64,000 nt of DNA from Bacteroidales bacterium (GTDB taxonomy: Bacteria > Bacteroidota > Bacteroidia > Bacteroidales > UBA932): positions 62,001 through 126,000 of the forward strand of contig JAFTWQ010000043.1 of NCBI GenBank assembly GCA_017465225.1. Reading direction: 5' to 3'. Under the pieces are notes generated by a model. That model saw only the letters and a list, made by a program, of their open reading frames with translations, did no database searches and was not told the origin of the DNA. The position numbers and the translations under genes were made by a program. Below are positions 1 through 64,000 of this stretch, in pieces; the stretch's first letter is position 1, and each line of letters begins with the position of its first letter.

Positions 1-1321
1 ACTTGTTTGCGTTAGCGAAATCATTGAGGTTGAATGCGATAGCGTCACCTGTATTCATCGAGCCGTCAACTGTACCTGAAGCAGTATATGTCTCCCACTC
101 TGTAGTGAAGTTAACAGTTCCGATAGCTGCCCAGTGGATATATCCGCCAGGACCCACATGAGTCTGGGTTCCTGCAGAAGCATCCTTGTCGGCACGTACC
201 TCCATTGATACCTCCCAAGAGTCACCCTCCTTCATAGGAGTATCAGGGAAATAGAGCCAGAACTGGGTATCCCATGCTGCTGAAACCATATCCTGTGATT
301 CAACTACCACGCATGTTCTAGGAATGTCCTGTGTCTTAGGGATCTCTACCATCTCGATCTTCTTATACTTGCTCACGATTCTTGCTGGAGATGGATTTGG
401 TGCAGGGTATTCCTTTGCAAAGAAGCTTGCGGTTCCTTCCGGATCATCGCATGAACCGTTAACAACCTGCTCTACACCGTTGAGCTTGAAGCTGATGTTA
501 TCGAAATACCATGTATTACCTGTAGCAAGGTCATTGAGGTTGAATGCGATCGAGTATCCGCCAGCCGCAGCAGCTTCAATTGTACCCGAATTAGTGAATG
601 TAGTCCACTCAGTCTTGAAGCCAGGGTTTCCGATAGCAGCCCAATGGAGATATTCACCAGGGGTTGCCTTATGGGTCTGAGTACCAGGAGCAGCCTCTGT
701 AAGAGCATAGATATCCATTGATACCTCCCATGCATCACCTTCCTTGAACTCGGTAGGACACATGATCCAGAACTGGGTATCCCATGCAGCTGAAACCATA
801 TCCTGTGACACGACCTCGATACATGTCCTGTCAATATACTTCTCAACCGGTACGAGTTCAGGAGTATAATTAGGATCAACCCTGTCAGCGATGAGGGTGT
901 TGAGGAACTTGTTGTTCTGCTGTGAATGCCAAGCGAGAGTATGTCCGTAGACAGTGATGCCGGCCTTCTCTGCCTCCTCTACGAATGAAGTCACGAGGTC
1001 AAAGTTCATCTTACCGTTGTTTCCTACAACAGACGCATGCTTCATCGCATTGCCGGCTGTCATCTCATCGAAGTTGGACACAGCAAGAAGATATTCCTGG
1101 CCGTGGCCGACGAACTTGCTGGCGTCCACGCCTGCACCCAACTTGAAGTCAGGTGAGGCGGTACGGTCAACATAGTTCTTAAGGACATCGTATTCCTTAA
1201 GATATTCATACTGCTCCAGATATTCCGGTTTGTCGACAGGGAACTCCTTGACCTCTTCCATAGCGCAAGATGCAAGGCCTGTGACAGCAGCTGCAAGAAA
1301 TAATATTCTACTATATTTCAT
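1..1321 (-). CDS. xyn10C: Xyn10C-type endo-1,4-beta-xylanase with inserted carbohydrate-binding modules (3' end off the window)
   Basis: This is the first 440 codons of a surface xylanase that cuts internal beta-1,4 bonds of xylan; the rest lies beyond the left edge. The protein starts with a lipoprotein signal (Cys in GLASC, about residue 19). Residues about 45-145 are the first part of a GH10 barrel, recognisable by TAGNAMKHASV and GHTLAWHSQ. The barrel is then broken by two tandem carbohydrate-binding modules (about residues 160-310 and 330 onward), each opening with a DRTC/PRTC strand and sharing SQDMVSAAWDTQFW. A GH10 domain split by CBMs is the hallmark of Bacteroidetes Xyn10C. Both catalytic glutamates should lie in the missing part. 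It is the last gene of the xus operon, 20 nt after xusE. The family call is firm, but activity cannot be judged from half a domain. Confidence 0.9.
   Translation of the reverse strand, partial: MKYSRILFLAAAVTGLASCAMEEVKEFPVDKPEYLEQYEYLKEYDVLKNYVDRTASPDFKLGAGVDASKFVGHGQEYLLAVSNFDEMTAGNAMKHASVVGNNGKMNFDLVTSFVEEAEKAGITVYGHTLAWHSQQNNKFLNTLIADRVDPNYTPELVPVEKYIDRTCIEVVSQDMVSAAWDTQFWIMCPTEFKEGDAWEVSMDIYALTEAAPGTQTHKATPGEYLHWAAIGNPGFKTEWTTFTNSGTIEAAAAGGYSIAFNLNDLATGNTWYFDNISFKLNGVEQVVNGSCDDPEGTASFFAKEYPAPNPSPARIVSKYKKIEMVEIPKTQDIPRTCVVVESQDMVSAAWDTQFWLYFPDTPMKEGDSWEVSMEVRADKDASAGTQTHVGPGGYIHWAAIGTVNFTTEWETYTASGTVDGSMNTGDAIAFNLNDFANANK
257..808. repeat. Near-identical 42-nt direct repeat inside the tandem CBMs
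   Basis: Positions 257-298 and 767-808 match at 41 of 42 bases and are 510 nt (170 codons) apart, in the same place in both carbohydrate-binding modules of xyn10C. Neighbouring stretches (about 197-240 and 707-750) are also alike but less so. This shows directly that the two modules arose by in-frame duplication; the high match suggests recent duplication or gene conversion. Confidence 0.85.
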
Positions 1322-1341
1322 AACGTAGTCACTTTAAAATG

Positions 1342-2868
1342 TTACTCCTTGTAAGTAGGCACATAAGTCTCGAGCGTAATCTCGCGGCTGCGTGATACGA
1401 GGGTATCCTTGACAGCATACTGCTTCTCACCGAAGTCGATTGTATAGTCAAGATAGATACCGTCGCGGTCCTTGTTGCCCCAAGCGAGCTTCTCGCCGTC
1501 CTTCACGAACTTACCTGATCCGCTTGCAGTAATGCCTTCGGTTGCAGAAGAAACCGTACAGTTGCCGCTTGCATCGAATGTAAGCTTCACTGCGCAAGTC
1601 TTGGCTGTAACCTCAGTAGATTCGATAGTTTCGGTCTTGATACCGCCTTCACCGCCGCCGATCTTCTCGAGACCAGACCAGCTGCTCCAGCCTTCAGTAG
1701 ACTGATTCTCGAAATCACCGCCTGCGATGAGGTTCACGTCAGAACCCTCCTCTGTGAAGGTAACGTCATCAAGCATCAGAGTGATGGCCTTGTCACCGAA
1801 GCACCATGTGAGCTTGTCATAGATGTCCTTGTCAGGCTTTACGGTCATTGTGATCTCCTTCCACTCTGTAGAGAAGCTCATGCCGTGGCTGTAGTTCTGG
1901 TCGTCAGTCGTTGTTGACTGAAGGAACACGCTGCACCAGTCATACTGCTCAGTAGCGGCAGCCTTGCACTTGAAGGTATAAGTCTTGCCGGACTTCATAG
2001 GCTCTGCAAGAGTATACCATACCTGTGCGCTCCAGTTCGCGTCACCTGCTGCAGGGTTTGCCATATGGAGGGCATAGTTGCTTGTCACTGTAGTGGTAGT
2101 GATCTTCGAGATATTGGTTGAAACCGGAATAGTCACAGCGTCAAGAGACTCGGTTGAAAGAGTAACGACCTCATCATTCTCGACATACTGTCCGTGACGT
2201 ACATATGTTCCGGCATCCTGACCTGTGATGACGTCAACACCGCGGCGAAGCCAGCTTCCGTCCCATGGATTCACATACTTGATGCCATAGAGAGTGTAGT
2301 CCATCGGCTGAACATTCCACAATGCGGCATTTGTACGGATCGGAGTCTCACCCTCGATAAGAGGAGTACCGGTCTTGATCTGGTCAGCACCCTTGATGAT
2401 GTCAGTCATGACAACAGGGATCACATATGTATTCTTGATCGCGTCAGGATCAGCGAAGAATGCATCTGTAAGAGTAACCTCTACGCCACCCATATGGGTT
2501 CCGCCATAGTCAAGTCTGTCAGATGAGAGAGTATAGTAGTTCTCTGGCATTGCCTTTACAGGCGTTCCGTCAGGGAAGTACACATTTTCTGCAAGAGCAT
2601 TGTCGACATCGATACCGATAACGACATCCTTACCCTTGTAGGAACCACCTATAGTACCATAGATGATGCACTTGTGCTGATTGTCAAGCGAAGTATCGAA
2701 AGTCTCAGACTCACCAAGCACGATTGTACGGACTGGTAACTGATATGCAAAGTATGCAGAGATACCGCCCTCATAATCAGGGAATATCTTCTCCTGATTA
2801 TGGCAGGATGCAAGGGAAGCCAAGACAACTCCAGCAGACAAAATCCTAAAAATATTTCTCAATTTCAT
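1342..2868 (-). CDS. xusE: XusE: surface xylan-binding lipoprotein with DUF1735 and CBM4/9-like domains
   Basis: This 508-residue lipoprotein probably holds xylan chains at the cell surface for the xylanase encoded next to it. It has a signal peptide ending at the Cys in LASC (residue 22). Residues about 35-175 resemble the DUF1735 (BT_3987-type) beta-sandwich. Residues about 235-395 look like a CBM4/9 carbohydrate-binding module, with the typical YALHMANPAAG and WSAQVWYTL strands. The C-terminal 110 residues form a separate beta-rich domain whose family I cannot name with confidence. Its place between xusD and xyn10C is that of xusE in the core xylan system. XusE is poorly characterised; the binding role is inferred from the CBM and from analogy with other surface glycan-binding proteins. 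Confidence 0.85.
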   Translation of the reverse strand: MKLRNIFRILSAGVVLASLASCHNQEKIFPDYEGGISAYFAYQLPVRTIVLGESETFDTSLDNQHKCIIYGTIGGSYKGKDVVIGIDVDNALAENVYFPDGTPVKAMPENYYTLSSDRLDYGGTHMGGVEVTLTDAFFADPDAIKNTYVIPVVMTDIIKGADQIKTGTPLIEGETPIRTNAALWNVQPMDYTLYGIKYVNPWDGSWLRRGVDVITGQDAGTYVRHGQYVENDEVVTLSTESLDAVTIPVSTNISKITTTTVTSNYALHMANPAAGDANWSAQVWYTLAEPMKSGKTYTFKCKAAATEQYDWCSVFLQSTTTDDQNYSHGMSFSTEWKEITMTVKPDKDIYDKLTWCFGDKAITLMLDDVTFTEEGSDVNLIAGGDFENQSTEGWSSWSGLEKIGGGEGGIKTETIESTEVTAKTCAVKLTFDASGNCTVSSATEGITASGSGKFVKDGEKLAWGNKDRDGIYLDYTIDFGEKQYAVKDTLVSRSREITLETYVPTYKE

Positions 2869-2901
2869 AATATTCTTTCTTTAATGTCTATATAACACTT
2901 G

Positions 2902-4695
2902 TTACCAACCTGTATTCTGATCAAGGTTGCTCCACTTCTTCACTTCACCGTCAGGAATAGGTCCGTAGTACATGTAATCCTTGTAGTTACGGTTCTCTAC
3001 CTCGATGACGTTGTACTTGAGGTTACCTGATTCCATTGTAACATCCATACCCATGACAGTCTCGTTAAGATCGAGCTTCCAACGTCTCATATCCCAGAAG
3101 CGGTTGTTCTCGAAGCACATCTCGATACGACGCTCGTTGCGGATAAGCTGACGCATCATCTCAGGATCGCCTGCGCAAGTCTCAAGATATGGGTCGCTGC
3201 CGTTAGAGCCGATGCCTGCACGCTGGCGGATGGCCTTGATGACGTCATATGCGCTGTAGCCGTTAGAACCGGCACCCTTAGGTCCCCAAGCCTCGTTTGC
3301 AGCCTCTGCATAAGCAAGGAAGATGTCAGTGAAACGCATATATACCGGATAGTGATACTGTGCGAGCTGTGTAGTCGAGTTAGGGTCGCAGTCGTCACGG
3401 AGGAGCTTACGGAGATAGTATCCTGTACGTGTCGAGTTAGCGATCTTGTTGAGACCGTTGTCATCAGCAGAGTATGAACCGGTGATGATCTCGGTGTCAC
3501 GGTATACAGTTCCGTTATACATAATGTATGCGCTCAGACGTGGGTCACGGTCTGCATAAGGATCGTTTTTAGAGTATCCGCTTCCTGAAGCCTCGATAGG
3601 ATAACCGTTAGCCATAGGGAATGCGTCAACAAGGTTCTGCGAAGGATTGATACGTCCTCTTCCGTAAAGTGTTGGAGGGAAGTTGTCAAGCTCCTGTGAA
3701 AGACCGAATGCATAGTCCTCAGTTCCCTTGTTCTTGTTGCCTCTCCAGATGATCTCCTGTGGGTTTGCACCTGAACCGAGACCGTCGATCTCAGCCTTCT
3801 GCATATACCAGAGGTGACCGTTAGGATCCATACCTGATACACCGCCTACGAATGCGAGAACGTCAGCAGCAAGGTTTGCAGCCTCTTCTGAAGTGACTTC
3901 TGTACCTTCCCTGAAAGCAGGGCTGGAAGCGAGGAGCGCAGTCTTTGCCTTGATTGTCTTACAGATAAGACCGTTCATGAGACCGCTCTTTCTGAGACCG
4001 AACACAGTGTTGTAGTCTACATAGTTGGCTCCGTCCATGTTCCTGTAGTTCTCAGGAAGGTCATTGACGTTTGTAAGATCCTTGTAAGTAAGAGGAAGGA
4101 GCTTGATGGCAGCGTCGACATCTGCATAGATCTGCTCTACACAAGCCTGGAAGGTATCTCTTGACTTGTTGAAGTCTGTATCAGGACCTTCAACATAGTT
4201 GATTACAGGTACTCCGAGGAGCTGGTCACCTACCCAACCGCCATGGTTTCTGAGGAGATAGTACATGTTCAATGCACGGAGGGCATAAGCCTGTCCGCGT
4301 GCATGGTCCATGAACATCTGCTGCTTGAAAGGCGAAGCCGACCAGGTCACTGTCTCCACATTTGCAAGGAAGACATTGAGGTACTGGATAGTAGCCTTAC
4401 GGGCAACCCACTGTGACATAGGGTCGTTACTTGCAGTCCATGAGCCCTGCGCCATCTTACGATATCCGCTCTCAAGATCGTTGGTCACGGCATCATCAGT
4501 AGCGATATCAGTAGTACTCTTGGTCTCGAAAGGAAGCTGGGCATATGCATATCCCAAGATTCCCTGAGCACTTGACGCATTCTGGAAGACCACGTCTGCA
4601 GTCTGTGCATTTTCCACAGAAGGCTCGAAGAGGTCGTCACATGCGCTGAATGTGGTTACCAAAGCCACAAATGCTAATATGTTTTTCAGTTTCAT
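2902..4695 (-). CDS. xusD: XusD: SusD/RagB-family outer-membrane glycan-binding lipoprotein
   Basis: This 597-residue SusD homologue forms the lid over the XusC channel and delivers xylo-oligosaccharides to it. The lipobox Cys is in FSACDD (about residue 19). N-terminal helical TPR-like segments (QMFMDHARGQAYALRALNMYYLLRNHGG) and the C-terminal SusD signature (IRNERRIEMCFENNRFWDMRRWK, around residue 535) are clear, and the protein ends in the usual Trp-rich NTGW tail. It starts 18 nt after the xusC stop and is followed by xusE after 33 nt. The family is certain; xylan as ligand is inferred from operon order. Confidence 0.92.
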   Translation of the reverse strand: MKLKNILAFVALVTTFSACDDLFEPSVENAQTADVVFQNASSAQGILGYAYAQLPFETKSTTDIATDDAVTNDLESGYRKMAQGSWTASNDPMSQWVARKATIQYLNVFLANVETVTWSASPFKQQMFMDHARGQAYALRALNMYYLLRNHGGWVGDQLLGVPVINYVEGPDTDFNKSRDTFQACVEQIYADVDAAIKLLPLTYKDLTNVNDLPENYRNMDGANYVDYNTVFGLRKSGLMNGLICKTIKAKTALLASSPAFREGTEVTSEEAANLAADVLAFVGGVSGMDPNGHLWYMQKAEIDGLGSGANPQEIIWRGNKNKGTEDYAFGLSQELDNFPPTLYGRGRINPSQNLVDAFPMANGYPIEASGSGYSKNDPYADRDPRLSAYIMYNGTVYRDTEIITGSYSADDNGLNKIANSTRTGYYLRKLLRDDCDPNSTTQLAQYHYPVYMRFTDIFLAYAEAANEAWGPKGAGSNGYSAYDVIKAIRQRAGIGSNGSDPYLETCAGDPEMMRQLIRNERRIEMCFENNRFWDMRRWKLDLNETVMGMDVTMESGNLKYNVIEVENRNYKDYMYYGPIPDGEVKKWSNLDQNTGW

Positions 4696-4713
4696 TGTTC
4701 TCTGGTTTAAATG

Positions 4714-7557
4714 TTAGAATGAGAGCTTGACACCAAGGTTGTAGAAGCGGGTCTGAGGAGCAGAACCTACGTTCATCTCCATATGCTTGCGCTCTGGAGA
4801 GATAGTGAGAAGATTGCTTCCGCTGATGTAAGCAGAGAATCCCTTCACAACCTTGTTGTTCTTAAGTACTGACTGAGGCATATCGTAAGTAAGCTGAACC
4901 TTTGCGAGGTCGATACGGTTTGCCTTGTACATCCAGAAGTCTGAAGTCACGAAGTTGTTTGCACCTTCAGATACTGTAAGACGTGGATAAGTTGCAGTAG
5001 CAGCTGTCTCCGGAGTCCAGCGGTCACGGACGATTGCAGAGTACTTGTCCTCGCCGTCGATCCAGTAGTATGTGCTGTTCTTCACGCCGTATGCGCCATA
5101 ACCTGCAGTAGCGAGAGCGAAGAGTGTGAAGCTCTTGTACTTGAGGGTAAGGTTTGCACCGAGTGTAAGAGGGCTTCCATACCAGCCGCCCTTTCCGAGG
5201 AATACCTGGTCGTCTGAATTCACGACGCCGTCACCGTTCTGGTCGATATACTTGATGTCACCAGGACGTACTGTAGAACCGAGGTTCTGCTCTGGCCATC
5301 CGTCGATCTCCTCCTGAGTCTGGAAGAGGCCTGCGCTCTGATATCCCCAGATACCATCGAGCGGCTTGCCCTCGCGCTGTCTGTGGTCTGTATAGACCTC
5401 GTCACGACGGCTTGCGATGGTGTCATACCATGTCGCATTGAGACCGAATGAGAGTGCGAAATCGCCGAAGCTCTTGTTGTAGTTCACGCTTGCATCGAAA
5501 CCTGTACGAGCATTGTTGTTGTAGTTCATCCAAGGGATGAATGACTGGTCAGGATAAGATGTAGCCATGTGTGAAGGCCATGTAGTGGTGTTATCGATCA
5601 GATATCCTTCCATTGACTGGAGGAACCATGAAGCGTTGAATGTGAGGCTTCTGTTGAAGAAGGCACCCTTGAGGTTTGCAGAAAGCTCCTTGCGCTTGAT
5701 GAATGTAAGGAGTTCGTTGGCACCACGGGTAGATACCGCATACTGTGAGTCCTCACCGTCAGCCCAACCGTAGCCCCATCTGTCTGTTGACCATGTAGGA
5801 GCGTAGAGATAGTAGCCTGCGATATCGATATCCTGATTCAGTTCACTTGCAGAAACGCTGAGCGTAAGGTTGTTCACTGCGTCAGAATCCTTGAGGAATG
5901 ACTCGTTTGCAATGTTCCATCCGAGAGTCAATGATGGCGAGAATGCGCCACGGTGACCAGGAGCGAGCTTTGCAGAGTGAACGAATGCACCGCTGAAATC
6001 AAAGTAATATCTGTGATCATAGTTATAGGCTGCGAGAATACCAAGGTTAGCGTTTGCCACACGGTGGTACTCGCCTGCGAGAGTCTGACGGAATGCACCG
6101 GCAACAACCATTGCATTTACATTGTGCTTTGCAGCGAAAGTCCTGTCATAGTTGAACTGACCGCTCCAAAGTATTGTCATGTCCGCATCCGAACCTCCGA
6201 TGTTCTGGTTTCCTGACTTCTCGTCAAGTCCTTCCTGCTTGAGGTCAGTGATATACTCCTTACCGTTGTACATTGACCATGTAGGAGTATAGATCGCATA
6301 GTTGTTGTCATATGAAGTAGAGTACGAAGTCGCATAGTCCATAGCGAACATAGTCTTAAAGGTAAGACCCTTGAGAACTCTCTGAAGGTCGAACTCGACA
6401 CCTGTGTCGAACTGGAACTGACGGCTTGTCCACTTGCTTCTTCCTGCTGCATACATGTCAGCGAAGACGTTAGTCTTGTTCTGCTGTGTACCTGCGAGGA
6501 AATAGTCTCTTCCACCCATATTGATGATGTTGCCTGAAGCATTGATGAGTTCCCATGCTCCGATAGCGTTAGGGTCGATCATATCGGTAGGAATGAGCGG
6601 AGCGGCATGCTGAGGGAAGTTTGGACGCATTGTAGCGGCAGCCTCCCAATAGTTGCCCTTTGCAGACTTCGAATCATAGAATGTAGTGTTGGCGTTGATG
6701 TAAGCCTTGATGAAATCATTGAGCTTCACATCGACATTACCGCGTACATTGAAGCGGCTGATGTTGTTGTTCTGCGCCTCACCTACATTGAGGAAGTCGC
6801 CCTCATTGTAGTAGCTGACATTGCTGTAGAAGTGAGCTCTTCCGCCACCACCTGAAATCTCGGCAGTCACATCCGAACGGTTATAAGCCTTGGTGATGTA
6901 CTCTGAAGAGTAATAATCAATGTTCGGATAACGGAAAGGATTGATTCCTGCACTGTGGTAGTAGATCTCATCCTGTGTATAGAGGGCAGGCTTGCCGTCG
7001 TTTGCAAGAGCCTCGTTATAGAATGTCATATACTCTGCAGAACCCAGATATTCAGGGAAAGCCTTGGCTACATGAACACCTGTATTTGCACGTACATCCA
7101 CGCGGAGACCGTCATTTGTTCCACGCTTTGTAGTGATGAGGATAGCTCCCTTTGCGGCACGGCTACCGTAGAGGACTACAGCCTGTGCACTCTTAAGGAA
7201 AGTGATCTGCGAGATCTCTGTAGGGAGAATGTTGTTGGCAGCACGCGGAACACCGTCGATAAGCACGAGATATCCCTGATTGTTGTCGCCATCCATACCC
7301 CAGAGCGAATTGCCGTTGAAACCACTTACATATGCCTGCATGTTGTCAAGGCTGTATGTATTGTAGTTCTTTTCAGTCAGTTCCTCATAATCCAATACGG
7401 CAACGCTACCGATAAGGTCATCCTCGGCAACCGTACGATATGCGACCTGGACCTTGGTATCGCCATCTGATTCATTCTCTGTTGTCTGAGCGTTCATCAT
7501 GAAAGGAGAAACAGTCAGAATCGCAGAAAGAATGAAAGTTGATTTAATATATTTCAT
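4714..7557 (-). CDS. xusC: XusC: SusC-family TonB-dependent transporter without the N-terminal extension
   Basis: This 947-residue outer-membrane beta-barrel imports xylo-oligosaccharides together with XusD. It has a signal peptide ending at NAQ (residue 24). The plug domain starts almost at once: DLIGSVAVLDYEEL, then the SusC signature VLIDGVPRAANNI and VLYGSRAAKGAILITTKRG at about residues 85-145. It lacks the carboxypeptidase-regulatory-like domain that precedes the plug in XusA. The barrel ends in the expected aromatic residue (GVKLSF). The start at 7557 gives a normal signal peptide and lies 41 nt after xusB. Having one long and one short SusC in the same operon is usual for the core xylan system. 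Confidence 0.92.
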   Translation of the reverse strand: MKYIKSTFILSAILTVSPFMMNAQTTENESDGDTKVQVAYRTVAEDDLIGSVAVLDYEELTEKNYNTYSLDNMQAYVSGFNGNSLWGMDGDNNQGYLVLIDGVPRAANNILPTEISQITFLKSAQAVVLYGSRAAKGAILITTKRGTNDGLRVDVRANTGVHVAKAFPEYLGSAEYMTFYNEALANDGKPALYTQDEIYYHSAGINPFRYPNIDYYSSEYITKAYNRSDVTAEISGGGGRAHFYSNVSYYNEGDFLNVGEAQNNNISRFNVRGNVDVKLNDFIKAYINANTTFYDSKSAKGNYWEAAATMRPNFPQHAAPLIPTDMIDPNAIGAWELINASGNIINMGGRDYFLAGTQQNKTNVFADMYAAGRSKWTSRQFQFDTGVEFDLQRVLKGLTFKTMFAMDYATSYSTSYDNNYAIYTPTWSMYNGKEYITDLKQEGLDEKSGNQNIGGSDADMTILWSGQFNYDRTFAAKHNVNAMVVAGAFRQTLAGEYHRVANANLGILAAYNYDHRYYFDFSGAFVHSAKLAPGHRGAFSPSLTLGWNIANESFLKDSDAVNNLTLSVSASELNQDIDIAGYYLYAPTWSTDRWGYGWADGEDSQYAVSTRGANELLTFIKRKELSANLKGAFFNRSLTFNASWFLQSMEGYLIDNTTTWPSHMATSYPDQSFIPWMNYNNNARTGFDASVNYNKSFGDFALSFGLNATWYDTIASRRDEVYTDHRQREGKPLDGIWGYQSAGLFQTQEEIDGWPEQNLGSTVRPGDIKYIDQNGDGVVNSDDQVFLGKGGWYGSPLTLGANLTLKYKSFTLFALATAGYGAYGVKNSTYYWIDGEDKYSAIVRDRWTPETAATATYPRLTVSEGANNFVTSDFWMYKANRIDLAKVQLTYDMPQSVLKNNKVVKGFSAYISGSNLLTISPERKHMEMNVGSAPQTRFYNLGVKLSF

Positions 7558-7598
7558 TGCCTGTTCTTTAATAGTTATACACTTAATTCTCCTTATGA

Positions 7599-9569
7599 TT
7601 ACCAGCCAGGATTCTGCTGGAAGTCACCATAGAGGTAAACTTCGCTGTCCGGTAATGGGAACCAGTAATGCTTGGTACCGAATACACGTTCGAGAATCAC
7701 TTCTTCGCGGAAGTTAGCGACCTGTGCATTACGAGGGTCATTCTCACCGCTTGTGTACCAGTCATTCGGAAGAACACGGTCAAACTCCTGTGAAGTCTTG
7801 ATTGTGTATGGAGCCTCGGTAAGGAGGAGCCAGCGCTGGAGGTCGTTGAAACGGTGACCTTCGAACATAAGCTCAACGGCACGCTCACGACGGATCTCAT
7901 CCATATACTTTTCACCGGTGAACTTCGCATTGACCTCACCTGCACCGCATCTCGCGCGTACCTTATTAATAGCAGCTTCTGATGTAAGGCTGCAGTTGTT
8001 AGCCTTGTTAGATCTTGAGAAGCCTGCATCCTTTGCTGCTGTTGCCTCTGCATACATGAGGTATACATCAGCAAGACGCATGTAAGGAAGGTAAACGTGT
8101 ACGGCTGAACCCCATGCGTAATCCTGGTCGATCACGTTACATGTATGAGGAACGAGCTTCTGGATGAAGTAACCTGTACGGCTGCCGTTTGCTACAGGAC
8201 GCATGTTACCGCCTGTGAAGAGCTCGCAGAAACGATATGGTTCACGGTCACCGGCAGCACCATGGATATACTGGAAGCCGTCGAAGACGATGTCATGATA
8301 GAAACGTGGGTCACGGTCCTTGAACGGGAAGTTAGGATCGAAGCCTGAATCAGGATCGTCAAGAGGGAGGCCGTTAGCCATACCATACATATTCACAGCA
8401 TTTGCTGTAGGCTGGTGGATGACGTTGTCATGCTCCACGAGACCTGCAACCTTAGGTCCGAATACCTTTGTAGTATTCCAGTGTGAACCGTTGAAGTCGC
8501 CTGAAGGGCCACGGAAGATAGCCTCGACAGTACCAGGCATGAGCCAGTTCTGCTTGCGTGTATAGAAGTTATCTGTGAAACGTGTAGAAGCGTCCTTTGC
8601 CTTCTCGTGAGTGTAGATGTTCTCATAATTATACTCAGCAAGAGAATACTGTGTCTGGCCAGCCTCTACAAGAGCAAGAAGTTCACCGAGAGCCTCGGCT
8701 GCCTTGTTCATGTAATCAGTATTATAAGCATAGGTCTTGCCGCTCTGGATTGCACCAAGCTGAGGGCCATGCTCCATAAGTGGCGAACCTGCCCAAAGGT
8801 AGCACTTGCCGAGATATGCGAGAGCCATTACCTTGTTGATTCTGAGCATGTTCTTACCGGTTGTAGCCTTACCTGCAGAAGTGTCGTCCCAATTGATAGG
8901 AAGAAGGTCTGCGGCAAGACGGAAGTCCTCCGCACACTTGTCAGCACATTCCTGATATGAAAGACGAGGAAGGTTGAGAGGCTCGTTTGCATCGAAAGCC
9001 CTGTCGATGTATGGAAGGCCGTCGAACCAGTTGATGAGCTCGAAGTGCCACCATGCACGGAAGAAGTAGAGCTGTCCTGCGATGAGGTTCTTTTCCTCCT
9101 GCGAACCATTGATCATCATGCCGTCCTCAAGAGCCTGAAGACCGACATTGGCCTTACGGATGCAATACCATGCATGTCCCCAGAGGGAATGGTCGAACTT
9201 GTTTGTAGAAGTAGGGTTGCTGTTAGGCTTGTAAAGCCAGTTTCCGCCACTGCCGTTATTCCAGATATATCTGAAGTTACCGAGGTCAGCCTGGTGAGTC
9301 ATACGGTTGTCAGCCTCAGGGTTGAAGATTTCATCGTCTCCCCAGTTCCAAGACGGACACCAGTTGCACTTTTCCTTGTCAGGAATACAGTTGTAGATCT
9401 CCTCCACGAAACCCTGGAAGTTTCGGAAGTTCTTGAATGGAGTATCACCTGAGATGGTAGAGTCAGCCTCCTTGTCAAGATAGCTCGAGCAAGAAACAGC
9501 AGACATTCCAAGAATCAGGGCTGCTCCAAGACATATTATAGTATTAAATATTCTTTTCATTGCTTTCAC
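7599..9569 (-). CDS. xusB: XusB: SusD/RagB-family glycan-binding lipoprotein
   Basis: This 656-residue SusD homologue is the partner of XusA and sits 3 nt after it. The lipobox Cys is in MSAVSC. Typical features are LIAGQLYFFRAWWHFELINWFDGLPY (around residue 155), the C-terminal RRERAVELMFEGHRFNDLQRW and a QNPGW ending. The annotated start gives MKAMKRIF; the internal Met at 9560 is equally good and would only shorten the signal peptide by three residues. It should bind longer xylan chains at the surface; this rests on position in the operon, not on visible ligand residues. Confidence 0.92.
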   Translation of the reverse strand: MKAMKRIFNTIICLGAALILGMSAVSCSSYLDKEADSTISGDTPFKNFRNFQGFVEEIYNCIPDKEKCNWCPSWNWGDDEIFNPEADNRMTHQADLGNFRYIWNNGSGGNWLYKPNSNPTSTNKFDHSLWGHAWYCIRKANVGLQALEDGMMINGSQEEKNLIAGQLYFFRAWWHFELINWFDGLPYIDRAFDANEPLNLPRLSYQECADKCAEDFRLAADLLPINWDDTSAGKATTGKNMLRINKVMALAYLGKCYLWAGSPLMEHGPQLGAIQSGKTYAYNTDYMNKAAEALGELLALVEAGQTQYSLAEYNYENIYTHEKAKDASTRFTDNFYTRKQNWLMPGTVEAIFRGPSGDFNGSHWNTTKVFGPKVAGLVEHDNVIHQPTANAVNMYGMANGLPLDDPDSGFDPNFPFKDRDPRFYHDIVFDGFQYIHGAAGDREPYRFCELFTGGNMRPVANGSRTGYFIQKLVPHTCNVIDQDYAWGSAVHVYLPYMRLADVYLMYAEATAAKDAGFSRSNKANNCSLTSEAAINKVRARCGAGEVNAKFTGEKYMDEIRRERAVELMFEGHRFNDLQRWLLLTEAPYTIKTSQEFDRVLPNDWYTSGENDPRNAQVANFREEVILERVFGTKHYWFPLPDSEVYLYGDFQQNPGW

Positions 9570-9572
9570 TGA

Positions 9573-12500
9573 TTATAAAGTAAATTTAACACCCAGGTTG
9601 AAACGTCTTACTGTAGGGTAAGCTCCACCGCCTCCGCCGTATCCGTTAAGGTTAGACTCACGGTCGTCAGGCATGCGTGTCCAGAGCCAGAGGTTGTTAC
9701 CGTTCAGATAAATCTTGAGAGAGCTCAAACCGATCTTCTTCGCCCATCCGCCATAAACGGTATAAGCGATCTCCAGGTTCTTTACACGGAAATATGATCC
9801 GTCGAAGAGATACTGGGTAGCGTCGTTGTAGCTAGGAGTTCTGTTGAATGAAGGAACGACAACTTCAGCAGTAGAAGTGCCAGGTGCCCACCACTCACCT
9901 ACATTATATACAGTGTTCAGCTTGCTTCCGAAAGAAGAAAGAGGCACGTCACGGGTAACGTTTGTTACGCCATAGAGCTGCACGAATGCGCTGAAGCCCT
10001 TGTATTCAACTCCGATTGTTGCATTGTAAGTGTTCTCAGGAGTATTGGTGAAGCCGTAAGGAGCTGAGTCCTTGCTGTCGATGACACCGTTTCCGTCGAA
10101 GTCCACGATATAATAGTCACCAGGAAGTCTCTGTGCATCGTTAGTCTCATGTGCAGGTGATCCGTAAACCTCATCCCAAGTCTGGAGGAAGCCGGCGTCG
10201 ATATGAGACCTGTACTGTCCGATAGCATATCCCTCCTGCTTCTGATAACCTGGAAGGAGTTCAGGGTCATCCTTCTTGAGGATCACGTTCTCTGCATGAG
10301 TCATGTTGAAGTTACCCCAGAGACGGAGTGAGTTAGCGAACTGCTTGTTCACGCGGAGTTCGAGCTCATAACCCTTTGCACGTACTCTACCGAGGTTGAC
10401 AGTTGGAGGAGTACCTCCGAAGTAAGCAGGAACCGAACGGTCGCCACCATTCACGAGGATATCTGTACGGTCATCCTGGAAGAACTCGAGGCTACCGGCG
10501 ATAAGGCCCTTGAACATAGAGTAGTCGATACCGATGTTAAGCTTTGTCACAGTCTCCCACTTCACGTCAGGGTTACCGATTGCAGACTCCCTGTACCAGT
10601 CATAGATAGAAGCTGTCTGGTTAAGGTCCATTGTGGTTGTACCACCGAATGCCCACTGCGACATGTAAAGCCAGCGCTGACCTACATTGTCATCACCGAT
10701 CTGTCCGTAAGATGCACGGAGCTTGAGCATCTCGACATATCTCTTCTCACGGAGCCACTTCATGAAAGGCTCCTCACTGATCATCCATCCGAGGGCGCCT
10801 GACTGGAAGAATGCGAAACGGTTCACGTCAGCAAACTTCTCGGAACCGTTGTAAGCACCGTTGTACTCGGCGAAGTAGCGGTTGTTCCAGCTGTAAGTAG
10901 CACGGAACGCCCAGTCCTCACGATAATAAGGGATCATCGAACCGGTAGCGTTCTCCGAACGGCTGAAGAGACCCATTGCTGTGAGGTCATGCTTCTTGAA
11001 TGAACGTGCCCAGTTGATCTGGCCCTGATAGTAGAGGTTACGCATGGTTGACCAGTTGTTCACAGAACCACCGCCTGTTGTCCACTTGATAGGTTGTGAG
11101 AAGTCAAATCCATGATATGTATCGAACTGGCTCTTGAGATACTCCTGGCCTGTGAGAGGATCGATCCATCTGCGCTGTGCGTCATTGAACTGGTCGCTTA
11201 CTCCACGGCCTGACTCGACGAACTGGTTGTCCCATGAGATGATACCTCTGAGTGTGAGGCCCTTTGTGATGAAACCGAGATCCTGCTCGAGCGTGAAGTC
11301 AGTGTTGATACGGTTTGTTGTAGTCTCGTAAATACCGCCCACAGAGAGGTTCTCTGCCGAGTTTGTTACGTTTGAAGTCTGCGGATAATATCCCCATGCT
11401 CCATCGGAATACTGAGGAAGGAACACGTCCGGTGCGATGTTGTAAGCACCTGCCCACTGCTGCTGGATCTGCCAGATATCGTTGGTAGAGTTCATTGTAG
11501 GGGCGGTTCTTCTTGCACTTGAACCGGCGAGGTTCACTCTCAATGTAGTGGTCTTTGTGATGCTGAAGTCGAGGTTACTTCTTACATTGATTCGGTCGTA
11601 GCCGTATCCTGACTCATAACCACGGTTGTTTGGATAAACCTTGAAAAGGTCACCCTCGTTAACGTAGTCCGCTGCAGCGAAGTACTTCACATACTTAGTA
11701 CCACCGCTTACGTTCACGTTCGCATTGTAAGACATCGCGAAGTCATTGAAGAGAGCCTTCTGCCAGTCCACGTTAGGGTAGCGCTCGCGCTGCTCCTGTG
11801 TAGTCTGGTTGCGATAGTTCTCAATGAATGACTGAGGTCTCATGTACTCCCAAGAGTCAACACCAGTAACTGCGAGCTCATGCTCGAGAGAAACGTTACG
11901 TGCCATGAGGGCGTCATAAGAGTCCATCTTGTTAGGGAGCTTTGAAGGAGCCTTCATGGTAGCGTTGAAGCCTACATCGATCCTAGCCTTGCCTTCAGTA
12001 CCACGCTTTGTAGTCACGAGGATTACACCATTCGCACCCTTCACACCATAGACAGCTGTTGCTGATGCATCCTTAAGTACAGAGATGCTCTCAACAGATG
12101 AGATGTCAACTGATGTCATCGGACGCTCGATACCGTCGACGAGGACGAGAGGGTCGTTACCGTTCCACGAGCTGCCGCTTCGGATCGTGATCTTCGGATC
12201 CTCCTCACCTGGCATACCGGTAGACTGTGTAGTCACGACTCCCGGAAGGTTACCGGTAAGAGCTGCACCGACGCTGCTGATACCTGCAGCACGTTCGAGT
12301 ACCTCACCTGTTGTCTGCGTGATCGCGCCGACAACGGAAGCCTTCTTCTGCTGGCCGTAACCGACAACGATTGTCTCTTCCAGAAGAAGAGCGTCGTCAG
12401 CAAGAACCACTCTCATGTTGCCTTTTGAGGCCTGGACTGCCGTTGTCTCCATTCCGATGAATGAAAATACGAGAACCGTATTCTCACCGGGAACAGTCAA

Positions 12501-12704
12501 CGAGAAGTTACCGTCAAGGTCTGTAATTGCACCCACATTTTCGTTGCCTTGGATCTGGACACCAGCTCCCGGAACGGGCACACCGTTGCTGTCGACAACG
12601 ACTCCCTTCGCTGTGAAGGACTGAGCCGATGCGGTCACGCAACAGAACAGCATGAGGAAAATCAGAGTAGGGATCTTCCAACTTCGTTTTGTTACATTTT
12701 TCAT
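9573..12704 (-). CDS. xusA: XusA: SusC-family TonB-dependent transporter, first gene of the xylan operon
   Basis: This 1043-residue transporter is the first gene of the xus operon. Domains in order are a signal peptide ending at ASAQ (about residue 28), a carboxypeptidase-regulatory-like beta-sandwich (about 30-110, with GVPVPGAGVQIQG), a TonB box in ETIVVGYGQQKK, a plug with LVLVDGIERPM and AVYGVKGANGVILVTTKRG (about 130-250), then the barrel ending GVKFTL. It takes up xylo-oligosaccharides across the outer membrane with TonB energy. Its promoter has a clear -7 box but no -33 element, which suits regulation by an activator such as the hybrid regulator at 17629. The family is certain; xylan as substrate follows from the six-gene order. 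Confidence 0.93.
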   Translation of the reverse strand: MKNVTKRSWKIPTLIFLMLFCCVTASAQSFTAKGVVVDSNGVPVPGAGVQIQGNENVGAITDLDGNFSLTVPGENTVLVFSFIGMETTAVQASKGNMRVVLADDALLLEETIVVGYGQQKKASVVGAITQTTGEVLERAAGISSVGAALTGNLPGVVTTQSTGMPGEEDPKITIRSGSSWNGNDPLVLVDGIERPMTSVDISSVESISVLKDASATAVYGVKGANGVILVTTKRGTEGKARIDVGFNATMKAPSKLPNKMDSYDALMARNVSLEHELAVTGVDSWEYMRPQSFIENYRNQTTQEQRERYPNVDWQKALFNDFAMSYNANVNVSGGTKYVKYFAAADYVNEGDLFKVYPNNRGYESGYGYDRINVRSNLDFSITKTTTLRVNLAGSSARRTAPTMNSTNDIWQIQQQWAGAYNIAPDVFLPQYSDGAWGYYPQTSNVTNSAENLSVGGIYETTTNRINTDFTLEQDLGFITKGLTLRGIISWDNQFVESGRGVSDQFNDAQRRWIDPLTGQEYLKSQFDTYHGFDFSQPIKWTTGGGSVNNWSTMRNLYYQGQINWARSFKKHDLTAMGLFSRSENATGSMIPYYREDWAFRATYSWNNRYFAEYNGAYNGSEKFADVNRFAFFQSGALGWMISEEPFMKWLREKRYVEMLKLRASYGQIGDDNVGQRWLYMSQWAFGGTTTMDLNQTASIYDWYRESAIGNPDVKWETVTKLNIGIDYSMFKGLIAGSLEFFQDDRTDILVNGGDRSVPAYFGGTPPTVNLGRVRAKGYELELRVNKQFANSLRLWGNFNMTHAENVILKKDDPELLPGYQKQEGYAIGQYRSHIDAGFLQTWDEVYGSPAHETNDAQRLPGDYYIVDFDGNGVIDSKDSAPYGFTNTPENTYNATIGVEYKGFSAFVQLYGVTNVTRDVPLSSFGSKLNTVYNVGEWWAPGTSTAEVVVPSFNRTPSYNDATQYLFDGSYFRVKNLEIAYTVYGGWAKKIGLSSLKIYLNGNNLWLWTRMPDDRESNLNGYGGGGGAYPTVRRFNLGVKFTL

Positions 12705-12785
12705 TACGGGTTAGTTTTTTGTTAATAATTTATGGATTGTTTGAGTTTGTTTCTGCGTTCAAAAATCCGCACAATATTATCTATG

Positions 12786-12850
12786 CAAATTTAACAAATA
12801 AAAAACTGCCAGATGTCCTAAATGTTCCAAATGCTTTAAAATACGGAACA
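12786..12850 (-). promoter_or_regulatory. xus operon promoter and candidate activator site (302-nt intergenic region 12705-13006)
   Basis: On the minus strand, 12786-12793 reads TAAATTTG, a match to the Bacteroides -7 box TAnnTTTG, about 80 nt before xusA. No TTTG lies 19-21 nt further upstream. In its place are three 9-bp tandem units (ATGTCCTAA, ATGTTCCAA, ATGCTTTAA; 12813-12839 on the plus strand) and an inverted pair TGTTCC/GGAACA (12823-12828, 12845-12850). The motif TTTGGAACAT (minus strand, 12822-12831) is nearly repeated at 26012-26021 with the same spacing to a -7 box. The rest of this gap holds a C-rich run (12850-12857) and AT-rich sequence before the divergent gene at 13007, with no further gene. 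Confidence 0.6.
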
Positions 12851-13006
12851 CCCCCCTACAATAGCACGCGCCCGCATGTTTCAAAAGCAAAAGGAATGAT
12901 ACAAAATCGAAAGAAACAGTTAAAAATGCCTCCAATAAGGGCCAAAACGGGCTACTTTATGTCTTTTTTTGTATTTTTACACTTTGAAAATGTAACAACA
13001 GGCACA

Positions 13007-14623
13007 ATGAAGAGAATCACCCTAATATTCCTGCTTGCCGCAGCCTCGGTTGCCGCCAATGCGCAGATATCTGAACTTGTAAGACAGGGACAGAACACCC
13101 AGCTTCTTATCGGAGGCAAACCATATATCATCCTCGGCGGAGAGCTAGCGAATTCAAGCGCTTCAAGCGGGAGATACATGGACAGCAGGAACACATGGGA
13201 ATACCTCAAGGAATCCGGGCTGAATACAGTCCTTGCACCCGTATATTGGGAACTGATCGAGCCCCAGCAGGGACGATACGATTTCAGCACCGTCGATTAT
13301 CTGCTGAAATCGGCACGCGCCAATGACCTTAAGCTGATTCTACTCTGGTTCGGAACATGGAAGAACAGCATGTCATGCTATGTTCCGTCATGGGTAAAGA
13401 GAGGATTCGGCGAAGAATTCGACCTTGCACGCAATTCCGACGGTAATACGCCGGAAATAATGACCGCATTCTCGGAGAGCAATGTCCGCGCAGACTCAAA
13501 AGCATTCGCGACGCTCATGAGATACCTGAAAAAGGCCGACGGAGCTGAAGGCACAGTGATAATGGTACAGGTAGAGAACGAGATCGGAATGCTCGGAGAC
13601 GCCAGGGACCATTCAAGACTGGCACAGAACGCCTACGAAAGTCCTGTTCCTTATGAAGTGATCTACATGCTTGAAAGCGGCAAGGCGAACGACTATATAT
13701 ATAATATATGGAAGTCTGCCGGTGGAAAGAAAGACGGATCATGGAAGGAGGTTTTCGGAGAAGGGCTGGAAGCCGACGAGATATTCATGGCTTACTGGTA
13801 CGCAAGATATACAGAAAGAGTGGCATTCGCCGGAAAAGAGGAGTATGACATCCCGATGTTCGTGAACACAGCCTTGAATTCACGCGGCAGAAAGGCCGGA
13901 GACTACCCTAGCGCCGGGCCGCTCGCCCATCTGATGCCAATATGGAAGCTTGCGGCCCCAAGCATAGATCTTATATGTCCGGACATCTACGACAAGGGCT
14001 ACCCGTCATGGATCGGACAATACGCCACACCTGACAACCAGCTTTTCATTCCGGAAATCAGGCAGGAGCCGGAAAACGGCGCGAGAGTGTTCTATGCCCT
14101 CGGTCATCATGCAGCAATCGGATTCAGTCCGTTCTCTATAGACAACATGCCCGAAGAAGAGGATTACCCGTTGAAAAGAGCATATGAAGTCCTTTCGCCA
14201 GCCCTTGAACTCATTGCAGAGAAGCAGGCCGCAGGCAAGACATACGGCATGATAGCCGACATCGGGAACAAGGAGACCGTATTGAGAATCAACGGCATAG
14301 ACTTCAAGTGCAGGCACGACCTGACCCTCGGATGGAATCCGGAAGCATCCGATCCGGATAAATGGGGAGAGACATCAGTGATGATTATCGACATGGGAGG
14401 CGACACATATCTGTTCATGGGTACGGGAGTAGTGACAACCATGTCCCCTGCCGACGGAAACGGAAGGGTCGGCATCGAACGTATCGATGAGATCGTGTTT
14501 GACGAATACGGGAAAATGCAGAAAATGCGCCGGCTCAATGGGGACGAAGACCATCAGGGACGCCACATCCGCATTCCGTTCAACGAATATGGCGCCCAGC
14601 TGCTGAAAGTCTATAGATACTGA
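13007..14623 (+). CDS. DUF5597-containing beta-galactosidase-like glycoside hydrolase (GH35/GH42 clan)
   Basis: This 538-residue exported enzyme probably removes terminal galactosyl or similar side groups from xylan oligosaccharides. It has a signal peptide (MKRITLIFLLAAASVAANAQ), a GH35/GH42-type barrel with VLAPVYWELIEPQQGRYDFS, the acid/base pair N191-E192 in VQVENEIG, and a likely nucleophile E350 in FIPEIRQEP, followed by a C-terminal DUF5597-type beta domain (about 420-538). I chose the start at 13007 because it begins the signal peptide; the frame stays open upstream to 12689, but that stretch has no protein-like character. It is divergent from xusA. No member of this family is well tied to xylan, so the substrate is open. 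Confidence 0.8.
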   Translation: MKRITLIFLLAAASVAANAQISELVRQGQNTQLLIGGKPYIILGGELANSSASSGRYMDSRNTWEYLKESGLNTVLAPVYWELIEPQQGRYDFSTVDYLLKSARANDLKLILLWFGTWKNSMSCYVPSWVKRGFGEEFDLARNSDGNTPEIMTAFSESNVRADSKAFATLMRYLKKADGAEGTVIMVQVENEIGMLGDARDHSRLAQNAYESPVPYEVIYMLESGKANDYIYNIWKSAGGKKDGSWKEVFGEGLEADEIFMAYWYARYTERVAFAGKEEYDIPMFVNTALNSRGRKAGDYPSAGPLAHLMPIWKLAAPSIDLICPDIYDKGYPSWIGQYATPDNQLFIPEIRQEPENGARVFYALGHHAAIGFSPFSIDNMPEEEDYPLKRAYEVLSPALELIAEKQAAGKTYGMIADIGNKETVLRINGIDFKCRHDLTLGWNPEASDPDKWGETSVMIIDMGGDTYLFMGTGVVTTMSPADGNGRVGIERIDEIVFDEYGKMQKMRRLNGDEDHQGRHIRIPFNEYGAQLLKVYRY

Positions 14624-14637
14624 TTCTCATATTATTT

Positions 14638-14672
14638 TACATTTGCACCTGTAAATATTAAAACCGGTGCAA
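14638..14672 (+). promoter_or_regulatory. Promoter -7 box with overlapping inverted repeat before the recombinase gene
   Basis: TACATTTG at 14638-14645 fits the -7 consensus. It overlaps two inverted repeats: TTTACA/TGTAAA (14636-14641, 14650-14655) and TTGCACC/GGTGCAA (14643-14649, 14666-14672). The second ends one base before the start codon at 14674. The leader is therefore very short and could be closed by a repressor, perhaps by the recombinase itself; that last point is inference. Confidence 0.45.
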
Positions 14673-16292
14673 TATGAGCAAAGCCATTATCTTATCCCGT
14701 GTATCTACACTAAAGCAGGACTTGCAGCAGCAGACGGATGAAGTCATCAGGTTTGCAACGGCGGAAGGCTATAAGAAAGAAGACATAACGCTTATAGAGG
14801 ACAAAGAATCTGCCGTAAAATTAGACGAAGAACATCGTCTCGGCCTGATTGAGCTGAAGCAGAAGATACTTGAAAATCCTGGGCTGTACGACTGCGTATT
14901 TGCTTATGAAATCAGCCGAATCGGACGACGTGCGGAAATCAACTATTCTATCCGTAACTTCCTGAAAGAAAACAAGGTTCAGCTGATAATACTGAAGCCA
15001 TTCATAAAACTGTTTGACGAAGGATTCAAGATCGAAGAGACTGCAAACATGACGTTCGCCATCTTCAATGCACTGGCAGAAAACGAAGGGTATATCAGGA
15101 AAGAGAGGCTTGCGAGAGGAAAGACAAGGAAGCAGAAGGCAGGAGGTTACGTGGGCGGAACACTCCCTCATGGGTATACAATCGGAAATGGAGGCCTGAT
15201 AGTCGTCGATCCGGAAAGATCCGCAATGGTATGGAAAGTATTCAATGACTATGTACATGAAGGCAAGACTACAACGATGATAGGCAGAGAGCTTCTGGAA
15301 ACAGGGCAGATCTGCGCCTCAAGTATCTGTAGTGCAGCAGGAATAGTCAGGGCTATCTTGAAGAATGTGGCATATATAGGCGGCCGGCCTACATATGCCA
15401 TTTATTCTGAAGGGCGCGACAGGAAGGCGGAAAGGAGACAAAGCAGCAACATATACCCCCGTATGATACCAGATGAACTGTTCAAGGCTGCTCAAGAAAA
15501 GATACAGGAAAACAGGCGTGGAGCCAAGAGGTCACACAAGCATGTATATTTCTGCAAAGGGTTGATCAAGGACAGCAGGAACGGCATGACATTGAGCCCC
15601 AAGATGAGTTCGGCCAATTACGGAAGCCGTAGGGTCACTTTGAATGAAGCATTCAACCTTTCAATCCCCATCAACATCATTGACAGCTTCATCTGGCATC
15701 TCACAAAAGAATACTACAGAAAGGCTGGCGACAAAGGAACCGGGATATTGATAAGGGAGACAAAGAAAATGACAGATTCTGACAGCATTAAGCTGCAGTA
15801 TGCCAAAAAGATCCTGACAGAGCTGGAACACAAAGAGATCAGGATACAGGAGCGGATAGTTACTGGCAAGATCAGGGAGGCGCTTGGAGACTCTATGCTT
15901 GAAGCGATATACATTCAGTTCAAGCAATGTTCAGAGAACATTTCAGCTTTGGAAAAGAAGATATATGAACAGGAGCAGAAACTGACCAGATTATTGAATT
16001 CCCTGCAAATCAACATCATGCTTGAGACCTCAGACGAAGAGAAAGCAAAATATGTTCAGGAAACCATATCCAGAATCGATTTGACACGATATACAAAACA
16101 GGATGTCAGGAAAAAGAATAATACTACAGGGCATTTTACCGTAACCTACAAAACCGGCCGGACAGAGCTATATTATTATCATAGTCACAGCCATAAGATA
16201 TGGGATAAAGACATGAACCCTATCAGATACGAATATATCGAGAGGTTTGTCTCTATCCCATTAAGCAAATTTAGAGGAAAGACCGGTTTTAA
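14658..16292. repeat. 11-bp perfect inverted repeat bracketing the recombinase gene
   Basis: TTAAAACCGGT at 14658-14668, just before the recombinase start, has its exact reverse complement ACCGGTTTTAA at 16282-16292, inside the last codons of the gene. In addition TTTAACCTTT occurs twice in the same direction at 16288-16297 and 16316-16325, the second copy covering the stop codon of uxuA. These could be ends or crossover sites of a recombinase element, but 11 bp is short and chance cannot be excluded. Confidence 0.4.
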
Positions 16293-16308
16293 CCTTTTTA
16301 TAAAATAG
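14674..16308 (+). CDS. Large serine recombinase (resolvase/invertase family)
   Basis: This 544-residue protein should cut and rejoin DNA at specific sites through a serine-linked intermediate. The resolvase domain fills residues 1-150, with R9 and the likely nucleophile S11 in LSRVST and the conserved YEISRIGRR around residue 75-85. A recombinase domain follows (GGTLPHGYTIG, VRAILKNVAYIGGRP, about 155-250), then a long charged helical, probably coiled-coil region (about 370-470). The usual four-cysteine zinc ribbon is not evident. It stands alone inside a xylan locus, with no phage, transfer or cargo genes beside it. An 11-bp inverted repeat brackets the gene (14658-14668, 16282-16292). It may be a remnant of an element or the driver of a local inversion; target sites are unknown. 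Confidence 0.85.
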   Translation: MSKAIILSRVSTLKQDLQQQTDEVIRFATAEGYKKEDITLIEDKESAVKLDEEHRLGLIELKQKILENPGLYDCVFAYEISRIGRRAEINYSIRNFLKENKVQLIILKPFIKLFDEGFKIEETANMTFAIFNALAENEGYIRKERLARGKTRKQKAGGYVGGTLPHGYTIGNGGLIVVDPERSAMVWKVFNDYVHEGKTTTMIGRELLETGQICASSICSAAGIVRAILKNVAYIGGRPTYAIYSEGRDRKAERRQSSNIYPRMIPDELFKAAQEKIQENRRGAKRSHKHVYFCKGLIKDSRNGMTLSPKMSSANYGSRRVTLNEAFNLSIPINIIDSFIWHLTKEYYRKAGDKGTGILIRETKKMTDSDSIKLQYAKKILTELEHKEIRIQERIVTGKIREALGDSMLEAIYIQFKQCSENISALEKKIYEQEQKLTRLLNSLQINIMLETSDEEKAKYVQETISRIDLTRYTKQDVRKKNNTTGHFTVTYKTGRTELYYYHSHSHKIWDKDMNPIRYEYIERFVSIPLSKFRGKTGFNLFIK

Positions 16309-16316
16309 AGTTGGAT

Positions 16317-17492
16317 TTAACCTTTCTTCATTTCATCGCGTACGACAGCCATCATGCCGTCGACCTGACCGAGAGCGAGCATCCTGCCGTGGAACGAATA
16401 GCCAGGGTTATATCCCTTGTCTTCATCACCAAGCATTGTGCGTCCATGGTCCACTCTCATAGGCAGATCGGCCTTCTGACGCTCGAAGATCCTGATAAGG
16501 TCCACAAGATGTCCCCTGCCCTCGAGGTGTGATGCCTCTATGAAATTGCCGTCCGGAAGGATATTGCAGCTGCGCAGATGTACGAAATGGGTCCTGCCGG
16601 CGAATTTCTCGGCCATCTTCACCACATCGTTATGAGCCCCTGCCGAAAGCGAACCGGCGCAGAATGTGAGGCCGTTGTGCGGATTGTCCACAGCATTAAG
16701 GAACCAATCGATATCTTCCTCACATGTAACGATACGAGGAAGTCCGAGAACCTGGAACGGAGGGTCGTCAGGATGCACGCACATATTGACACCATATTCC
16801 TCACATACCGGCATGACAGCAGCTAGGAAATACCTCATGTTTTCACGAAGCTGGTCGCGGGTAATGCCCTCATACTGCTTAAGCAGCCCCTTGAATATCG
16901 CCACAGGGTTCAGGTCGCCTTCCTTGATGTTTCCATTGACGAATCCCTGTGTCTTCACGATGATGGAATCTATAAGATCTGCCTTCTCAGCTTCTGTAAT
17001 CACTTTGTCCAACGCCTCCACCTTTTCAAGAATCTCAGCGGAATAATCAGCCTCCGCTCCCTCTCTGGCAAGAATCTTTGTATCAAAGTACGCAAATCTC
17101 GCATAATCAAAGAAAAGCGAAGAAGAACCATCCGGCCAAGGATGATAAAGGTCGGTCCTGATCCAGTCGATCACCGGCATGAAGTTGTAGCATACGGTCT
17201 TTACACCGGCTTTTCCGAGATTCGCAAGGCTGACCTTGTAATTTTCGATCAGCTGATCCCTTTCAGGACCGGCATACTTGATAGCCTCGCATACCGGAAG
17301 ACTCTCAACAACAGACCATCGGAGTCCGAATGACTCAATATACTGCTTGAGATCCTCAATAGCCTCCAATGTCCATATCTCGCCGTTAGGCACATCATGA
17401 AGAGCTGTAACTATTCCTTCGACTCCGATCTGGCGGAGCATCTGAAGTGTGATCTTGTCGTTTTTACCGAACCATCTCCAAGTTTTTTCCAT
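16317..17492 (-). CDS. uxuA: Mannonate dehydratase
   Basis: This cytoplasmic enzyme converts D-mannonate to 2-keto-3-deoxygluconate in glucuronate breakdown. The 391-residue product is close to the 394 residues of E. coli UxuA and begins MEKTWRWFGKNDKITLQMLRQIG. Family stretches include VVESLPVCEAIK, NFMPVIDWIRTDL, MCVHPDDPPF and HLRSCN, in which Cys and His residues are metal ligands in known UxuA structures. I start it at 17492 rather than 17522 because the extra ten codons overlap the -7 box and are not conserved in character. It would use the glucuronate released by the GH67 enzyme at 29577; uronate isomerase and fructuronate reductase are not in this window. Confidence 0.95.
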   Translation of the reverse strand: MEKTWRWFGKNDKITLQMLRQIGVEGIVTALHDVPNGEIWTLEAIEDLKQYIESFGLRWSVVESLPVCEAIKYAGPERDQLIENYKVSLANLGKAGVKTVCYNFMPVIDWIRTDLYHPWPDGSSSLFFDYARFAYFDTKILAREGAEADYSAEILEKVEALDKVITEAEKADLIDSIIVKTQGFVNGNIKEGDLNPVAIFKGLLKQYEGITRDQLRENMRYFLAAVMPVCEEYGVNMCVHPDDPPFQVLGLPRIVTCEEDIDWFLNAVDNPHNGLTFCAGSLSAGAHNDVVKMAEKFAGRTHFVHLRSCNILPDGNFIEASHLEGRGHLVDLIRIFERQKADLPMRVDHGRTMLGDEDKGYNPGYSFHGRMLALGQVDGMMAVVRDEMKKG

Positions 17493-17509
17493 AATAATCG
17501 AATTTGTTA

Positions 17510-17517
17510 CAAAATTA
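17510..17517 (-). promoter_or_regulatory. -7 box of uxuA
   Basis: Minus-strand TAATTTTG fits TAnnTTTG and lies 17 nt before the uxuA start at 17492, so the leader would be only about ten bases. No -33 TTTG is evident at the expected distance. Confidence 0.5.
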
Positions 17518-17594
17518 GACAAGTTTCAACTGAAAAGTATCGTTTTTTGTATCAATTTATGTTTCATTTTTAGCAAAGCGCCGATATTTTGTTG

Positions 17595-17602
17595 TAATTT
17601 TG
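17595..17602 (+). promoter_or_regulatory. -7 box of the hybrid regulator gene
   Basis: TAATTTTG fits TAnnTTTG, 26 nt before the start at 17629. It is the same octamer as the divergent uxuA box 77 bp away. No clear -33 element is present. Confidence 0.5.
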
Positions 17603-17628
17603 CAACAATTACGACCACAATAACAGAA

Positions 17629-20600
17629 ATGAAACACCTGAAACTGATACTTACCCTGCTTCTGCTGGCAGGAACTACAAGCATTTACGGTCAGATGGCG
17701 AGACTGTACACATCCGGTTCCGGACTTCCCAACAGCCGCATAAACGACATTTATCAAGACAGCCGGGGATTCATCTGGGTATCCACAGAGAACGGTCTGT
17801 CGCGCTTTGACGGAATGGATTTCACCACTTTCCATTTCGACAGGAACAATAGCAATTCCATAGCCAGCGATCTCGTCACGACAGTCTTTGAAGACAGTTT
17901 CGGGACCATCTGGGTAGGAACATCTGCCGGCCTGCAGATTTTCGATGAGGAATACTTCACATTCACATCGGTCGACCTTATGGATCCGGACATGCCGGCT
18001 TCAGACCAGCATATTTCATCGGTTCTTGAGGCAGACATATTCGGAGAAAGAAGAATCATCGCCGCGACATCCGGACACGGCATATACCTCATCGATCCTG
18101 CCGGGGAAAAGGCAGTCATCGACAAAAGGGAGAAGGTCAATCAGCATATTCCATCACCATTCACAGGCAATCTGTTCGTTGATTCCGAGGAAAGGCTATG
18201 GATTTCCTCCAACAACGGCGGCATGACAGTAATAGACCTGGAAAACGCCGAAAAGACAGACATCGGATTATGGGACAGGGCGATTCATGACGCCGTAATC
18301 ACATCTTTCGTAGATGCAGACAACGGAAACATCCTGATAGGTACTTCAAACCATGGCGTCCTCATTTACGATTCGTCTATGAATGCCGTAAGAAAGGCCG
18401 GGGACAGGAGCGCCAGAGAATGCAAGGTCGAAAGCATTCTGAAGAACAATTATTCAGACCACTACGGAGAAGACACATTCATCATAGGACTGGAAAACGG
18501 AGGCATCAAGCTGTTCAGCGCAAAAGAAGAAAAGCTTATCGACATAACGATACCGGGCGTAGCCTTCGATCTTTCCACATGGAAGGTTCACGACCTTATG
18601 GAAGACAGTCAGGGCAACATATGGGTCGGAGCATTTCATACCGGCCTGATGGTGATTCCGAAGTCAATGTACGGTTTCGAATCAGTGGACCTTGGCGACA
18701 GAGGCTATCTTGGAACTGCCGGAGTATGCGTGACATCCATCGTGGCTGACACAGAATCCGGAAGTCTTTGGGTAGGAACTGACGGAAAAGGCTTGTACCA
18801 TCTCGGGAAAGACGGCAGGAGGACAACGCTCAACAGCAGAAACTCCTCGCTTTCAAACAATTCTATAATGTCCTTGAAGATGGACAAAAGAGGCACATTA
18901 TGGATTGCCACCTACCTTGACGGCCTCTATACCTGGTCAAAATCAGAAGGAATCAGGGCATTCAGAGACCAGGATGCGCTCAACACAAGCAGGACAATGT
19001 GCCTGGAATACTCCGAGGAAGAAGATCTTCTTTATGTAGGAACAAACGGTCAGGGACTCTCAATAATATCCCCTGCCGAGCAGAAGGTAGTCAGTACATA
19101 TGCAGAGGATGACTACAAGTGGGTCAGCACCCTCTATATCGACAAATCCGGAACACTCTGGGTGGGCACCTATAATGGTCCGATGTATCTTGACAGGAAG
19201 GCCGGAAAGCTTGTAAACTGCGCATACAACGAATCGCTTTCCACAAGAATATACTCTTTCTGCGAGAGTCTCGACGGAAAGATATGGCTCGGAACAGGAG
19301 AAGGCCTGGCAAGGCTTGACAGGCAGACAAAGGAAACCGTCACATATTCGGAAGGGAACGGTCTTCCAAGCAATGTCGTCAACAATATTCTGGAAGGAAA
19401 CGACGGCAACCTGTGGATAAGTACCGTGAACGGACTGTCGAGACTGAATCCGAATACAGGAGTGTTCAAGAACTACTATCAGCACGACGGCCTGCAGGAG
19501 AACGAATTCAATGCGAAAGCCGCTTACAAGGCCATTGACGGCAAGCTCTATTTCGGCGGAATCAAGGGCCTTACAGCCTTCTACCCGCATATCGTTGACC
19601 AGAGGACATATCCTGTACCGGCTCTTTATTTCTCTGATTTCAGCGTCATGAACGAGCCGGTCAGCTACGACCAGGCATTAGGAGAGCACAACATCCTTGA
19701 CAAGCACATCACCGAAGCCACCCGGATCACCCTTCCGCACAGTCAGAAGATATTCTCCATCAGGTTCTCCGTGCTGGAATACGCAAACCCGATGAAGATC
19801 ATGTATGCCTACATGATGGAAGGTTTCGACCAGGACTGGAACTACACAGGAGCGGACTCGAGACTGGTGACATACACCAACGTACCGTCAGGCAGATACA
19901 AGATGATGGTCAAGGCCTTCTTTGAAGGTGCGCCTGAAGAATTTTCATACAGGGAAATTGACATCAGGATACTTCCTCCTTGGTACAGAAGCACTTACGC
20001 ATACCTGCTCTACATCCTTGCCACAGGATTGGTCGCATACATGATCTGGTCATGGATCAGGAAAGGAAAGATTCAGAGAATGGAGAAGGAGCAGTCAGAG
20101 ATAAAGGAGATGAAGCTCCAGATGTTCACAAACCTGTCACATGAGATCAGGACTCCCCTCACCCTTGTGATGACCCCTCTGAAGAAGATGAGAGAGGCCG
20201 AAAAGGACACTAAACAGAAAGACCTTTACAATCTCATGTACAGGAACTGTCTGCGTATCCTGAGGCTCGTAAACCAGCTTCTGGACATGCGTAAGGTTGA
20301 TAACGGACAGATGCAGCTGCATTTCCTCGAGACCGACGTCGTTTATTTCATCAGGGACATCATGAAATCATTCGACAACCTTGCCGTCAGCAAGGACATC
20401 CATTTCTCGATAACTCCGGCAAATGAGGTGACAAACCTGTGGATCGACCAGGGCAACTTCGACAAGATCATCTTCAACATACTGTCGAATGCGTTCAAGC
20501 ATACCCCTGAAAACGGGTCGATCTCGATCCACGTAAGCGACATCAGGAAGAATAACGGAGCACTTGATCCGGCAATCAAGGAATATGTTGAATTCGTCAT

Positions 20601-21750
20601 CGAAAACACCGGCAGCAGCATAGACGAACGCCATCTCGACAAGATATTCGACAGGTTCTTCCAGACCGATGTACATGATGCGAAGATCGGTTCCGGCGTA
20701 GGTCTGCACCTGACAAAGATGCTTGCCATCCTCCACCACGGAGAGATCAAGGCATACAATACCGACGAAGGAATGGCATTCTCGCTGCTTATTCCTGTGG
20801 GATGCGGGCATCTCTCGAAAGAGGAAATGACAAAGCCTACAAATCATAAGGACCTGTACACCAAGAACATAGGACAGGAGCATTTTGAAAGTAGAGAAGA
20901 CGTCACATACATTCCGGCCAAGGAAGATAATGGAGAGCCTAAACCGGCCAAGTCAAAGAGGAAACTCATTCTCATCGATGATGACAATGAGATGCGCGCG
21001 TACCTGAAGCTTGAGCTGCAGCCGCTCTACAATGTAGAGGTCTGCTCTAGCGGCAAGGAAGCATGGTCGAAGATTACCACGACCATACCGGATGCGATAG
21101 TTACAGACCTGATAATGGAAGGAATGGACGGAGCGGAGCTTTGCGAAAAAGTAAAGAAGAATCCTAGCACCAACCATATCCCTGTCATAATTCTCACGTC
21201 ATCTACTGACGAGAACAACCAGCAGAGATGCATCGACAGCGGAGCAGACAGGTTCCTCACAAAGCCGATCTCCCTTGAACTCCTTAAAAGTACCATAGCC
21301 AACACCATATCGACAAGAGACACCATCAGGAACAAGTTCAACAAGGAGATAGACTACAGATACAATGAGATTCAGATGCCTGACTCGACCAACAAGCTTG
21401 TCAACAAGGTCATAGCCATCATCAGAGAAAACATGGAGAACTCCGACTTCAGCGTGGAGGATCTCAGCCACGAAGTCGGAATGAGCCGAGTCCACCTCAA
21501 CAGAAAACTAAAGGAGACAATGAACATCTCCCCTAGCAACCTGATCAAGTCCATCAGGCTCAAGCAGGCGGCTTTCCTCCTTATAAACAACAAGGTGAAC
21601 ATCTCGGAAGTGGCATACAAGGTCGGATTCTCGACACATTCATACTTCTCGAACTCTTTCCATGACTATTTCGGACTCACGCCAACGGAATTCGTAGCCA
21701 AGTACATGGACTGCAAGGACGAAGAGACATTGAACCGCATATTCAAATAA
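17629..21750 (+). CDS. Hybrid two-component system regulator (sensor, kinase, receiver and AraC output in one protein)
   Basis: This 1373-residue inner-membrane protein senses a sugar in the periplasm and switches on PUL genes. In order it has a signal peptide (MKHLKLILTLLLLAGTTSIYG), two regulator-type beta-propellers with repeats such as DIYQDSRGFIWVSTENGLSRFD (about 25-700), a Y_Y_Y domain (about 725-770), a membrane helix (about 788-811), a histidine kinase with H838 in NLSHEIRTPL and an ATP-binding N-box near residue 951, a receiver domain with phospho-acceptor D1160 in VTDLIMEGMDG, and an AraC-type DNA-binding domain (about 1275-1365). I place the start at 17629, where the signal peptide begins. 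Its position between xylan gene groups makes a xylo-oligosaccharide the likely signal. The motif TTTGGAAC shared by two nearby promoters is a candidate binding site. Confidence 0.95.
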   Translation: MKHLKLILTLLLLAGTTSIYGQMARLYTSGSGLPNSRINDIYQDSRGFIWVSTENGLSRFDGMDFTTFHFDRNNSNSIASDLVTTVFEDSFGTIWVGTSAGLQIFDEEYFTFTSVDLMDPDMPASDQHISSVLEADIFGERRIIAATSGHGIYLIDPAGEKAVIDKREKVNQHIPSPFTGNLFVDSEERLWISSNNGGMTVIDLENAEKTDIGLWDRAIHDAVITSFVDADNGNILIGTSNHGVLIYDSSMNAVRKAGDRSARECKVESILKNNYSDHYGEDTFIIGLENGGIKLFSAKEEKLIDITIPGVAFDLSTWKVHDLMEDSQGNIWVGAFHTGLMVIPKSMYGFESVDLGDRGYLGTAGVCVTSIVADTESGSLWVGTDGKGLYHLGKDGRRTTLNSRNSSLSNNSIMSLKMDKRGTLWIATYLDGLYTWSKSEGIRAFRDQDALNTSRTMCLEYSEEEDLLYVGTNGQGLSIISPAEQKVVSTYAEDDYKWVSTLYIDKSGTLWVGTYNGPMYLDRKAGKLVNCAYNESLSTRIYSFCESLDGKIWLGTGEGLARLDRQTKETVTYSEGNGLPSNVVNNILEGNDGNLWISTVNGLSRLNPNTGVFKNYYQHDGLQENEFNAKAAYKAIDGKLYFGGIKGLTAFYPHIVDQRTYPVPALYFSDFSVMNEPVSYDQALGEHNILDKHITEATRITLPHSQKIFSIRFSVLEYANPMKIMYAYMMEGFDQDWNYTGADSRLVTYTNVPSGRYKMMVKAFFEGAPEEFSYREIDIRILPPWYRSTYAYLLYILATGLVAYMIWSWIRKGKIQRMEKEQSEIKEMKLQMFTNLSHEIRTPLTLVMTPLKKMREAEKDTKQKDLYNLMYRNCLRILRLVNQLLDMRKVDNGQMQLHFLETDVVYFIRDIMKSFDNLAVSKDIHFSITPANEVTNLWIDQGNFDKIIFNILSNAFKHTPENGSISIHVSDIRKNNGALDPAIKEYVEFVIENTGSSIDERHLDKIFDRFFQTDVHDAKIGSGVGLHLTKMLAILHHGEIKAYNTDEGMAFSLLIPVGCGHLSKEEMTKPTNHKDLYTKNIGQEHFESREDVTYIPAKEDNGEPKPAKSKRKLILIDDDNEMRAYLKLELQPLYNVEVCSSGKEAWSKITTTIPDAIVTDLIMEGMDGAELCEKVKKNPSTNHIPVIILTSSTDENNQQRCIDSGADRFLTKPISLELLKSTIANTISTRDTIRNKFNKEIDYRYNEIQMPDSTNKLVNKVIAIIRENMENSDFSVEDLSHEVGMSRVHLNRKLKETMNISPSNLIKSIRLKQAAFLLINNKVNISEVAYKVGFSTHSYFSNSFHDYFGLTPTEFVAKYMDCKDEETLNRIFK

Positions 21751-21790
21751 TTCAAAGGCTCGGACACTTTGATGTATCCGAGCCTTTGAA
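21751..21790. terminator. Two-way terminator between the regulator and GH97
   Basis: A perfect 14-bp stem (21751-21764 with 21777-21790, TTCAAAGGCTCGGA and its complement) encloses a 12-nt loop. It starts right after the stop codon of the regulator and ends right before that of GH97, so it can serve both converging genes. A long U-run is lacking on both sides, so stopping rests on the strong stem. Confidence 0.75.
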
Positions 21791-23779
21791 TTATCCGATA
21801 ATCAGGACTGCGCCGTCATTTCTGCAGACCTTCAGTTTCTTTCCTGCGCCCACATCTGACGATGAAGGATCGTTTCCTCCGTCAATCAGACGGACATCAG
21901 CCTTCCCGAGACCGAGAGCATCGAGCACATCCTTTACCTTGAACTCGACAGGAGTGTCCGTAGCGTTGGCCGCAGCCACATACCACCTGTCACCGTTCCT
22001 GCGTGCCAGAACCACGAATTCGCCAGGGATACCGTCGATATAACGGGTCTCGTCCCATGTCGTAGGCACTTCACGGAGGAAATCCAGACATACTGCCGGA
22101 GCATCATCCAGGTTGTTCGGAGTGATCGCGAAATTCTGGATAGGATTCTGGAAAAGCACACATGTAGCAAGCTGGAAGACATCCGTAGTACGACGGATTG
22201 TTCCGCGTGTATTTGACTTTTCAAGCCTTTCATTGAGGAAGCAGCCGCCGAACTCCATACATCCGACAGTATTGCGGATAAACGGATGCAGACATGCCGC
22301 CTGCGCCTCCTGATCGCACTCATACTGCGAGAATACAAGGTTTTCTGAAGCACGAACAGCCTCGCTGCCGACATAGTTAGGATACATCTTCTCCCATCCG
22401 CGAGGCAATGTACATCCATGGAAAATGACCATGAGGCCATGATCGTCTGCATCGCTGAGGATAGCCTCATAAAGCGCCATGGTCTCCTGCTTGTCTCCGC
22501 CGAAGAAATCCACCTTGATTCCCTTTATTCCATTGTCCCTGAGCCACTTCATCTCCTTCTTACGGAGAATAGGGTTGCTCATGATATGCACCGGACTCTG
22601 CTCGATGTCATTCCACCATCCGCTCGAACTGTACCACAGGAAAAGTTCCACATTCCTTTCACGGGCATAGTCTACAAGCTCAGGAATGGCATCATGACCG
22701 ATGGTCCTGTCCCACCAGTTGTCCACGAGAGTATAGTTGAAGCCCATTGCTGAAGCAAGGTCCACATACTTCTTCTGGTCTTCCATACGGATGCTTCCGT
22801 CCTGCCATACGATCCAGCTCCATGTTCCCTTTCCGAACTTATAGTCGTTGGCAGTCTCGTAAAGAGGCTCCACAACATCCCATGCAACGGTTGTCTCGAC
22901 AATCGGCTTCAAGGTTTCACCCAAAGTAATTATCCTCCAAGGAGTTGCACCTGGAAGAGCGATTGCAGGCTCCGATGTACCGTTTCCGTTGTTTTCCTCC
23001 GGCATCGGATACTCCACCCTGTATGTCGCGCCGACACAGCCCTCGGAATTGCCGGATGTCTCATAGTACTCGCCCAGTCTAGAGCCGCAGAAACGGCCGT
23101 CAACTCCTGTTTCGCTCACAAGCACCCATCCGTCGCCCCCAAGCTGGAAAAGGCAAGGGAATGTGTATCCATGGCCATATTCAGACGGAGCGGTGACAGG
23201 CTTTCCGACACCATAGTACTCCTCATAGCTTGGCTTCGTACGCATCCAGCCGATCATCGCATCACTCTGAGGAGTCAGATATGTCTTTACAAAGTCATGT
23301 TCCGGAGAGTCATTGAACGAGAACTCAGTAAGCTCTTCAAATATCCTGACACTGCCGGCTCCCTCACGAGGAAGGATATAACGGAATGCCACATCATGAC
23401 GGCCTACCCTGAATTCGACCTGTATGGTCTTTCCTTCAGGATTACGGAAAGTACATACGGCCTTCGTAGCTTCATAATCCACTTCCGAAGTCTTGCTGCG
23501 GTTCAGCCTGTAGCTGCCGCTGACCTCGGATGTTTCCATGCCGACAAACTCGAGCTGTGAGAAATCTCCGTTGTTCGTACGCATTCCCAGACGCGAAGTG
23601 CTGACGAATGGAACGCCATGGTGTTCTACCTGATAGTATGCCTTTCCGTCAATTGTCAGGATAATCACATCAGTCATTCCGTTCGGACCGGGGATATTTC
23701 CATGAATCTCGGCAGATAAAGCGATGGCCGCGCACATATGTGCAACGGCCACCATTATAAATGTTATGAATCTTTTCAT
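21791..23779 (-). CDS. GH97 glycoside hydrolase, probably the retaining (alpha-galactosidase-like) type
   Basis: This 662-residue exported enzyme has a signal peptide (MKRFITFIMVAVAHMCAAIALSAE), an N-terminal beta-sandwich (about 25-270) and a TIM barrel (about 290-570) with GFNYTLVDNWWD and GIKGIKVDFFGGDKQ. GH97 splits into inverting alpha-glucosidases such as SusB and retaining enzymes that use an Asp nucleophile; D424 in KVDFF fits the retaining group. Likely substrates are alpha-linked galactose or related sugars, which occur as side groups on some plant xylans. It starts 14 nt after the transketolase stop and so is probably its operon partner, an unusual pairing. Family firm, subtype moderately sure, substrate unknown. 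Confidence 0.88.
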   Translation of the reverse strand: MKRFITFIMVAVAHMCAAIALSAEIHGNIPGPNGMTDVIILTIDGKAYYQVEHHGVPFVSTSRLGMRTNNGDFSQLEFVGMETSEVSGSYRLNRSKTSEVDYEATKAVCTFRNPEGKTIQVEFRVGRHDVAFRYILPREGAGSVRIFEELTEFSFNDSPEHDFVKTYLTPQSDAMIGWMRTKPSYEEYYGVGKPVTAPSEYGHGYTFPCLFQLGGDGWVLVSETGVDGRFCGSRLGEYYETSGNSEGCVGATYRVEYPMPEENNGNGTSEPAIALPGATPWRIITLGETLKPIVETTVAWDVVEPLYETANDYKFGKGTWSWIVWQDGSIRMEDQKKYVDLASAMGFNYTLVDNWWDRTIGHDAIPELVDYARERNVELFLWYSSSGWWNDIEQSPVHIMSNPILRKKEMKWLRDNGIKGIKVDFFGGDKQETMALYEAILSDADDHGLMVIFHGCTLPRGWEKMYPNYVGSEAVRASENLVFSQYECDQEAQAACLHPFIRNTVGCMEFGGCFLNERLEKSNTRGTIRRTTDVFQLATCVLFQNPIQNFAITPNNLDDAPAVCLDFLREVPTTWDETRYIDGIPGEFVVLARRNGDRWYVAAANATDTPVEFKVKDVLDALGLGKADVRLIDGGNDPSSSDVGAGKKLKVCRNDGAVLIIG

Positions 23780-23793
23780 AGTTGTTGCATATG

Positions 23794-25809
23794 CTAGAAC
23801 ATAGCCTTCACCTGGTTGTAAACGTTCTGAGCAGTGAATCCGAGCTTCTCGTCAAGCACCTTGTAAGGAGCAGAGAATCCGAAGCTCTCGAGACCGAAGA
23901 CCTTACCGTTCGCGCCTACAAGACCTTCAAGGTTTACAGGAAGACCTGCAGTAAGACCGAAGATCTTTGCACCGCAAGGAAGGATCTCCTGCTGGTACTC
24001 CTTTGGCTGGCTGCGGAAGAGACCCTCCGAAGGAACGCTCACGATACGCACCTTCATGCCATCCTCACGGAGAAGAGCTGCACCTGCAACGAGGGTAGAA
24101 ACCTCAGAACCGGAAGCTACGAGGATAACGTCAGGATTCTCGTCTGAACCGGCTACGATGTAAGCACCCTTCTCTGCCTGTGTATAGTCAGTTCCCTCTG
24201 GAAGCTGCTCGATGTTCTGACGAGAGAAGATGAGGGCTGTAGGAGTATCGACGTTCTCCATTGCCATCTTCCAGCACTGTGTAGTCTCGATAGAGTCAGC
24301 AGGACGAAGAACGAGGACAGAGTTCTTTCCGTGGTGGTTCTTGAGCTTCTCCATGAGACGGATCTGAGCCTCCTGCTCAACAGGCTCGTGGGTAGGACCG
24401 TCCTCACCTACGCGGAATGCGTCATGTGTCCAGATGAACTTCACTGGAAGCTCCATGAGGGCAGCCATACGTACTGCAGGCTTCATATAGTCAGAGAATA
24501 CGAAGAATGTACCGCATGCAGCGATCACACCGCCGTGAAGAGCCATACCGATGCAGCAGCAAGCCATTGTAAGCTCAGCAACACCTGCCTGGAAGAATGC
24601 TCCGCCGAAGTCATCCTTTGTGAATGAAGTAGTCTCCTTGAGGAAGCCGTCAGTCTTGTCAGAGTTAGAAAGGTCAGCTGAAGCGCAGATCATGTTAGGA
24701 ACCTGCTTTGCGAGCTGGCTGAGAACCGCTGCAGAAGCGTTTCTTGTAGCGTCGCCGGCCTTCTGCTGAACGAGAGACCAGTCAACCTTTGGTGCAGCAC
24801 CGCTGAACCACTCTGCCTGTGCGACAGCCTTCTCAGGGTTTGCTGCAGCCCAAGCAGCTTCTTCTGCATGACGCTCTGCAGCGATAGCCTTGAGTTCCTC
24901 TGCACGCTTTGCATAAAGATCCTTCACTTCGTCGAAGATAACGAATGGGTTCTCAGGATCACCGCCGAGGTTAGCGACTGTATTCTTGAATGCGTCGCCA
25001 CCGAGAGGTGCACCGTGAGTCTTGCAGTTGCGCTCGTATGAAGAGTTGTCAGCCTTTCTTGCGCCCTTACCCATGATACACTTACCGATGATGAGGACTG
25101 GCTGGCCCTTTACTGCCTTTGCCTCGTCGAGAGCCTTGCGGATCTCGTCGCAGTCATTACCGTTGATAGTGATGACATGCCATCCCCATGCACGGTACTT
25201 CATTGCTGTATCTTCAGTCATGACGTCAGCGCACTCTGTAGAGAGCTGGATGTCGTTAGAGTCATAGAACATGATGAGGTTGTCGAGGCCGAGGTGACCT
25301 GCGATACGGCCTGCACCCTGTGAGATCTCCTCCTGAACGCCACCGTCAGAAATATATGCGTAGATTGTCTCCTTTGCGAAAGTAGGGTTGCCTGTGCGTG
25401 CTGCAAGGAACTTGGCAGCGATAGCTGCACCTACTGCAAATACGTGTCCCTGTCCGAGAGGGCCTGATGTATTCTCGATTCCGCGTGCGAGGTCAACCTC
25501 AGGGTGACCAGGAGTTGGAGACTCCCACTGACGGAGCTGCTGGAGCTCCTCGAGAGAGAACTTGCCTGCAAGAGCAAGCTGAGAATAAAGCATCGGAGCC
25601 ATGTGGCCAGGATCAAGGAAGAAACGGTCACGGCCTTCCCACTTCGGGTTTGCAGGATCATACTGGAGATACTCCGAATAAAGGACATTGATGAAGTCAG
25701 CTCCACCCATCGCACCGCCTGGGTGACCGGATTTAGCCTTTTCTACCATGGAAGCTGCAAGGATACGGATGTTATCCGCAGCAAGATTCATTACTTTGTT
25801 GCTGTTCAT
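23794..25809 (-). CDS. tkt: Transketolase
   Basis: Transketolase moves two-carbon units between sugar phosphates in the pentose phosphate pathway, the entry route for xylose. The 671-residue length is usual for the full single-chain enzyme. Clear signatures are KAKSGHPGGAMGGADF at the N-terminus, the TPP-binding region SDGGVQEEISQGAGRIAGHLGLDNLIMFYDSN (about 150-185), and HDAFRVGEDGPTHEPVEQ in the pyrimidine-binding domain. Both TPP halves are intact. It is the first gene of a two-gene unit with GH97 and is divergent from the GPH/GH10 operon. Its place here suggests that it is raised together with xylan use, though it could be the only transketolase of the cell. Confidence 0.96.
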   Translation of the reverse strand: MNSNKVMNLAADNIRILAASMVEKAKSGHPGGAMGGADFINVLYSEYLQYDPANPKWEGRDRFFLDPGHMAPMLYSQLALAGKFSLEELQQLRQWESPTPGHPEVDLARGIENTSGPLGQGHVFAVGAAIAAKFLAARTGNPTFAKETIYAYISDGGVQEEISQGAGRIAGHLGLDNLIMFYDSNDIQLSTECADVMTEDTAMKYRAWGWHVITINGNDCDEIRKALDEAKAVKGQPVLIIGKCIMGKGARKADNSSYERNCKTHGAPLGGDAFKNTVANLGGDPENPFVIFDEVKDLYAKRAEELKAIAAERHAEEAAWAAANPEKAVAQAEWFSGAAPKVDWSLVQQKAGDATRNASAAVLSQLAKQVPNMICASADLSNSDKTDGFLKETTSFTKDDFGGAFFQAGVAELTMACCCIGMALHGGVIAACGTFFVFSDYMKPAVRMAALMELPVKFIWTHDAFRVGEDGPTHEPVEQEAQIRLMEKLKNHHGKNSVLVLRPADSIETTQCWKMAMENVDTPTALIFSRQNIEQLPEGTDYTQAEKGAYIVAGSDENPDVILVASGSEVSTLVAGAALLREDGMKVRIVSVPSEGLFRSQPKEYQQEILPCGAKIFGLTAGLPVNLEGLVGANGKVFGLESFGFSAPYKVLDEKLGFTAQNVYNQVKAMF

Positions 25810-25930
25810 AATTTTATAATGTGGTTATAATTGGCTTTAGCACGCTTTACGCGTAAAAATCGCATAAAATTAAGTATTTTTTATGTCAAGACATATAAAT
25901 TTCGTGTAAATTTTAACAAAATGTACCTTT

Positions 25931-26058
25931 TGTGACGTCACAGATGGTTCATGTTACAAATACAACAGCAATTGTTGTCTTTTTGACATCATTTAATAAA
26001 AACTACAAACGTTTGGAACGTCATTGCTGAACAATGGACTGTATTTTTTCTAACTTTG
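25931..26058 (+). promoter_or_regulatory. Divergent tkt / GPH-GH10 control region
   Basis: The 284-nt gap 25810-26093 has no gene but holds several signals. TAACTTTG at 26051-26058 is a -7 box for the plus-strand operon, with no -33 TTTG at 19-21 nt. TTTGGAACGT at 26012-26021 ends 29 nt before that box and matches the motif at the xus promoter in 9 of 10 bases. A 12-bp perfect palindrome TGTGACGTCACA lies at 25931-25942 and a 10-bp palindrome CAAACGTTTG at 26006-26015. For tkt only a weak -7 (TAATTTTA, minus strand, 25865-25872) is visible. Confidence 0.55.
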
Positions 26059-26093
26059 TAGAAAATCGGAAATAACAACTAAAACCAATAGCT

Positions 26094-27518
26094 ATGGCAC
26101 AGACAACTGCAAATGAAGCGAAAGGCTTCTACAAGCTCTCATGGCTCCAGAGGATCGGATTCGGTGCGGGAGACATGGCCCAGAACCTCATCTACCAGAC
26201 AGTCAGCATCTGGCTTCTGTTCTTCTACACGAACATATACGGTCTTAGTCCGGGATCCGCGGCCCTGATGTTCCTCATCGTCCGTCTCGTCGACGTATTA
26301 TGGGACCCTATCGTAGGAGCGTTCGTCGACAAAGGCAATCCTAAATGGGGAAAATACCGTTCATGGCTCATCTTAGGCGGTATTCCGCTCGTAGGTCTTG
26401 CAATCCTCTGCTTCTGGAACCAGTTCAGCGGTTCATTGATCTATGCATACATCACTTACGTGGGAATGAGCATGTGCTACACATTGGTGAACGTGCCATA
26501 CGGAGCGCTCAACTCCTCTCTCACCAGAGACACTGAGGAGATCACCGTACTCACATCCACAAGAATGTTCATGGCTAACCTCGGCGCACTCATCGTGAAG
26601 TCACTTCCGATGGTGATCGCGATCTTCGCGCCTGTAGCCGCTGACGGCACGGCGATCACAGACAAGCCTGAAGCTGCGGGTGCATGGTTCATCACAATGA
26701 CAATATTCGGACTCGCAGGTCTCGCGCTCCTCATCTTCTGCTTCTCGCAGTGCAAGGAAAGAGTCGTTATGGACGCGAAGGAGTCGGAGAACGTGAAGGT
26801 CAGCGACCTCTGGATGGAGTTCCTCCGCAACCGTCCTTTGAGAGTGCTTGCATTCTTCTTCATCACAGCATTCTCGATGATGAGCATCGGTAACGCAGCT
26901 GATGCATACTTCATGACATACAACGTAGGCGCCACACCTGTGATGACTACTGCATTCATGTGGCTCGGAACCATCCCTGCATTCATCTTCATGCCTCTGG
27001 TTCCTGCAATCAAGCGCAAGATCGGAAAGAAGGGAATGTTCTACCTCTTCCTCGGAACAGCGGTGGTAGGTATGCTGATGATGTATGTATTCGTACAGGT
27101 TGAGGCTCTGAAGCAGTTCTGGCTCCTCTGCATCGCACAGTTCGTAAAGAGCACCGGTATCATCGTGGCTACAGGCTACATGTGGGCGCTTGTCCCTGAA
27201 GTGGTTTCATACGGAGAGTACACATCGGGAAGACGTATCGCAGGTATCGTGAACGCACTGACAGGCATCTTCTTCAAGGCCGGAATGGCACTTGGAGGAG
27301 TAGTTCCAGGACTCGTCCTTTCAATCGTAGGCTTCAATGCCGAGCTTTCACAGCAGACAGCGCTTGCAGAGCAGGGTATCCTCTGGCTCGTATGCGTGAT
27401 TCCTGCTGTCCTCCTCTTCCTTGCAATGTTCATCATCTCGAAGTATGAGCTTGAGGACGACGTGATCGACAAGATCAATATGGAGATCGAGGAAAGAGCA
27501 AAGAACGAAGTGAAATAA
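26094..27518 (+). CDS. GPH-family sugar:cation symporter (xyloside type)
   Basis: This 474-residue inner-membrane carrier has twelve predicted membrane helices and the layout of the glycoside-pentoside-hexuronide:cation symporters: [27 protein letters not shown] at the N-terminus, [31 protein letters not shown]-like loop 2-3, and [18 protein letters not shown]. It would bring short xylo-oligosaccharides or xylosides from the periplasm to the cytoplasm. It is the first gene of the operon and its stop codon shares one base with the start of GH10 (TAATG), a sign of coupled translation. The cytoplasmic GH43 encoded two genes further on fits this role. Confidence 0.9.
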
Positions 27519-28600
27519 TGCGGAAGACAGCTTACATCATAGCCGCATGCCTTTTCTGCGCATGCGGCGCTCCACAGGAGAAAAGCCTCAAGGAGACATT
27601 CGCAGAGGACTTCTACATCGGAACCGCCCTGAACGAGGCGCAGATCACAGGCATCGACACAAAGGGCGTCGAGACCGTGAAGAAGCATTTCAACAGCATC
27701 GTGGCCGAGAACTGCATGAAGTCCGAGGAGATCCATCCTGAAGAAGGCGTATACGATTTCACGCTTGCAGACCAGTTCGTGAAGTTCGGAGAAGACAACG
27801 GCATGTTCATCATCGGACATTGCCTCATCTGGCACTCCCAGCTAGCGAAATGGTTCCCATATGACGAAAACGGCAATTATGTGACCCCTGAAGTGCTCAA
27901 GGAGCGCATGAAGGAGCACATCACCACTATCGTCAGCCGTTACAAGGGCAGGATCCACGGATGGGACGTAGTGAATGAGGCCATCATAGAAGACGGTTCA
28001 TACAGGAAGAGCCCGTTCTATGAGATTCTCGGCGAGGAGTTCATCCCTCTCGCATTCCAGTATGCCCATGAGGCGGACCCTGACGCGGAGCTCTACCTCA
28101 ACGACTACGGCATGAATGTACCGGGAAGACGCGACACATATGTAAAGATCATCAGGGATCTCCAGGCCAGAGGCCTGCGTATCGATGCTATCGGCATGCA
28201 GGGCCACATGGGAATGGATTATCCTGACTTTGCGGAATTCGAGGAGAGCCTCCTTGCGTATGCCGGCACAGGCATCAACGTGATGATCACAGAATGGGAC
28301 ATGTCCGCACTCCCGACCGTAAACACGGGAGCGAATGTGGCTGATACAGAGGAATATCAGGCACTGCTGAATCCTTATCCTGAAGCTCTGTCTGAAGAGG
28401 TCTCCGCTGTATGGAACGAAAGGATGAAGACATTCATGGATCTTTTCCGCAAACACAGGGATGTCATTACAAGAGTGACTGCATGGGGCGTTGCCGACGG
28501 AGACTCATGGAAGAACGACTGGCCGATGGAAGGACGTACAGAGTACCCTCTTCTCTTCGACAGAAACCACGAAATGAAACCTTTCCTTAAAGAATACTAA
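27518..28600 (+). CDS. GH10 endo-1,4-beta-xylanase, short single-domain lipoprotein
   Basis: This 360-residue enzyme cuts xylan or larger xylo-oligosaccharides. The N-terminus carries a lipoprotein-like signal with a Cys at residue 16 (FCACG). The whole mature part is one GH10 barrel with the acid/base E154 in WDVVNEAI and the nucleophile E259 in ITEWDMS, plus GHCLIWHSQ. It has no carbohydrate-binding module, unlike the Xyn10C at the left edge, so it probably works on pre-cut chains in the periplasm or on the inner side of the outer membrane. It overlaps the symporter gene by one base and lies 12 nt before GH43. Confidence 0.95.
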
Positions 28601-28612
28601 AAACACAATAAC

Positions 28613-29584
28613 ATGAAAACTAAAAAGAGATACCTTTTCCCTGCCGACTATATGGCAGATCCTTCAGTTCACGTATTCAATGACAGGATCTATATTTATC
28701 CGTCACATGATTGGGAATGCGAGAATGTCGAAAACGACAATGGAGACCAGTATGTAATGAAGGACTACCATGTCCTATCGACCGACGATCCGATGAATGG
28801 CGAGGTCATCGACCATGGACGTGTCCTGGCTCTTGAGGATGTTCCTTGGGCAGGACGCCAGATGTGGGACAATGACTGCCAGGAGAAAGACGGCAAATAC
28901 TATATGTATTTCCCTATGAAGGATAAATGTGACATCTTCCGTATAGGTGTAGCTGTCGCAGACCGTCCTGAAGGCCCGTTCATCCCTCAGCCGGATCCTA
29001 TCCGTGGCAGCTACAGCATGGACATCTGCGTATTGAAGGAAGATGACGGATATTACATGTACTTCGGAGGTCTGTGGGGTGGCCAGCTTCAGCGCTACAA
29101 GGACAACAAGGCTCTCGAAAGTGCTTACCTTCCTGAAGGAGACGAGCCATCTCTCCCTAGCCGCTGCGTAAAGCTTACAGACGACATGCTCCAGTGGGCA
29201 GAAGAGCCTAGACCTGTTCAGGTAGTGGATGAGGACGGAAATCCTCTCAAGGCAAGCGACCCGCACCGTTTCTTCGAGGCCAGCTGGGTTCACAAATACA
29301 ATGGAAAGTACTATTTCTCATACTCAACAGGAGATTCTCACCTCCTCTGCTATGCAATCGGAGACAATCCATACGGCCCGTTCACATACAAGGGCGTGAT
29401 CCTGACCCCTGTTGTCGGCTGGACTACCCACCACTCGATCATTGAGTTCAAGGGCAAATGGTATCTTTTCCACCACGACAGCGTACCTTCTGGCGGCAAG
29501 TCATGGCTCAGAAGCCTCAAGGTCTGCGAAATCACATATAATGAAGACGGAACAATCCAGACGATAGACGGAATCGATGAATAA
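28613..29584 (+). CDS. GH43 beta-xylosidase / alpha-L-arabinofuranosidase (subfamily 1-like), no signal peptide
   Basis: This 323-residue enzyme is one five-bladed propeller that removes xylose or arabinose from short chains. Catalytic base D16 lies in YMADPSV, the general acid E222 in FFEASWVHKYNG, and SMDICVLKEDDG supplies the third acidic residue. The N-terminus (MKTKKRYLFPADYMADPS) runs straight into the first blade with no signal peptide, so it should act in the cytoplasm, in contrast to the exported enzymes on either side. The last eight bases overlap the start of GH67, which suggests coupled translation. GH43_1 members in this setting are often beta-xylosidases, but the exact product cannot be read from sequence. 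Confidence 0.92.
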   Translation: MKTKKRYLFPADYMADPSVHVFNDRIYIYPSHDWECENVENDNGDQYVMKDYHVLSTDDPMNGEVIDHGRVLALEDVPWAGRQMWDNDCQEKDGKYYMYFPMKDKCDIFRIGVAVADRPEGPFIPQPDPIRGSYSMDICVLKEDDGYYMYFGGLWGGQLQRYKDNKALESAYLPEGDEPSLPSRCVKLTDDMLQWAEEPRPVQVVDEDGNPLKASDPHRFFEASWVHKYNGKYYFSYSTGDSHLLCYAIGDNPYGPFTYKGVILTPVVGWTTHHSIIEFKGKWYLFHHDSVPSGGKSWLRSLKVCEITYNEDGTIQTIDGIDE

Positions 29585-31523
29585 ATTCATGTCAATGGCA
29601 ATCGCGGCTGCGGTTGCCATTGTCGGCTGCAGCAAGCCGGCAGAAAACAGGATATGGCTTCCCGACGGGACACCTGACGTGAATGCGGAAATCGTCGTAG
29701 ACACGACCCTTGACCTCAAGCATGACGGATTCATGATCAAGGACACGCCGGACGGAAGGAAGGTCATGGCGAAGACAGATATCGGAGCCATGTACGGAAC
29801 CTATGCACTTCAGAGACTCGAAAGGACAGGCAAGGCGGACGGAGAGCTCGACATCCGTGAAGAGCCGTCATATGAAAGGCGTATCCTCAACCATTGGGAC
29901 AACCTTGACAACACAGTCGAGAGAGGATATGCAGGATGGTCAATCTGGCATTGGGGCGAGCCGGTTCCGGTAGAGCTCATCAAAGAATATGCACGTCTTA
30001 ACGCATCTGTGGGCATCAACGGAAGTGTCCTGAACAACGTGAACGCCACTCCGGAGATACTTCGACGCGACTATCTTGAAAGAGTTGCGGAAATCGCCGA
30101 CATCATGCGTCCGTACGGAGTCAGGGTTTACCTTTCTGTAAACTTCTCCTCTCCTGCCCAGCTTGGCGGACTCCCTGACTCGGATCCTCTCCGTCCCGAA
30201 GTACAGGAATGGTGGGCGGACAAGGTAGCTGAAATATATGGCCTCATCCCTGATTTCGGAGGATTCCTTGTCAAGGCCAATTCAGAAGGCCTTCCTGGCC
30301 CACAGGACTTCGGCCGCACCCATGCAGACGGAGCAAACATGCTTGCCGATGCACTCAAGCCTTTCGACGGCATCGTGATGTGGAGGGCATTCGTATACTC
30401 TCCAAAGAGTTCGGACAGGGCATGCCAGGCATATGACGAATTCGCTCCGCTCGACGGCCACTTCCGCGACAATGTGCTCATACAGATCAAGAACGGTCCG
30501 GTCGATTTCCAGCCACGCGAGCCATTCAGCCCGCTTTTCGGACACATGCCGAACACCCAGATGATGGCAGAGTTCCAGATCACCCAGGAGTATCTCGGAT
30601 TCTCGAACCACCTCGTATATCTGATCCCGCTTTTCAAGGAATGCCTCGACAGCGACACGTACTGCAAGGGCGAGGGCTCGACGATAGCCGACATCACCAC
30701 AGGCAAGCTCTATCCTGACGTCTACAACACTACCGCAATCGCCGGCGTAGCTAATATCGGACGCGACGAGAACTGGTGCGGACATCATTTCGCCCAGTCG
30801 TCATGGTACGGATTCGGCCGTATGGCATGGGATGTGACACTGACAGCGGAGGAGATAGCGCAGGAATGGCTCGAGCAGACATTCACATCCGATCCAGACT
30901 TCGTTGAGCCGGTCCTCGACATGATGATGACCTCGCGCGAAGCCGCAGTCGACTACATGATGCCACTCGGCTTCCATCATATCTTCGCATGGACACACCA
31001 TTATGGCCCGGAGCCATGGTGCGACATTCCTGGAGCACGTGCAGACTGGCTGCCTAAATATTACCACAAGGCCGATGCAGAGGGCGTTGGATTCGACAGG
31101 ACACGCGCCGGAAGCGGCAATGTGGATCAGTACCATGAACCTCTGGCAAGCCTCTACAACTCGATCGAGACATGTCCGGAAGAGCTTCTGCTCTGGTTCC
31201 ACCATGTCCCATGGACTCATAGGATGTCCAGCGGACGTACGCTTTGGGACGAGATCTGCCACAGATATGACCGAGGCGTAAAGAAGGTACGCGAATATCA
31301 GGCAGTATGGGAGCAGGCAAAGCCGTATGTTGACGTCGAACGATGGGAAGCAGTGCGCGCGAAGCTTGAGATACAGGAGAGCGACGCAGGCTGGTGGAGG
31401 GATGCATGCGTACAGTACTTCGGAGAGTTCTCGGGAATGCCGGTTCCAGCCGACGTAGAGCAGCCGGAAAGGCCTCTCGAGGAGCTGAAGAAGATAAAGC
31501 TCGACATGAAGCACCACAATTAG
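29577..31523 (+). CDS. GH67 alpha-glucuronidase
   Basis: This 648-residue enzyme takes 4-O-methyl-glucuronic acid from the non-reducing end of xylo-oligosaccharides. It has a lipoprotein signal with Cys18 (AIVGCSK), an N-terminal hexosaminidase-like domain, and the barrel with NHWDNLDNTVERGYAG, acid E237 in KANSEGLPGP, and the paired carboxylates in KNGPVDFQPREP and MMAEFQITQEYLG. All three catalytic positions known in this family are present and the length is normal. It is the last gene of the GPH-GH10-GH43-GH67 operon. The released glucuronate would feed the pathway that contains uxuA at 16317. Confidence 0.96.
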   Translation: MNKFMSMAIAAAVAIVGCSKPAENRIWLPDGTPDVNAEIVVDTTLDLKHDGFMIKDTPDGRKVMAKTDIGAMYGTYALQRLERTGKADGELDIREEPSYERRILNHWDNLDNTVERGYAGWSIWHWGEPVPVELIKEYARLNASVGINGSVLNNVNATPEILRRDYLERVAEIADIMRPYGVRVYLSVNFSSPAQLGGLPDSDPLRPEVQEWWADKVAEIYGLIPDFGGFLVKANSEGLPGPQDFGRTHADGANMLADALKPFDGIVMWRAFVYSPKSSDRACQAYDEFAPLDGHFRDNVLIQIKNGPVDFQPREPFSPLFGHMPNTQMMAEFQITQEYLGFSNHLVYLIPLFKECLDSDTYCKGEGSTIADITTGKLYPDVYNTTAIAGVANIGRDENWCGHHFAQSSWYGFGRMAWDVTLTAEEIAQEWLEQTFTSDPDFVEPVLDMMMTSREAAVDYMMPLGFHHIFAWTHHYGPEPWCDIPGARADWLPKYYHKADAEGVGFDRTRAGSGNVDQYHEPLASLYNSIETCPEELLLWFHHVPWTHRMSSGRTLWDEICHRYDRGVKKVREYQAVWEQAKPYVDVERWEAVRAKLEIQESDAGWWRDACVQYFGEFSGMPVPADVEQPERPLEELKKIKLDMKHHN

Positions 31524-31533
31524 AGATTCAAAG

Positions 31534-31565
31534 TTTGAACGGGTTGGTTTATTTGACTATTTTTG
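31534..31565 (+). promoter_or_regulatory. Full Bacteroides-type promoter of the OPA transporter
   Basis: TTTG at 31534-31537 and TATTTTTG at 31558-31565 are 20 nt apart and fit the TTTG-N19/20-TAnnTTTG consensus. The start codon at 31594 is 28 nt further on. The presence of both elements contrasts with the activator-type promoters of the xus and GPH operons. Confidence 0.7.
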
Positions 31566-31593
31566 CAGTTGATAAACCAACCTATTTTTTGCC

Positions 31594-32979
31594 ATGGATC
31601 AGCAGATCAGAAAGAAATACAACTACTGGCAGTGGAGGACGCTGATCGTCCTGATGATCGCCTATATCCTTTATTATTTCCTCCGCAAGAATTTCAGCGC
31701 AGCACTTCCGGCCATGCAGGAGGAGCTGGGCATCACAAAGCTTCAGCTGGGTATATTCATCACCCTCAACGGCATCATATATGGGCTTTCACGTTTCGTG
31801 AACGGCTTCATCGCAGATCGATGCAGCCGCAGGAAGCTCCTTGCCGGAGGCCTCATTTTGTCTGCCATCATCAATTTCGCCATTGCATTCAGCCCCAAGC
31901 TCGACGGCATGTTCAACCTTCTCGACGCAGAAGGAAAGGCCACTATGGGACTGGTCTATCTGATCGGATCGCTATGGGTGATAAACGGATATATCCATGG
32001 CATGGGATATCCTCCATGCGCCAGTCTTATGGCCCATTGGTTCAAGCCTTCTGAGCTTGCGACAAAACAGTCCATATGGAATGCGTCGCATTCCATCGGA
32101 GCCGGCATCGTGATCGCCCTTTGCGGATGGCTGCTGTCGAAATTCGGCATGTCGGCATGGAACCTCTGCTTCGCGATACCAGCCGCTATCGCCTTCATCG
32201 GAGCAATCGTAGTCTTCATGACAATCAGGGACACACCTTCATCGGTAGGACTTCCTGAAGTGGAACAGATGGACAAGAAAGGCGCCGGAGCCGCTTCTGA
32301 GCCGGAAAAACAGCTTGAAGGAAAGGCCTACAGCCATTTCCTGAGCCGTCTCGTTTTCAGGAATCCTATCATATGGATCCTGGCCTTGTCAAACTTCTGC
32401 ATTTATGTGATCCGCTTCACCATACTTGAATGGGGAACCTCATTCCTCACACAATACAAGGGCTTTGAGATTGCTCTCTCTGCCAATATAGTAGCGATGT
32501 CCGAGCTGGCAGGAGGAGTCCTGGGTACTCTGGTGGCAGGATGGTTCACAGACAGGTTCATGCAGAACAAGGCCCACAGAACATGCCTCCTCTGCACCAT
32601 AGGAGCCACATTGTGCTTCTTCATGTTCTGGAAGACGCCTCAGTCGGCACACTGGTTTGTCAGTGCCCTTCTTATCTGCCTGTCGGCATTCTTCGTATAT
32701 GGTCCCCAGGCACTTCTGGGCGTGGCGGCATCACAGCAGGCGACCAAGAGAGCCTGTGCGACAGCAAACGGCATCCTTGGCATATTCGGATATGCGGCTA
32801 CGACTATAGCCGGTATCGGATTCGGATACCTTGCTGACAAGTTCGGATGGAATTCTGTATTCCTGGTAGCTGTGATATTCGGTCTTATAGGCTGTCTGGT
32901 GATAGCCACGATATGGAATGCACCTGCCGACGGATACGAAAAGGCAGGCAAGGTCATGGATGAAATAAAGGAATTATAA
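31594..32979 (+). CDS. Major facilitator transporter of the organophosphate:phosphate antiporter (GlpT/UhpC-like) type
   Basis: This 461-residue protein has twelve predicted membrane helices. The N-terminus (YILYYFLRKNFSAALPAMQEELGITKLQLG) and the loop VNGFIADRCSRRKLLAGG are typical of the GlpT/UhpT/UhpC group. Classical substrates are sugar phosphates or glycerol phosphate, but Bacteroidetes members sit in many sugar loci with unknown substrates. Here it follows GH67 yet has its own promoter, so it may carry glucuronate, aldobiouronic acid or an unrelated compound. It ends six bases inside the converging CotH gene. Confidence 0.8.
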   Translation: MDQQIRKKYNYWQWRTLIVLMIAYILYYFLRKNFSAALPAMQEELGITKLQLGIFITLNGIIYGLSRFVNGFIADRCSRRKLLAGGLILSAIINFAIAFSPKLDGMFNLLDAEGKATMGLVYLIGSLWVINGYIHGMGYPPCASLMAHWFKPSELATKQSIWNASHSIGAGIVIALCGWLLSKFGMSAWNLCFAIPAAIAFIGAIVVFMTIRDTPSSVGLPEVEQMDKKGAGAASEPEKQLEGKAYSHFLSRLVFRNPIIWILALSNFCIYVIRFTILEWGTSFLTQYKGFEIALSANIVAMSELAGGVLGTLVAGWFTDRFMQNKAHRTCLLCTIGATLCFFMFWKTPQSAHWFVSALLICLSAFFVYGPQALLGVAASQQATKRACATANGILGIFGYAATTIAGIGFGYLADKFGWNSVFLVAVIFGLIGCLVIATIWNAPADGYEKAGKVMDEIKEL

Positions 32980-34275
32980 GGCGGAGTTCAGGAACTCGTC
33001 CATCCACTTCACCCTTTCATCGAAGAAGTCCGCGTTATACTCCACTTCCGCCTCCCATGAATCAAGGCAGATGATGGAAGCGCCGAGATATGTACCTATG
33101 ACAGGCCATTGAGCGAAATTCATAGCCTGGGCCTCGCTGATGCTCTCCGCCACAAGCTCGAGCTTCTCCTTGAGAAGCGGAATCCTTGGCTTGAACTCTT
33201 CCCATACTCTTCTGACTTCCTGCTTGAAATACGGGTCCTGGAAAAGACGGCCGAAATATTTCCATCTGCTCCAAATGTGCTGGTGAGGGTCCGGCTTGCG
33301 CGGAGGTGTAGCCCATGAATCGGTAGGGCCTCCCCTGTATGATGTGCCGAGGCTCCATTCAGAATCCCAAAGCGGGCCTTTCTGGATCTTTTTTCCACGC
33401 GAAGGGAGCACATAGTACATATTAGGGTCATGATTTGCCGTCAGTTCGGCCACAATGTACCATTTCGCGAAAGATTCCACATCGATATACCTTCGGTAAC
33501 CGGTAGCCGGGTTCTTGAAATCAGGGCCATACAGGGCCTCCTCGAATGCATTCATGAGGCCGACTATATAATTGAAATTGTCGTCACCTTCGACGATTTC
33601 TCCATCTTCGGGATCAGGATATTTGAATGAGAACTGGTATCTTTTCGTTCCGGTGACGAAACGCAGAGGCTCCTCCCATGCATAATTGTCATTCTCGAAA
33701 AGGAATCCGTCATCTTCTATATCGACACGATGCTTCTTCTTTTCGACCTGATCGGTAAGGAGATAGACGCCCTTGTAAAGGCCGTTCAGGAAAAGATGGA
33801 CATGGCGGTATCTGACAGGATAATCGACTTCGAGAGCCTCCGAAATGTCACACATGTATGCCGTCCTCATCAGGGATTTGTCACAATAGTCAGAAAGAAG
33901 TACCCAATCCTTGTTTTCAGGGAAGCCGCAGACCTCATGCTTGTCATCCAGCTTTATCTTATACGGTTTCTTTGGATATCCATGCCATGTATAATTGCCC
34001 CTGCCCTTAGCCTTACCTGCTGTCTGAAGGACAACCTGATCATTCTCCTTTATTGTGACCTGCACACGCAAATACTCGTCCTTGCTGACAATGTCGGCGC
34101 CACCGGCAACCGCAATCTCAACGACCGGCACACAATCCGGCACGGAGCTCATCTCGAACTTCTCTTCCTGCGGCTGCTCTGTCTCTGGAACAGGTATGAT
34201 ATCCTCTTCCCCGCATGAAACAAGGGCAAGAGCGATCGCAAGCAATGATATTTTAATCCTATGCGTCATAATCAA
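32974..34275 (-). CDS. CotH kinase family lipoprotein
   Basis: This 433-residue protein carries a lipoprotein signal (Cys in LVSCGEE, about residue 21) and a CotH-type atypical kinase fold: GRGNYTWHGYPKKPYKIKLD, LLSDYCDKSLMRTAYMCDIS, LFLNGLYKGVYLLTDQVEKKKHRVDI and the later WDSEWSLG. CotH proteins in spore formers phosphorylate coat proteins; in Bacteroidetes they are exported and often near adhesins or PULs, with unknown targets. It is convergent with the transporter gene and alone on its strand. It is probably not part of the xylan pathway. Confidence 0.85.
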   Translation of the reverse strand: MIMTHRIKISLLAIALALVSCGEEDIIPVPETEQPQEEKFEMSSVPDCVPVVEIAVAGGADIVSKDEYLRVQVTIKENDQVVLQTAGKAKGRGNYTWHGYPKKPYKIKLDDKHEVCGFPENKDWVLLSDYCDKSLMRTAYMCDISEALEVDYPVRYRHVHLFLNGLYKGVYLLTDQVEKKKHRVDIEDDGFLFENDNYAWEEPLRFVTGTKRYQFSFKYPDPEDGEIVEGDDNFNYIVGLMNAFEEALYGPDFKNPATGYRRYIDVESFAKWYIVAELTANHDPNMYYVLPSRGKKIQKGPLWDSEWSLGTSYRGGPTDSWATPPRKPDPHQHIWSRWKYFGRLFQDPYFKQEVRRVWEEFKPRIPLLKEKLELVAESISEAQAMNFAQWPVIGTYLGASIICLDSWEAEVEYNADFFDERVKWMDEFLNSAL

Positions 34276-34314
34276 TGGCGCAATTTACATATATTTGGGG
34301 ACAGAAACAAAAAA

Positions 34315-34342
34315 TCAGGGCAGCCGATCATGGCCGCCCTGA
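34315..34342 (-). terminator. Intrinsic terminator of the winged-helix gene
   Basis: Read on the minus strand, a stem of TCAGGGC paired with GCCCTGA, with inner GGC/GCC, is followed by a run of T (plus-strand A-run at about 34308-34314). It lies 26 nt after the stop at 34369. Confidence 0.8.
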
Positions 34343-34368
34343 CTTTCCTTCTACGCAATCAACCTTGA

Positions 34369-34584
34369 TTATGCGTTGAGAGTATAGTACTCGCAATCCT
34401 TGCCGCAACGAGTCTCTACAACCACATTGAGCTTGCCCTCACGTGCGAGCCAGCCAAGTGCTGTATAGAACTCTGCGCTGCCAAGACCTGACTCCTTCTT
34501 AAGTTTGGTCTCTGTCATCTTACCATTTGTGTTGAGTGTATTCCAAAGAATACCTGCGTTGTTTCCGATGTTGTTGATTTCCAT
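34369..34584 (-). CDS. Small winged helix-turn-helix protein (DUF2582/PF10771 type)
   Basis: This 71-residue protein is a single winged-helix domain: a first helix NNAGILWNTLNTN, a helix-turn-helix around MTETKLKKESGLGSAEFYTALGWLAREGK and a wing with VVVETRCGKDCEYYTL. Proteins of this size and pattern are common single-copy genes in Bacteroidetes; they probably bind DNA but their targets are unknown. I start it at the Met at 34584, which aligns with family members, instead of the one three codons earlier. It has its own terminator and a -7 box (minus-strand TATCTTTG, 34666-34673). Confidence 0.85.
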   Translation of the reverse strand: MEINNIGNNAGILWNTLNTNGKMTETKLKKESGLGSAEFYTALGWLAREGKLNVVVETRCGKDCEYYTLNA

Positions 34585-34665
34585 AATAATCAATCAGTTT
34601 AAATTTGTTACTTCATTGACGGACAATTCCGTCCACACTACTTTCAATATTCTGTATTTCGGGCG

Positions 34666-34673
34666 CAAAGATA
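34666..34673 (-). promoter_or_regulatory. -7 box of the winged-helix gene
   Basis: Minus-strand TATCTTTG fits TAnnTTTG exactly, 81 nt before the start codon. No clear -33 element is seen. The leader of about 75 nt has no strong hairpin. Confidence 0.5.
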
Positions 34674-34850
34674 AACAAATATTTTTATAACACATTTTAA
34701 CACAATAGGTTATCTTTCGATACATGGAATTTTAATTTTTCACAATGAAATCAAATGGACTTTCAATCTATTCGCAAAAACACCTTAAGGACTTACAAAT
34801 CATCAATCAATTAATGATCAGATATTTTTTCACGATTTGTCCCTTTTTTC

Positions 34851-34858
34851 TATCTTTG
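34851..34858 (+). promoter_or_regulatory. -7 box of the S1/P1 nuclease gene
   Basis: TATCTTTG fits TAnnTTTG and lies 15 nt before the start codon at 34874, giving a very short leader. This position also argues against the longer reading frame that begins at 34745. Confidence 0.5.
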
Positions 34859-34873
34859 AATAAAATTACACCC

Positions 34874-35680
34874 ATGAAAAGAGCACTGATCACCATTTTA
34901 AGCGCCATATTGCTGATAAACAGCATACCATCTTACGGATGGGGCGCAAAGGGCCATGACATCGTGGCAGCAATCGCAGAACAGAACCTTACAAGGAAGG
35001 CAAAGAAGGAGATAAGCAAGCTACTCGACGGCAAGTCAATAGTCTATTATTCCTCATGGATGGACAACATCCAGAATTCACCGTACTGGGAGAACGGCTA
35101 CAACAAGACCAAGACATGGCATTACGCGAATGTGGACAAGGGGTTCACCTATGAGACAATGACCAAGAACGAAAACGGAGACGTTGTAACTGCGCTCAAC
35201 AAGCTTACGGAAGAGATGACCGTCAATTACGACAATCTCACCGACAGCATGAGGGTGGACTATCTCAAGATGATCGTCCATATGGTAGGTGACCTCCATT
35301 GCCCTATGCACGCAGGAAGGCTTTCAGACCGCGGAGGCAATCAGGTAAAGGTCATGTGGTTCAGGGAAGAGACCAACCTCCATTCGGTATGGGACAGCAA
35401 GATCATCGAATCGGCACGCAAATGGAGCTACAGCGAATGGTGTGACCAGCTTGACCGTACCGACAGGAAATACAGGAAGAGCGTAATGCGCGGAACATAT
35501 GAGGAATGGTTCGCCCAGACAGTCGAGGGAGCCGCAGAAGTATATGATTATGTGGAAAGAAGCGGCGAGATAATACCGGTACTTTCATATCAGTTCGTGT
35601 ATGATTTCTCACCTCTGCTCGAAGAACAGCTTCTGCTGGCCGGCTACAGGCTTGCATATGTTCTGAACAGCATATTCTAG
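34874..35680 (+). CDS. S1/P1-family zinc nuclease, secreted
   Basis: This 268-residue enzyme cuts single-stranded DNA or RNA outside the cytoplasm and may release phosphate and nucleosides. The signal peptide ends SYG, so mature protein begins with W23 (WGAKGHDIVA). In S1/P1 nucleases the free amino group of this first Trp is a zinc ligand, so the cleavage site is functionally fixed. Other ligands fit HD at 28-29, D in SSWMD, H in WHYANVD, and HMVGDLHCPMH. I chose the start at 34874 because it begins the signal peptide. It stands alone, between its own promoter and a strong terminator. Confidence 0.93.
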   Translation: MKRALITILSAILLINSIPSYGWGAKGHDIVAAIAEQNLTRKAKKEISKLLDGKSIVYYSSWMDNIQNSPYWENGYNKTKTWHYANVDKGFTYETMTKNENGDVVTALNKLTEEMTVNYDNLTDSMRVDYLKMIVHMVGDLHCPMHAGRLSDRGGNQVKVMWFREETNLHSVWDSKIIESARKWSYSEWCDQLDRTDRKYRKSVMRGTYEEWFAQTVEGAAEVYDYVERSGEIIPVLSYQFVYDFSPLLEEQLLLAGYRLAYVLNSIF

Positions 35681-35684
35681 ACAG

Positions 35685-35716
35685 AAAGGGACTTCCGGCC
35701 GGAAGTCCCTTTTTTT
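35685..35716 (+). terminator. Strong intrinsic terminator of the nuclease gene
   Basis: AAGGGACTTCC pairs perfectly with GGAAGTCCCTT around a GGCC loop, followed by seven T. It begins five bases after the stop codon and abuts the 3' end of the tRNA gene on the other strand. Confidence 0.9.
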
Positions 35717-35717
35717 G

Positions 35718-35789
35718 AGCGGGTAACGGGGGTCGAACCCGCGGCCCTCGGCTTGGGAAGCCGATGCTCTACCACTGAGCTATACCCGC
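35718..35789 (-). tRNA. tRNA-Gly (anticodon CCC)
   Basis: The minus strand folds into a complete cloverleaf: acceptor stem GCGGGTA/TACCCGC, D arm with AGCTCAGTGGTAGAGC, anticodon stem TCGGC/GCCGA around loop TTCCCAA, and T arm GCGGGTTCGACCCCCGT. The anticodon CCC reads glycine codon GGG. The 3' CCA is not encoded, as is usual in many Bacteroidetes tRNA genes. No other tRNA is adjacent. Confidence 0.95.
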
Positions 35790-35831
35790 ATAATTATCTG
35801 CAAATATTGCAAATTTCAGGCAGAATTCAAA

Positions 35832-36644
35832 TCAGATCGGCCTTAATTCATCCTGGATTGCTCCATCTGATACAGTAATCACACGTATAGACGGCCTGGC
35901 ATCACCTATCTGAAAGGCTACCGAAGTAGTGGTCCTTACCGGCATGGTTCCGTATGCACCTTCCGCATTGTTGTGCCTGTGTCCGGCATAAACAGCATCT
36001 ACTCCCTTATCCCCGAACAGGTCGAAATACGCCTACCTCTTGTCTTTCTGGATCTGGAAATATCCGTCTTCCTCATCGATCGAAGACATGAAGAACGGAT
36101 GATGCGCAAACACAATGGATACTTCATATTCCTTCAGGAGAACCTCTGACAGCCATTCCTTCTGTTCAGCCTCTCGCGGATCATTGTATTTTATAAGGTT
36201 GGAATTGATGCCGACAAGCCTCACTCCCCTTTCCGCAAAGACGAACCGGTCTTCCCCGTAACGGCTTGTGAATGGCGTAGAATCGACATTCCCCTCGCTT
36301 ATGACCACATCATGATTTCCCGGCAGATGGAATACATTGACCGACTTGTCTATACCTGAAATGATCTCGGCAAAAGCAGTCCATTGCTCCTTGTCAGCAG
36401 CATGATTGACCTGATCGCCGGTAAATACTACAGCATCAGGCCTGATGTCATTTATCATTTCCACCGCCTTCTTCAGACATTCCGACTCATAAGTAAGGTC
36501 ATTTACATACTCCGTTCCCTCCTTCTGACTTACATCTGCAGCGGTAAATCCCAGCTGGGCATCAGCCACCTGGACAATAATATAAGGGTCAGACGAACAT
36601 GCCGTAATGACAGCCGCCATGACGAGATAAAGAATCCGTTTCAT
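35832..36644 (-). pseudogene. Metallophosphoesterase lipoprotein gene interrupted by an in-frame TAG
   Basis: The frame codes for a 270-residue calcineurin-like phosphoesterase with a lipoprotein signal (Cys in VITACSS, residue 16), but codon 204 (36033-36035) is TAG. Before it are the metal-binding motifs VADAQLG, FTGDQVNH, LPGNHDV and FAHHPF; after it, in the same frame and with no further stop, come YFDLFGDKG, the last metal motif AGHRHNN, and 66 codons in all up to TGA at 35832. The truncated product would lack GHRH, a required metal ligand pair, so it should be inactive. A CAG-to-TAG change is the simplest explanation. It lies 3 nt after the rluA-type gene, in the same transcript. Confidence 0.85.
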
Positions 36645-36647
36645 GAT

Positions 36648-37364
36648 TTATCTGATTGAGATGCCTTTCCAGCTTGAAGGAACAGGGGCCTCAATGGTCA
36701 TCTCTTCCTTCTTTACTGGATGGACAAATGTTATCCGGCGGGCATGAAGCGAGATGCCTCCGTCAGGATTTGAGCGCGGAGCGCCATATTTAAGGTCTCC
36801 CTTGATCGGACAGCCAAGGTTCGATAACTGGCAGCGGATCTGATGGTGACGGCCGGTCAGGAGTTCGACCTCCACAAGCCAGTAGCGGTCCGTCCTGTCG
36901 ATCTGTCTGTAATTAAGTTTTGCAAGCTTCGCGTCCTTACGGGCCGAGCCGGGACGGCATATATATGACTTGTTCTGCTTCTCGTTACGCCACATCATAT
37001 CTTCCAGGCGGCCTTCCGCCGGCTTCGGCTCCGCGCACACAAGCGCCCAATAGAACTTATGCACATCAGAGTCACGTAACATGGCATTCAGGCGTTCCAG
37101 GGCCTTGGATGTTTTGGCCAGAACCACTATTCCGCTGACAGGACGGTCCAGACGGTGAGGAAGGCCCATGAAGACCTGTCCCGGCTTGGCATCACGCTGC
37201 GCGATGAATGCCTTGTATGTCTCGGTCAGAGGCTCATCGGAAGTCTTGTCGCCCTGGACGATCTCCCCCACCTTCTTGTTCACCACAAGAAGATGATTGT
37301 CTTCATAAAGTATTCTTGATGCGAGGTCATTGAATTCCCCGGCTGATAATTGACGATATATCAT
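36648..37364 (-). CDS. RluA-family 23S rRNA/tRNA pseudouridine synthase
   Basis: This 238-residue cytoplasmic enzyme turns specific uridines in RNA into pseudouridine. The catalytic Asp is D73 in GLPHRLDRPVSGI; ELLTGRHHQIRCQLSNLGCPI and the C-terminal GISLHARRITFVHPV are the other conserved stretches. There is no S4 domain, so it belongs to the short RluA/RluC-like forms. I start it at 37364 (MIYRQLSAGEF); the longer frame to 37538 would translate tandem repeats (37390-37473) into a non-protein-like leader. Which RNA position it modifies cannot be told. Confidence 0.93.
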   Translation of the reverse strand: MIYRQLSAGEFNDLASRILYEDNHLLVVNKKVGEIVQGDKTSDEPLTETYKAFIAQRDAKPGQVFMGLPHRLDRPVSGIVVLAKTSKALERLNAMLRDSDVHKFYWALVCAEPKPAEGRLEDMMWRNEKQNKSYICRPGSARKDAKLAKLNYRQIDRTDRYWLVEVELLTGRHHQIRCQLSNLGCPIKGDLKYGAPRSNPDGGISLHARRITFVHPVKKEEMTIEAPVPSSWKGISIR

Positions 37365-37375
37365 AATATTTTTAT

Positions 37376-37473
37376 AGATCCTCACGTCGCTGCGCTCCTC
37401 AGGATGACAGTGGGGCACTGCGCTCCTCAGGATGACAGTGGGGCACTGCACGCCTAAGGATGACAACAACGGA
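37376..37473. repeat. Tandem 28-bp repeat, REP-like, upstream of the rluA-type gene
   Basis: Two identical 28-bp units (37390-37417 and 37418-37445, each with TGCGCTCCTCAGGATGACAG) are followed by a degenerate third (37446-37473). The core CTCAGGATGACA matches the arm of the inverted repeat at 37609-37683. The 353-nt gap 37365-37717 holds these two repeats, AT-rich sequence and no gene. Confidence 0.8.
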
Positions 37474-37608
37474 CACAAAAATAGTAAATATGTCATTATC
37501 CCGGATGGAATGTCACGAAAAAACTGACATTTTGACATACATTTAATTCATGCGGCCATTGGCACAAGTTTCGATATTATCCCGGTCGTCATCAGGGACG
37601 GCCGGATG

Positions 37609-37683
37609 AAGATCCTTCACTCCGTTCAGGATGACAGATTCACAGCCCACCAGATGTCATTCTGAGCGGAGCGAAGAATCTTT
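37609..37683. repeat. REP-like inverted repeat in the dnaK leader
   Basis: The arm at 37609-37636 (with CTCCGTTCAGGATGACA) and the arm at 37655-37683 (with TGTCATTCTGAGCGGAG) are imperfect reverse complements of about 28 bases around an 18-nt spacer. The sequence type, known from many Bacteroidetes genomes as a dispersed intergenic repeat, would form a long hairpin 35 nt before the dnaK start if transcribed. Confidence 0.8.
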
Positions 37684-37717
37684 AAACAGAAGAATAAATT
37701 TAAAAATTATAGGAATT

Positions 37718-39613
<1,896 letters not shown>

Positions 39614-39628
39614 TATATATAAATAATG

Positions 39629-39666
39629 CGAAAGAGGACGATTCTTAACGGATCGTCCTCTTTTGC
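39629..39666 (+). terminator. Intrinsic terminator of dnaK
   Basis: AAAGAGGACGAT (39631-39642) pairs with ATCGTCCTCTTT (39652-39663) around a 9-nt loop, followed by further T. It lies about 17 nt after the dnaK stop. Confidence 0.88.
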
Positions 39667-39675
39667 ATTGATTTC

Positions 39676-39706
39676 TTTGGATTATGCAGGAGTATTGCTA
39701 TATTTG
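39676..39706 (+). promoter_or_regulatory. Full Bacteroides-type promoter of the trpB2 attenuator
   Basis: TTTG at 39676-39679 and TATATTTG at 39699-39706 are separated by 19 nt and match TTTG-N19-TAnnTTTG. Transcription should begin within a few bases of 39711, almost at the leader-peptide ATG (39713). Confidence 0.8.
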
Positions 39707-39712
39707 TTGACA

Positions 39713-39790
39713 ATGAAGAACAACACATCATACATTTCACTCCGATGGTGGCGTCTGATTGGATTTTCCGGTCAGGCTCATACGGTATGA
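39713..39790 (+). CDS. Putative trp leader peptide with tandem Trp codons
   Basis: A 25-codon frame reads MKNNTSYISLRWWRLIGFSG plus QAHTV and ends with TGA. Codons 12 and 13 (39746-39751) are both TGG, a rare pair in so short a frame. It sits between a full promoter and an intrinsic terminator, ahead of a tryptophan synthase gene, which is the layout of a trp attenuator. The start codon lies only about seven bases after the -7 box, so it would be translated with almost no leader; I see no ribosome binding site. The peptide itself is thought to have no role beyond ribosome stalling. Confidence 0.7.
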   Translation: MKNNTSYISLRWWRLIGFSGQAHTV

Positions 39791-39858
39791 TGTAATTTAT
39801 TCTGAATAATTATCATTATCTATAATTGAAGACTGTCCGGTACAAGGATGGTCTTTTT
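39768..39858 (+). promoter_or_regulatory. Transcription attenuator: antiterminator segment and terminator before trpB2
   Basis: AAGACTGTCC (39829-39838) pairs with GGATGGTCTT (39846-39855), including two G-U pairs, around a 7-nt loop, and T continues to 39858: an intrinsic terminator 18 nt before the trpB2 start. CCGGTCAG (39768-39775), inside the leader frame 17 nt after the Trp codons, can pair with CTGTCCGG (39833-39840) at seven of eight positions and would break the terminator. A ribosome stalled on the Trp codons would leave that segment free; one that reaches the stop at 39788 would cover it. This fits classical attenuation; folding energies were not computed. Confidence 0.7.
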
Positions 39859-39876
39859 CATTTAAATCCAGGGGTT

Positions 39877-41193
39877 ATGAGACAGAAAAGATTTTTCCTG
39901 CAGGAAAACGAAATTCCTGCCCAGTGGTACAACATCATGGCAGACATGAAGAACAAGCCTATGCCGATGCTGAATCCGGTGACAAGAAAGGCTGTTACTG
40001 TCGAAGATCTTTCACAACTATTCAGCGAAGAATGTTCCAGACAGGAACTGAACACTACTGACAGGTGGATTGATATTCCGGAAGAAGTACGGGAGAAATA
40101 CACCTATTACAGAAGCACACCTCTTGTCAGAGCATATGGACTGGAAGAAGCGTTGGGAACACCTGCCCATATCTACTTCAAGAATGAAAGTGTCAGTCCT
40201 GTCGGTTCCCACAAGCTTAACTCCGCTCTTGCGCAGGCCTATTACTGCAAGAAAGAAGGAGTGACGAATATTACGACTGAAACGGGAGCCGGACAATGGG
40301 GAACTGCTCTGGCATATGCATCGAAGGTGTTCGGTCTGGAAAGCGCGGTATATCAGGTAAAGATCAGCTACGAGCAGAAGCCATACCGCCGCAGCATGAT
40401 GCAGGTTTTCGGAGCACTTGTAACCCCGTCTCCGTCTATGTCAACAAGAGCCGGCAAGGACATCCTCACCAAGATGCCGAATCATCAGGGTTCTCTTGGC
40501 ACCGCCATTTCAGAGGCCGTAGAGCTGGCAAAGATGACTCCGGGATGCAAGTATGCATTAGGTTCTGTGATGAGCCATGTGACATTGCACCAGACTGTCA
40601 TCGGACTGGAAGCGGAGAAGCAGATGGAGATGGCTGGAGAATATCCGGACACAGTCATCGCATGTTTCGGAGGCGGCTCCAACTTCGGCGGGCTGTGTTT
40701 TCCTTTCATGAGGCACAACCTGTCTGGCAAGAGAGACACCCGTTTCATCGCAGCCGAGCCGGCATCATGCCCAAAGCTCACAAAAGGAAAGTTCGGATAT
40801 GATTTCGGTGACGAGGCCGGATACACTCCCCTGTTGCCGATGTTCACATTAGGACATGACTTCATGCCTGCAAACATTCATGCCGGAGGCTTGAGATATC
40901 ATGGCGCAGGCGTCATCGCATCACAGCTTCTTAGCGAAGGGATGATTGAAGCTGCAGACATCACACAGACCGATGCATTCAAGGCGGGTTGTCTTTTTGC
41001 GGAAGCAGAGGGTATCATTCCAGCTCCGGAATCATGCCATGCCATCGCAGCCACTATTACCGAGGCTGCGAAATGCAAGGAAAGCGGCGATGCGAAAACC
41101 ATCCTTTTCTGCCTTTCCGGCCATGGGCTCATAGACATGTCTGCATATGATCAGTTCCTGGCAGGCAACATGACGGATATCAGCTTCAAATGA
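39877..41193 (+). CDS. trpB2: TrpB2-type tryptophan synthase beta subunit (PLP enzyme)
   Basis: This 438-residue enzyme joins indole and serine to tryptophan. Length, the N-terminal extension (KRFFLQENEIPAQWYN) and stretches such as YYRSTPLVRAYGLE, YFKNESVSPVGSHKLNSALAQ and TETGAGQWGTALAYA mark the TrpB2 branch, not the TrpB1 that pairs with TrpA. K113 in GSHKLNS binds PLP, and GGGSNFGG holds its phosphate. I place the start at 39877 since the upstream Met at 39826 lies in front of and translates through the attenuator hairpin. No trpA or other trp gene is adjacent, so indole salvage is a likely role. The Trp-codon leader in front supports a real link to tryptophan supply. Confidence 0.93.
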   Translation: MRQKRFFLQENEIPAQWYNIMADMKNKPMPMLNPVTRKAVTVEDLSQLFSEECSRQELNTTDRWIDIPEEVREKYTYYRSTPLVRAYGLEEALGTPAHIYFKNESVSPVGSHKLNSALAQAYYCKKEGVTNITTETGAGQWGTALAYASKVFGLESAVYQVKISYEQKPYRRSMMQVFGALVTPSPSMSTRAGKDILTKMPNHQGSLGTAISEAVELAKMTPGCKYALGSVMSHVTLHQTVIGLEAEKQMEMAGEYPDTVIACFGGGSNFGGLCFPFMRHNLSGKRDTRFIAAEPASCPKLTKGKFGYDFGDEAGYTPLLPMFTLGHDFMPANIHAGGLRYHGAGVIASQLLSEGMIEAADITQTDAFKAGCLFAEAEGIIPAPESCHAIAATITEAAKCKESGDAKTILFCLSGHGLIDMSAYDQFLAGNMTDISFK

Positions 41194-41570
41194 CTGATCA
41201 GCATGAGCTATTGAAAATCACAATTCCCTTATAATCAATATTTTAGGATATCATTGGTGGGCTAAATCCCCCACCAATAGCACTCTAAAATCCCATGGAT
41301 CAACAAGTTATATTTAACACCTCTTATTCACAAGGATGAAAGAATCAATGTTTTCCTATAGAAGTCGGAAGACCTGATGGTTTCACAAGTCAGGAAACAA
41401 CATATCTAATTATCAAGGGGTTAGATTCAGGGCTACGAATCAAGCGAAAGCATCACCCTTCGCACAACCCCCTATGGATCAACACATTAGACTCACAAAA
41501 CCCAAATGAAACTTTATTTTTTGCTTTGAGACAGGTTTTACATATCTTCGCAGACAGAAAAACGAAGACC
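41194..41570. other. 377-nt intergenic region with a hairpin and a direct repeat
   Basis: No gene is seen. A perfect 9-bp inverted repeat ATTGGTGGG/CCCACCAAT (41253-41261, 41270-41278) lies 60 nt after trpB2 but lacks a T-run, so it is at best a weak terminator. ATGGATCAACA occurs twice in the same direction (at about 41295 and 41473). No promoter with both elements is visible for the next gene. Confidence 0.5.
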
Positions 41571-42341
41571 ATGAGAGGATTGATTACCATATTGCTGGCG
41601 GGATTGGTGCTGGCCGGATGCGCAAAGCAGGAAAAGGATCTTCCACGTCCTGACATCAGCATGGCTGCTGACAGCGCTGCATATATAGAGATGCTGGAGA
41701 AGGAGATCACGCAGAAGGTGATGGAAAAGGAAAGAAACACAAGATCCATGATGCTGACCGTCATAATTCTGACAGTCATAGTGGCATCGGTGGCCGTGGA
41801 CAAGATCGCAATCGCCAAGCGCAAGACCGAAATCAGGAACAAATGGCTGAAGAGGGATATAGAGAAGCTGGAAAAGGAGAAGGAGATGCTCGCCGGAATG
41901 AAAGAGGAGGGCGTACTCAATGATGAGATGAAGATGCTTCTGGAAGACAGACTCAATGTGCTCAACGGATTCATCACGGCCCATATCTCGGGCAATTGCT
42001 CGGAGAAGGCTTATGATGAGCTTGAGAGGCTGATGAGCGACCGGAACAGCTTCATCGAATCAACCCGCATGTCTTTCATCATAGGACATCCCCGATTCCT
42101 GATATACCTGAAGGAAAAAGGGCTTTCCGACCTTGAAATCGGCTACTGCTGCCTGCATGCAATCGGGCTGCGAGGCAAGGAAATTGTCGCCTACCTCAAC
42201 AGCCGCAGCTATTACAACGCCAGCAGCGCCATCAGAAAGAAACTCGGACTTAACGAACACGACACGAACATAAACCTGTACATCCAGAAACTCCTGAAAG
42301 AGATTGACGATGAGACACCTGTAAAATCCACACAAGCATGA
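41571..42341 (+). CDS. Membrane-tethered LuxR-like helix-turn-helix protein with lipoprotein signal
   Basis: This 256-residue protein has an N-terminal lipoprotein signal (LVLAGC, Cys17), a short segment of about 40 residues, a membrane helix (about 60-77, MMLTVIILTVIVASVAVD), a charged coiled-coil stretch (about 78-125) and a C-terminal helix-turn-helix (about 180-245, LSDLEIGYCCLHAIGLRGKE, then SYYNASSAIRKKLGL) of the kind found in Bacteroidetes membrane-bound regulators with TPR sensors. Here the sensor part is nearly absent. If the helix crosses the inner membrane, the HTH faces the cytoplasm and the short N-terminal part the periplasm. The start at 41571 begins the signal. It overlaps the next gene by four bases. 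Confidence 0.7.
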   Translation: MRGLITILLAGLVLAGCAKQEKDLPRPDISMAADSAAYIEMLEKEITQKVMEKERNTRSMMLTVIILTVIVASVAVDKIAIAKRKTEIRNKWLKRDIEKLEKEKEMLAGMKEEGVLNDEMKMLLEDRLNVLNGFITAHISGNCSEKAYDELERLMSDRNSFIESTRMSFIIGHPRFLIYLKEKGLSDLEIGYCCLHAIGLRGKEIVAYLNSRSYYNASSAIRKKLGLNEHDTNINLYIQKLLKEIDDETPVKSTQA

Positions 42342-42721
42342 GAAGCAAGTATGAAGATCCTATAAGCGGCATCCTTCTGGCCTTGGGAGGCTGTTTCGGC
42401 GGTCTGGGCACATTCCAGGCAAGCCCCGACTCAATACCAGGAACAGCATTCATAATCATCCAGACCATTTTCATCGGCCTTTTCATCTTCCGTTTCATCA
42501 GAATGTGGATGAACAAGGAATACAATCCCCCTACACGATGGCTGCCGTATCTGAAGCTTGTCGAGGCCGTATTATGGTTCCTTGTCATCATAGTCTGGTG
42601 GAATGAAGCAAACAGCAGAGACGAAATCTTCGGCATCGGCATAATGATCTTCATCATGATCTATGGAGCCAAAGATGTCTATGATGCAATAAAACTCCTT
42701 ATAATGAACAAAAACAGATAG
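42338..42721 (+). CDS. Small integral membrane protein, unknown function
   Basis: This 127-residue protein has three or four predicted membrane helices (about 9-25, 34-54, 72-90, 98-115) and no motif that I recognise. Its ATG overlaps the stop of the HTH gene (ATGA), so the two are very likely translated together, and a third small frame follows after 2 nt. It may help anchor or control the HTH protein; this is guesswork from context only. Confidence 0.7.
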   Translation: MRSKYEDPISGILLALGGCFGGLGTFQASPDSIPGTAFIIIQTIFIGLFIFRFIRMWMNKEYNPPTRWLPYLKLVEAVLWFLVIIVWWNEANSRDEIFGIGIMIFIMIYGAKDVYDAIKLLIMNKNR

Positions 42722-42723
42722 CC

Positions 42724-42852
42724 ATGGATTTCTGGGATATCGCATACACATTCATCATTCCGGCATTGGCCGGAGGCATACTCGGGCCGATATATGCCCG
42801 ATGGTTCCGCTGGTGGCGCAGAGGCCGTAAACAGAAGAAGGCTAATAGCTGA
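42724..42852 (+). CDS. Very small membrane protein (42 residues)
   Basis: A frame of 42 codons starts two bases after the previous stop: MDFWDIAYTFIIPALAGGIL, then a Trp/Arg/Lys-rich tail (WFRWWRRGRKQKK). This reads as one membrane helix followed by a basic end facing the cytoplasm, a common plan for small membrane proteins. It overlaps the end of the converging receptor gene by 11 bases. Tight spacing supports it as a real gene; no homologue is known to me. Confidence 0.5.
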   Translation: MDFWDIAYTFIIPALAGGILGPIYARWFRWWRRGRKQKKANS

Positions 42853-45130
42853 GCTTCACGCCGAGATAGAAGCTGCGAGGGGCTGCAGGGCCGTAGATGT
42901 AGCCTGAATCGCGGTCCGGTCCCTGATCGAAGTCGTCCTGGAAGGCATTGAATATGTTCTGGACGCCGGCATTGAGCTGAAGCTTTATGTTGTTGTAAAG
43001 CTTGAAATCATATGCAGCCTTGAAGTTCATATCAAAGAAACCCTTGGTGGTCTCCGTACGGTTGGCCTCGATCCAGCCCGCGTGATGCTCCACAAGCATG
43101 CTTCCTGTATATGTACCGCTCAATGAGAGCATGAACTGCTTCAAAGGATTGTATGATGCCACGAAATAGCCGTAGAAATCCGGAGTACGGAACATCTGCG
43201 TGGTAGCCTCGACATCATCAGCCCATGCATGGGCCTCCTTATAGTTCGAGCGCTGGAGGGTCACGCCTGCCTGCATCTGCCACAGGCTCTTGTATGCAAG
43301 CTTTCCTTCAATGTTTCCGCCATATACACGGGCTCCCGACTCATTGCGTCTCTCCTTGATCAGCACACCGTTCTCTACACCGATTTCGGTCAATGCAAAT
43401 ACATCAGAAAGATCGGTAAAGAATCCCTCGAGGAGCAGATTTCCCTGCCAGCTGCCCCAGCTATGGTACATATCGGCCGACAGGCTGACGCTCTGTGACT
43501 TCTCGACCCTCAGATCATCCGCAAGACGTATCATGGATACGATTCCTCCTACATTGTCGATATGAAGGTCCTCATCAAACGCCTGCGGCGCACGGAATCC
43601 ATATGAATAGCTTGCGCGAAGGTTCACATTCTTCGTAGGATTGTATCGCAGGTTGGCGCGAGGGCTGAAGATGATGCCGTTGATGAGATTATGCTTGTCC
43701 AGACGGCCTCCGAGGAGGAAACTCCAGCGCGCATTCTTCCACTCGTTCTGCAGATATGCGCTTCCGATACGGATCATCTGGTCGGTAAGACGGTCATATC
43801 CCCACATATTGTCCTTGAGATGGTCATGGTTGTATTCGATTCCGGCAGTAAGGTCAGCAGGCATGAATATGCAGTTGTCAAACTTATACACATACTGACT
43901 TCCGAGGACCCATGTAAGGTCATAAGTCTCTCCATATGCATTCGGATCCATTCCGGCTCCGTAGTAGCTTTCGCGGTTGATGTGCTGCACCGAGCCGAAC
44001 ACATTCAGACGATGCTTTTCATCACGCGAGAACCAGTCATATTTGAGGGATCCGGTATTGATGCTGTGGCGTACCTGCTCAGCAATCATGGCCTCATGAG
44101 GAGGAAGATGGAGATTGTCTCCGCCGCGACGATATTCCTGAAGATGATGGTACTCGGCAGTAACCTTGCTGTAAAGGCCTGTCTTGATGTATCCGCGCAT
44201 GCCGAGTGTCTGGCCGCTCATTTCGGTGAGTTCGGTAAAACCGTCCCCGTCATGGTCATATCCATCCTTCTGACGGTTTTGTCCGAAGACAGCGATTCCC
44301 ATCTTGTTGTCTTCAGTCACAAGAGATGCATTGAGAGAAGTATTGTTGTCAAATGCTCCCGCTCCATTGATACTGCTTATGGTATGAGCCAAGGAAGCTG
44401 AATTACGGACTGGTTCCTTTGTGATGATATTGATTGTTCCGGCAATGGCTGATGAACCGAAAAGAGCCGAACCTCCGCCTCTCATGACCTCTACCCTATC
44501 GACCATATTTGCTGGAAGCTGCTCGATGCCATAGACTCCGGCAAGGGCGCTGAATATAGGACGCGAATCTATAAGTATCTGGGTATAAGGTCCGTCAAGA
44601 CCATTGATACGTACCTGCTGGTAGCTGCAGTTCTGGCAATTGTTCTCAACGCGGACTCCAGGCTGGAATACAAGTCCCTGCGACAGAGAGGTTGCGTTTA
44701 CCTTGTCGTATGTATCCATATTGACCACATTGACAAGGGTCGGAGCCATCATCCTCGTAGTCTCGCTCCTGTTTGCAGAAACGACGACGCCGTCAAGAAG
44801 GACATTATCTTCTTCAACAAAGAAATTCACTTCAAGAGAGACCCCGTCCTTCAGGACTATTTCCTTGGAAACGGTCTTGTATCCCACTCCAGACACCTGA
44901 AGTACGAATGTACCTTCCGGAAGATGCTCTAGGAAATAATGACCGGTATCACCGGTAGTTGTACCTACCGTCGTTCCCTTCAGCGAGACGACAAGAAAAG
45001 GGACATGTTCCCCGGTATTCCTGTCAAGAACATGACCGTGTACGCTTGCTTCAGTATGTTTTCTATCAGTTGCAAAGAGAAGTGCGGGCATAAGAAAAGC
45101 CCACAGAAATATAAGGATTCTGGTTTTCAC
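42842..45130 (-). CDS. TonB-dependent receptor (non-SusC type) with N-terminal regulatory-like domain
   Basis: This outer-membrane receptor of about 762 residues has a signal peptide (KTRILIFLWAFLMPALLFA), a carboxypeptidase-regulatory-like domain (about 30-110), a plug with NNCQNCSYQQVRINGLDGPY and GGGSALFGSSAIAGTINIIT, and a 22-strand barrel ending GVKLSY. It has no SusD partner. This receptor type is usually linked to iron, heme, cobalamin or metals, and the CxxC in the plug is typical of the subgroup; the substrate is unknown. The frame is open to an ATG at 45187, but a promoter box lies inside that stretch (45157-45164), so I favour the GTG at 45130 directly before the signal peptide. 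Confidence 0.85.
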   Translation of the reverse strand: MKTRILIFLWAFLMPALLFATDRKHTEASVHGHVLDRNTGEHVPFLVVSLKGTTVGTTTGDTGHYFLEHLPEGTFVLQVSGVGYKTVSKEIVLKDGVSLEVNFFVEEDNVLLDGVVVSANRSETTRMMAPTLVNVVNMDTYDKVNATSLSQGLVFQPGVRVENNCQNCSYQQVRINGLDGPYTQILIDSRPIFSALAGVYGIEQLPANMVDRVEVMRGGGSALFGSSAIAGTINIITKEPVRNSASLAHTISSINGAGAFDNNTSLNASLVTEDNKMGIAVFGQNRQKDGYDHDGDGFTELTEMSGQTLGMRGYIKTGLYSKVTAEYHHLQEYRRGGDNLHLPPHEAMIAEQVRHSINTGSLKYDWFSRDEKHRLNVFGSVQHINRESYYGAGMDPNAYGETYDLTWVLGSQYVYKFDNCIFMPADLTAGIEYNHDHLKDNMWGYDRLTDQMIRIGSAYLQNEWKNARWSFLLGGRLDKHNLINGIIFSPRANLRYNPTKNVNLRASYSYGFRAPQAFDEDLHIDNVGGIVSMIRLADDLRVEKSQSVSLSADMYHSWGSWQGNLLLEGFFTDLSDVFALTEIGVENGVLIKERRNESGARVYGGNIEGKLAYKSLWQMQAGVTLQRSNYKEAHAWADDVEATTQMFRTPDFYGYFVASYNPLKQFMLSLSGTYTGSMLVEHHAGWIEANRTETTKGFFDMNFKAAYDFKLYNNIKLQLNAGVQNIFNAFQDDFDQGPDRDSGYIYGPAAPRSFYLGVKLSY

Positions 45131-45156
45131 AATCTTGAATTTTAAATTTCGGTGGG

Positions 45157-45186
45157 CAAATTTACTGCTGACATACCGAATCAGCA
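45157..45186 (-). promoter_or_regulatory. Promoter of the TonB-dependent receptor
   Basis: On the minus strand TAAATTTG (45157-45164) is a -7 box, and ATTG (45184-45187) lies 19 nt upstream as a near-match to the -33 TTTG. Transcription would start near 45150, which rules out the ATG at 45187 as the start of the receptor. Confidence 0.6.
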
Positions 45187-45215
45187 ATAGCTATTTATTG
45201 GTATTCAAGGCCTGC

Positions 45216-45686
45216 TTATTCTACCGGAACAGACTCGACTCTGACGAATTTCTGGATGAATTCCGGATCATCTTTCGCGACCCAGATCATCGAATCAGAG
45301 GTAAGGTCCTTCACGATATAACGGTGAGCCCAGTCGCCTGAATCATGGTCATAGTTGCCACGGATTATCGCTCCCAGTTCCGGGTCAGTCTCGATGAAAT
45401 ATGAGCCTGTAACCTTGTGAGGCACATTGCCGAAGCTGTCGATATTCTGGTACATCGTATATGTCCTGTCATTGCGCACAATGTCAAGATATACATAAGT
45501 GCCCGATGTCAGGGACGTTCCGTTCCATTCCACCAGTTCCCACTGGCCAGAAATGTTGTTTGCATTGACATCAAGATATATTTCCTCAGGCTGGGTCTGG
45601 TCATTCACATCGCATGACACCGCAACAAACACACATGCGGCAAGAGCAGCCATTAATCTTTTGATTCTGTTCATATTATCGTTCAT
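45216..45686 (-). CDS. Small lipocalin-like lipoprotein, last gene of the protease operon
   Basis: This 156-residue protein has a lipoprotein signal with Cys in VAVSC (about residue 25) and a beta-rich domain with ISGQWELVEWNGT at the start, the opening often seen in Bacteroidetes lipocalin-like proteins. Other parts (YVYLDIVRNDRTYTMYQ, SGDWAHRYIVKDLTSDSMIW) fit a small beta-barrel. The Met four codons downstream (45674) is an equally good start. It is 19 nt after the DUF1573 gene and ends 85 nt before the receptor's start region. Its function is unknown. Confidence 0.65.
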   Translation of the reverse strand: MNDNMNRIKRLMAALAACVFVAVSCDVNDQTQPEEIYLDVNANNISGQWELVEWNGTSLTSGTYVYLDIVRNDRTYTMYQNIDSFGNVPHKVTGSYFIETDPELGAIIRGNYDHDSGDWAHRYIVKDLTSDSMIWVAKDDPEFIQKFVRVESVPVE

Positions 45687-45705
45687 TTATCTTTTTCAAA
45701 TTTCC

Positions 45706-46491
45706 TTATTCCGTTACGGATGACAGTCTGACAGTTATCGAAGACCTGCTCGGAGGTACTCCCAATCCTTTCAGGATGACCTTCATCACCTCGCGTCCAT
45801 CCCCTTTTGAAGGGTCGTAAGAGATGATGATCTCTCCGGTCTCCCCTTTCTGCACTATCTCCGGTTCTGTCCTGAAAGAGAGGCAGGCAGGAAGGAAGGC
45901 ATCCTCACATTGCAGCTGAAGAGGCTTTTCTCCGATATTGATGAACCTCATCTTCTCTACAGCCCGGTCTCCGCCATGGAAAGTCACTTCAGACCTCCTG
46001 AGTCTTATTGTCCCCATCTGCACAGGCCATTCTCCCGAGAGATCGGCACCGCTTTCCACATGCACGGAAAGCCGGAGAACCGCTGCCGGATCCTGACTGT
46101 CTTCTGTATATACAAAGACCTTTCTCTCGAAACGTCCCGGATGTCCCTTCGGGTTGTAACGGACCCTTATCTCGGCCGACTCCCCTGAAGGGATCTCCAT
46201 CCTGCTCGCCGAAGCCGAAGCGCAGGAGCATGTGGACACAAGTCTTTTTATACGGATGGCATCGTCACCTGCATTCCTGAACCTGTATGTAAAGGTCCTG
46301 GGGGTATCGTCCTCATTCATCGTCCCCGCATCCAGATGTCTCGAATCAAAGTCAAATGCGGCCGAATCACGCGAAAGACGCGGCTCAGAGACGCTTTCGA
46401 CCTTTTCCCTTGGCAGAATACGGATCTGCGCAGAAACGGCCACAGAGGCCAGGGAAAGACACAAAACGGATATGAGGCTTCTGATCGTCAT
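45706..46491 (-). CDS. DUF1573-domain exported protein
   Basis: This 261-residue protein has a signal peptide (MTIRSLISVLCLSLASVAVSAQ) and two Ig-like DUF1573-type domains: the first has AAFDFDSRHLDAGTMNED and the family mark KRLVSTCSCASAS, the second repeats a degenerate version without the Cys pair. DUF1573 proteins are abundant in Bacteroidetes, and their exact role is not known. The start at 46491 follows the protease stop by one base (TAGGATG), so translation is probably coupled; the upstream Met at 46524 would lie within the protease gene. Confidence 0.85.
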   Translation of the reverse strand: MTIRSLISVLCLSLASVAVSAQIRILPREKVESVSEPRLSRDSAAFDFDSRHLDAGTMNEDDTPRTFTYRFRNAGDDAIRIKRLVSTCSCASASASRMEIPSGESAEIRVRYNPKGHPGRFERKVFVYTEDSQDPAAVLRLSVHVESGADLSGEWPVQMGTIRLRRSEVTFHGGDRAVEKMRFINIGEKPLQLQCEDAFLPACLSFRTEPEIVQKGETGEIIISYDPSKGDGREVMKVILKGLGVPPSRSSITVRLSSVTE

Positions 46492-46492
46492 C

Positions 46493-48514
46493 CTACAGCC
46501 AGCCGTTACCCTTTGCAGATTCACGTACCGTTATGACAAACCTGTCAGTCCTGCTGCCTGTAACGGAGGCCTCTGTCTGGCCTTCCTTGAGACCCTTCAC
46601 GACCATCTTGCCGTCAACGATCTCCGCAGTAGCGATACTTGTATCCGAAACAGTCACTGTAAAGGTATTTCCGTCCATATACATAGACGGAAGGGCAGTA
46701 GTCTGTCCACCCTCTGCGACATAGAGGTTAGGGAAAGTCATCTCGACTCCGGCACCCTCAATCGCCTTAAGAAGGGCATATGCATTGATCTGTCCATGTC
46801 CCATGCCGCCCTTATAGCCGTTGAGGCTGTAAGACATCAGAGGAGCAGACTCAAACAGGTCGATAACATACTTCTTATACTGTTTCTTACCGCTCATATA
46901 CTGGTCAATCGGAGTCGATGTCTCATAAAGAAGAGCCTTGAACTCGTCAGCCTTGAAATGTCTTTTCAGCTTGGCGGCATATGAAAGTCCAAGTGCAGCC
47001 ACACCGGACACATGAGGACAGGCCATCGAGGTTCCCTCCATATAACCGTATCCGCTCTCACTCACATGGAACGGAAGAGTCGAAAGTATGCATCCGATCT
47101 CTCCGATCATATGTTCGTCATCCACATAATCCCAATAATAGTCCTGATCTCCGCCCGGAGCCGAAATGGTGGTTCCAGGTCCGTAGTTGGTATAAACCGC
47201 CGGAGTGAAGTCGCCTGCAGTTGCCGCTACTGACACGAAGTCAGGGTATGCCGCAGGGTAGCTTGCCGCCGGTGCCGCTTCATTTCCACCTGCAAAGATG
47301 GCAAGTCCGCCTTCGATGACACCGTCAGGAGATCCTGCGTTATGGACGAAGTAATCCAGAGCCTTTCTTTCAAGTACATTATACATCTCCCACTCCTCGT
47401 CTGTAGAATACTGCGGGGTCCATTCATATGGATTGGCTGCACCTGAAATATATCCCCAGCTGCACTGAAGGATCACAGCGCCGTTGTCAGCCGCATATTT
47501 GATCGCCCTAACCTCTTCGAGGACCGTACCGGCATACATTCCGGAGAATATCTGACATGACATGATCTTCACACCCGGCTGAGAAGCATTTCCACCGGCG
47601 ATAGAGCTGATTCCCAATCCGTTGTTGTTCGTTGCGGCAATGACTCCGGCAACATGGCTTCCGTGACCGGAATCATATTTGTTGCTGACTGTTATGACTC
47701 CTGACTTACCCACGAAGTTGTAGCCATGCACGTCACCGGCATAGCCGTTACCGTCATTATCCTCATGAGATTTCCATATCTCATCCTCATTTACCCACAT
47801 GCTGGCCTTAAGGTCAGGATGGGTCACATCTACGCCTTCATCAAGGACGGCAACAATTATTGAAGGGTCGCCCGTGCTGAGTTCCCAAGCCTTCTCGACA
47901 TTGACATCAGCACCTTTGATGAACTTGGTAGGGCGAAGATCGCCATTGTTCACCAGATGCCACTGATCGCCGAGAAGAGGGTCATTGAAAGCGGCTGTCG
48001 ACTGCGGAGCAAGCTCGCGAAGCTTCTCGACAGTAAGAGGGACAGCCTTCTTTTCGGTAGCTCTCTTGAGGGTACGGTTGTACTCTACCCTGCTCACCTC
48101 GCCAAGCTTTGACAGGTTTGCAGCAACCTGCTCAACCGGATGCTCATCGCTGAAACGGACTATGTACCAGAGATGGAGACCTTCCTTGCGTGCCTTGTCT
48201 TCAGTACGGACATCCACAGGGAATACCCTCTCTATCTCATAACCGTCCACAAGCTCCAGGATCTCGTCCACGCTGAGGACTCCTGAACGGGTCCTTGGCG
48301 ACGATGCTCCGCTTCTTGTAAGTCCGGCCTTGTCCAGGATATCACTCACACGCGCATCAAAACGCACGAGAAGTTCGCCCTGAACGACATCCTCAGAGAT
48401 CTGAGGAGTCTTGTCTCCGGCATCAGGACCAGTCACAGGCCCGTCCACCGAGCAGGCAGTCAGGCCCATTACCAGAGCCGACGCCATGAAACATATCGTT
48501 TTTCTTATATTCAT
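46493..48514 (-). CDS. Subtilisin-family (S8) serine protease, surface lipoprotein
   Basis: This 673-residue protease has a lipoprotein signal (Cys in LTACS, about residue 21), an inhibitor-like propeptide (about 40-180) and an S8 domain (about 195-560) with a complete triad: D225 in VAVLDEGVD, H287 in GHGSHVAGV and S496 in GTSMACPHVSG. After it comes an Ig-like (Big-type) domain (about 590-665, TFTVTVSDTSIATAEIVDG). It probably cuts proteins at the cell surface, giving peptides for the SusC/SusD pair of the same operon. It shares one base with the preceding LRR gene. Domain call firm; target unknown. Confidence 0.93.
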   Translation of the reverse strand: MNIRKTICFMASALVMGLTACSVDGPVTGPDAGDKTPQISEDVVQGELLVRFDARVSDILDKAGLTRSGASSPRTRSGVLSVDEILELVDGYEIERVFPVDVRTEDKARKEGLHLWYIVRFSDEHPVEQVAANLSKLGEVSRVEYNRTLKRATEKKAVPLTVEKLRELAPQSTAAFNDPLLGDQWHLVNNGDLRPTKFIKGADVNVEKAWELSTGDPSIIVAVLDEGVDVTHPDLKASMWVNEDEIWKSHEDNDGNGYAGDVHGYNFVGKSGVITVSNKYDSGHGSHVAGVIAATNNNGLGISSIAGGNASQPGVKIMSCQIFSGMYAGTVLEEVRAIKYAADNGAVILQCSWGYISGAANPYEWTPQYSTDEEWEMYNVLERKALDYFVHNAGSPDGVIEGGLAIFAGGNEAAPAASYPAAYPDFVSVAATAGDFTPAVYTNYGPGTTISAPGGDQDYYWDYVDDEHMIGEIGCILSTLPFHVSESGYGYMEGTSMACPHVSGVAALGLSYAAKLKRHFKADEFKALLYETSTPIDQYMSGKKQYKKYVIDLFESAPLMSYSLNGYKGGMGHGQINAYALLKAIEGAGVEMTFPNLYVAEGGQTTALPSMYMDGNTFTVTVSDTSIATAEIVDGKMVVKGLKEGQTEASVTGSRTDRFVITVRESAKGNGWL

Positions 48515-50121
48515 TATTCTGAAATGTTATTCGGGTTATACTTCTTGTTCTTGTAGTGGTGATAGTAGTAGTCAAGGCTGACAGGCTCATTGTTGAATCC
48601 GGCCTGCTGGCCGTCTCTGGTCTTTCCCTCCTGCGAGAACACAAGCGAGTAAGGATACCACAGGTCAAGTTTCGGATGGTAGAGAAGCCAGTCAGGAAGC
48701 TCACCTGTAAGACGGTTGAAGTTGATGGCGAAGAAATCCGTATCCGGAAGCACCTTCGGAAGTCCTATGAGAATATCCGGAAGGGTATCGCACGCCTCGA
48801 CCTCTTCCTTTGTCCATTTCTCATGACCGGACATCGAAGGAAGTTCGCCCTGAAGATAGTTGACAGAGAGTCTGATAGTATCAAGCTTGTTCCACCTGAG
48901 GATCCTTTCCGGGAACTTCGGTTCATCGATGAGTCCTCCGACATTCTCTCTGATGTCGTTGCTGAGGTCGTAGATGGTATGACGCTGGTTGGCATTCATG
49001 ACCAGAGAGTGAAGATTCGGGAAGTTCTCCTCTGTAATCACATCAGGAAGCGTCTGGAAGCAGTTCGAGCTCAGATCCAGGTACTCCAGGTTCCTGAGGT
49101 TCTTGAAGTCCGGATGGAGGCTTGTAAGGCCATATGCACCGATGGTAAGCCTCTTGAGGTTCGTGAGCTTGGTGATATGCTCACCTGTATCAAGGCTGCG
49201 GAGGAAGTGGTTGGCGTTCGAATAGATCGCAATCTCCTCTGCCGCAGTAAGATACTGGATCTCATATGGAATCTCCTCCTGTGTATAGAACATGAAGAAC
49301 TGCACATACCTTACTCGTCCCTTGTTCGGGCCATCTTTCCATACTCTCACATTGTTCCAATGTTCCATTCTTTCTGCGGTATCCCATTCCAGATAACAGT
49401 TGAGTCCACGGCTCACCGCAAGAAGAGCGAGGGAGTCACCTGCCGGTGTATCGGCAGGGATAGGCAAGGCTGCCTTCTGGATGACCTTTATGCCTTCATT
49501 CCTGGACAATGTCACATCTTCCTTTGGAAGGAACTCTATATCCGCTACTCGCTCTGCATCACGCGAATTGACTTTCCAGTCAAAGCGCACTTTTGTATGT
49601 CTCGGGCGTGTTCCTCGATCGAGGTCAAGATCTGACTTCTTATATGAGAGCCATTTCTCAGCTCCGTCCGGAAGAATGACATCAAAATCAACGTTGGTCT
49701 TTACCTTGACTTCAAAATATCTGGACTCGTAAGCTGCAAAATCTTCTACATTGACCTGAGACTTTTCCGGTACGATCTGATACTCAAAACCAGTCTGGGT
49801 TATAGAGAAGTCCTTGTTTTCGTCTGTTTCAAGATTATGTATTCTCACAGTGCCTGTACGAGACTCGGCAACAAGTGCGGAATCAATGAGTATCGAGCAC
49901 TCTACCGATCCCCTTCCATTGGCAGGAGACACGGTAATCCATGGTGACTCAGTCATGGCAACCCAGTTTCCGGACGAGCTCACGCTTATCTGTCTCTGAC
50001 CGCCAGCCGGTCCTATTTCTATCTTGTCGGTATCGATGCCGAACTCTATTTCAGGAGTCGGCACACATGATGCTGCCGTTGCAATGATCATGGCAGCTGT
50101 TATGATTCTTTTCATATCCAT
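48514..50121 (-). CDS. BACON and leucine-rich-repeat surface lipoprotein
   Basis: This 535-residue protein has a lipoprotein signal (Cys in ATAASC), a BACON-type beta-sandwich (about 25-110, with SSSGNWVAMTESPWITVSPANG), a second, less typical beta domain (about 110-225) and leucine-rich repeats (about 285-480, LTNLKRLTIGAYGLTSLHPDFKN type, including LEYLDLSSNCFQTLPD). LRRs bind proteins, so it may hold substrate protein for the protease or a host ligand. It overlaps the protease gene by one base and follows the larger LRR gene by 16 nt. The start at 50121 or two codons later is equally possible. Confidence 0.85.
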   Translation of the reverse strand: MDMKRIITAAMIIATAASCVPTPEIEFGIDTDKIEIGPAGGQRQISVSSSGNWVAMTESPWITVSPANGRGSVECSILIDSALVAESRTGTVRIHNLETDENKDFSITQTGFEYQIVPEKSQVNVEDFAAYESRYFEVKVKTNVDFDVILPDGAEKWLSYKKSDLDLDRGTRPRHTKVRFDWKVNSRDAERVADIEFLPKEDVTLSRNEGIKVIQKAALPIPADTPAGDSLALLAVSRGLNCYLEWDTAERMEHWNNVRVWKDGPNKGRVRYVQFFMFYTQEEIPYEIQYLTAAEEIAIYSNANHFLRSLDTGEHITKLTNLKRLTIGAYGLTSLHPDFKNLRNLEYLDLSSNCFQTLPDVITEENFPNLHSLVMNANQRHTIYDLSNDIRENVGGLIDEPKFPERILRWNKLDTIRLSVNYLQGELPSMSGHEKWTKEEVEACDTLPDILIGLPKVLPDTDFFAINFNRLTGELPDWLLYHPKLDLWYPYSLVFSQEGKTRDGQQAGFNNEPVSLDYYYHHYKNKKYNPNNISE

Positions 50122-50137
50122 ATAAGTCTCCTCCTAA

Positions 50138-52759
50138 TTAAAAAAGAATGTCACAGTTTCTGATGTCCTGTGTCTTGTCATAGATCAGGATATACGCGCC
50201 CTGCTGTATCGCATAGCATACATCAGATGCATCGAAAACGATTTCAGGATTATCACTGATGTCAAGATAATAGCAGATGGTGGAAATGGTATCCTCAATC
50301 TTTCCAAGGTTGTTGGAACCGATATAGAAACCGCGAAGTCCACGGTGCTGATAGATTCCCTCCGGCCAATCCGAAAGACATCTCTCTCCGTTCTCGTCAC
50401 GCTGTCCTCTGATAGCAAATACCGTAAGATACTGGCTGTCAAGAGGTCCCCAAGGGAACTCGGAGAACTGGTTGTATGAAAGCTCGACACCATACAGATA
50501 AGGCATGTTTCCGGCATGCATTTCCCAAGGAAGCTTCTTCAGATCATTGTAAGAGAAATCAAAAGACTGAAGCTGTATCGCATTTTCATAATCAAACGAG
50601 CCTTCCGGCACTTCATTTATGTTACAGCCCCTGAAATTGATGTTCATGATCTTGGAGTTTGACTTTGCAAGCTCCACCGGATACTTGGTGAACTCCGGAT
50701 TGTTCGTTATGGTAAGCGTCTGGACATATACTCCCCTGAAATCTTCCGGGAACGAACTGATATGGTTGTATGAGAAGTCTATCGACACGATCGCATACAT
50801 CGACTCTGCATCGAAGATGTTCGGGAACTGTGTGAACCTGTTGTTCCTTACAGAGAACGTCTCGGCATCTTCCATATAGCAGAACACTCCGTTTTCATCC
50901 ACAGGGAATTCAGAGAGCATATTGTTGTCGAAATATATCTGCACCGGCTTGATGTCATTGCCCCATGCCTCTTCGATCGTATGGATCCTGTTAGAAGAGA
51001 AATCGATCATGCCGAGTTTCTTCATGTTCTTTATCTCGCGAGGAACCACCTCGAGATTATTCTCGTTGAGGTAAATGATCTGAAGTTTCTCACGTGATGG
51101 GCCGTTAGCCAGACCCTTGAATCCTTTCAGCAGTTCTTCTGCGCTCCACTGCCTGTTGTTCGCCAGATTGACAAGCGCAAGATTCGGCATTCTGGTTATA
51201 GCCATAGGGAACTCCTTCATCTTCGGACAGTTGTAGATCTCCACATCTGTACATGAAATGAGGTTGGCGACCTCATCAGGAAGAGTTTCCAGCTCACCGT
51301 TTGCAATGAACAGCTGCTCAAGCTTCGTAAGGTTGCCGATCTCTTTAGGAAGGCTCTTGAGTCCGTTGTTGATCTTGCCTGAGATCATATCCATAGGACG
51401 TATCCTCATCTTTCCTGTTCCCTTCTCAATGATCTCGTCCTCACCCATTGCCTCATACATCGACATCTCCGGTATCGAGATGCCGTTCTCCGCAAGTGCC
51501 CTTGCTATCGGTTCAGACACCTGGGTAGGCACATGGACTGTCTTAAGATACTCCGAATGCCTTTCCATGCGCTTTGCGGTACCGGCGCCCTTCGGAACGG
51601 TAGGGTCATATCCTATGAGATTGCCGTCATTGTGATTTCCAAGATACAGCTCGACAAGCTGGGTGAGCTGTCCAAGAGCAGGCGACATGTGGCCATGGAA
51701 TCCGAATTCGCTGAGGTTGACCAACGCCACTCGTCCGTTTGAATGGAGAGAGACGCCCGGCTGATTTCCCCAGAGGTCGGGATCCTTGTTGAAGTCCCAG
51801 TTGCATCCGCGAGGATGATCCTCACCCACATAATACCAGTCCTGTCCGTTAAGCGACTTCCAGATTTCGTAAAGGGCATAATAATCCTTTATATATTCGT
51901 CGCTTTCATGAAGTCTGACAGGCACATCAGCCTCTGTGGTGACATTGTCTTCCACAGTAAACACTGCATCTTTCCTTATATCTGACGATGCCTCAAGAAG
52001 TTTCCTGCCGCTGTCATAAACGCTGTATGATACGATCTGATACTCACCAGCCCTCAAAGAAAGCAAGGTATCACATACGCTTGACGAGGTCTGATAGCCG
52101 TCTGTTGGATCATCATTGTCCTCGAAGTGGATGTCGAACTTAGCCGGAAGCATTTCAAATGAGGTCGTGGTGTTTCCTGTCTTCACAGATACCGACATGA
52201 ACCTGATCTCATCGAATGTATACTGCCTGGTAGCAGCTCTTGTAGATGGCTGACCGGTAAAGTCAGACATATCCTTGACAATGCTGAACCTGACTTTTCC
52301 GCGCTCGACCACATCAGCAAGAAGGTCATGGACACACAGGCCGCCGGCCTGCACTGTAAAGGCTGAAAGGTCACCTGTCGGTGTACCGTCATATACAGGC
52401 TGGTCCTCCTTGTCATACAGAGAGAATGTCAGCACCTGATATTCTCCTGCAAGGAGCTTCAGCTTATCGCTCCTGAGGCCGAACTCGGCAGCCTCATCAT
52501 TGGACGCATTCATAACCAGCGTCTGGGAGATGAGATTATCTTCAAATCTCAATGTCACCTTCACTTTGGCCACATCCCTGAGATATTCGAGCTGTGCTGC
52601 CCTTGTACCGGGGTATGAAGCCGCCTTGTAAAGCTTGAACTGCACATATCCGTAGTCGGTCTCACGATAGTCAGCAAGTTCCTCCTGCTGACATCCTGAG
52701 ACAATGAGTGCTGCCAGAAGTGCAATGCTCAATAATATATATCGCTTTAAATATTTCAT
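50138..52759 (-). CDS. DUF4458 and leucine-rich-repeat surface lipoprotein
   Basis: This 873-residue lipoprotein (Cys in LIVSGC, about residue 23) has two DUF4458-like domains in tandem (about 35-165 and 165-300, sharing the pattern KLLAGEYQVLTFSLYD / SLRAGEYQIVSYSVYD) followed by a long LRR solenoid (about 350-850) with the repeat pattern L..LPKEIGNLTKLEQLFIANGE. DUF4458-LRR proteins appear in several Bacteroides surface loci without a known role. In this operon it stands between a BACON-like lipoprotein and a second LRR lipoprotein. Likely function is protein binding at the surface; the ligand is unknown. Confidence 0.85.
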   Translation of the reverse strand: MKYLKRYILLSIALLAALIVSGCQQEELADYRETDYGYVQFKLYKAASYPGTRAAQLEYLRDVAKVKVTLRFEDNLISQTLVMNASNDEAAEFGLRSDKLKLLAGEYQVLTFSLYDKEDQPVYDGTPTGDLSAFTVQAGGLCVHDLLADVVERGKVRFSIVKDMSDFTGQPSTRAATRQYTFDEIRFMSVSVKTGNTTTSFEMLPAKFDIHFEDNDDPTDGYQTSSSVCDTLLSLRAGEYQIVSYSVYDSGRKLLEASSDIRKDAVFTVEDNVTTEADVPVRLHESDEYIKDYYALYEIWKSLNGQDWYYVGEDHPRGCNWDFNKDPDLWGNQPGVSLHSNGRVALVNLSEFGFHGHMSPALGQLTQLVELYLGNHNDGNLIGYDPTVPKGAGTAKRMERHSEYLKTVHVPTQVSEPIARALAENGISIPEMSMYEAMGEDEIIEKGTGKMRIRPMDMISGKINNGLKSLPKEIGNLTKLEQLFIANGELETLPDEVANLISCTDVEIYNCPKMKEFPMAITRMPNLALVNLANNRQWSAEELLKGFKGLANGPSREKLQIIYLNENNLEVVPREIKNMKKLGMIDFSSNRIHTIEEAWGNDIKPVQIYFDNNMLSEFPVDENGVFCYMEDAETFSVRNNRFTQFPNIFDAESMYAIVSIDFSYNHISSFPEDFRGVYVQTLTITNNPEFTKYPVELAKSNSKIMNINFRGCNINEVPEGSFDYENAIQLQSFDFSYNDLKKLPWEMHAGNMPYLYGVELSYNQFSEFPWGPLDSQYLTVFAIRGQRDENGERCLSDWPEGIYQHRGLRGFYIGSNNLGKIEDTISTICYYLDISDNPEIVFDASDVCYAIQQGAYILIYDKTQDIRNCDILF

Positions 52760-52779
52760 ATCTTGTATTTACTTTCTGA

Positions 52780-55125
52780 TTACTCTGACAGGTCCAATGT
52801 ACATACAAGCGCAAGGACTACAGTATTGTCTGAATTATAGAACAGGATGTTTCCTCTTTCATATGTCGATGCCGAACCTTCTTCAAGGCTCATGTATATA
52901 TCGACACCACCCTCAAGAAGATCGAAGCGTCCTGCAGTTTCATCATAGTTCAGATCATTGACCCTGAATATGTTACGTTTCACATATGGATTAGGGGTAT
53001 ACATTACGGCTGTAGCCGGAATGGATATCCTCATCGGCATGCCCATCATACGGTAAGTAAGGTGGTAGATAGGAGCATAATACTCGCAGTACTGGTCAAA
53101 AAGCGGTCCTTCAGTCACTTCTTCAAGTGTAGCACCGACCATCTCCGCATATTGAGCGGATTCTCCGATGAATTCCACTTCTGTCGCCTCTCCGATTGCC
53201 TTCTTCGGATCATATACGGACTCCACGATGGCAAGCGCATTGTCAGCGGCATCATAGAACACAACATATCCGGTTGTAGAGGAAGCAGTCGGAGCGACAT
53301 CATCTTCTCCCGCATACATTCCCACCATACCATATGTCAGTGTCTCGGAAAGCTCCATGAAGCGAATCCAGCAGCTGCTGTCGGAAGTCACGTCCTGTCT
53401 CGAACTGTCATAGACCTTGTACGAAGAATATGGGACTGCAAAGAACATGTTTGCCTTATCGCGCGCGTAAATATTATTATAGGTCAAGGTATAGACATGC
53501 TCGGTAGTGCCGAAATACTTCTGAAGAAGCTTGACCTTGGATCCTGTAACCTTTGCAAAGGAAGCACCTGCAGCCGCCATTTCTTCCTCTGAAGAAGCCA
53601 TTGTGATATATGGCATATTCCTGCCGAACTGGACTACCGGAACGACATAGTCACTGTACTCTTCCTTGACATCACCGGAAGGTGTGAAGAGTTCCTCTGC
53701 CGCAGGCCAGTCATATCCCCTGTCGAATATCACATATGCATAGCGGTCCTCTTCGGAAATATTCTCACTTACAGTTATGCTGACACTTCTTGACTGAAGC
53801 ACATCGGCATCCTTTGATGAATCGTATGCAGTCTTCTCTATCACAAGCCATTCCGGAGCCTTTCCGGTGATCTTTCCGTCCGACACCTCGACTGCATACA
53901 TGTCTGCATCCGCATGTCCGAAGATAGTTCCCGTAGCTGCAGGAGTGCTGTAACCTGTAAGTATCCTGACATTTCCTGCATAACTGTACCAGAGTTCTGT
54001 CAAGGACATGTCGAGAGTGTAATACGACAGTTCCTTTGATGCCGGTATCGTAACCTCAAGCTCATATATGGTCTCACCCTTGAAAAGGAAGGCAAGCTTG
54101 CCTGTAGTCTCTTCGAGAGGATATTCCGACGGAACTCCCTGAAGATTGAACTCGAGCAGGCCGGCTGTCTCACCAGAAACCGAAGCCTTGAGCCACTCCG
54201 GTCCGTCAAGAGTCCAGTCGCACTTTGAATCGACCTTGACAGGAAGTCTGAAATCGCTTCCCGGCCAGACGAGTCTTACCTTCTGGACCGGTTCTTCAGT
54301 ATACAGGTAACCGCCTCCATCAGCAAACATGAACTCGCCGTTATCATCAAGACGGACGGCATATACAGCAAGATCGCGGCATGAAGGGATCGATACCTCG
54401 AACTGCTTCAAAGTCTCGCCTCCATCCTTGAAGACAATGTTTCCTGACGCGGCATCGAGCGATGCTCCGGTGAGAACCACGTCCACGATACCTACTGTTG
54501 TTTCAGGGACATTACCCTCAAGCCATGCCGGAAGTTCCATTGACCACTCGCAGTTTGCCTCCACCCTTACCGGAAGCCTGAAATCAGTATCAGTCTCGGA
54601 CCAGAGAAGAGAAGCAGAAGAAAGCTCCGCAGTCTCATATACATATGTTCCGTCATCGTTCATGACAAATGCGCCGTTCTCGACCTTCGCAGCATATACC
54701 GCCAATGCCCTTGCCTTTGCAGGACGCATGTATTTCGCGATCACCCTGGATTCTCCACCCATTGTCAGGGTCACATCGCATGAACGGTTCTTATCGAACT
54801 CCTCTGCCTCGGAAACGCCTATCTGGACTGTCACAGGGGTCTTCTCACCAGCTGCGACCTTGCCGGAAACCTTGTCAACCTTAAATGAGTTGTCGCTGAT
54901 CCAGAACCACTGAAGATTCTCCGACGGAACGGACACCTCCCAATCGGCATTCGCCTCGAATGAAAGAGTCAAGGTGCTGCCTGGAGCGACATTGCTGTCC
55001 TGTACCAGTTCAGGGAATATCGGGGTTATCTTTACCGGAGGTTCCGGCTCTTTGCATGAGCTGATGACCAATGCAGTTCCCAGCATAAGGACTGCCAACA
55101 TTCTGAATGTATTCATGATTTTCAT
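52780..55125 (-). CDS. Multi-domain BACON-like surface lipoprotein
   Basis: This 781-residue lipoprotein (Cys in VISSCKEP, about residue 24) is built of several Ig-like domains. The first (about 35-130) is BACON-like (NADWEVSVPSENLQWFWISD). Two further domains (about 140-255 and 255-370) repeat each other: LAVYAAKVENG/LAVYAVRLDDNG, DFRLPVRVEANCEWSMELP/DFRLPVKVDSKCDWTLDGP. The rest (about 400-781) is beta-rich without a family I can name surely; it may be of the DUF5003 type. Position after DUF4984 and before the LRR proteins suggests a surface scaffold or ligand-binding part of the uptake complex. Confidence 0.75.
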   Translation of the reverse strand: MKIMNTFRMLAVLMLGTALVISSCKEPEPPVKITPIFPELVQDSNVAPGSTLTLSFEANADWEVSVPSENLQWFWISDNSFKVDKVSGKVAAGEKTPVTVQIGVSEAEEFDKNRSCDVTLTMGGESRVIAKYMRPAKARALAVYAAKVENGAFVMNDDGTYVYETAELSSASLLWSETDTDFRLPVRVEANCEWSMELPAWLEGNVPETTVGIVDVVLTGASLDAASGNIVFKDGGETLKQFEVSIPSCRDLAVYAVRLDDNGEFMFADGGGYLYTEEPVQKVRLVWPGSDFRLPVKVDSKCDWTLDGPEWLKASVSGETAGLLEFNLQGVPSEYPLEETTGKLAFLFKGETIYELEVTIPASKELSYYTLDMSLTELWYSYAGNVRILTGYSTPAATGTIFGHADADMYAVEVSDGKITGKAPEWLVIEKTAYDSSKDADVLQSRSVSITVSENISEEDRYAYVIFDRGYDWPAAEELFTPSGDVKEEYSDYVVPVVQFGRNMPYITMASSEEEMAAAGASFAKVTGSKVKLLQKYFGTTEHVYTLTYNNIYARDKANMFFAVPYSSYKVYDSSRQDVTSDSSCWIRFMELSETLTYGMVGMYAGEDDVAPTASSTTGYVVFYDAADNALAIVESVYDPKKAIGEATEVEFIGESAQYAEMVGATLEEVTEGPLFDQYCEYYAPIYHLTYRMMGMPMRISIPATAVMYTPNPYVKRNIFRVNDLNYDETAGRFDLLEGGVDIYMSLEEGSASTYERGNILFYNSDNTVVLALVCTLDLSE

Positions 55126-55145
55126 AATTCTTTCGTTTAAGTCGT

Positions 55146-56048
55146 TTACATACCTTCTTCTCTCATAAGACGATCAGCCTCTTCATCACTGATCCACTCC
55201 ATGATATTATAAAAATGTCCTACAGTACCGACCGGCACTCCAAGATTCTCCACATAGACCTCGACCCAAAGATATAGGTAGCTTCCACATGGATAGAACA
55301 CAGAATCATAGAGCGCACTGTTGGTGACGAGTATCTTGTCGTCTCCGTGTGCCGTTCCGAAGAAAGAGCCCTCGTCACTGGCAACCTGATCCGGATCCAT
55401 AGTGACAAACGGCTTCATAGGATCAGCAGTGTTGAACCTCATGGTAACGTCATAGCCGTCATTGATCCAGTTACGGCAGATGATCATGTTTTCCTCTGTC
55501 GGATGCTTCTCTGTATACACCAGCCTCTGATAAGAGCCTGTGATGCTGTAATCATAAAGGAACATGGATGTGAGTACGCAATAACCGGTGAAGCTGTTTA
55601 TGTCAAACGGACAGCTTTTCATCAATACGGCCTTGGCCTGCCTGCCGTAGAGAGGCATTTCCAGTTTGTCGTTCATCACAAGCTGGAGAGTGAAGCCGAT
55701 TGAATCGGTAGCATCGATATTATCGTAGAATCCATGAACAAGGACATCCGCACGTGTCTCGCCTGCCTTGATGGTCACTGTATTGGACTGAAGACGATAA
55801 TGATGGTTCTCAATAGCGTTGCTTCCCTTGTCGATGACCTCGACACCGAAAGTACGGTCATAATCCCTTACGACGGTCGATACCACAGGAATGCTGAAAT
55901 ACTCGACATCCTTCTGCACCGGATATGTCGCCAGAGTATCCGCGAACATGACATATTCCGCATCGTCGTATGTCACATATCTTTCCTGGCAGGCAGATGA
56001 AAGTACCGCGAAGAGAGGAATTGCAATATATCTTAAAATATGCTTCAT
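55146..56048 (-). CDS. DUF4984-type surface lipoprotein
   Basis: This 300-residue lipoprotein (Cys in LSSACQ, about residue 20) has an N-terminal DUF4843/Calx-beta-like sandwich (about 30-145, with ITIKAGETRADV-like strand VTIKAGETRADVLVHG) and a C-terminal domain with FTGYCVLTSMFLYDYSITGSY that fits DUF4984. Such proteins follow SusD in many RagAB-type loci and are thought to sit beside the SusC/SusD complex. It starts 11 nt after the SusD stop. Family call moderately sure; function unknown. Confidence 0.75.
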   Translation of the reverse strand: MKHILRYIAIPLFAVLSSACQERYVTYDDAEYVMFADTLATYPVQKDVEYFSIPVVSTVVRDYDRTFGVEVIDKGSNAIENHHYRLQSNTVTIKAGETRADVLVHGFYDNIDATDSIGFTLQLVMNDKLEMPLYGRQAKAVLMKSCPFDINSFTGYCVLTSMFLYDYSITGSYQRLVYTEKHPTEENMIICRNWINDGYDVTMRFNTADPMKPFVTMDPDQVASDEGSFFGTAHGDDKILVTNSALYDSVFYPCGSYLYLWVEVYVENLGVPVGTVGHFYNIMEWISDEEADRLMREEGM

Positions 56049-56059
56049 ATATCTATTCT

Positions 56060-57577
56060 TTATCTGTTGCTTTCATTAGGCTGAATCTGTGAGCCAGGGG
56101 ACACGATCTCATGGTTAGGGATAGGCCATACGAAGAGAGGATCATCTGCCTCAATCTTCAGCGAACTGCCCTCTGACTGGGTCTGCGACTGAGGAGTACG
56201 CTCGAAGCCCTTGCCCCAGCGCTTGAGGTCATGGAGGCGGAAACCTTCCATATAAAGTTCTCGTACACGCTCGTCAGAGATTGTCTCCTGCCAGTTACCT
56301 GCATTTACGGATATCGATCCTCCTGTAGAGAAGCGGGCCTCCCTGAGCGCAGTAAGGTCAGCAGATGCCGCTGAGTAATTTCCCTTCCTGCAGTACGCCT
56401 CGGCACGGATGAGATACTGCTCGGCAAGACGCAGAGGCTTAGGCATGTTCACATGGTAAATCATATTCTGCATAAGCGCCTCGTTTCCATAATATTTGAT
56501 AAGCAGAGGCCATACAAGCTGGTGAGGATAGCCGGTCTGTGCATTGGCAAAATATGCATTGTACCTCATGTCACCCGAACTGTAAAGATTCAGCACCCAC
56601 TGGGCCGGAACATAATCCGGATAATAATAGGTATAGTCGGTAGTGAAGTTAAGGAATACCGATCCTTGCGCCGCTCCATAGGAAGTTGCGGTATAACCGA
56701 TACGCCAGATTCCCTCAAACGAAGCATCGTTTGTCCACATATACTGCAGATATGTCTGATCTGCAGTCACATAGCTTCTTGCGGAGGCCAAAGCGAATGC
56801 ATCTGACTCGACAAGAACCGTAGCATGCTCGACAGCAGCATCCCAATCCTGCATATACAGGGCAGTACGGGCATGAATGGCATGGGCTGAAGCATTCGTG
56901 AAATAAGGAGCGTCATAGCCGTCATTCTCCTCATCAAGCATCTCCTCTGCCTTCTTCAGGTCATTGATAACGAACTCATATGATTCCTTGAGGCTTGCAC
57001 GCTTTGCAGGCTTCTCACCGGAATATGAATCAGCAAGCACGACTCCGAGTTCAGTCTCGGCTGTAGCCGGATCATAAGCCTTGCAGAAGCACTTGATCAG
57101 TTCTGAATATGCAAGTGCCCTTGCGCAGTATACCTCACCGGTATAATAGTCGAGATACTGTATCTCAGCATCATCAGTAAGGCTCGCACGGAGTCCGTCG
57201 ACCTTGTCAAGATAGAAATTGCATCGGCCGATAATCCTGTAGAGAGCCGCGTACACGGCCTCGATTTCAGAGTTTGTGGAACGGATATCCCACTGCCAGA
57301 GCGTTCCGTATGTATTAGTGTTTCCCTGCACCGCATAGACAAGGTCCGCCTGAATGTCAGGGCAGAGAGTAAGATAGCCGCTGTACAGGGCACCGCTCAT
57401 ATATGCGGTATAAATGCCTGTAAGGGTCTGCTCCGCATCGGAAAGCGTCTTCATTCCCTCCTCCTCGAGAATGAAGTCTCCAGGGAGCTTCTCAAGGCAG
57501 GAAGTCAGGCTGAAGGCAACGGCAATCACTGCCGCCATCTTCATGAATTTCATGTATATATTCTTCATCTTCGTCAT
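56060..57577 (-). CDS. SusD/RagB-family lipoprotein of the protease operon
   Basis: This 505-residue SusD homologue has a lipoprotein signal (Cys in SLTSC), TPR-like helices (YYTGEVYCARALAYSELIKCF) and the C-terminal SusD domain (DERVRELYMEGFRLHDLKRWGKGF, about 440-465). It starts 3 nt after the SusC stop, and in-frame Met codons at 57568 and 57553 are possible alternative starts. It forms the lid of the SusC channel. Without any glycoside hydrolase in the operon and with a protease downstream, peptides are a likelier cargo than sugars. Confidence 0.92.
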   Translation of the reverse strand: MTKMKNIYMKFMKMAAVIAVAFSLTSCLEKLPGDFILEEEGMKTLSDAEQTLTGIYTAYMSGALYSGYLTLCPDIQADLVYAVQGNTNTYGTLWQWDIRSTNSEIEAVYAALYRIIGRCNFYLDKVDGLRASLTDDAEIQYLDYYTGEVYCARALAYSELIKCFCKAYDPATAETELGVVLADSYSGEKPAKRASLKESYEFVINDLKKAEEMLDEENDGYDAPYFTNASAHAIHARTALYMQDWDAAVEHATVLVESDAFALASARSYVTADQTYLQYMWTNDASFEGIWRIGYTATSYGAAQGSVFLNFTTDYTYYYPDYVPAQWVLNLYSSGDMRYNAYFANAQTGYPHQLVWPLLIKYYGNEALMQNMIYHVNMPKPLRLAEQYLIRAEAYCRKGNYSAASADLTALREARFSTGGSISVNAGNWQETISDERVRELYMEGFRLHDLKRWGKGFERTPQSQTQSEGSSLKIEADDPLFVWPIPNHEIVSPGSQIQPNESNR

Positions 57578-57580
57578 TCT

Positions 57581-60523
57581 TTAGAACATAAGGTCAAGTC
57601 CGAAGGTATACTGGCGTGACATAGGATACTGTGCCGCATACACGTTTGCCACACCTTCCGGATCAAGGCCGGAGAAGTTGGTGAATGTCAGGAGATTCTG
57701 TCCCTGGGCATACACTCTTATGCCCCTGATGAAACCTGTCTTCTTGAGGAGGTTTGCAGGAAGATTGTATGTGAGCATAAGGTTCTTGAGACGGAGGAAT
57801 GAAGCATCTTCGAGAAGACGGCTGTCAAACTCCGTATACTCGCCATGACGAGGGATATCGGTGATGTCACCAGGCTGTTTCCAGCGCTTGAGGAGCCTGC
57901 TGGACTGATTGTATGTCATGAATCGTCCGTTAGACTCATCGAAGTAACGGTCATTGTTGATCATCCATCTGTCACCTACCCAGCTGAACTGCGCGCTGAG
58001 GCTGAGTCCCTTCCATGAAAGGCTGGTACCGAAACCGCCCTGCCATGGAGCATGATATGTCTTGCCGACCATGACCTTGTCTTCGTCGCGGAGTTCGTTG
58101 GTGATGTTTCCGTCCTTGTCATACCAGAGGGCATCTCCGTTCGCCGGATTCACACCTGCATAACGGTTGATGTAGAACTCACCGACAGGGTGGCCTACGA
58201 CAAGTTTCGTACTTGTGTTTGAAGTCTCATACTCATCGACTCCGTTGTAAAGCTCGGTAAGTCTGTTGTGGTTGTAACCCACATTGGCATTCACATTCCA
58301 CACGAAGTCTTTGATCTGCAGGAGGGTTGCATTGAGGTTGAACTCGACACCCCTGTTGACCATGGCACCGACATTCGACCACTTATAGCCGTAACCGTTT
58401 GACTGCGAATAAGCAAGCGGAACGGACATGAGCATGTCGGTAGTCTTCTTGTTGTAAAGTTCGAGATCGACGTTCACCCTGTTCCAGAAGCCGAAATGGA
58501 ATGCGAGGTTGGTTGTCCATGTATTCTCCCATGTCAGGTCCTCGTTACCTGGCTGGATAGGAGCGACGCCGGCATCACCCACATAATCAGAGCCGCCTCC
58601 GATCAGAGCAAGGTGCTCGTAATTAGGGATTTCCGAGTTTCCGGACGTACCGGAGCTGAATGCCACCTGACCCATTGTGAGCCAGTCGCGTGTGCCGGCC
58701 ATGAAATTCTCGTTGCGGAGATTCCACATGAATCCGACTGCTCCGAAAACACCCCAGCGGTTGTTCTTACCGAAGCGTGAAGATCCGTCAGTACGGACAG
58801 ACACTTCGGCATAGTAACGGTCTGCGAAATTGTATTCGCCACGGCCGAAGAACGACACACGTGAATAATCTGAATCCGCAGTGCTGGTCCATGAAGTTGC
58901 CCTGGTACCAGTAGAAATGTCAGTAAGCTTTGAATTGGTCTGACCGGCTGTGCTGACACTGAAAGACTCCATGTGATAGTCCTGCCACTCGTGACCGAGC
59001 AGGAAATTGAAGTCATGGATATTATCCACGTCAAAGCGATAGGTCAGGGTGTTGGTCAGGTGAAGTCCCAGACCGTCAGCAGAGCTTCTGGCCGCACTTC
59101 CCTCACCAAGATTAGGCTTGTAGTCAGGGAACGACTGGCTGAAGCCGGTAGTATGAGAGAAATCCACCGCGAACTGCGACCTGAAGACAAGGTTACGGTA
59201 AAGGGTCAGGTCAGCGAAAACGGTAGAGATCATCTTATACTTCTTGTAGACAAGAGGATTGTTCTCAAGCCACTCGAGAGGATTCTGGCCTTGTCCGGTC
59301 CATGTGCCGTCATTGATGGATGCAAGACTTCCGTCAGCCTTGAATGGATTCCAGTACGGAAGCATGAAGCGGGCTGCCGAAATCGGAGTCACAAGCGTAT
59401 ACGCTCCCTCGTCGGCCTGCTTGATGTCCTGATAGTTGAACATGGTGTTTGTACCCATCTTCAGCCATTTTGCCATCTGCTGCTCGAAGTTGAAACGCAT
59501 CGAATAACGTGTGAACTGCGATCCTGGAGCGATACCCTCCTGATCATAATAACCGCCCGAAAAATAATAATTCGTCGTCTCGGTTGCGCCAGAAACGGCA
59601 AGTTCATGGCTCTGAAGCATTGCCGAATCATTGAAGACAGCATCCATCCAGTTGACATCTGTCTTCGAGAGATAGCCGTAATTCTGTCCGGCTGTAAGTC
59701 CGAGCTCCTTTTCGTACTGGATACGCTCGGCTGTATTCATCAGGTCCCAGTTTCCATGAGCCATCGCCGACCATCCCATCTGCATGCGGTAGTTCACGTT
59801 CGGACGCTCCATATTGCGTCCACGCTTGGTAGTGATCACGATCACACCGTTTGCAGCACGGGCTCCATAGATGGAAGTCGAAGATGCATCCTTGAGGATG
59901 GACATGCTCTCGATATCCGCCGGATTGATGGTATTGAAGTCCGAAGCGGAGATTGCCACGCCATCAAGGATATAGAGAGGGGCTGTTCCTGAATTGATTG
60001 AATTTGTTCCACGGATAGTCATAGTTGCGGAAGCGCTCGGCTCACCTGTGCTGGAAAGTACGGTAAGTCCGGCCACCTGACCCTGAAGGGCCTGGTCAAA
60101 CGCTGCCGTAGGTGTGTTCTCAAGCTTTTCAGACTTGACGGTCGAGACGGAACCAGCGACGGTACCCTTTTTGCGGACACCATATGCAATCACGACCGCA
60201 TCGTCAAGGTTCATGCTCTCGGACTGCATCACCACATTGTGGGTGAAAGACTCCACAGAAGGGACAATTACCTTCTCGTCCATGAAACCGATGCTTGAAA
60301 ACGTAAGTTCAGTGCCGGGAGCCACCTCGATCTGATAGTCACCATCGAGAGAGGTAACGACACCGGTGCCGGGACCGGCCATCACGGCCACTCCGATCAT
60401 CGGCAGACCGTCATCAGCGGAAGTCACGACACCGCTGACTTTTACGGAAGTCTGCGCATAAAGCAGAGATCCTCCGACGGCTGACAAAATGATTGTCAGA
60501 AATAATTTAAAAAATCTTTTCAT
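57581..60523 (-). CDS. SusC/RagA-family TonB-dependent transporter of the protease operon
   Basis: This 980-residue transporter has a signal peptide ending LLYAQ (about residue 24), a regulatory-like domain (about 27-105, GLPMIGVAVMAGPGTG), a TonB-box region (DDAVVIAYGVRKKGT), a plug with LYILDGVAISASDF and SIYGARAANGVIVITTKRG, and the barrel ending GLDLMF. It is the first of nine co-directed genes with gaps of 1-20 nt or overlaps (60523 to 45216). A full promoter lies in front. By analogy with RagA of Porphyromonas it may carry peptides; that is inference from the protease in the operon. Confidence 0.93.
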   Translation of the reverse strand: MKRFFKLFLTIILSAVGGSLLYAQTSVKVSGVVTSADDGLPMIGVAVMAGPGTGVVTSLDGDYQIEVAPGTELTFSSIGFMDEKVIVPSVESFTHNVVMQSESMNLDDAVVIAYGVRKKGTVAGSVSTVKSEKLENTPTAAFDQALQGQVAGLTVLSSTGEPSASATMTIRGTNSINSGTAPLYILDGVAISASDFNTINPADIESMSILKDASSTSIYGARAANGVIVITTKRGRNMERPNVNYRMQMGWSAMAHGNWDLMNTAERIQYEKELGLTAGQNYGYLSKTDVNWMDAVFNDSAMLQSHELAVSGATETTNYYFSGGYYDQEGIAPGSQFTRYSMRFNFEQQMAKWLKMGTNTMFNYQDIKQADEGAYTLVTPISAARFMLPYWNPFKADGSLASINDGTWTGQGQNPLEWLENNPLVYKKYKMISTVFADLTLYRNLVFRSQFAVDFSHTTGFSQSFPDYKPNLGEGSAARSSADGLGLHLTNTLTYRFDVDNIHDFNFLLGHEWQDYHMESFSVSTAGQTNSKLTDISTGTRATSWTSTADSDYSRVSFFGRGEYNFADRYYAEVSVRTDGSSRFGKNNRWGVFGAVGFMWNLRNENFMAGTRDWLTMGQVAFSSGTSGNSEIPNYEHLALIGGGSDYVGDAGVAPIQPGNEDLTWENTWTTNLAFHFGFWNRVNVDLELYNKKTTDMLMSVPLAYSQSNGYGYKWSNVGAMVNRGVEFNLNATLLQIKDFVWNVNANVGYNHNRLTELYNGVDEYETSNTSTKLVVGHPVGEFYINRYAGVNPANGDALWYDKDGNITNELRDEDKVMVGKTYHAPWQGGFGTSLSWKGLSLSAQFSWVGDRWMINNDRYFDESNGRFMTYNQSSRLLKRWKQPGDITDIPRHGEYTEFDSRLLEDASFLRLKNLMLTYNLPANLLKKTGFIRGIRVYAQGQNLLTFTNFSGLDPEGVANVYAAQYPMSRQYTFGLDLMF

Positions 60524-60554
60524 CAGTTCTGTTTAAAATTTATGCAAAAACTTT

Positions 60555-60585
60555 CAAAGTTAAGTATTTTCGCGCAAATATCAAA
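60555..60585 (-). promoter_or_regulatory. Full Bacteroides-type promoter of the SusCD-protease operon
   Basis: On the minus strand TTTG (60582-60585) and TAACTTTG (60555-60562) are 19 nt apart, an exact fit to the consensus. The start codon lies 31 nt further on. Both elements are present, so basal expression should not need an activator. Confidence 0.78.
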
Positions 60586-60586
60586 G

Positions 60587-60622
60587 AAAAAATTGGCCGG
60601 CAGATCTCACGACATGCCGGCC
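60587..60622 (-). terminator. Intrinsic terminator of the fimbrial operon
   Basis: Minus-strand GGCCGGCA-type stem (60595-60602 with 60615-60622, perfect 8 bp) is followed by AATTTTTT. It lies 29 nt after the stop of the DUF4906 gene and directly abuts the -33 box of the next operon. Confidence 0.82.
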
Positions 60623-60651
60623 TCACAACAAATACAAACTTAAACGCATTT

Positions 60652-63249
60652 CTAATATGCTTCAAATGAACCATATGCGACTTCGACCAGATGATTTTCC
60701 AGGCCGTATTCCTCAGTTAAATTTTTCACATCACATTGTCTGACAACATGATAGTACCCTTTAGCCCCGTCGGCATAATCCTCATACATCGGATAAGCCG
60801 AGGCATTGTTTCTTGTAATCTCAAGCGCCTTCACAGTCCGGTCGGAAGATGAATAAAAGCTGAAATCCATGACTGTATTCTTCAGCGGCAGCAGGCATGA
60901 CACGATCTCATCAAAAACAGAATCCTGGTCATAGTCTGAGAAACTCTGAGGAAGAATATAATTCAACGGATACTCATCGTCAGAGCCAGTCACACTCACC
61001 TGCACTCTTCTTTCCGTGAAGCCACCTCCATAGTAATCCCTGGCACTGACATAAAGCATTCCTCCGATGGCGGCATTCCAGAAATCGGAATATTCCGGCA
61101 ATGTCCACTCGGTAAACGGGACAAAGGAATAATCCAGTTCATAGCCAGACAAGTCTACCTGTAATCCGACACTGAGGTACAGCACCAGATCGAAGGTATA
61201 GAATCCCTCTATCAGCCTGCCGCTTACAGGATTCCTGACAGAGGCTTTCACCATCATGGCGCCACAAGCAAGAGCCTCACTACCGACAGGATCCGGATCA
61301 GAAAAGCTGATACAGATTGACTCTGAAGCCATGGAGACAGAGGCATCACAATCCTCACCGCTGTCCCACAAAGTCTGATCCGGCATAACATCCGGATCAC
61401 CAAGTGCCACACGCCGTAGTTCTGCAGAGACGGCACTCCCATACGCCACAGTCCCTTCAAGCCCCACCATCAGTTCTTCCGCAGCCATATTTCCCGGAGC
61501 CATCTGATAATTGACATACTCTCCGAGATAGCCCTGAAACCGGAAAGCAGGAAGAACGATAAGATCCACCTCATCGCTTTCCGGCAGACAGAAAATATTG
61601 TCATCATAAAGCGACAGGGGAACATTCATCGGAATCGTACCTCCGGCATCAAGACCCCAGAATCTGAATCCCTGAATATAATCTTCCCCATCATCCAGAC
61701 CGCAGACATCAAGCGATGAAGAGACATAGGATCTCCCGACATGCTTTTCATACATATCATCCAGACATACTGACGCTTCACGGATCTGATAGTCAGGATC
61801 TTCTCCAACATATTCAGCATACTCCTCGGGCATCAGGAATCCTTCAAGATCCAGAATACTGCCGTCTTCTTCGTCAGCCAGATACACATAGGCATCTACC
61901 GGCACAAGACCGGATTCGCACACTCGTACCACACTCTCTTCCGCCCCTCCTTCTTCATACAATACAAGCCTGATTCCCTCCGGAGCATAAGTCATGGTTT
62001 CAGACACAGATCCGCACTTCAATGTAATTTCCAACGGCTCATCATCATTCCAGGAATTAAAGAACACCTTACCTGGAGCCTGAGGCACTATCGCGAAGAA
62101 TCCTATTGATTTGCCTTCAGAGTCTTTTACATTGAACAGCTCCTCCTGTCTTTCACCGGTAACCGGCACGCTATTCCCGCAGACCTCAAGTATCACCGGA
62201 TGCTCCGTTGATGCAGATGGAAATTCCAGACACGAATACTGAAAAACGTATTCAGCTGAGTGACAGGTATATTCAAGAGACACATCAGGCAATTCGACAT
62301 CAGCCTCCACCTTCCATGACACCCTGTCTATTCCATCCTCAGTAAGGCACAAGGTGACCGACACGTCACTGTTCCTGAGCACATTGAAATCGCTGCAGTC
62401 ATCCCTTCCAAGATAAAATCTGTACAAGACCGTCCCCTCATATGAAGCGGTATCGTCAAAACTGCATCCGACTTCAATGTATGTCGCCAGCCCGGCAGCA
62501 TTTCCCAATGATTCAGGCACCTTCATCCACGGATCCTGATTACCTGGAAGAAGAATTCCCTGGCAGTTTTCCAGAGTATAGAAGCATACTGTTCCGCCAT
62601 CATTCAAGACCTCGAGATCATCAGCCGAAGCATAATCTCCGTCAGCAGTTTCGGATGCGGAACCAGCCTTACTGCCCAAACCACCGAAATCATTGAAAGG
62701 AAAGACTTTAAGAGAACATTGACGCAGTCTGACAGACTCGACACGAAGCCCTTTCAAGGCTTCATCATCTACAGCGAACCGCATCTTTGAGGCCAGCCTT
62801 ACGAGTTCTATACGGACAGACGGCATGCCGGCTGCAACCGTGACAGGAATACATTTCGAAGCCATCGGGAGACAACCGTCCAGATCTTCGACGCCACCGA
62901 TCGTTATACAGAAATCCGACAGGAAGTCACTCTCCCTTTGGGCCGGGGCAATTTCTCCGACATTGGCAAGCGCATACACATCATAAGTCCGGCCGGCGTC
63001 AAGGACAAGGGACACGTCGGAGACCTCATCAAAATATCTCATATCCCACAATGAGCCTCCGCAATATACCACAAGGCTGAGATCGTCCAAAGCATATTCA
63101 TCTGGCGATATGCTGCTTCGTGTCCCATCCTGGACACGGACATCAAAAACGACCTCCTGCACCCCGTCACAGGTCTCCGGCCCACACAGATCACGAGCAC
63201 ATCCGCACATTGCCAGAAGCGCCATGCAACACATCGACACCCTTCTCAT
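60652..63249 (-). CDS. DUF4906-type fimbrial adhesin lipoprotein
   Basis: This 865-residue protein has a lipoprotein signal with Cys in MCGCAR (about residue 16) and an N-terminal fimbrillin-like part (LDDLSLVVYCGGSLWDMRYF, then LDAGRTYDVYALANVGE, and VRIELVRLASKMRFAVDDEAL near residue 150), followed by a long beta-rich region that resembles DUF4906 proteins. These large proteins are thought to sit at fimbrial tips or on the surface. It is acidic and unusually rich in Cys for this group. It shares four bases with the upstream gene (ATGA) and is the last gene of its operon. Confidence 0.75.
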   Translation of the reverse strand: MRRVSMCCMALLAMCGCARDLCGPETCDGVQEVVFDVRVQDGTRSSISPDEYALDDLSLVVYCGGSLWDMRYFDEVSDVSLVLDAGRTYDVYALANVGEIAPAQRESDFLSDFCITIGGVEDLDGCLPMASKCIPVTVAAGMPSVRIELVRLASKMRFAVDDEALKGLRVESVRLRQCSLKVFPFNDFGGLGSKAGSASETADGDYASADDLEVLNDGGTVCFYTLENCQGILLPGNQDPWMKVPESLGNAAGLATYIEVGCSFDDTASYEGTVLYRFYLGRDDCSDFNVLRNSDVSVTLCLTEDGIDRVSWKVEADVELPDVSLEYTCHSAEYVFQYSCLEFPSASTEHPVILEVCGNSVPVTGERQEELFNVKDSEGKSIGFFAIVPQAPGKVFFNSWNDDEPLEITLKCGSVSETMTYAPEGIRLVLYEEGGAEESVVRVCESGLVPVDAYVYLADEEDGSILDLEGFLMPEEYAEYVGEDPDYQIREASVCLDDMYEKHVGRSYVSSSLDVCGLDDGEDYIQGFRFWGLDAGGTIPMNVPLSLYDDNIFCLPESDEVDLIVLPAFRFQGYLGEYVNYQMAPGNMAAEELMVGLEGTVAYGSAVSAELRRVALGDPDVMPDQTLWDSGEDCDASVSMASESICISFSDPDPVGSEALACGAMMVKASVRNPVSGRLIEGFYTFDLVLYLSVGLQVDLSGYELDYSFVPFTEWTLPEYSDFWNAAIGGMLYVSARDYYGGGFTERRVQVSVTGSDDEYPLNYILPQSFSDYDQDSVFDEIVSCLLPLKNTVMDFSFYSSSDRTVKALEITRNNASAYPMYEDYADGAKGYYHVVRQCDVKNLTEEYGLENHLVEVAYGSFEAY

Positions 63250-64000
63250 AGCACCTCGAATTCCGTTATGTTCTTGATTCCCGGCATCCCGTAATAAGCT
63301 TCTACAATATCACCTCGAAGGCATACCTTTCTACCAAGCATACCCGGATTATCGACAAGATTCAAAGCATCGCGAAGGTCACCTGACGGCAACTGTACAG
63401 ACAGACACGACGTCCTGTCCGTCGTCGAAGACCTCGGTCCGAGAACAAGGTTCGTCCTTGATGAGAACGGCTTTTCAAAAGAGGCAGAAGCAGACGAAAG
63501 GTCTCCTCCGACCACATATCCACTCACCCAGACATCCTCACTGCCAATCGACTTCAAGGCCTCGGCAACTGTCATTGCGTCATTGAAACCGGAGCCGCCG
63601 CTGTTGTCACCTCCTATCACGTATGCCCCGTTCAACCAATTACGCGTCGTATCCACCGCCACAGAGATTCCTCCACAGGATACGGCGCCTCCGGAAGACT
63701 GACTTCCCGACGCCACACCCACCTTCAGATCCAGCATATCCTGGGCTTTCAGTTCCTTGGTCATCAGGACCTCATCCTTGCCGCCATTGCTCAATACCAG
63801 GGATATGTTACCCGGCTTGAAATAAGCCACCCTTTTTTCCGAATAGCCATATACAAGCCTGCCGAATGAAGACTTCAGCAGCAGGACTCCGTCCGGATAA
63901 CTGTCCAGAAAGCCCGGGTCGATCTTCAGGCGGATGCCCGAATTCAGCTGCACACATATCAGCTTCAGATTCACCACACCGTTCCGGTCCACGACCACGC
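63246..64000 (-). CDS. Fimbrillin-like surface protein with DUF6359-like C-terminal domain (5' end off the window)
   Basis: The frame is open to the right edge, so only the last 250 or so residues are seen. The first part (PGFLDSYPDGVLLLKSSFGR, then VAYFKPGNISLVLSNGGKDE and TKELKAQDMLDLKVGVAS) has the look of a fimbrillin-type Ig domain. The C-terminal 110 residues (MTVAEALKSIGSEDVWVSGY to the end) fit the DUF6359 OB-like domain found at the ends of Bacteroidetes surface proteins. The Met at 63998 is unlikely to be the true start. It overlaps the DUF4906 gene by four bases and so belongs to the same operon. Confidence 0.7.
   Translation of the reverse strand, partial: VVVDRNGVVNLKLICVQLNSGIRLKIDPGFLDSYPDGVLLLKSSFGRLVYGYSEKRVAYFKPGNISLVLSNGGKDEVLMTKELKAQDMLDLKVGVASGSQSSGGAVSCGGISVAVDTTRNWLNGAYVIGGDNSGGSGFNDAMTVAEALKSIGSEDVWVSGYVVGGDLSSASASFEKPFSSRTNLVLGPRSSTTDRTSCLSVQLPSGDLRDALNLVDNPGMLGRKVCLRGDIVEAYYGMPGIKNITEFEVL

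Follow-up and report, generated by a model that had tools for sequence, protein, structure and literature searches.

The trp attenuator of enterobacteria is characterized by tandem Trp codons, by alternative stems between its elements (1:2, 2:3 and 3:4), and by a terminator placed before the first gene. The leader described here, which lies in a 64,000-nucleotide stretch of DNA from a Bacteroidales bacterium (the window), has tandem Trp codons, three predicted stems and a terminator before the gene in common with it, but it precedes a single putative salvage gene, trpB2, rather than a biosynthetic operon, and its leader AUG lies almost at the predicted transcript start. The nearest known element is Bacteroid-trp (RF01692), listed as a candidate cis-regulatory RNA by Weinberg in 2010 (PMC2864571). 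It is reported to resemble the E. coli trp leader in structure and to be conserved upstream of the trp operon of F. psychrophilum (PMC6414381). The window leader shares with Bacteroid-trp the Bacteroidota host and a WW or WWW leader frame, whereas RF01692 precedes genes of trp biosynthetic operons and the window leader precedes a lone trpB2. Among 247 genomes of the class we obtained 25 matches to RF01692. Judged by eye, the downstream gene is trpB1, trpD or trpE in 24 of the 25 (read from DNA without a called open reading frame for L182–L184 and from an internal frame for L189; L and G numbers designate loci and genomes), L197 is cut off, and trpB2 follows none of them. By HMM, trpB at L180 and trpD at L191 score above the cut-off, and the best hit at L186 is trpE, below the cut-off. 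The window gave no match to RF01692 at the gathering threshold (49 bits), nor did its leader at E <= 10, and membership of this family is ruled out by both score and gene context (a lone trpB2, no operon). When 20 leader-bearing loci of the window's family were scanned, only L118 matched, at 40 bits against the threshold of 49, so these leaders and those of the operons may descend from one ancestor. The window likewise had no match to Trp_leader (RF00513, threshold 41 bits), for which two family relatives score 32.4 (L115) and 25.5 (L140), below that threshold.

Two further predictions come near to this locus. In C. diphtheriae, attenuators have been predicted before trpB1EDGC and trpB2A (PMC1262725). 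A predicted Trp attenuator before a gene called trpB2, whose family membership there is by name alone, is common to both cases, with the difference that this trpB2 forms an operon with trpA and the window trpB2 stands alone. For the chlamydial trpRBA operon a putative trpL and an attenuator have been predicted (PMC7755916, PMC3937554), although one of these sources notes that the trpL of C. trachomatis is of unusual length, lacks consecutive Trp codons and has not been validated (PMC7755916). Salvage of Trp from indole under tryptophan control is the likeness between the two; the chlamydial operon differs in being controlled by TrpR and YtgR and in carrying trpBA together with trpR, with no lone trpB2. 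The open-licence literature searched yielded no report of an attenuator in front of a lone Bacteroidota trpB2. An earlier sequence-only reading of this DNA had been aware of no described case for trpB2, which the papers searched bear out for a lone trpB2 but not more broadly, as the predictions for trpB2A and trpRBA were already in print. The mechanism is already known before Bacteroidota trp operons, and it is the target gene, trpB2, that is new.

The leader in front of trpB2

The gene at 39877–41193 (+ strand) encodes a TrpB-like PLP enzyme of 438 aa, whose scores of 687 bits for NF009057 and 595 bits for TIGR01415 exceed the respective cut-offs of 366 and 519. Among solved structures, this TrpB2 comes closest to 6hul, 4qys and 6hte, which carry the annotation tryptophan synthase beta chain 1 or 2. 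The gene 5' of the leader is dnaK (ORF 37631–39613), which is also found 5' of trpB2 at L003, L205, L206, L004 and L207. Because dnaK is followed by a terminator-like hairpin of its own (39625–39669, + strand), distinct from the leader terminator, the second terminator at 39829–39858 is not needed for dnaK. On the other side, the next sizeable + strand ORF starts at 41526, 332 nt past trpB2, and could be co-transcribed with it. Several leaderless trpB2 genes (L005, L007, L018, L084–L087 and others) have a neighbourhood other than the dnaK one of the window, and the gene end that precedes several leaderless copies resembles what we take to be a succinate dehydrogenase membrane subunit.

A putative Bacteroidetes-type promoter, recognized by its match to the consensus, occupies 39676–39706 (+ strand), with TTTG at 39676–39679 and, after a spacing of 19 nt, TATATTTG at 39699–39706, a box of the TAnnTTTG type. 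Such boxes were located by eye and by script; a sigma-70 scan, whose scope does not include Bacteroidetes promoters, gave 4 against 3.7 in shuffles, no excess. A leader frame of 25 codons, MKNNTSYISLRWWRLIGFSGQAHTV, begins 6 nt past the -7 box (39713–39790, + strand). Transcription usually begins some 4 nt past such a box, so the transcript would be almost without a 5' untranslated region. From this consensus promoter, the window leader probably has hardly any 5' untranslated region, and such a box stands 5-6 nt 5' of the leader ATG in the window and in the five leader-bearing relatives nearest to it, L205, L206, L003, L213 and L212. Across the 84 of 88 leaders that have a box, the distance from box to ATG ranges from 5 to 50 nt, which makes the near-leaderless start a feature of subgroups.

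The ribosome is predicted to stall at the tandem Trp codons TGG TGG (39746–39751, + strand), and a single base separates the second of them from element 1, the 5' arm of the 1:2 hairpin (39753–39763, + strand). Element 1 pairs over 11 bp with element 2 (39767–39777, + strand; -13.7 kcal/mol), whose core CCGGTCAG (39768–39775) is the predicted antiterminator strand. The core of element 3, CTGTCCGG (39833–39840, + strand), can have either of two partners, element 2 in the antiterminator or element 4 in the terminator; 7 of the 8 positions of CCGGTCAG pair with it, with a U-U mismatch. The 3:4 intrinsic terminator (39829–39858, + strand) has a 10-bp stem (39829–39838 with 39846–39855), a 7-nt loop and a U tract, and ends 18 nt before the trpB2 ATG (39877). 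These parts, including the promoter coordinates, the leader frame with its two TGG codons, the 7-of-8 pairing and the size and place of the terminator, agree with the sequence-only reading. The run of five T that it assigned to the terminator (39854–39858) does not survive in that form, since two of these T belong to the stem, which leaves a short and weak free tract of UUU, followed by CAUUU. Its view that order and spacing fit ribosome-controlled attenuation is borne out, as all elements are in place, and the 11-bp 1:2 hairpin comes in addition to those it had described.

Only 1 of 200 shuffles folds as well as the leader RNA (z -2.55), and none of 200 does so for the part 5' of the terminator (z -2.90). 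The predicted stabilities of the two competing structures are about equal (-13.1 kcal/mol for the antiterminator 2:3 duplex versus -12.3 kcal/mol for the terminator). Masking of element 1, as a ribosome on the Trp codons would bring about, makes the 2:3 antiterminator the predicted minimum-energy fold as long as element 4 is absent; with element 4 present, equilibrium prediction favours the terminator. Antitermination must therefore act kinetically, as it does in classical attenuation.

Taken from the sequence, this arrangement is very probably a classical ribosome-mediated transcription attenuator that controls the lone trpB2 via charged tRNA-Trp. RNA polymerase would start a few bases 5' of the leader AUG, and a ribosome would begin the 25-codon frame nearly at the 5' end of the transcript. 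When charged tRNA-Trp is ample, the ribosome would pass both UGG codons, either the 1:2 hairpin or the ribosome itself would keep element 2 from element 3, and the 3:4 terminator would form, leaving trpB2 untranscribed. Under a shortage of charged tRNA-Trp, it would halt at UGG-UGG and cover element 1, such that element 2 could pair with element 3 ahead of the synthesis of element 4 and the polymerase could enter trpB2. TrpB2 would then form tryptophan from the indole of neighbours in a cell without TrpA and TrpC. It is extremely improbable that a different RNA device (a T-box, a free-tryptophan riboswitch or a TRAP-like protein) takes the place of a stalled ribosome in sensing tryptophan here, as this would leave unexplained a tandem UGG frame at the classical place. 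Nor does the window contain any Rfam family at threshold apart from one tRNA: no T-box, riboswitch or known Rfam leader was found in it, and the leader at E <= 10 returned only sub-threshold snoRNAs and one sRNA. The tRNA gene, the sole Rfam match in the window at the gathering threshold, lies at 35718–35789 on the - strand.

Conservation of the alternative stems

The leader frame is retained in L003, L205 and L206, whose TrpB2 proteins are 89-90% identical to that of the window, and occurs in a shorter form in L212 and L213. We aligned 17 leaders, those of the window and 16 relatives, after removal of the variable middle, and they have the core TGGTGGCGTCTGA ... CGGTCAGGC ... CTGTCCG in common. 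For the outer 6 pairs of the 1:2 stem, 92.2% of the cells are paired and 3 of the 6 pairs show changes on both sides. The corresponding values are 93.5% for the 3:4 stem, with both-side changes in 3 of 10 pairs (11 cells), and 87.4% for the 2:3 stem, with both-side changes in 2 of 7 pairs (3 cells). Slid controls reach 12-48%, 35-61% and 18-46% for 1:2, 3:4 and 2:3, respectively. Without guidance, RNAalifold recovers 1:2 and 3:4. In L040 and L234, columns 11, 29 and 63, at which elements 1, 2 and 3 contribute bases to one shared position, change jointly, turning a U-A pair into C-G in 1:2, A-U into G-C in 2:3 and U-G into C-G in 3:4. This is what would be expected for mutually exclusive stems, and it is probably a single event. 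Related genomes, which the sequence-only reading had singled out beforehand as the place to look, thus retain the Trp pair, the terminator and the alternative stems with compensatory changes.

The 2:3 stem calls for a more restricted statement. Its main double change stems from L040 and L234, its centre is a U-U mismatch in most leaders and a standard pair in 3 of the 17, and 4 of its 7 pairs are invariant. The number of pair types is not above that in shuffles, 426 of 500 of which reach the same number, and one slid control has a covariation score of 0.087 versus 0.083 for 2:3. When a simple duplex of element 2 with element 3 was evaluated over 88 leaders, by a script that chose a wrong WW frame in L009 and L152, 28 stood out against shuffles at p <= 0.05 (median z -0.92), with p values of 0.115 (L205) and 0.16 (L003) in near relatives of the window; in leaders of the NNNFWWRTC type the duplex does not stand out. 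Because the pairing is conserved but these covariation and duplex tests are weak, we limit the claim for the antiterminator to the window's subgroup, where the predicted structure is well conserved with thin covariation; some other subgroups give no convincing 2:3 stem. Among the features of a trp-type attenuator, the tandem-codon leader frame and the terminator before the gene are present, and mutually exclusive 1:2, 2:3 and 3:4 stems are predicted in the window and its subgroup.

The small frame might instead encode a functional microprotein or a trans-acting peptide, with an incidental terminator, and a trans-acting trp leader peptide, peTrpL, has indeed been reported (PMC7298713). However, beyond the Trp run the leader peptides differ in both sequence and length, from MANNWWWRLQL to MKNNTSYISLRWWRLIGFSGQAHTV, and the constant parts are the tandem Trp codons and, inside subgroups, the RNA stems. 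A product acting as a peptide is thus exceedingly unlikely, and attenuation remains the reading that we adopt.

Recurrence of Trp leaders before trpB2

TrpB2 relatives were drawn from three sources: the contigs of named genomes (80 loci), 149 genomes of the window's family, 106 of which had some match (TrpB1 included), and 300 genomes of the window's genus, 259 of which had a match. Upstream DNA was obtained for part of the TrpB2 matches. After removal of duplicates, including the window copies L001 and L083, the set comprised 245 trpB2 upstream regions, none shorter than 200 nt and many of them closely related. A small frame was sought within 350 nt, and a terminator was called below -7 kcal/mol. 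Of the 245 distinct regions, 101 contain such a frame encoding WW or WxW and 93 one encoding WW; 88 of these 93 have a called terminator (L251 and L263 being doubtful, as they resemble chance or an overlap with the preceding gene). Among the five WW regions without a called terminator, L111 and, by eye, L234 do have one. In a nearly identical test applied to 753 other ORFs (at least 150 aa, from the named loci), only 6 passed; set against 88 of 245, this argues that the leader is not due to chance. At L263, the sole WWW frame, from 144 to 69 nt before trpB2, seems to share sequence with the gene before it, at that gene's 3' end, and it may be a chance frame or a leader that has become joined to this gene. 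At L079 and L082, which carry the leader MKSYLNNKFWWWCPMTN, the terminator lies 75 nt 5' of trpB2, a distance that would accommodate a second signal.

Within the family sample, 39 of the 70 fetched trpB2 loci pass the strict test and 31 fail; compared with the controls this gives a Fisher p of 5e-41, a value to be read with the caveat that related sequences are not independent. The window's own genus contributes 3 of 8 passing loci to this sample, with 5 of 8 failing. Eight of the 72 distinct regions from named loci pass, all eight from MAG records. Outside the strict test, L091, L092 and L097 have FWR(T/A)WFW frames with terminators. The sequence-only reading had extended tryptophan control of the TrpB2 branch to Bacteroidales; the parts of an attenuator are indeed there, but these counts delimit a narrower scope. 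The leader on a lone trpB2 is recurrent but patchy within one family of uncultured gut Bacteroidales, whose named relatives include Candidatus Cryptobacteroides.

Patchiness is also apparent in the phylogeny of TrpB2. The tree has 169 rows, 59 of them marked as leader-bearing, some by hand: nine loci missed by the strict script were listed by hand as leader-bearing and entered the tree where their gene was of sufficient length, and L251 and L263 were labelled as having none. The trait requires at least 17 changes, 13 of them forced by well-supported branches, against a mean of 49 in shuffled data, indicating that the leader has been repeatedly gained or lost. These changes, the low frequency among named loci and the lack of a leader in the close relatives L004 and L207, despite 84% identity and the shared dnaK neighbourhood, are what one might anticipate if a constitutive promoter-proximal terminator merely stood beside a chance WW frame, which would give low basal trpB2 expression without regulation by Trp. 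The excess over control ORFs is at odds with such a coincidence, and leader and stem sequences differ between genera, yet the Trp pair recurs. In addition, the window's subgroup retains both the 1:2 and the 2:3 stem along with the terminator. We therefore consider a chance frame highly improbable and retain ribosome-mediated attenuation as the explanation.

A covariance model built on 14 leaders was searched in 151 genomes of the genus. Matches at E <= 0.1 occur in 84 of the 151 genomes and are mostly weak. At E <= 2.9e-5 there are 28 matches, and all 28 lie directly upstream of trpB2 (some cut by a contig end). Six of these strong matches are in the model alignment (the window, L205, L213, L247, L274 and L304) and 22 are outside it, some of the latter being near copies of model members (L318, L333); L312 is the window's own locus. 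The next two best matches to the model, L340 and L341, have no trpB2 nearby. The window's own genome holds one strong match, the window leader (E 4e-19), and the next has E 0.017.

The metabolic setting of a lone trpB2

The function of TrpB2 is less well understood than that of TrpB1. In the family of the window, trpA (PF00290) was detected in 27 of 149 genomes, 25 of them above the cut-off, and trpC (PF00218) in 24 of 149. Neither gene was found in the window's genome, which is 78% complete, so that its gene absences are weak taken alone; neither was found in ten other sampled congeners that are 98-100% complete, seven of which have trpB2. The window's genome also yielded no TrpB1-like match, and its sole other match to TIGR01415 scores 24.7 bits, against about 170 bits for a true TrpB1 (L180), such that trpB2 is probably the sole tryptophan-forming enzyme there. 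Given the absence of trpA and trpC, the window TrpB2 is probably an indole-salvage enzyme, which would take its indole from outside. The presence of a leader shows no significant link with the absence of trpA and trpC (33 of 54 vs 6 of 16 loci, p = 0.15).

A report on B. thetaiotaomicron fits indole salvage by trpB2, the likeness lying in the TrpB2 label rather than in a comparison with the window protein. BT_RS23500, termed TrpB2-like by the authors, is 59% identical to TrpB2 of Thermotoga (PMC11535334). It aided an E. coli delta-trpA strain only near wild-type E. coli, which the authors read as use of secreted indole (PMC11535334). For marine bacteria, it has been argued that attenuation is superfluous for detached trp genes (PMC2395257). 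A detached trpB2 that bears a conserved, predicted tryptophan-sensing switch argues that supplying tryptophan is the job of TrpB2. It leads to the prediction that consumption of indole, a host-active metabolite, is confined in these gut bacteria to times of tryptophan shortage.

Where the trp operon is present in the family, it tends to be preceded by a leader of the same kind: with genes assigned by eye, 17 of 20 operon stretches (L347–L349, L351–L361 and L364–L366) have a WW leader before trpB1 or trpE, 16 of them with a terminator. We speculate, with confidence evenly divided for and against, that the Trp attenuator is a portable device in this mostly Trp-auxotrophic family, standing before the trp operon where the operon is kept and acquired or built anew more than once in front of a lone indole-salvage gene, in near-leaderless form in the window's subgroup. 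Auxotrophs equipped in this way would sense their own charged tRNA-Trp before consuming the indole of their neighbours. Three genomes (G437, G584 and G622) each carry two near-full-length TrpB2 genes, and in G622 one copy (L309) has a leader and the other (L310) has none.
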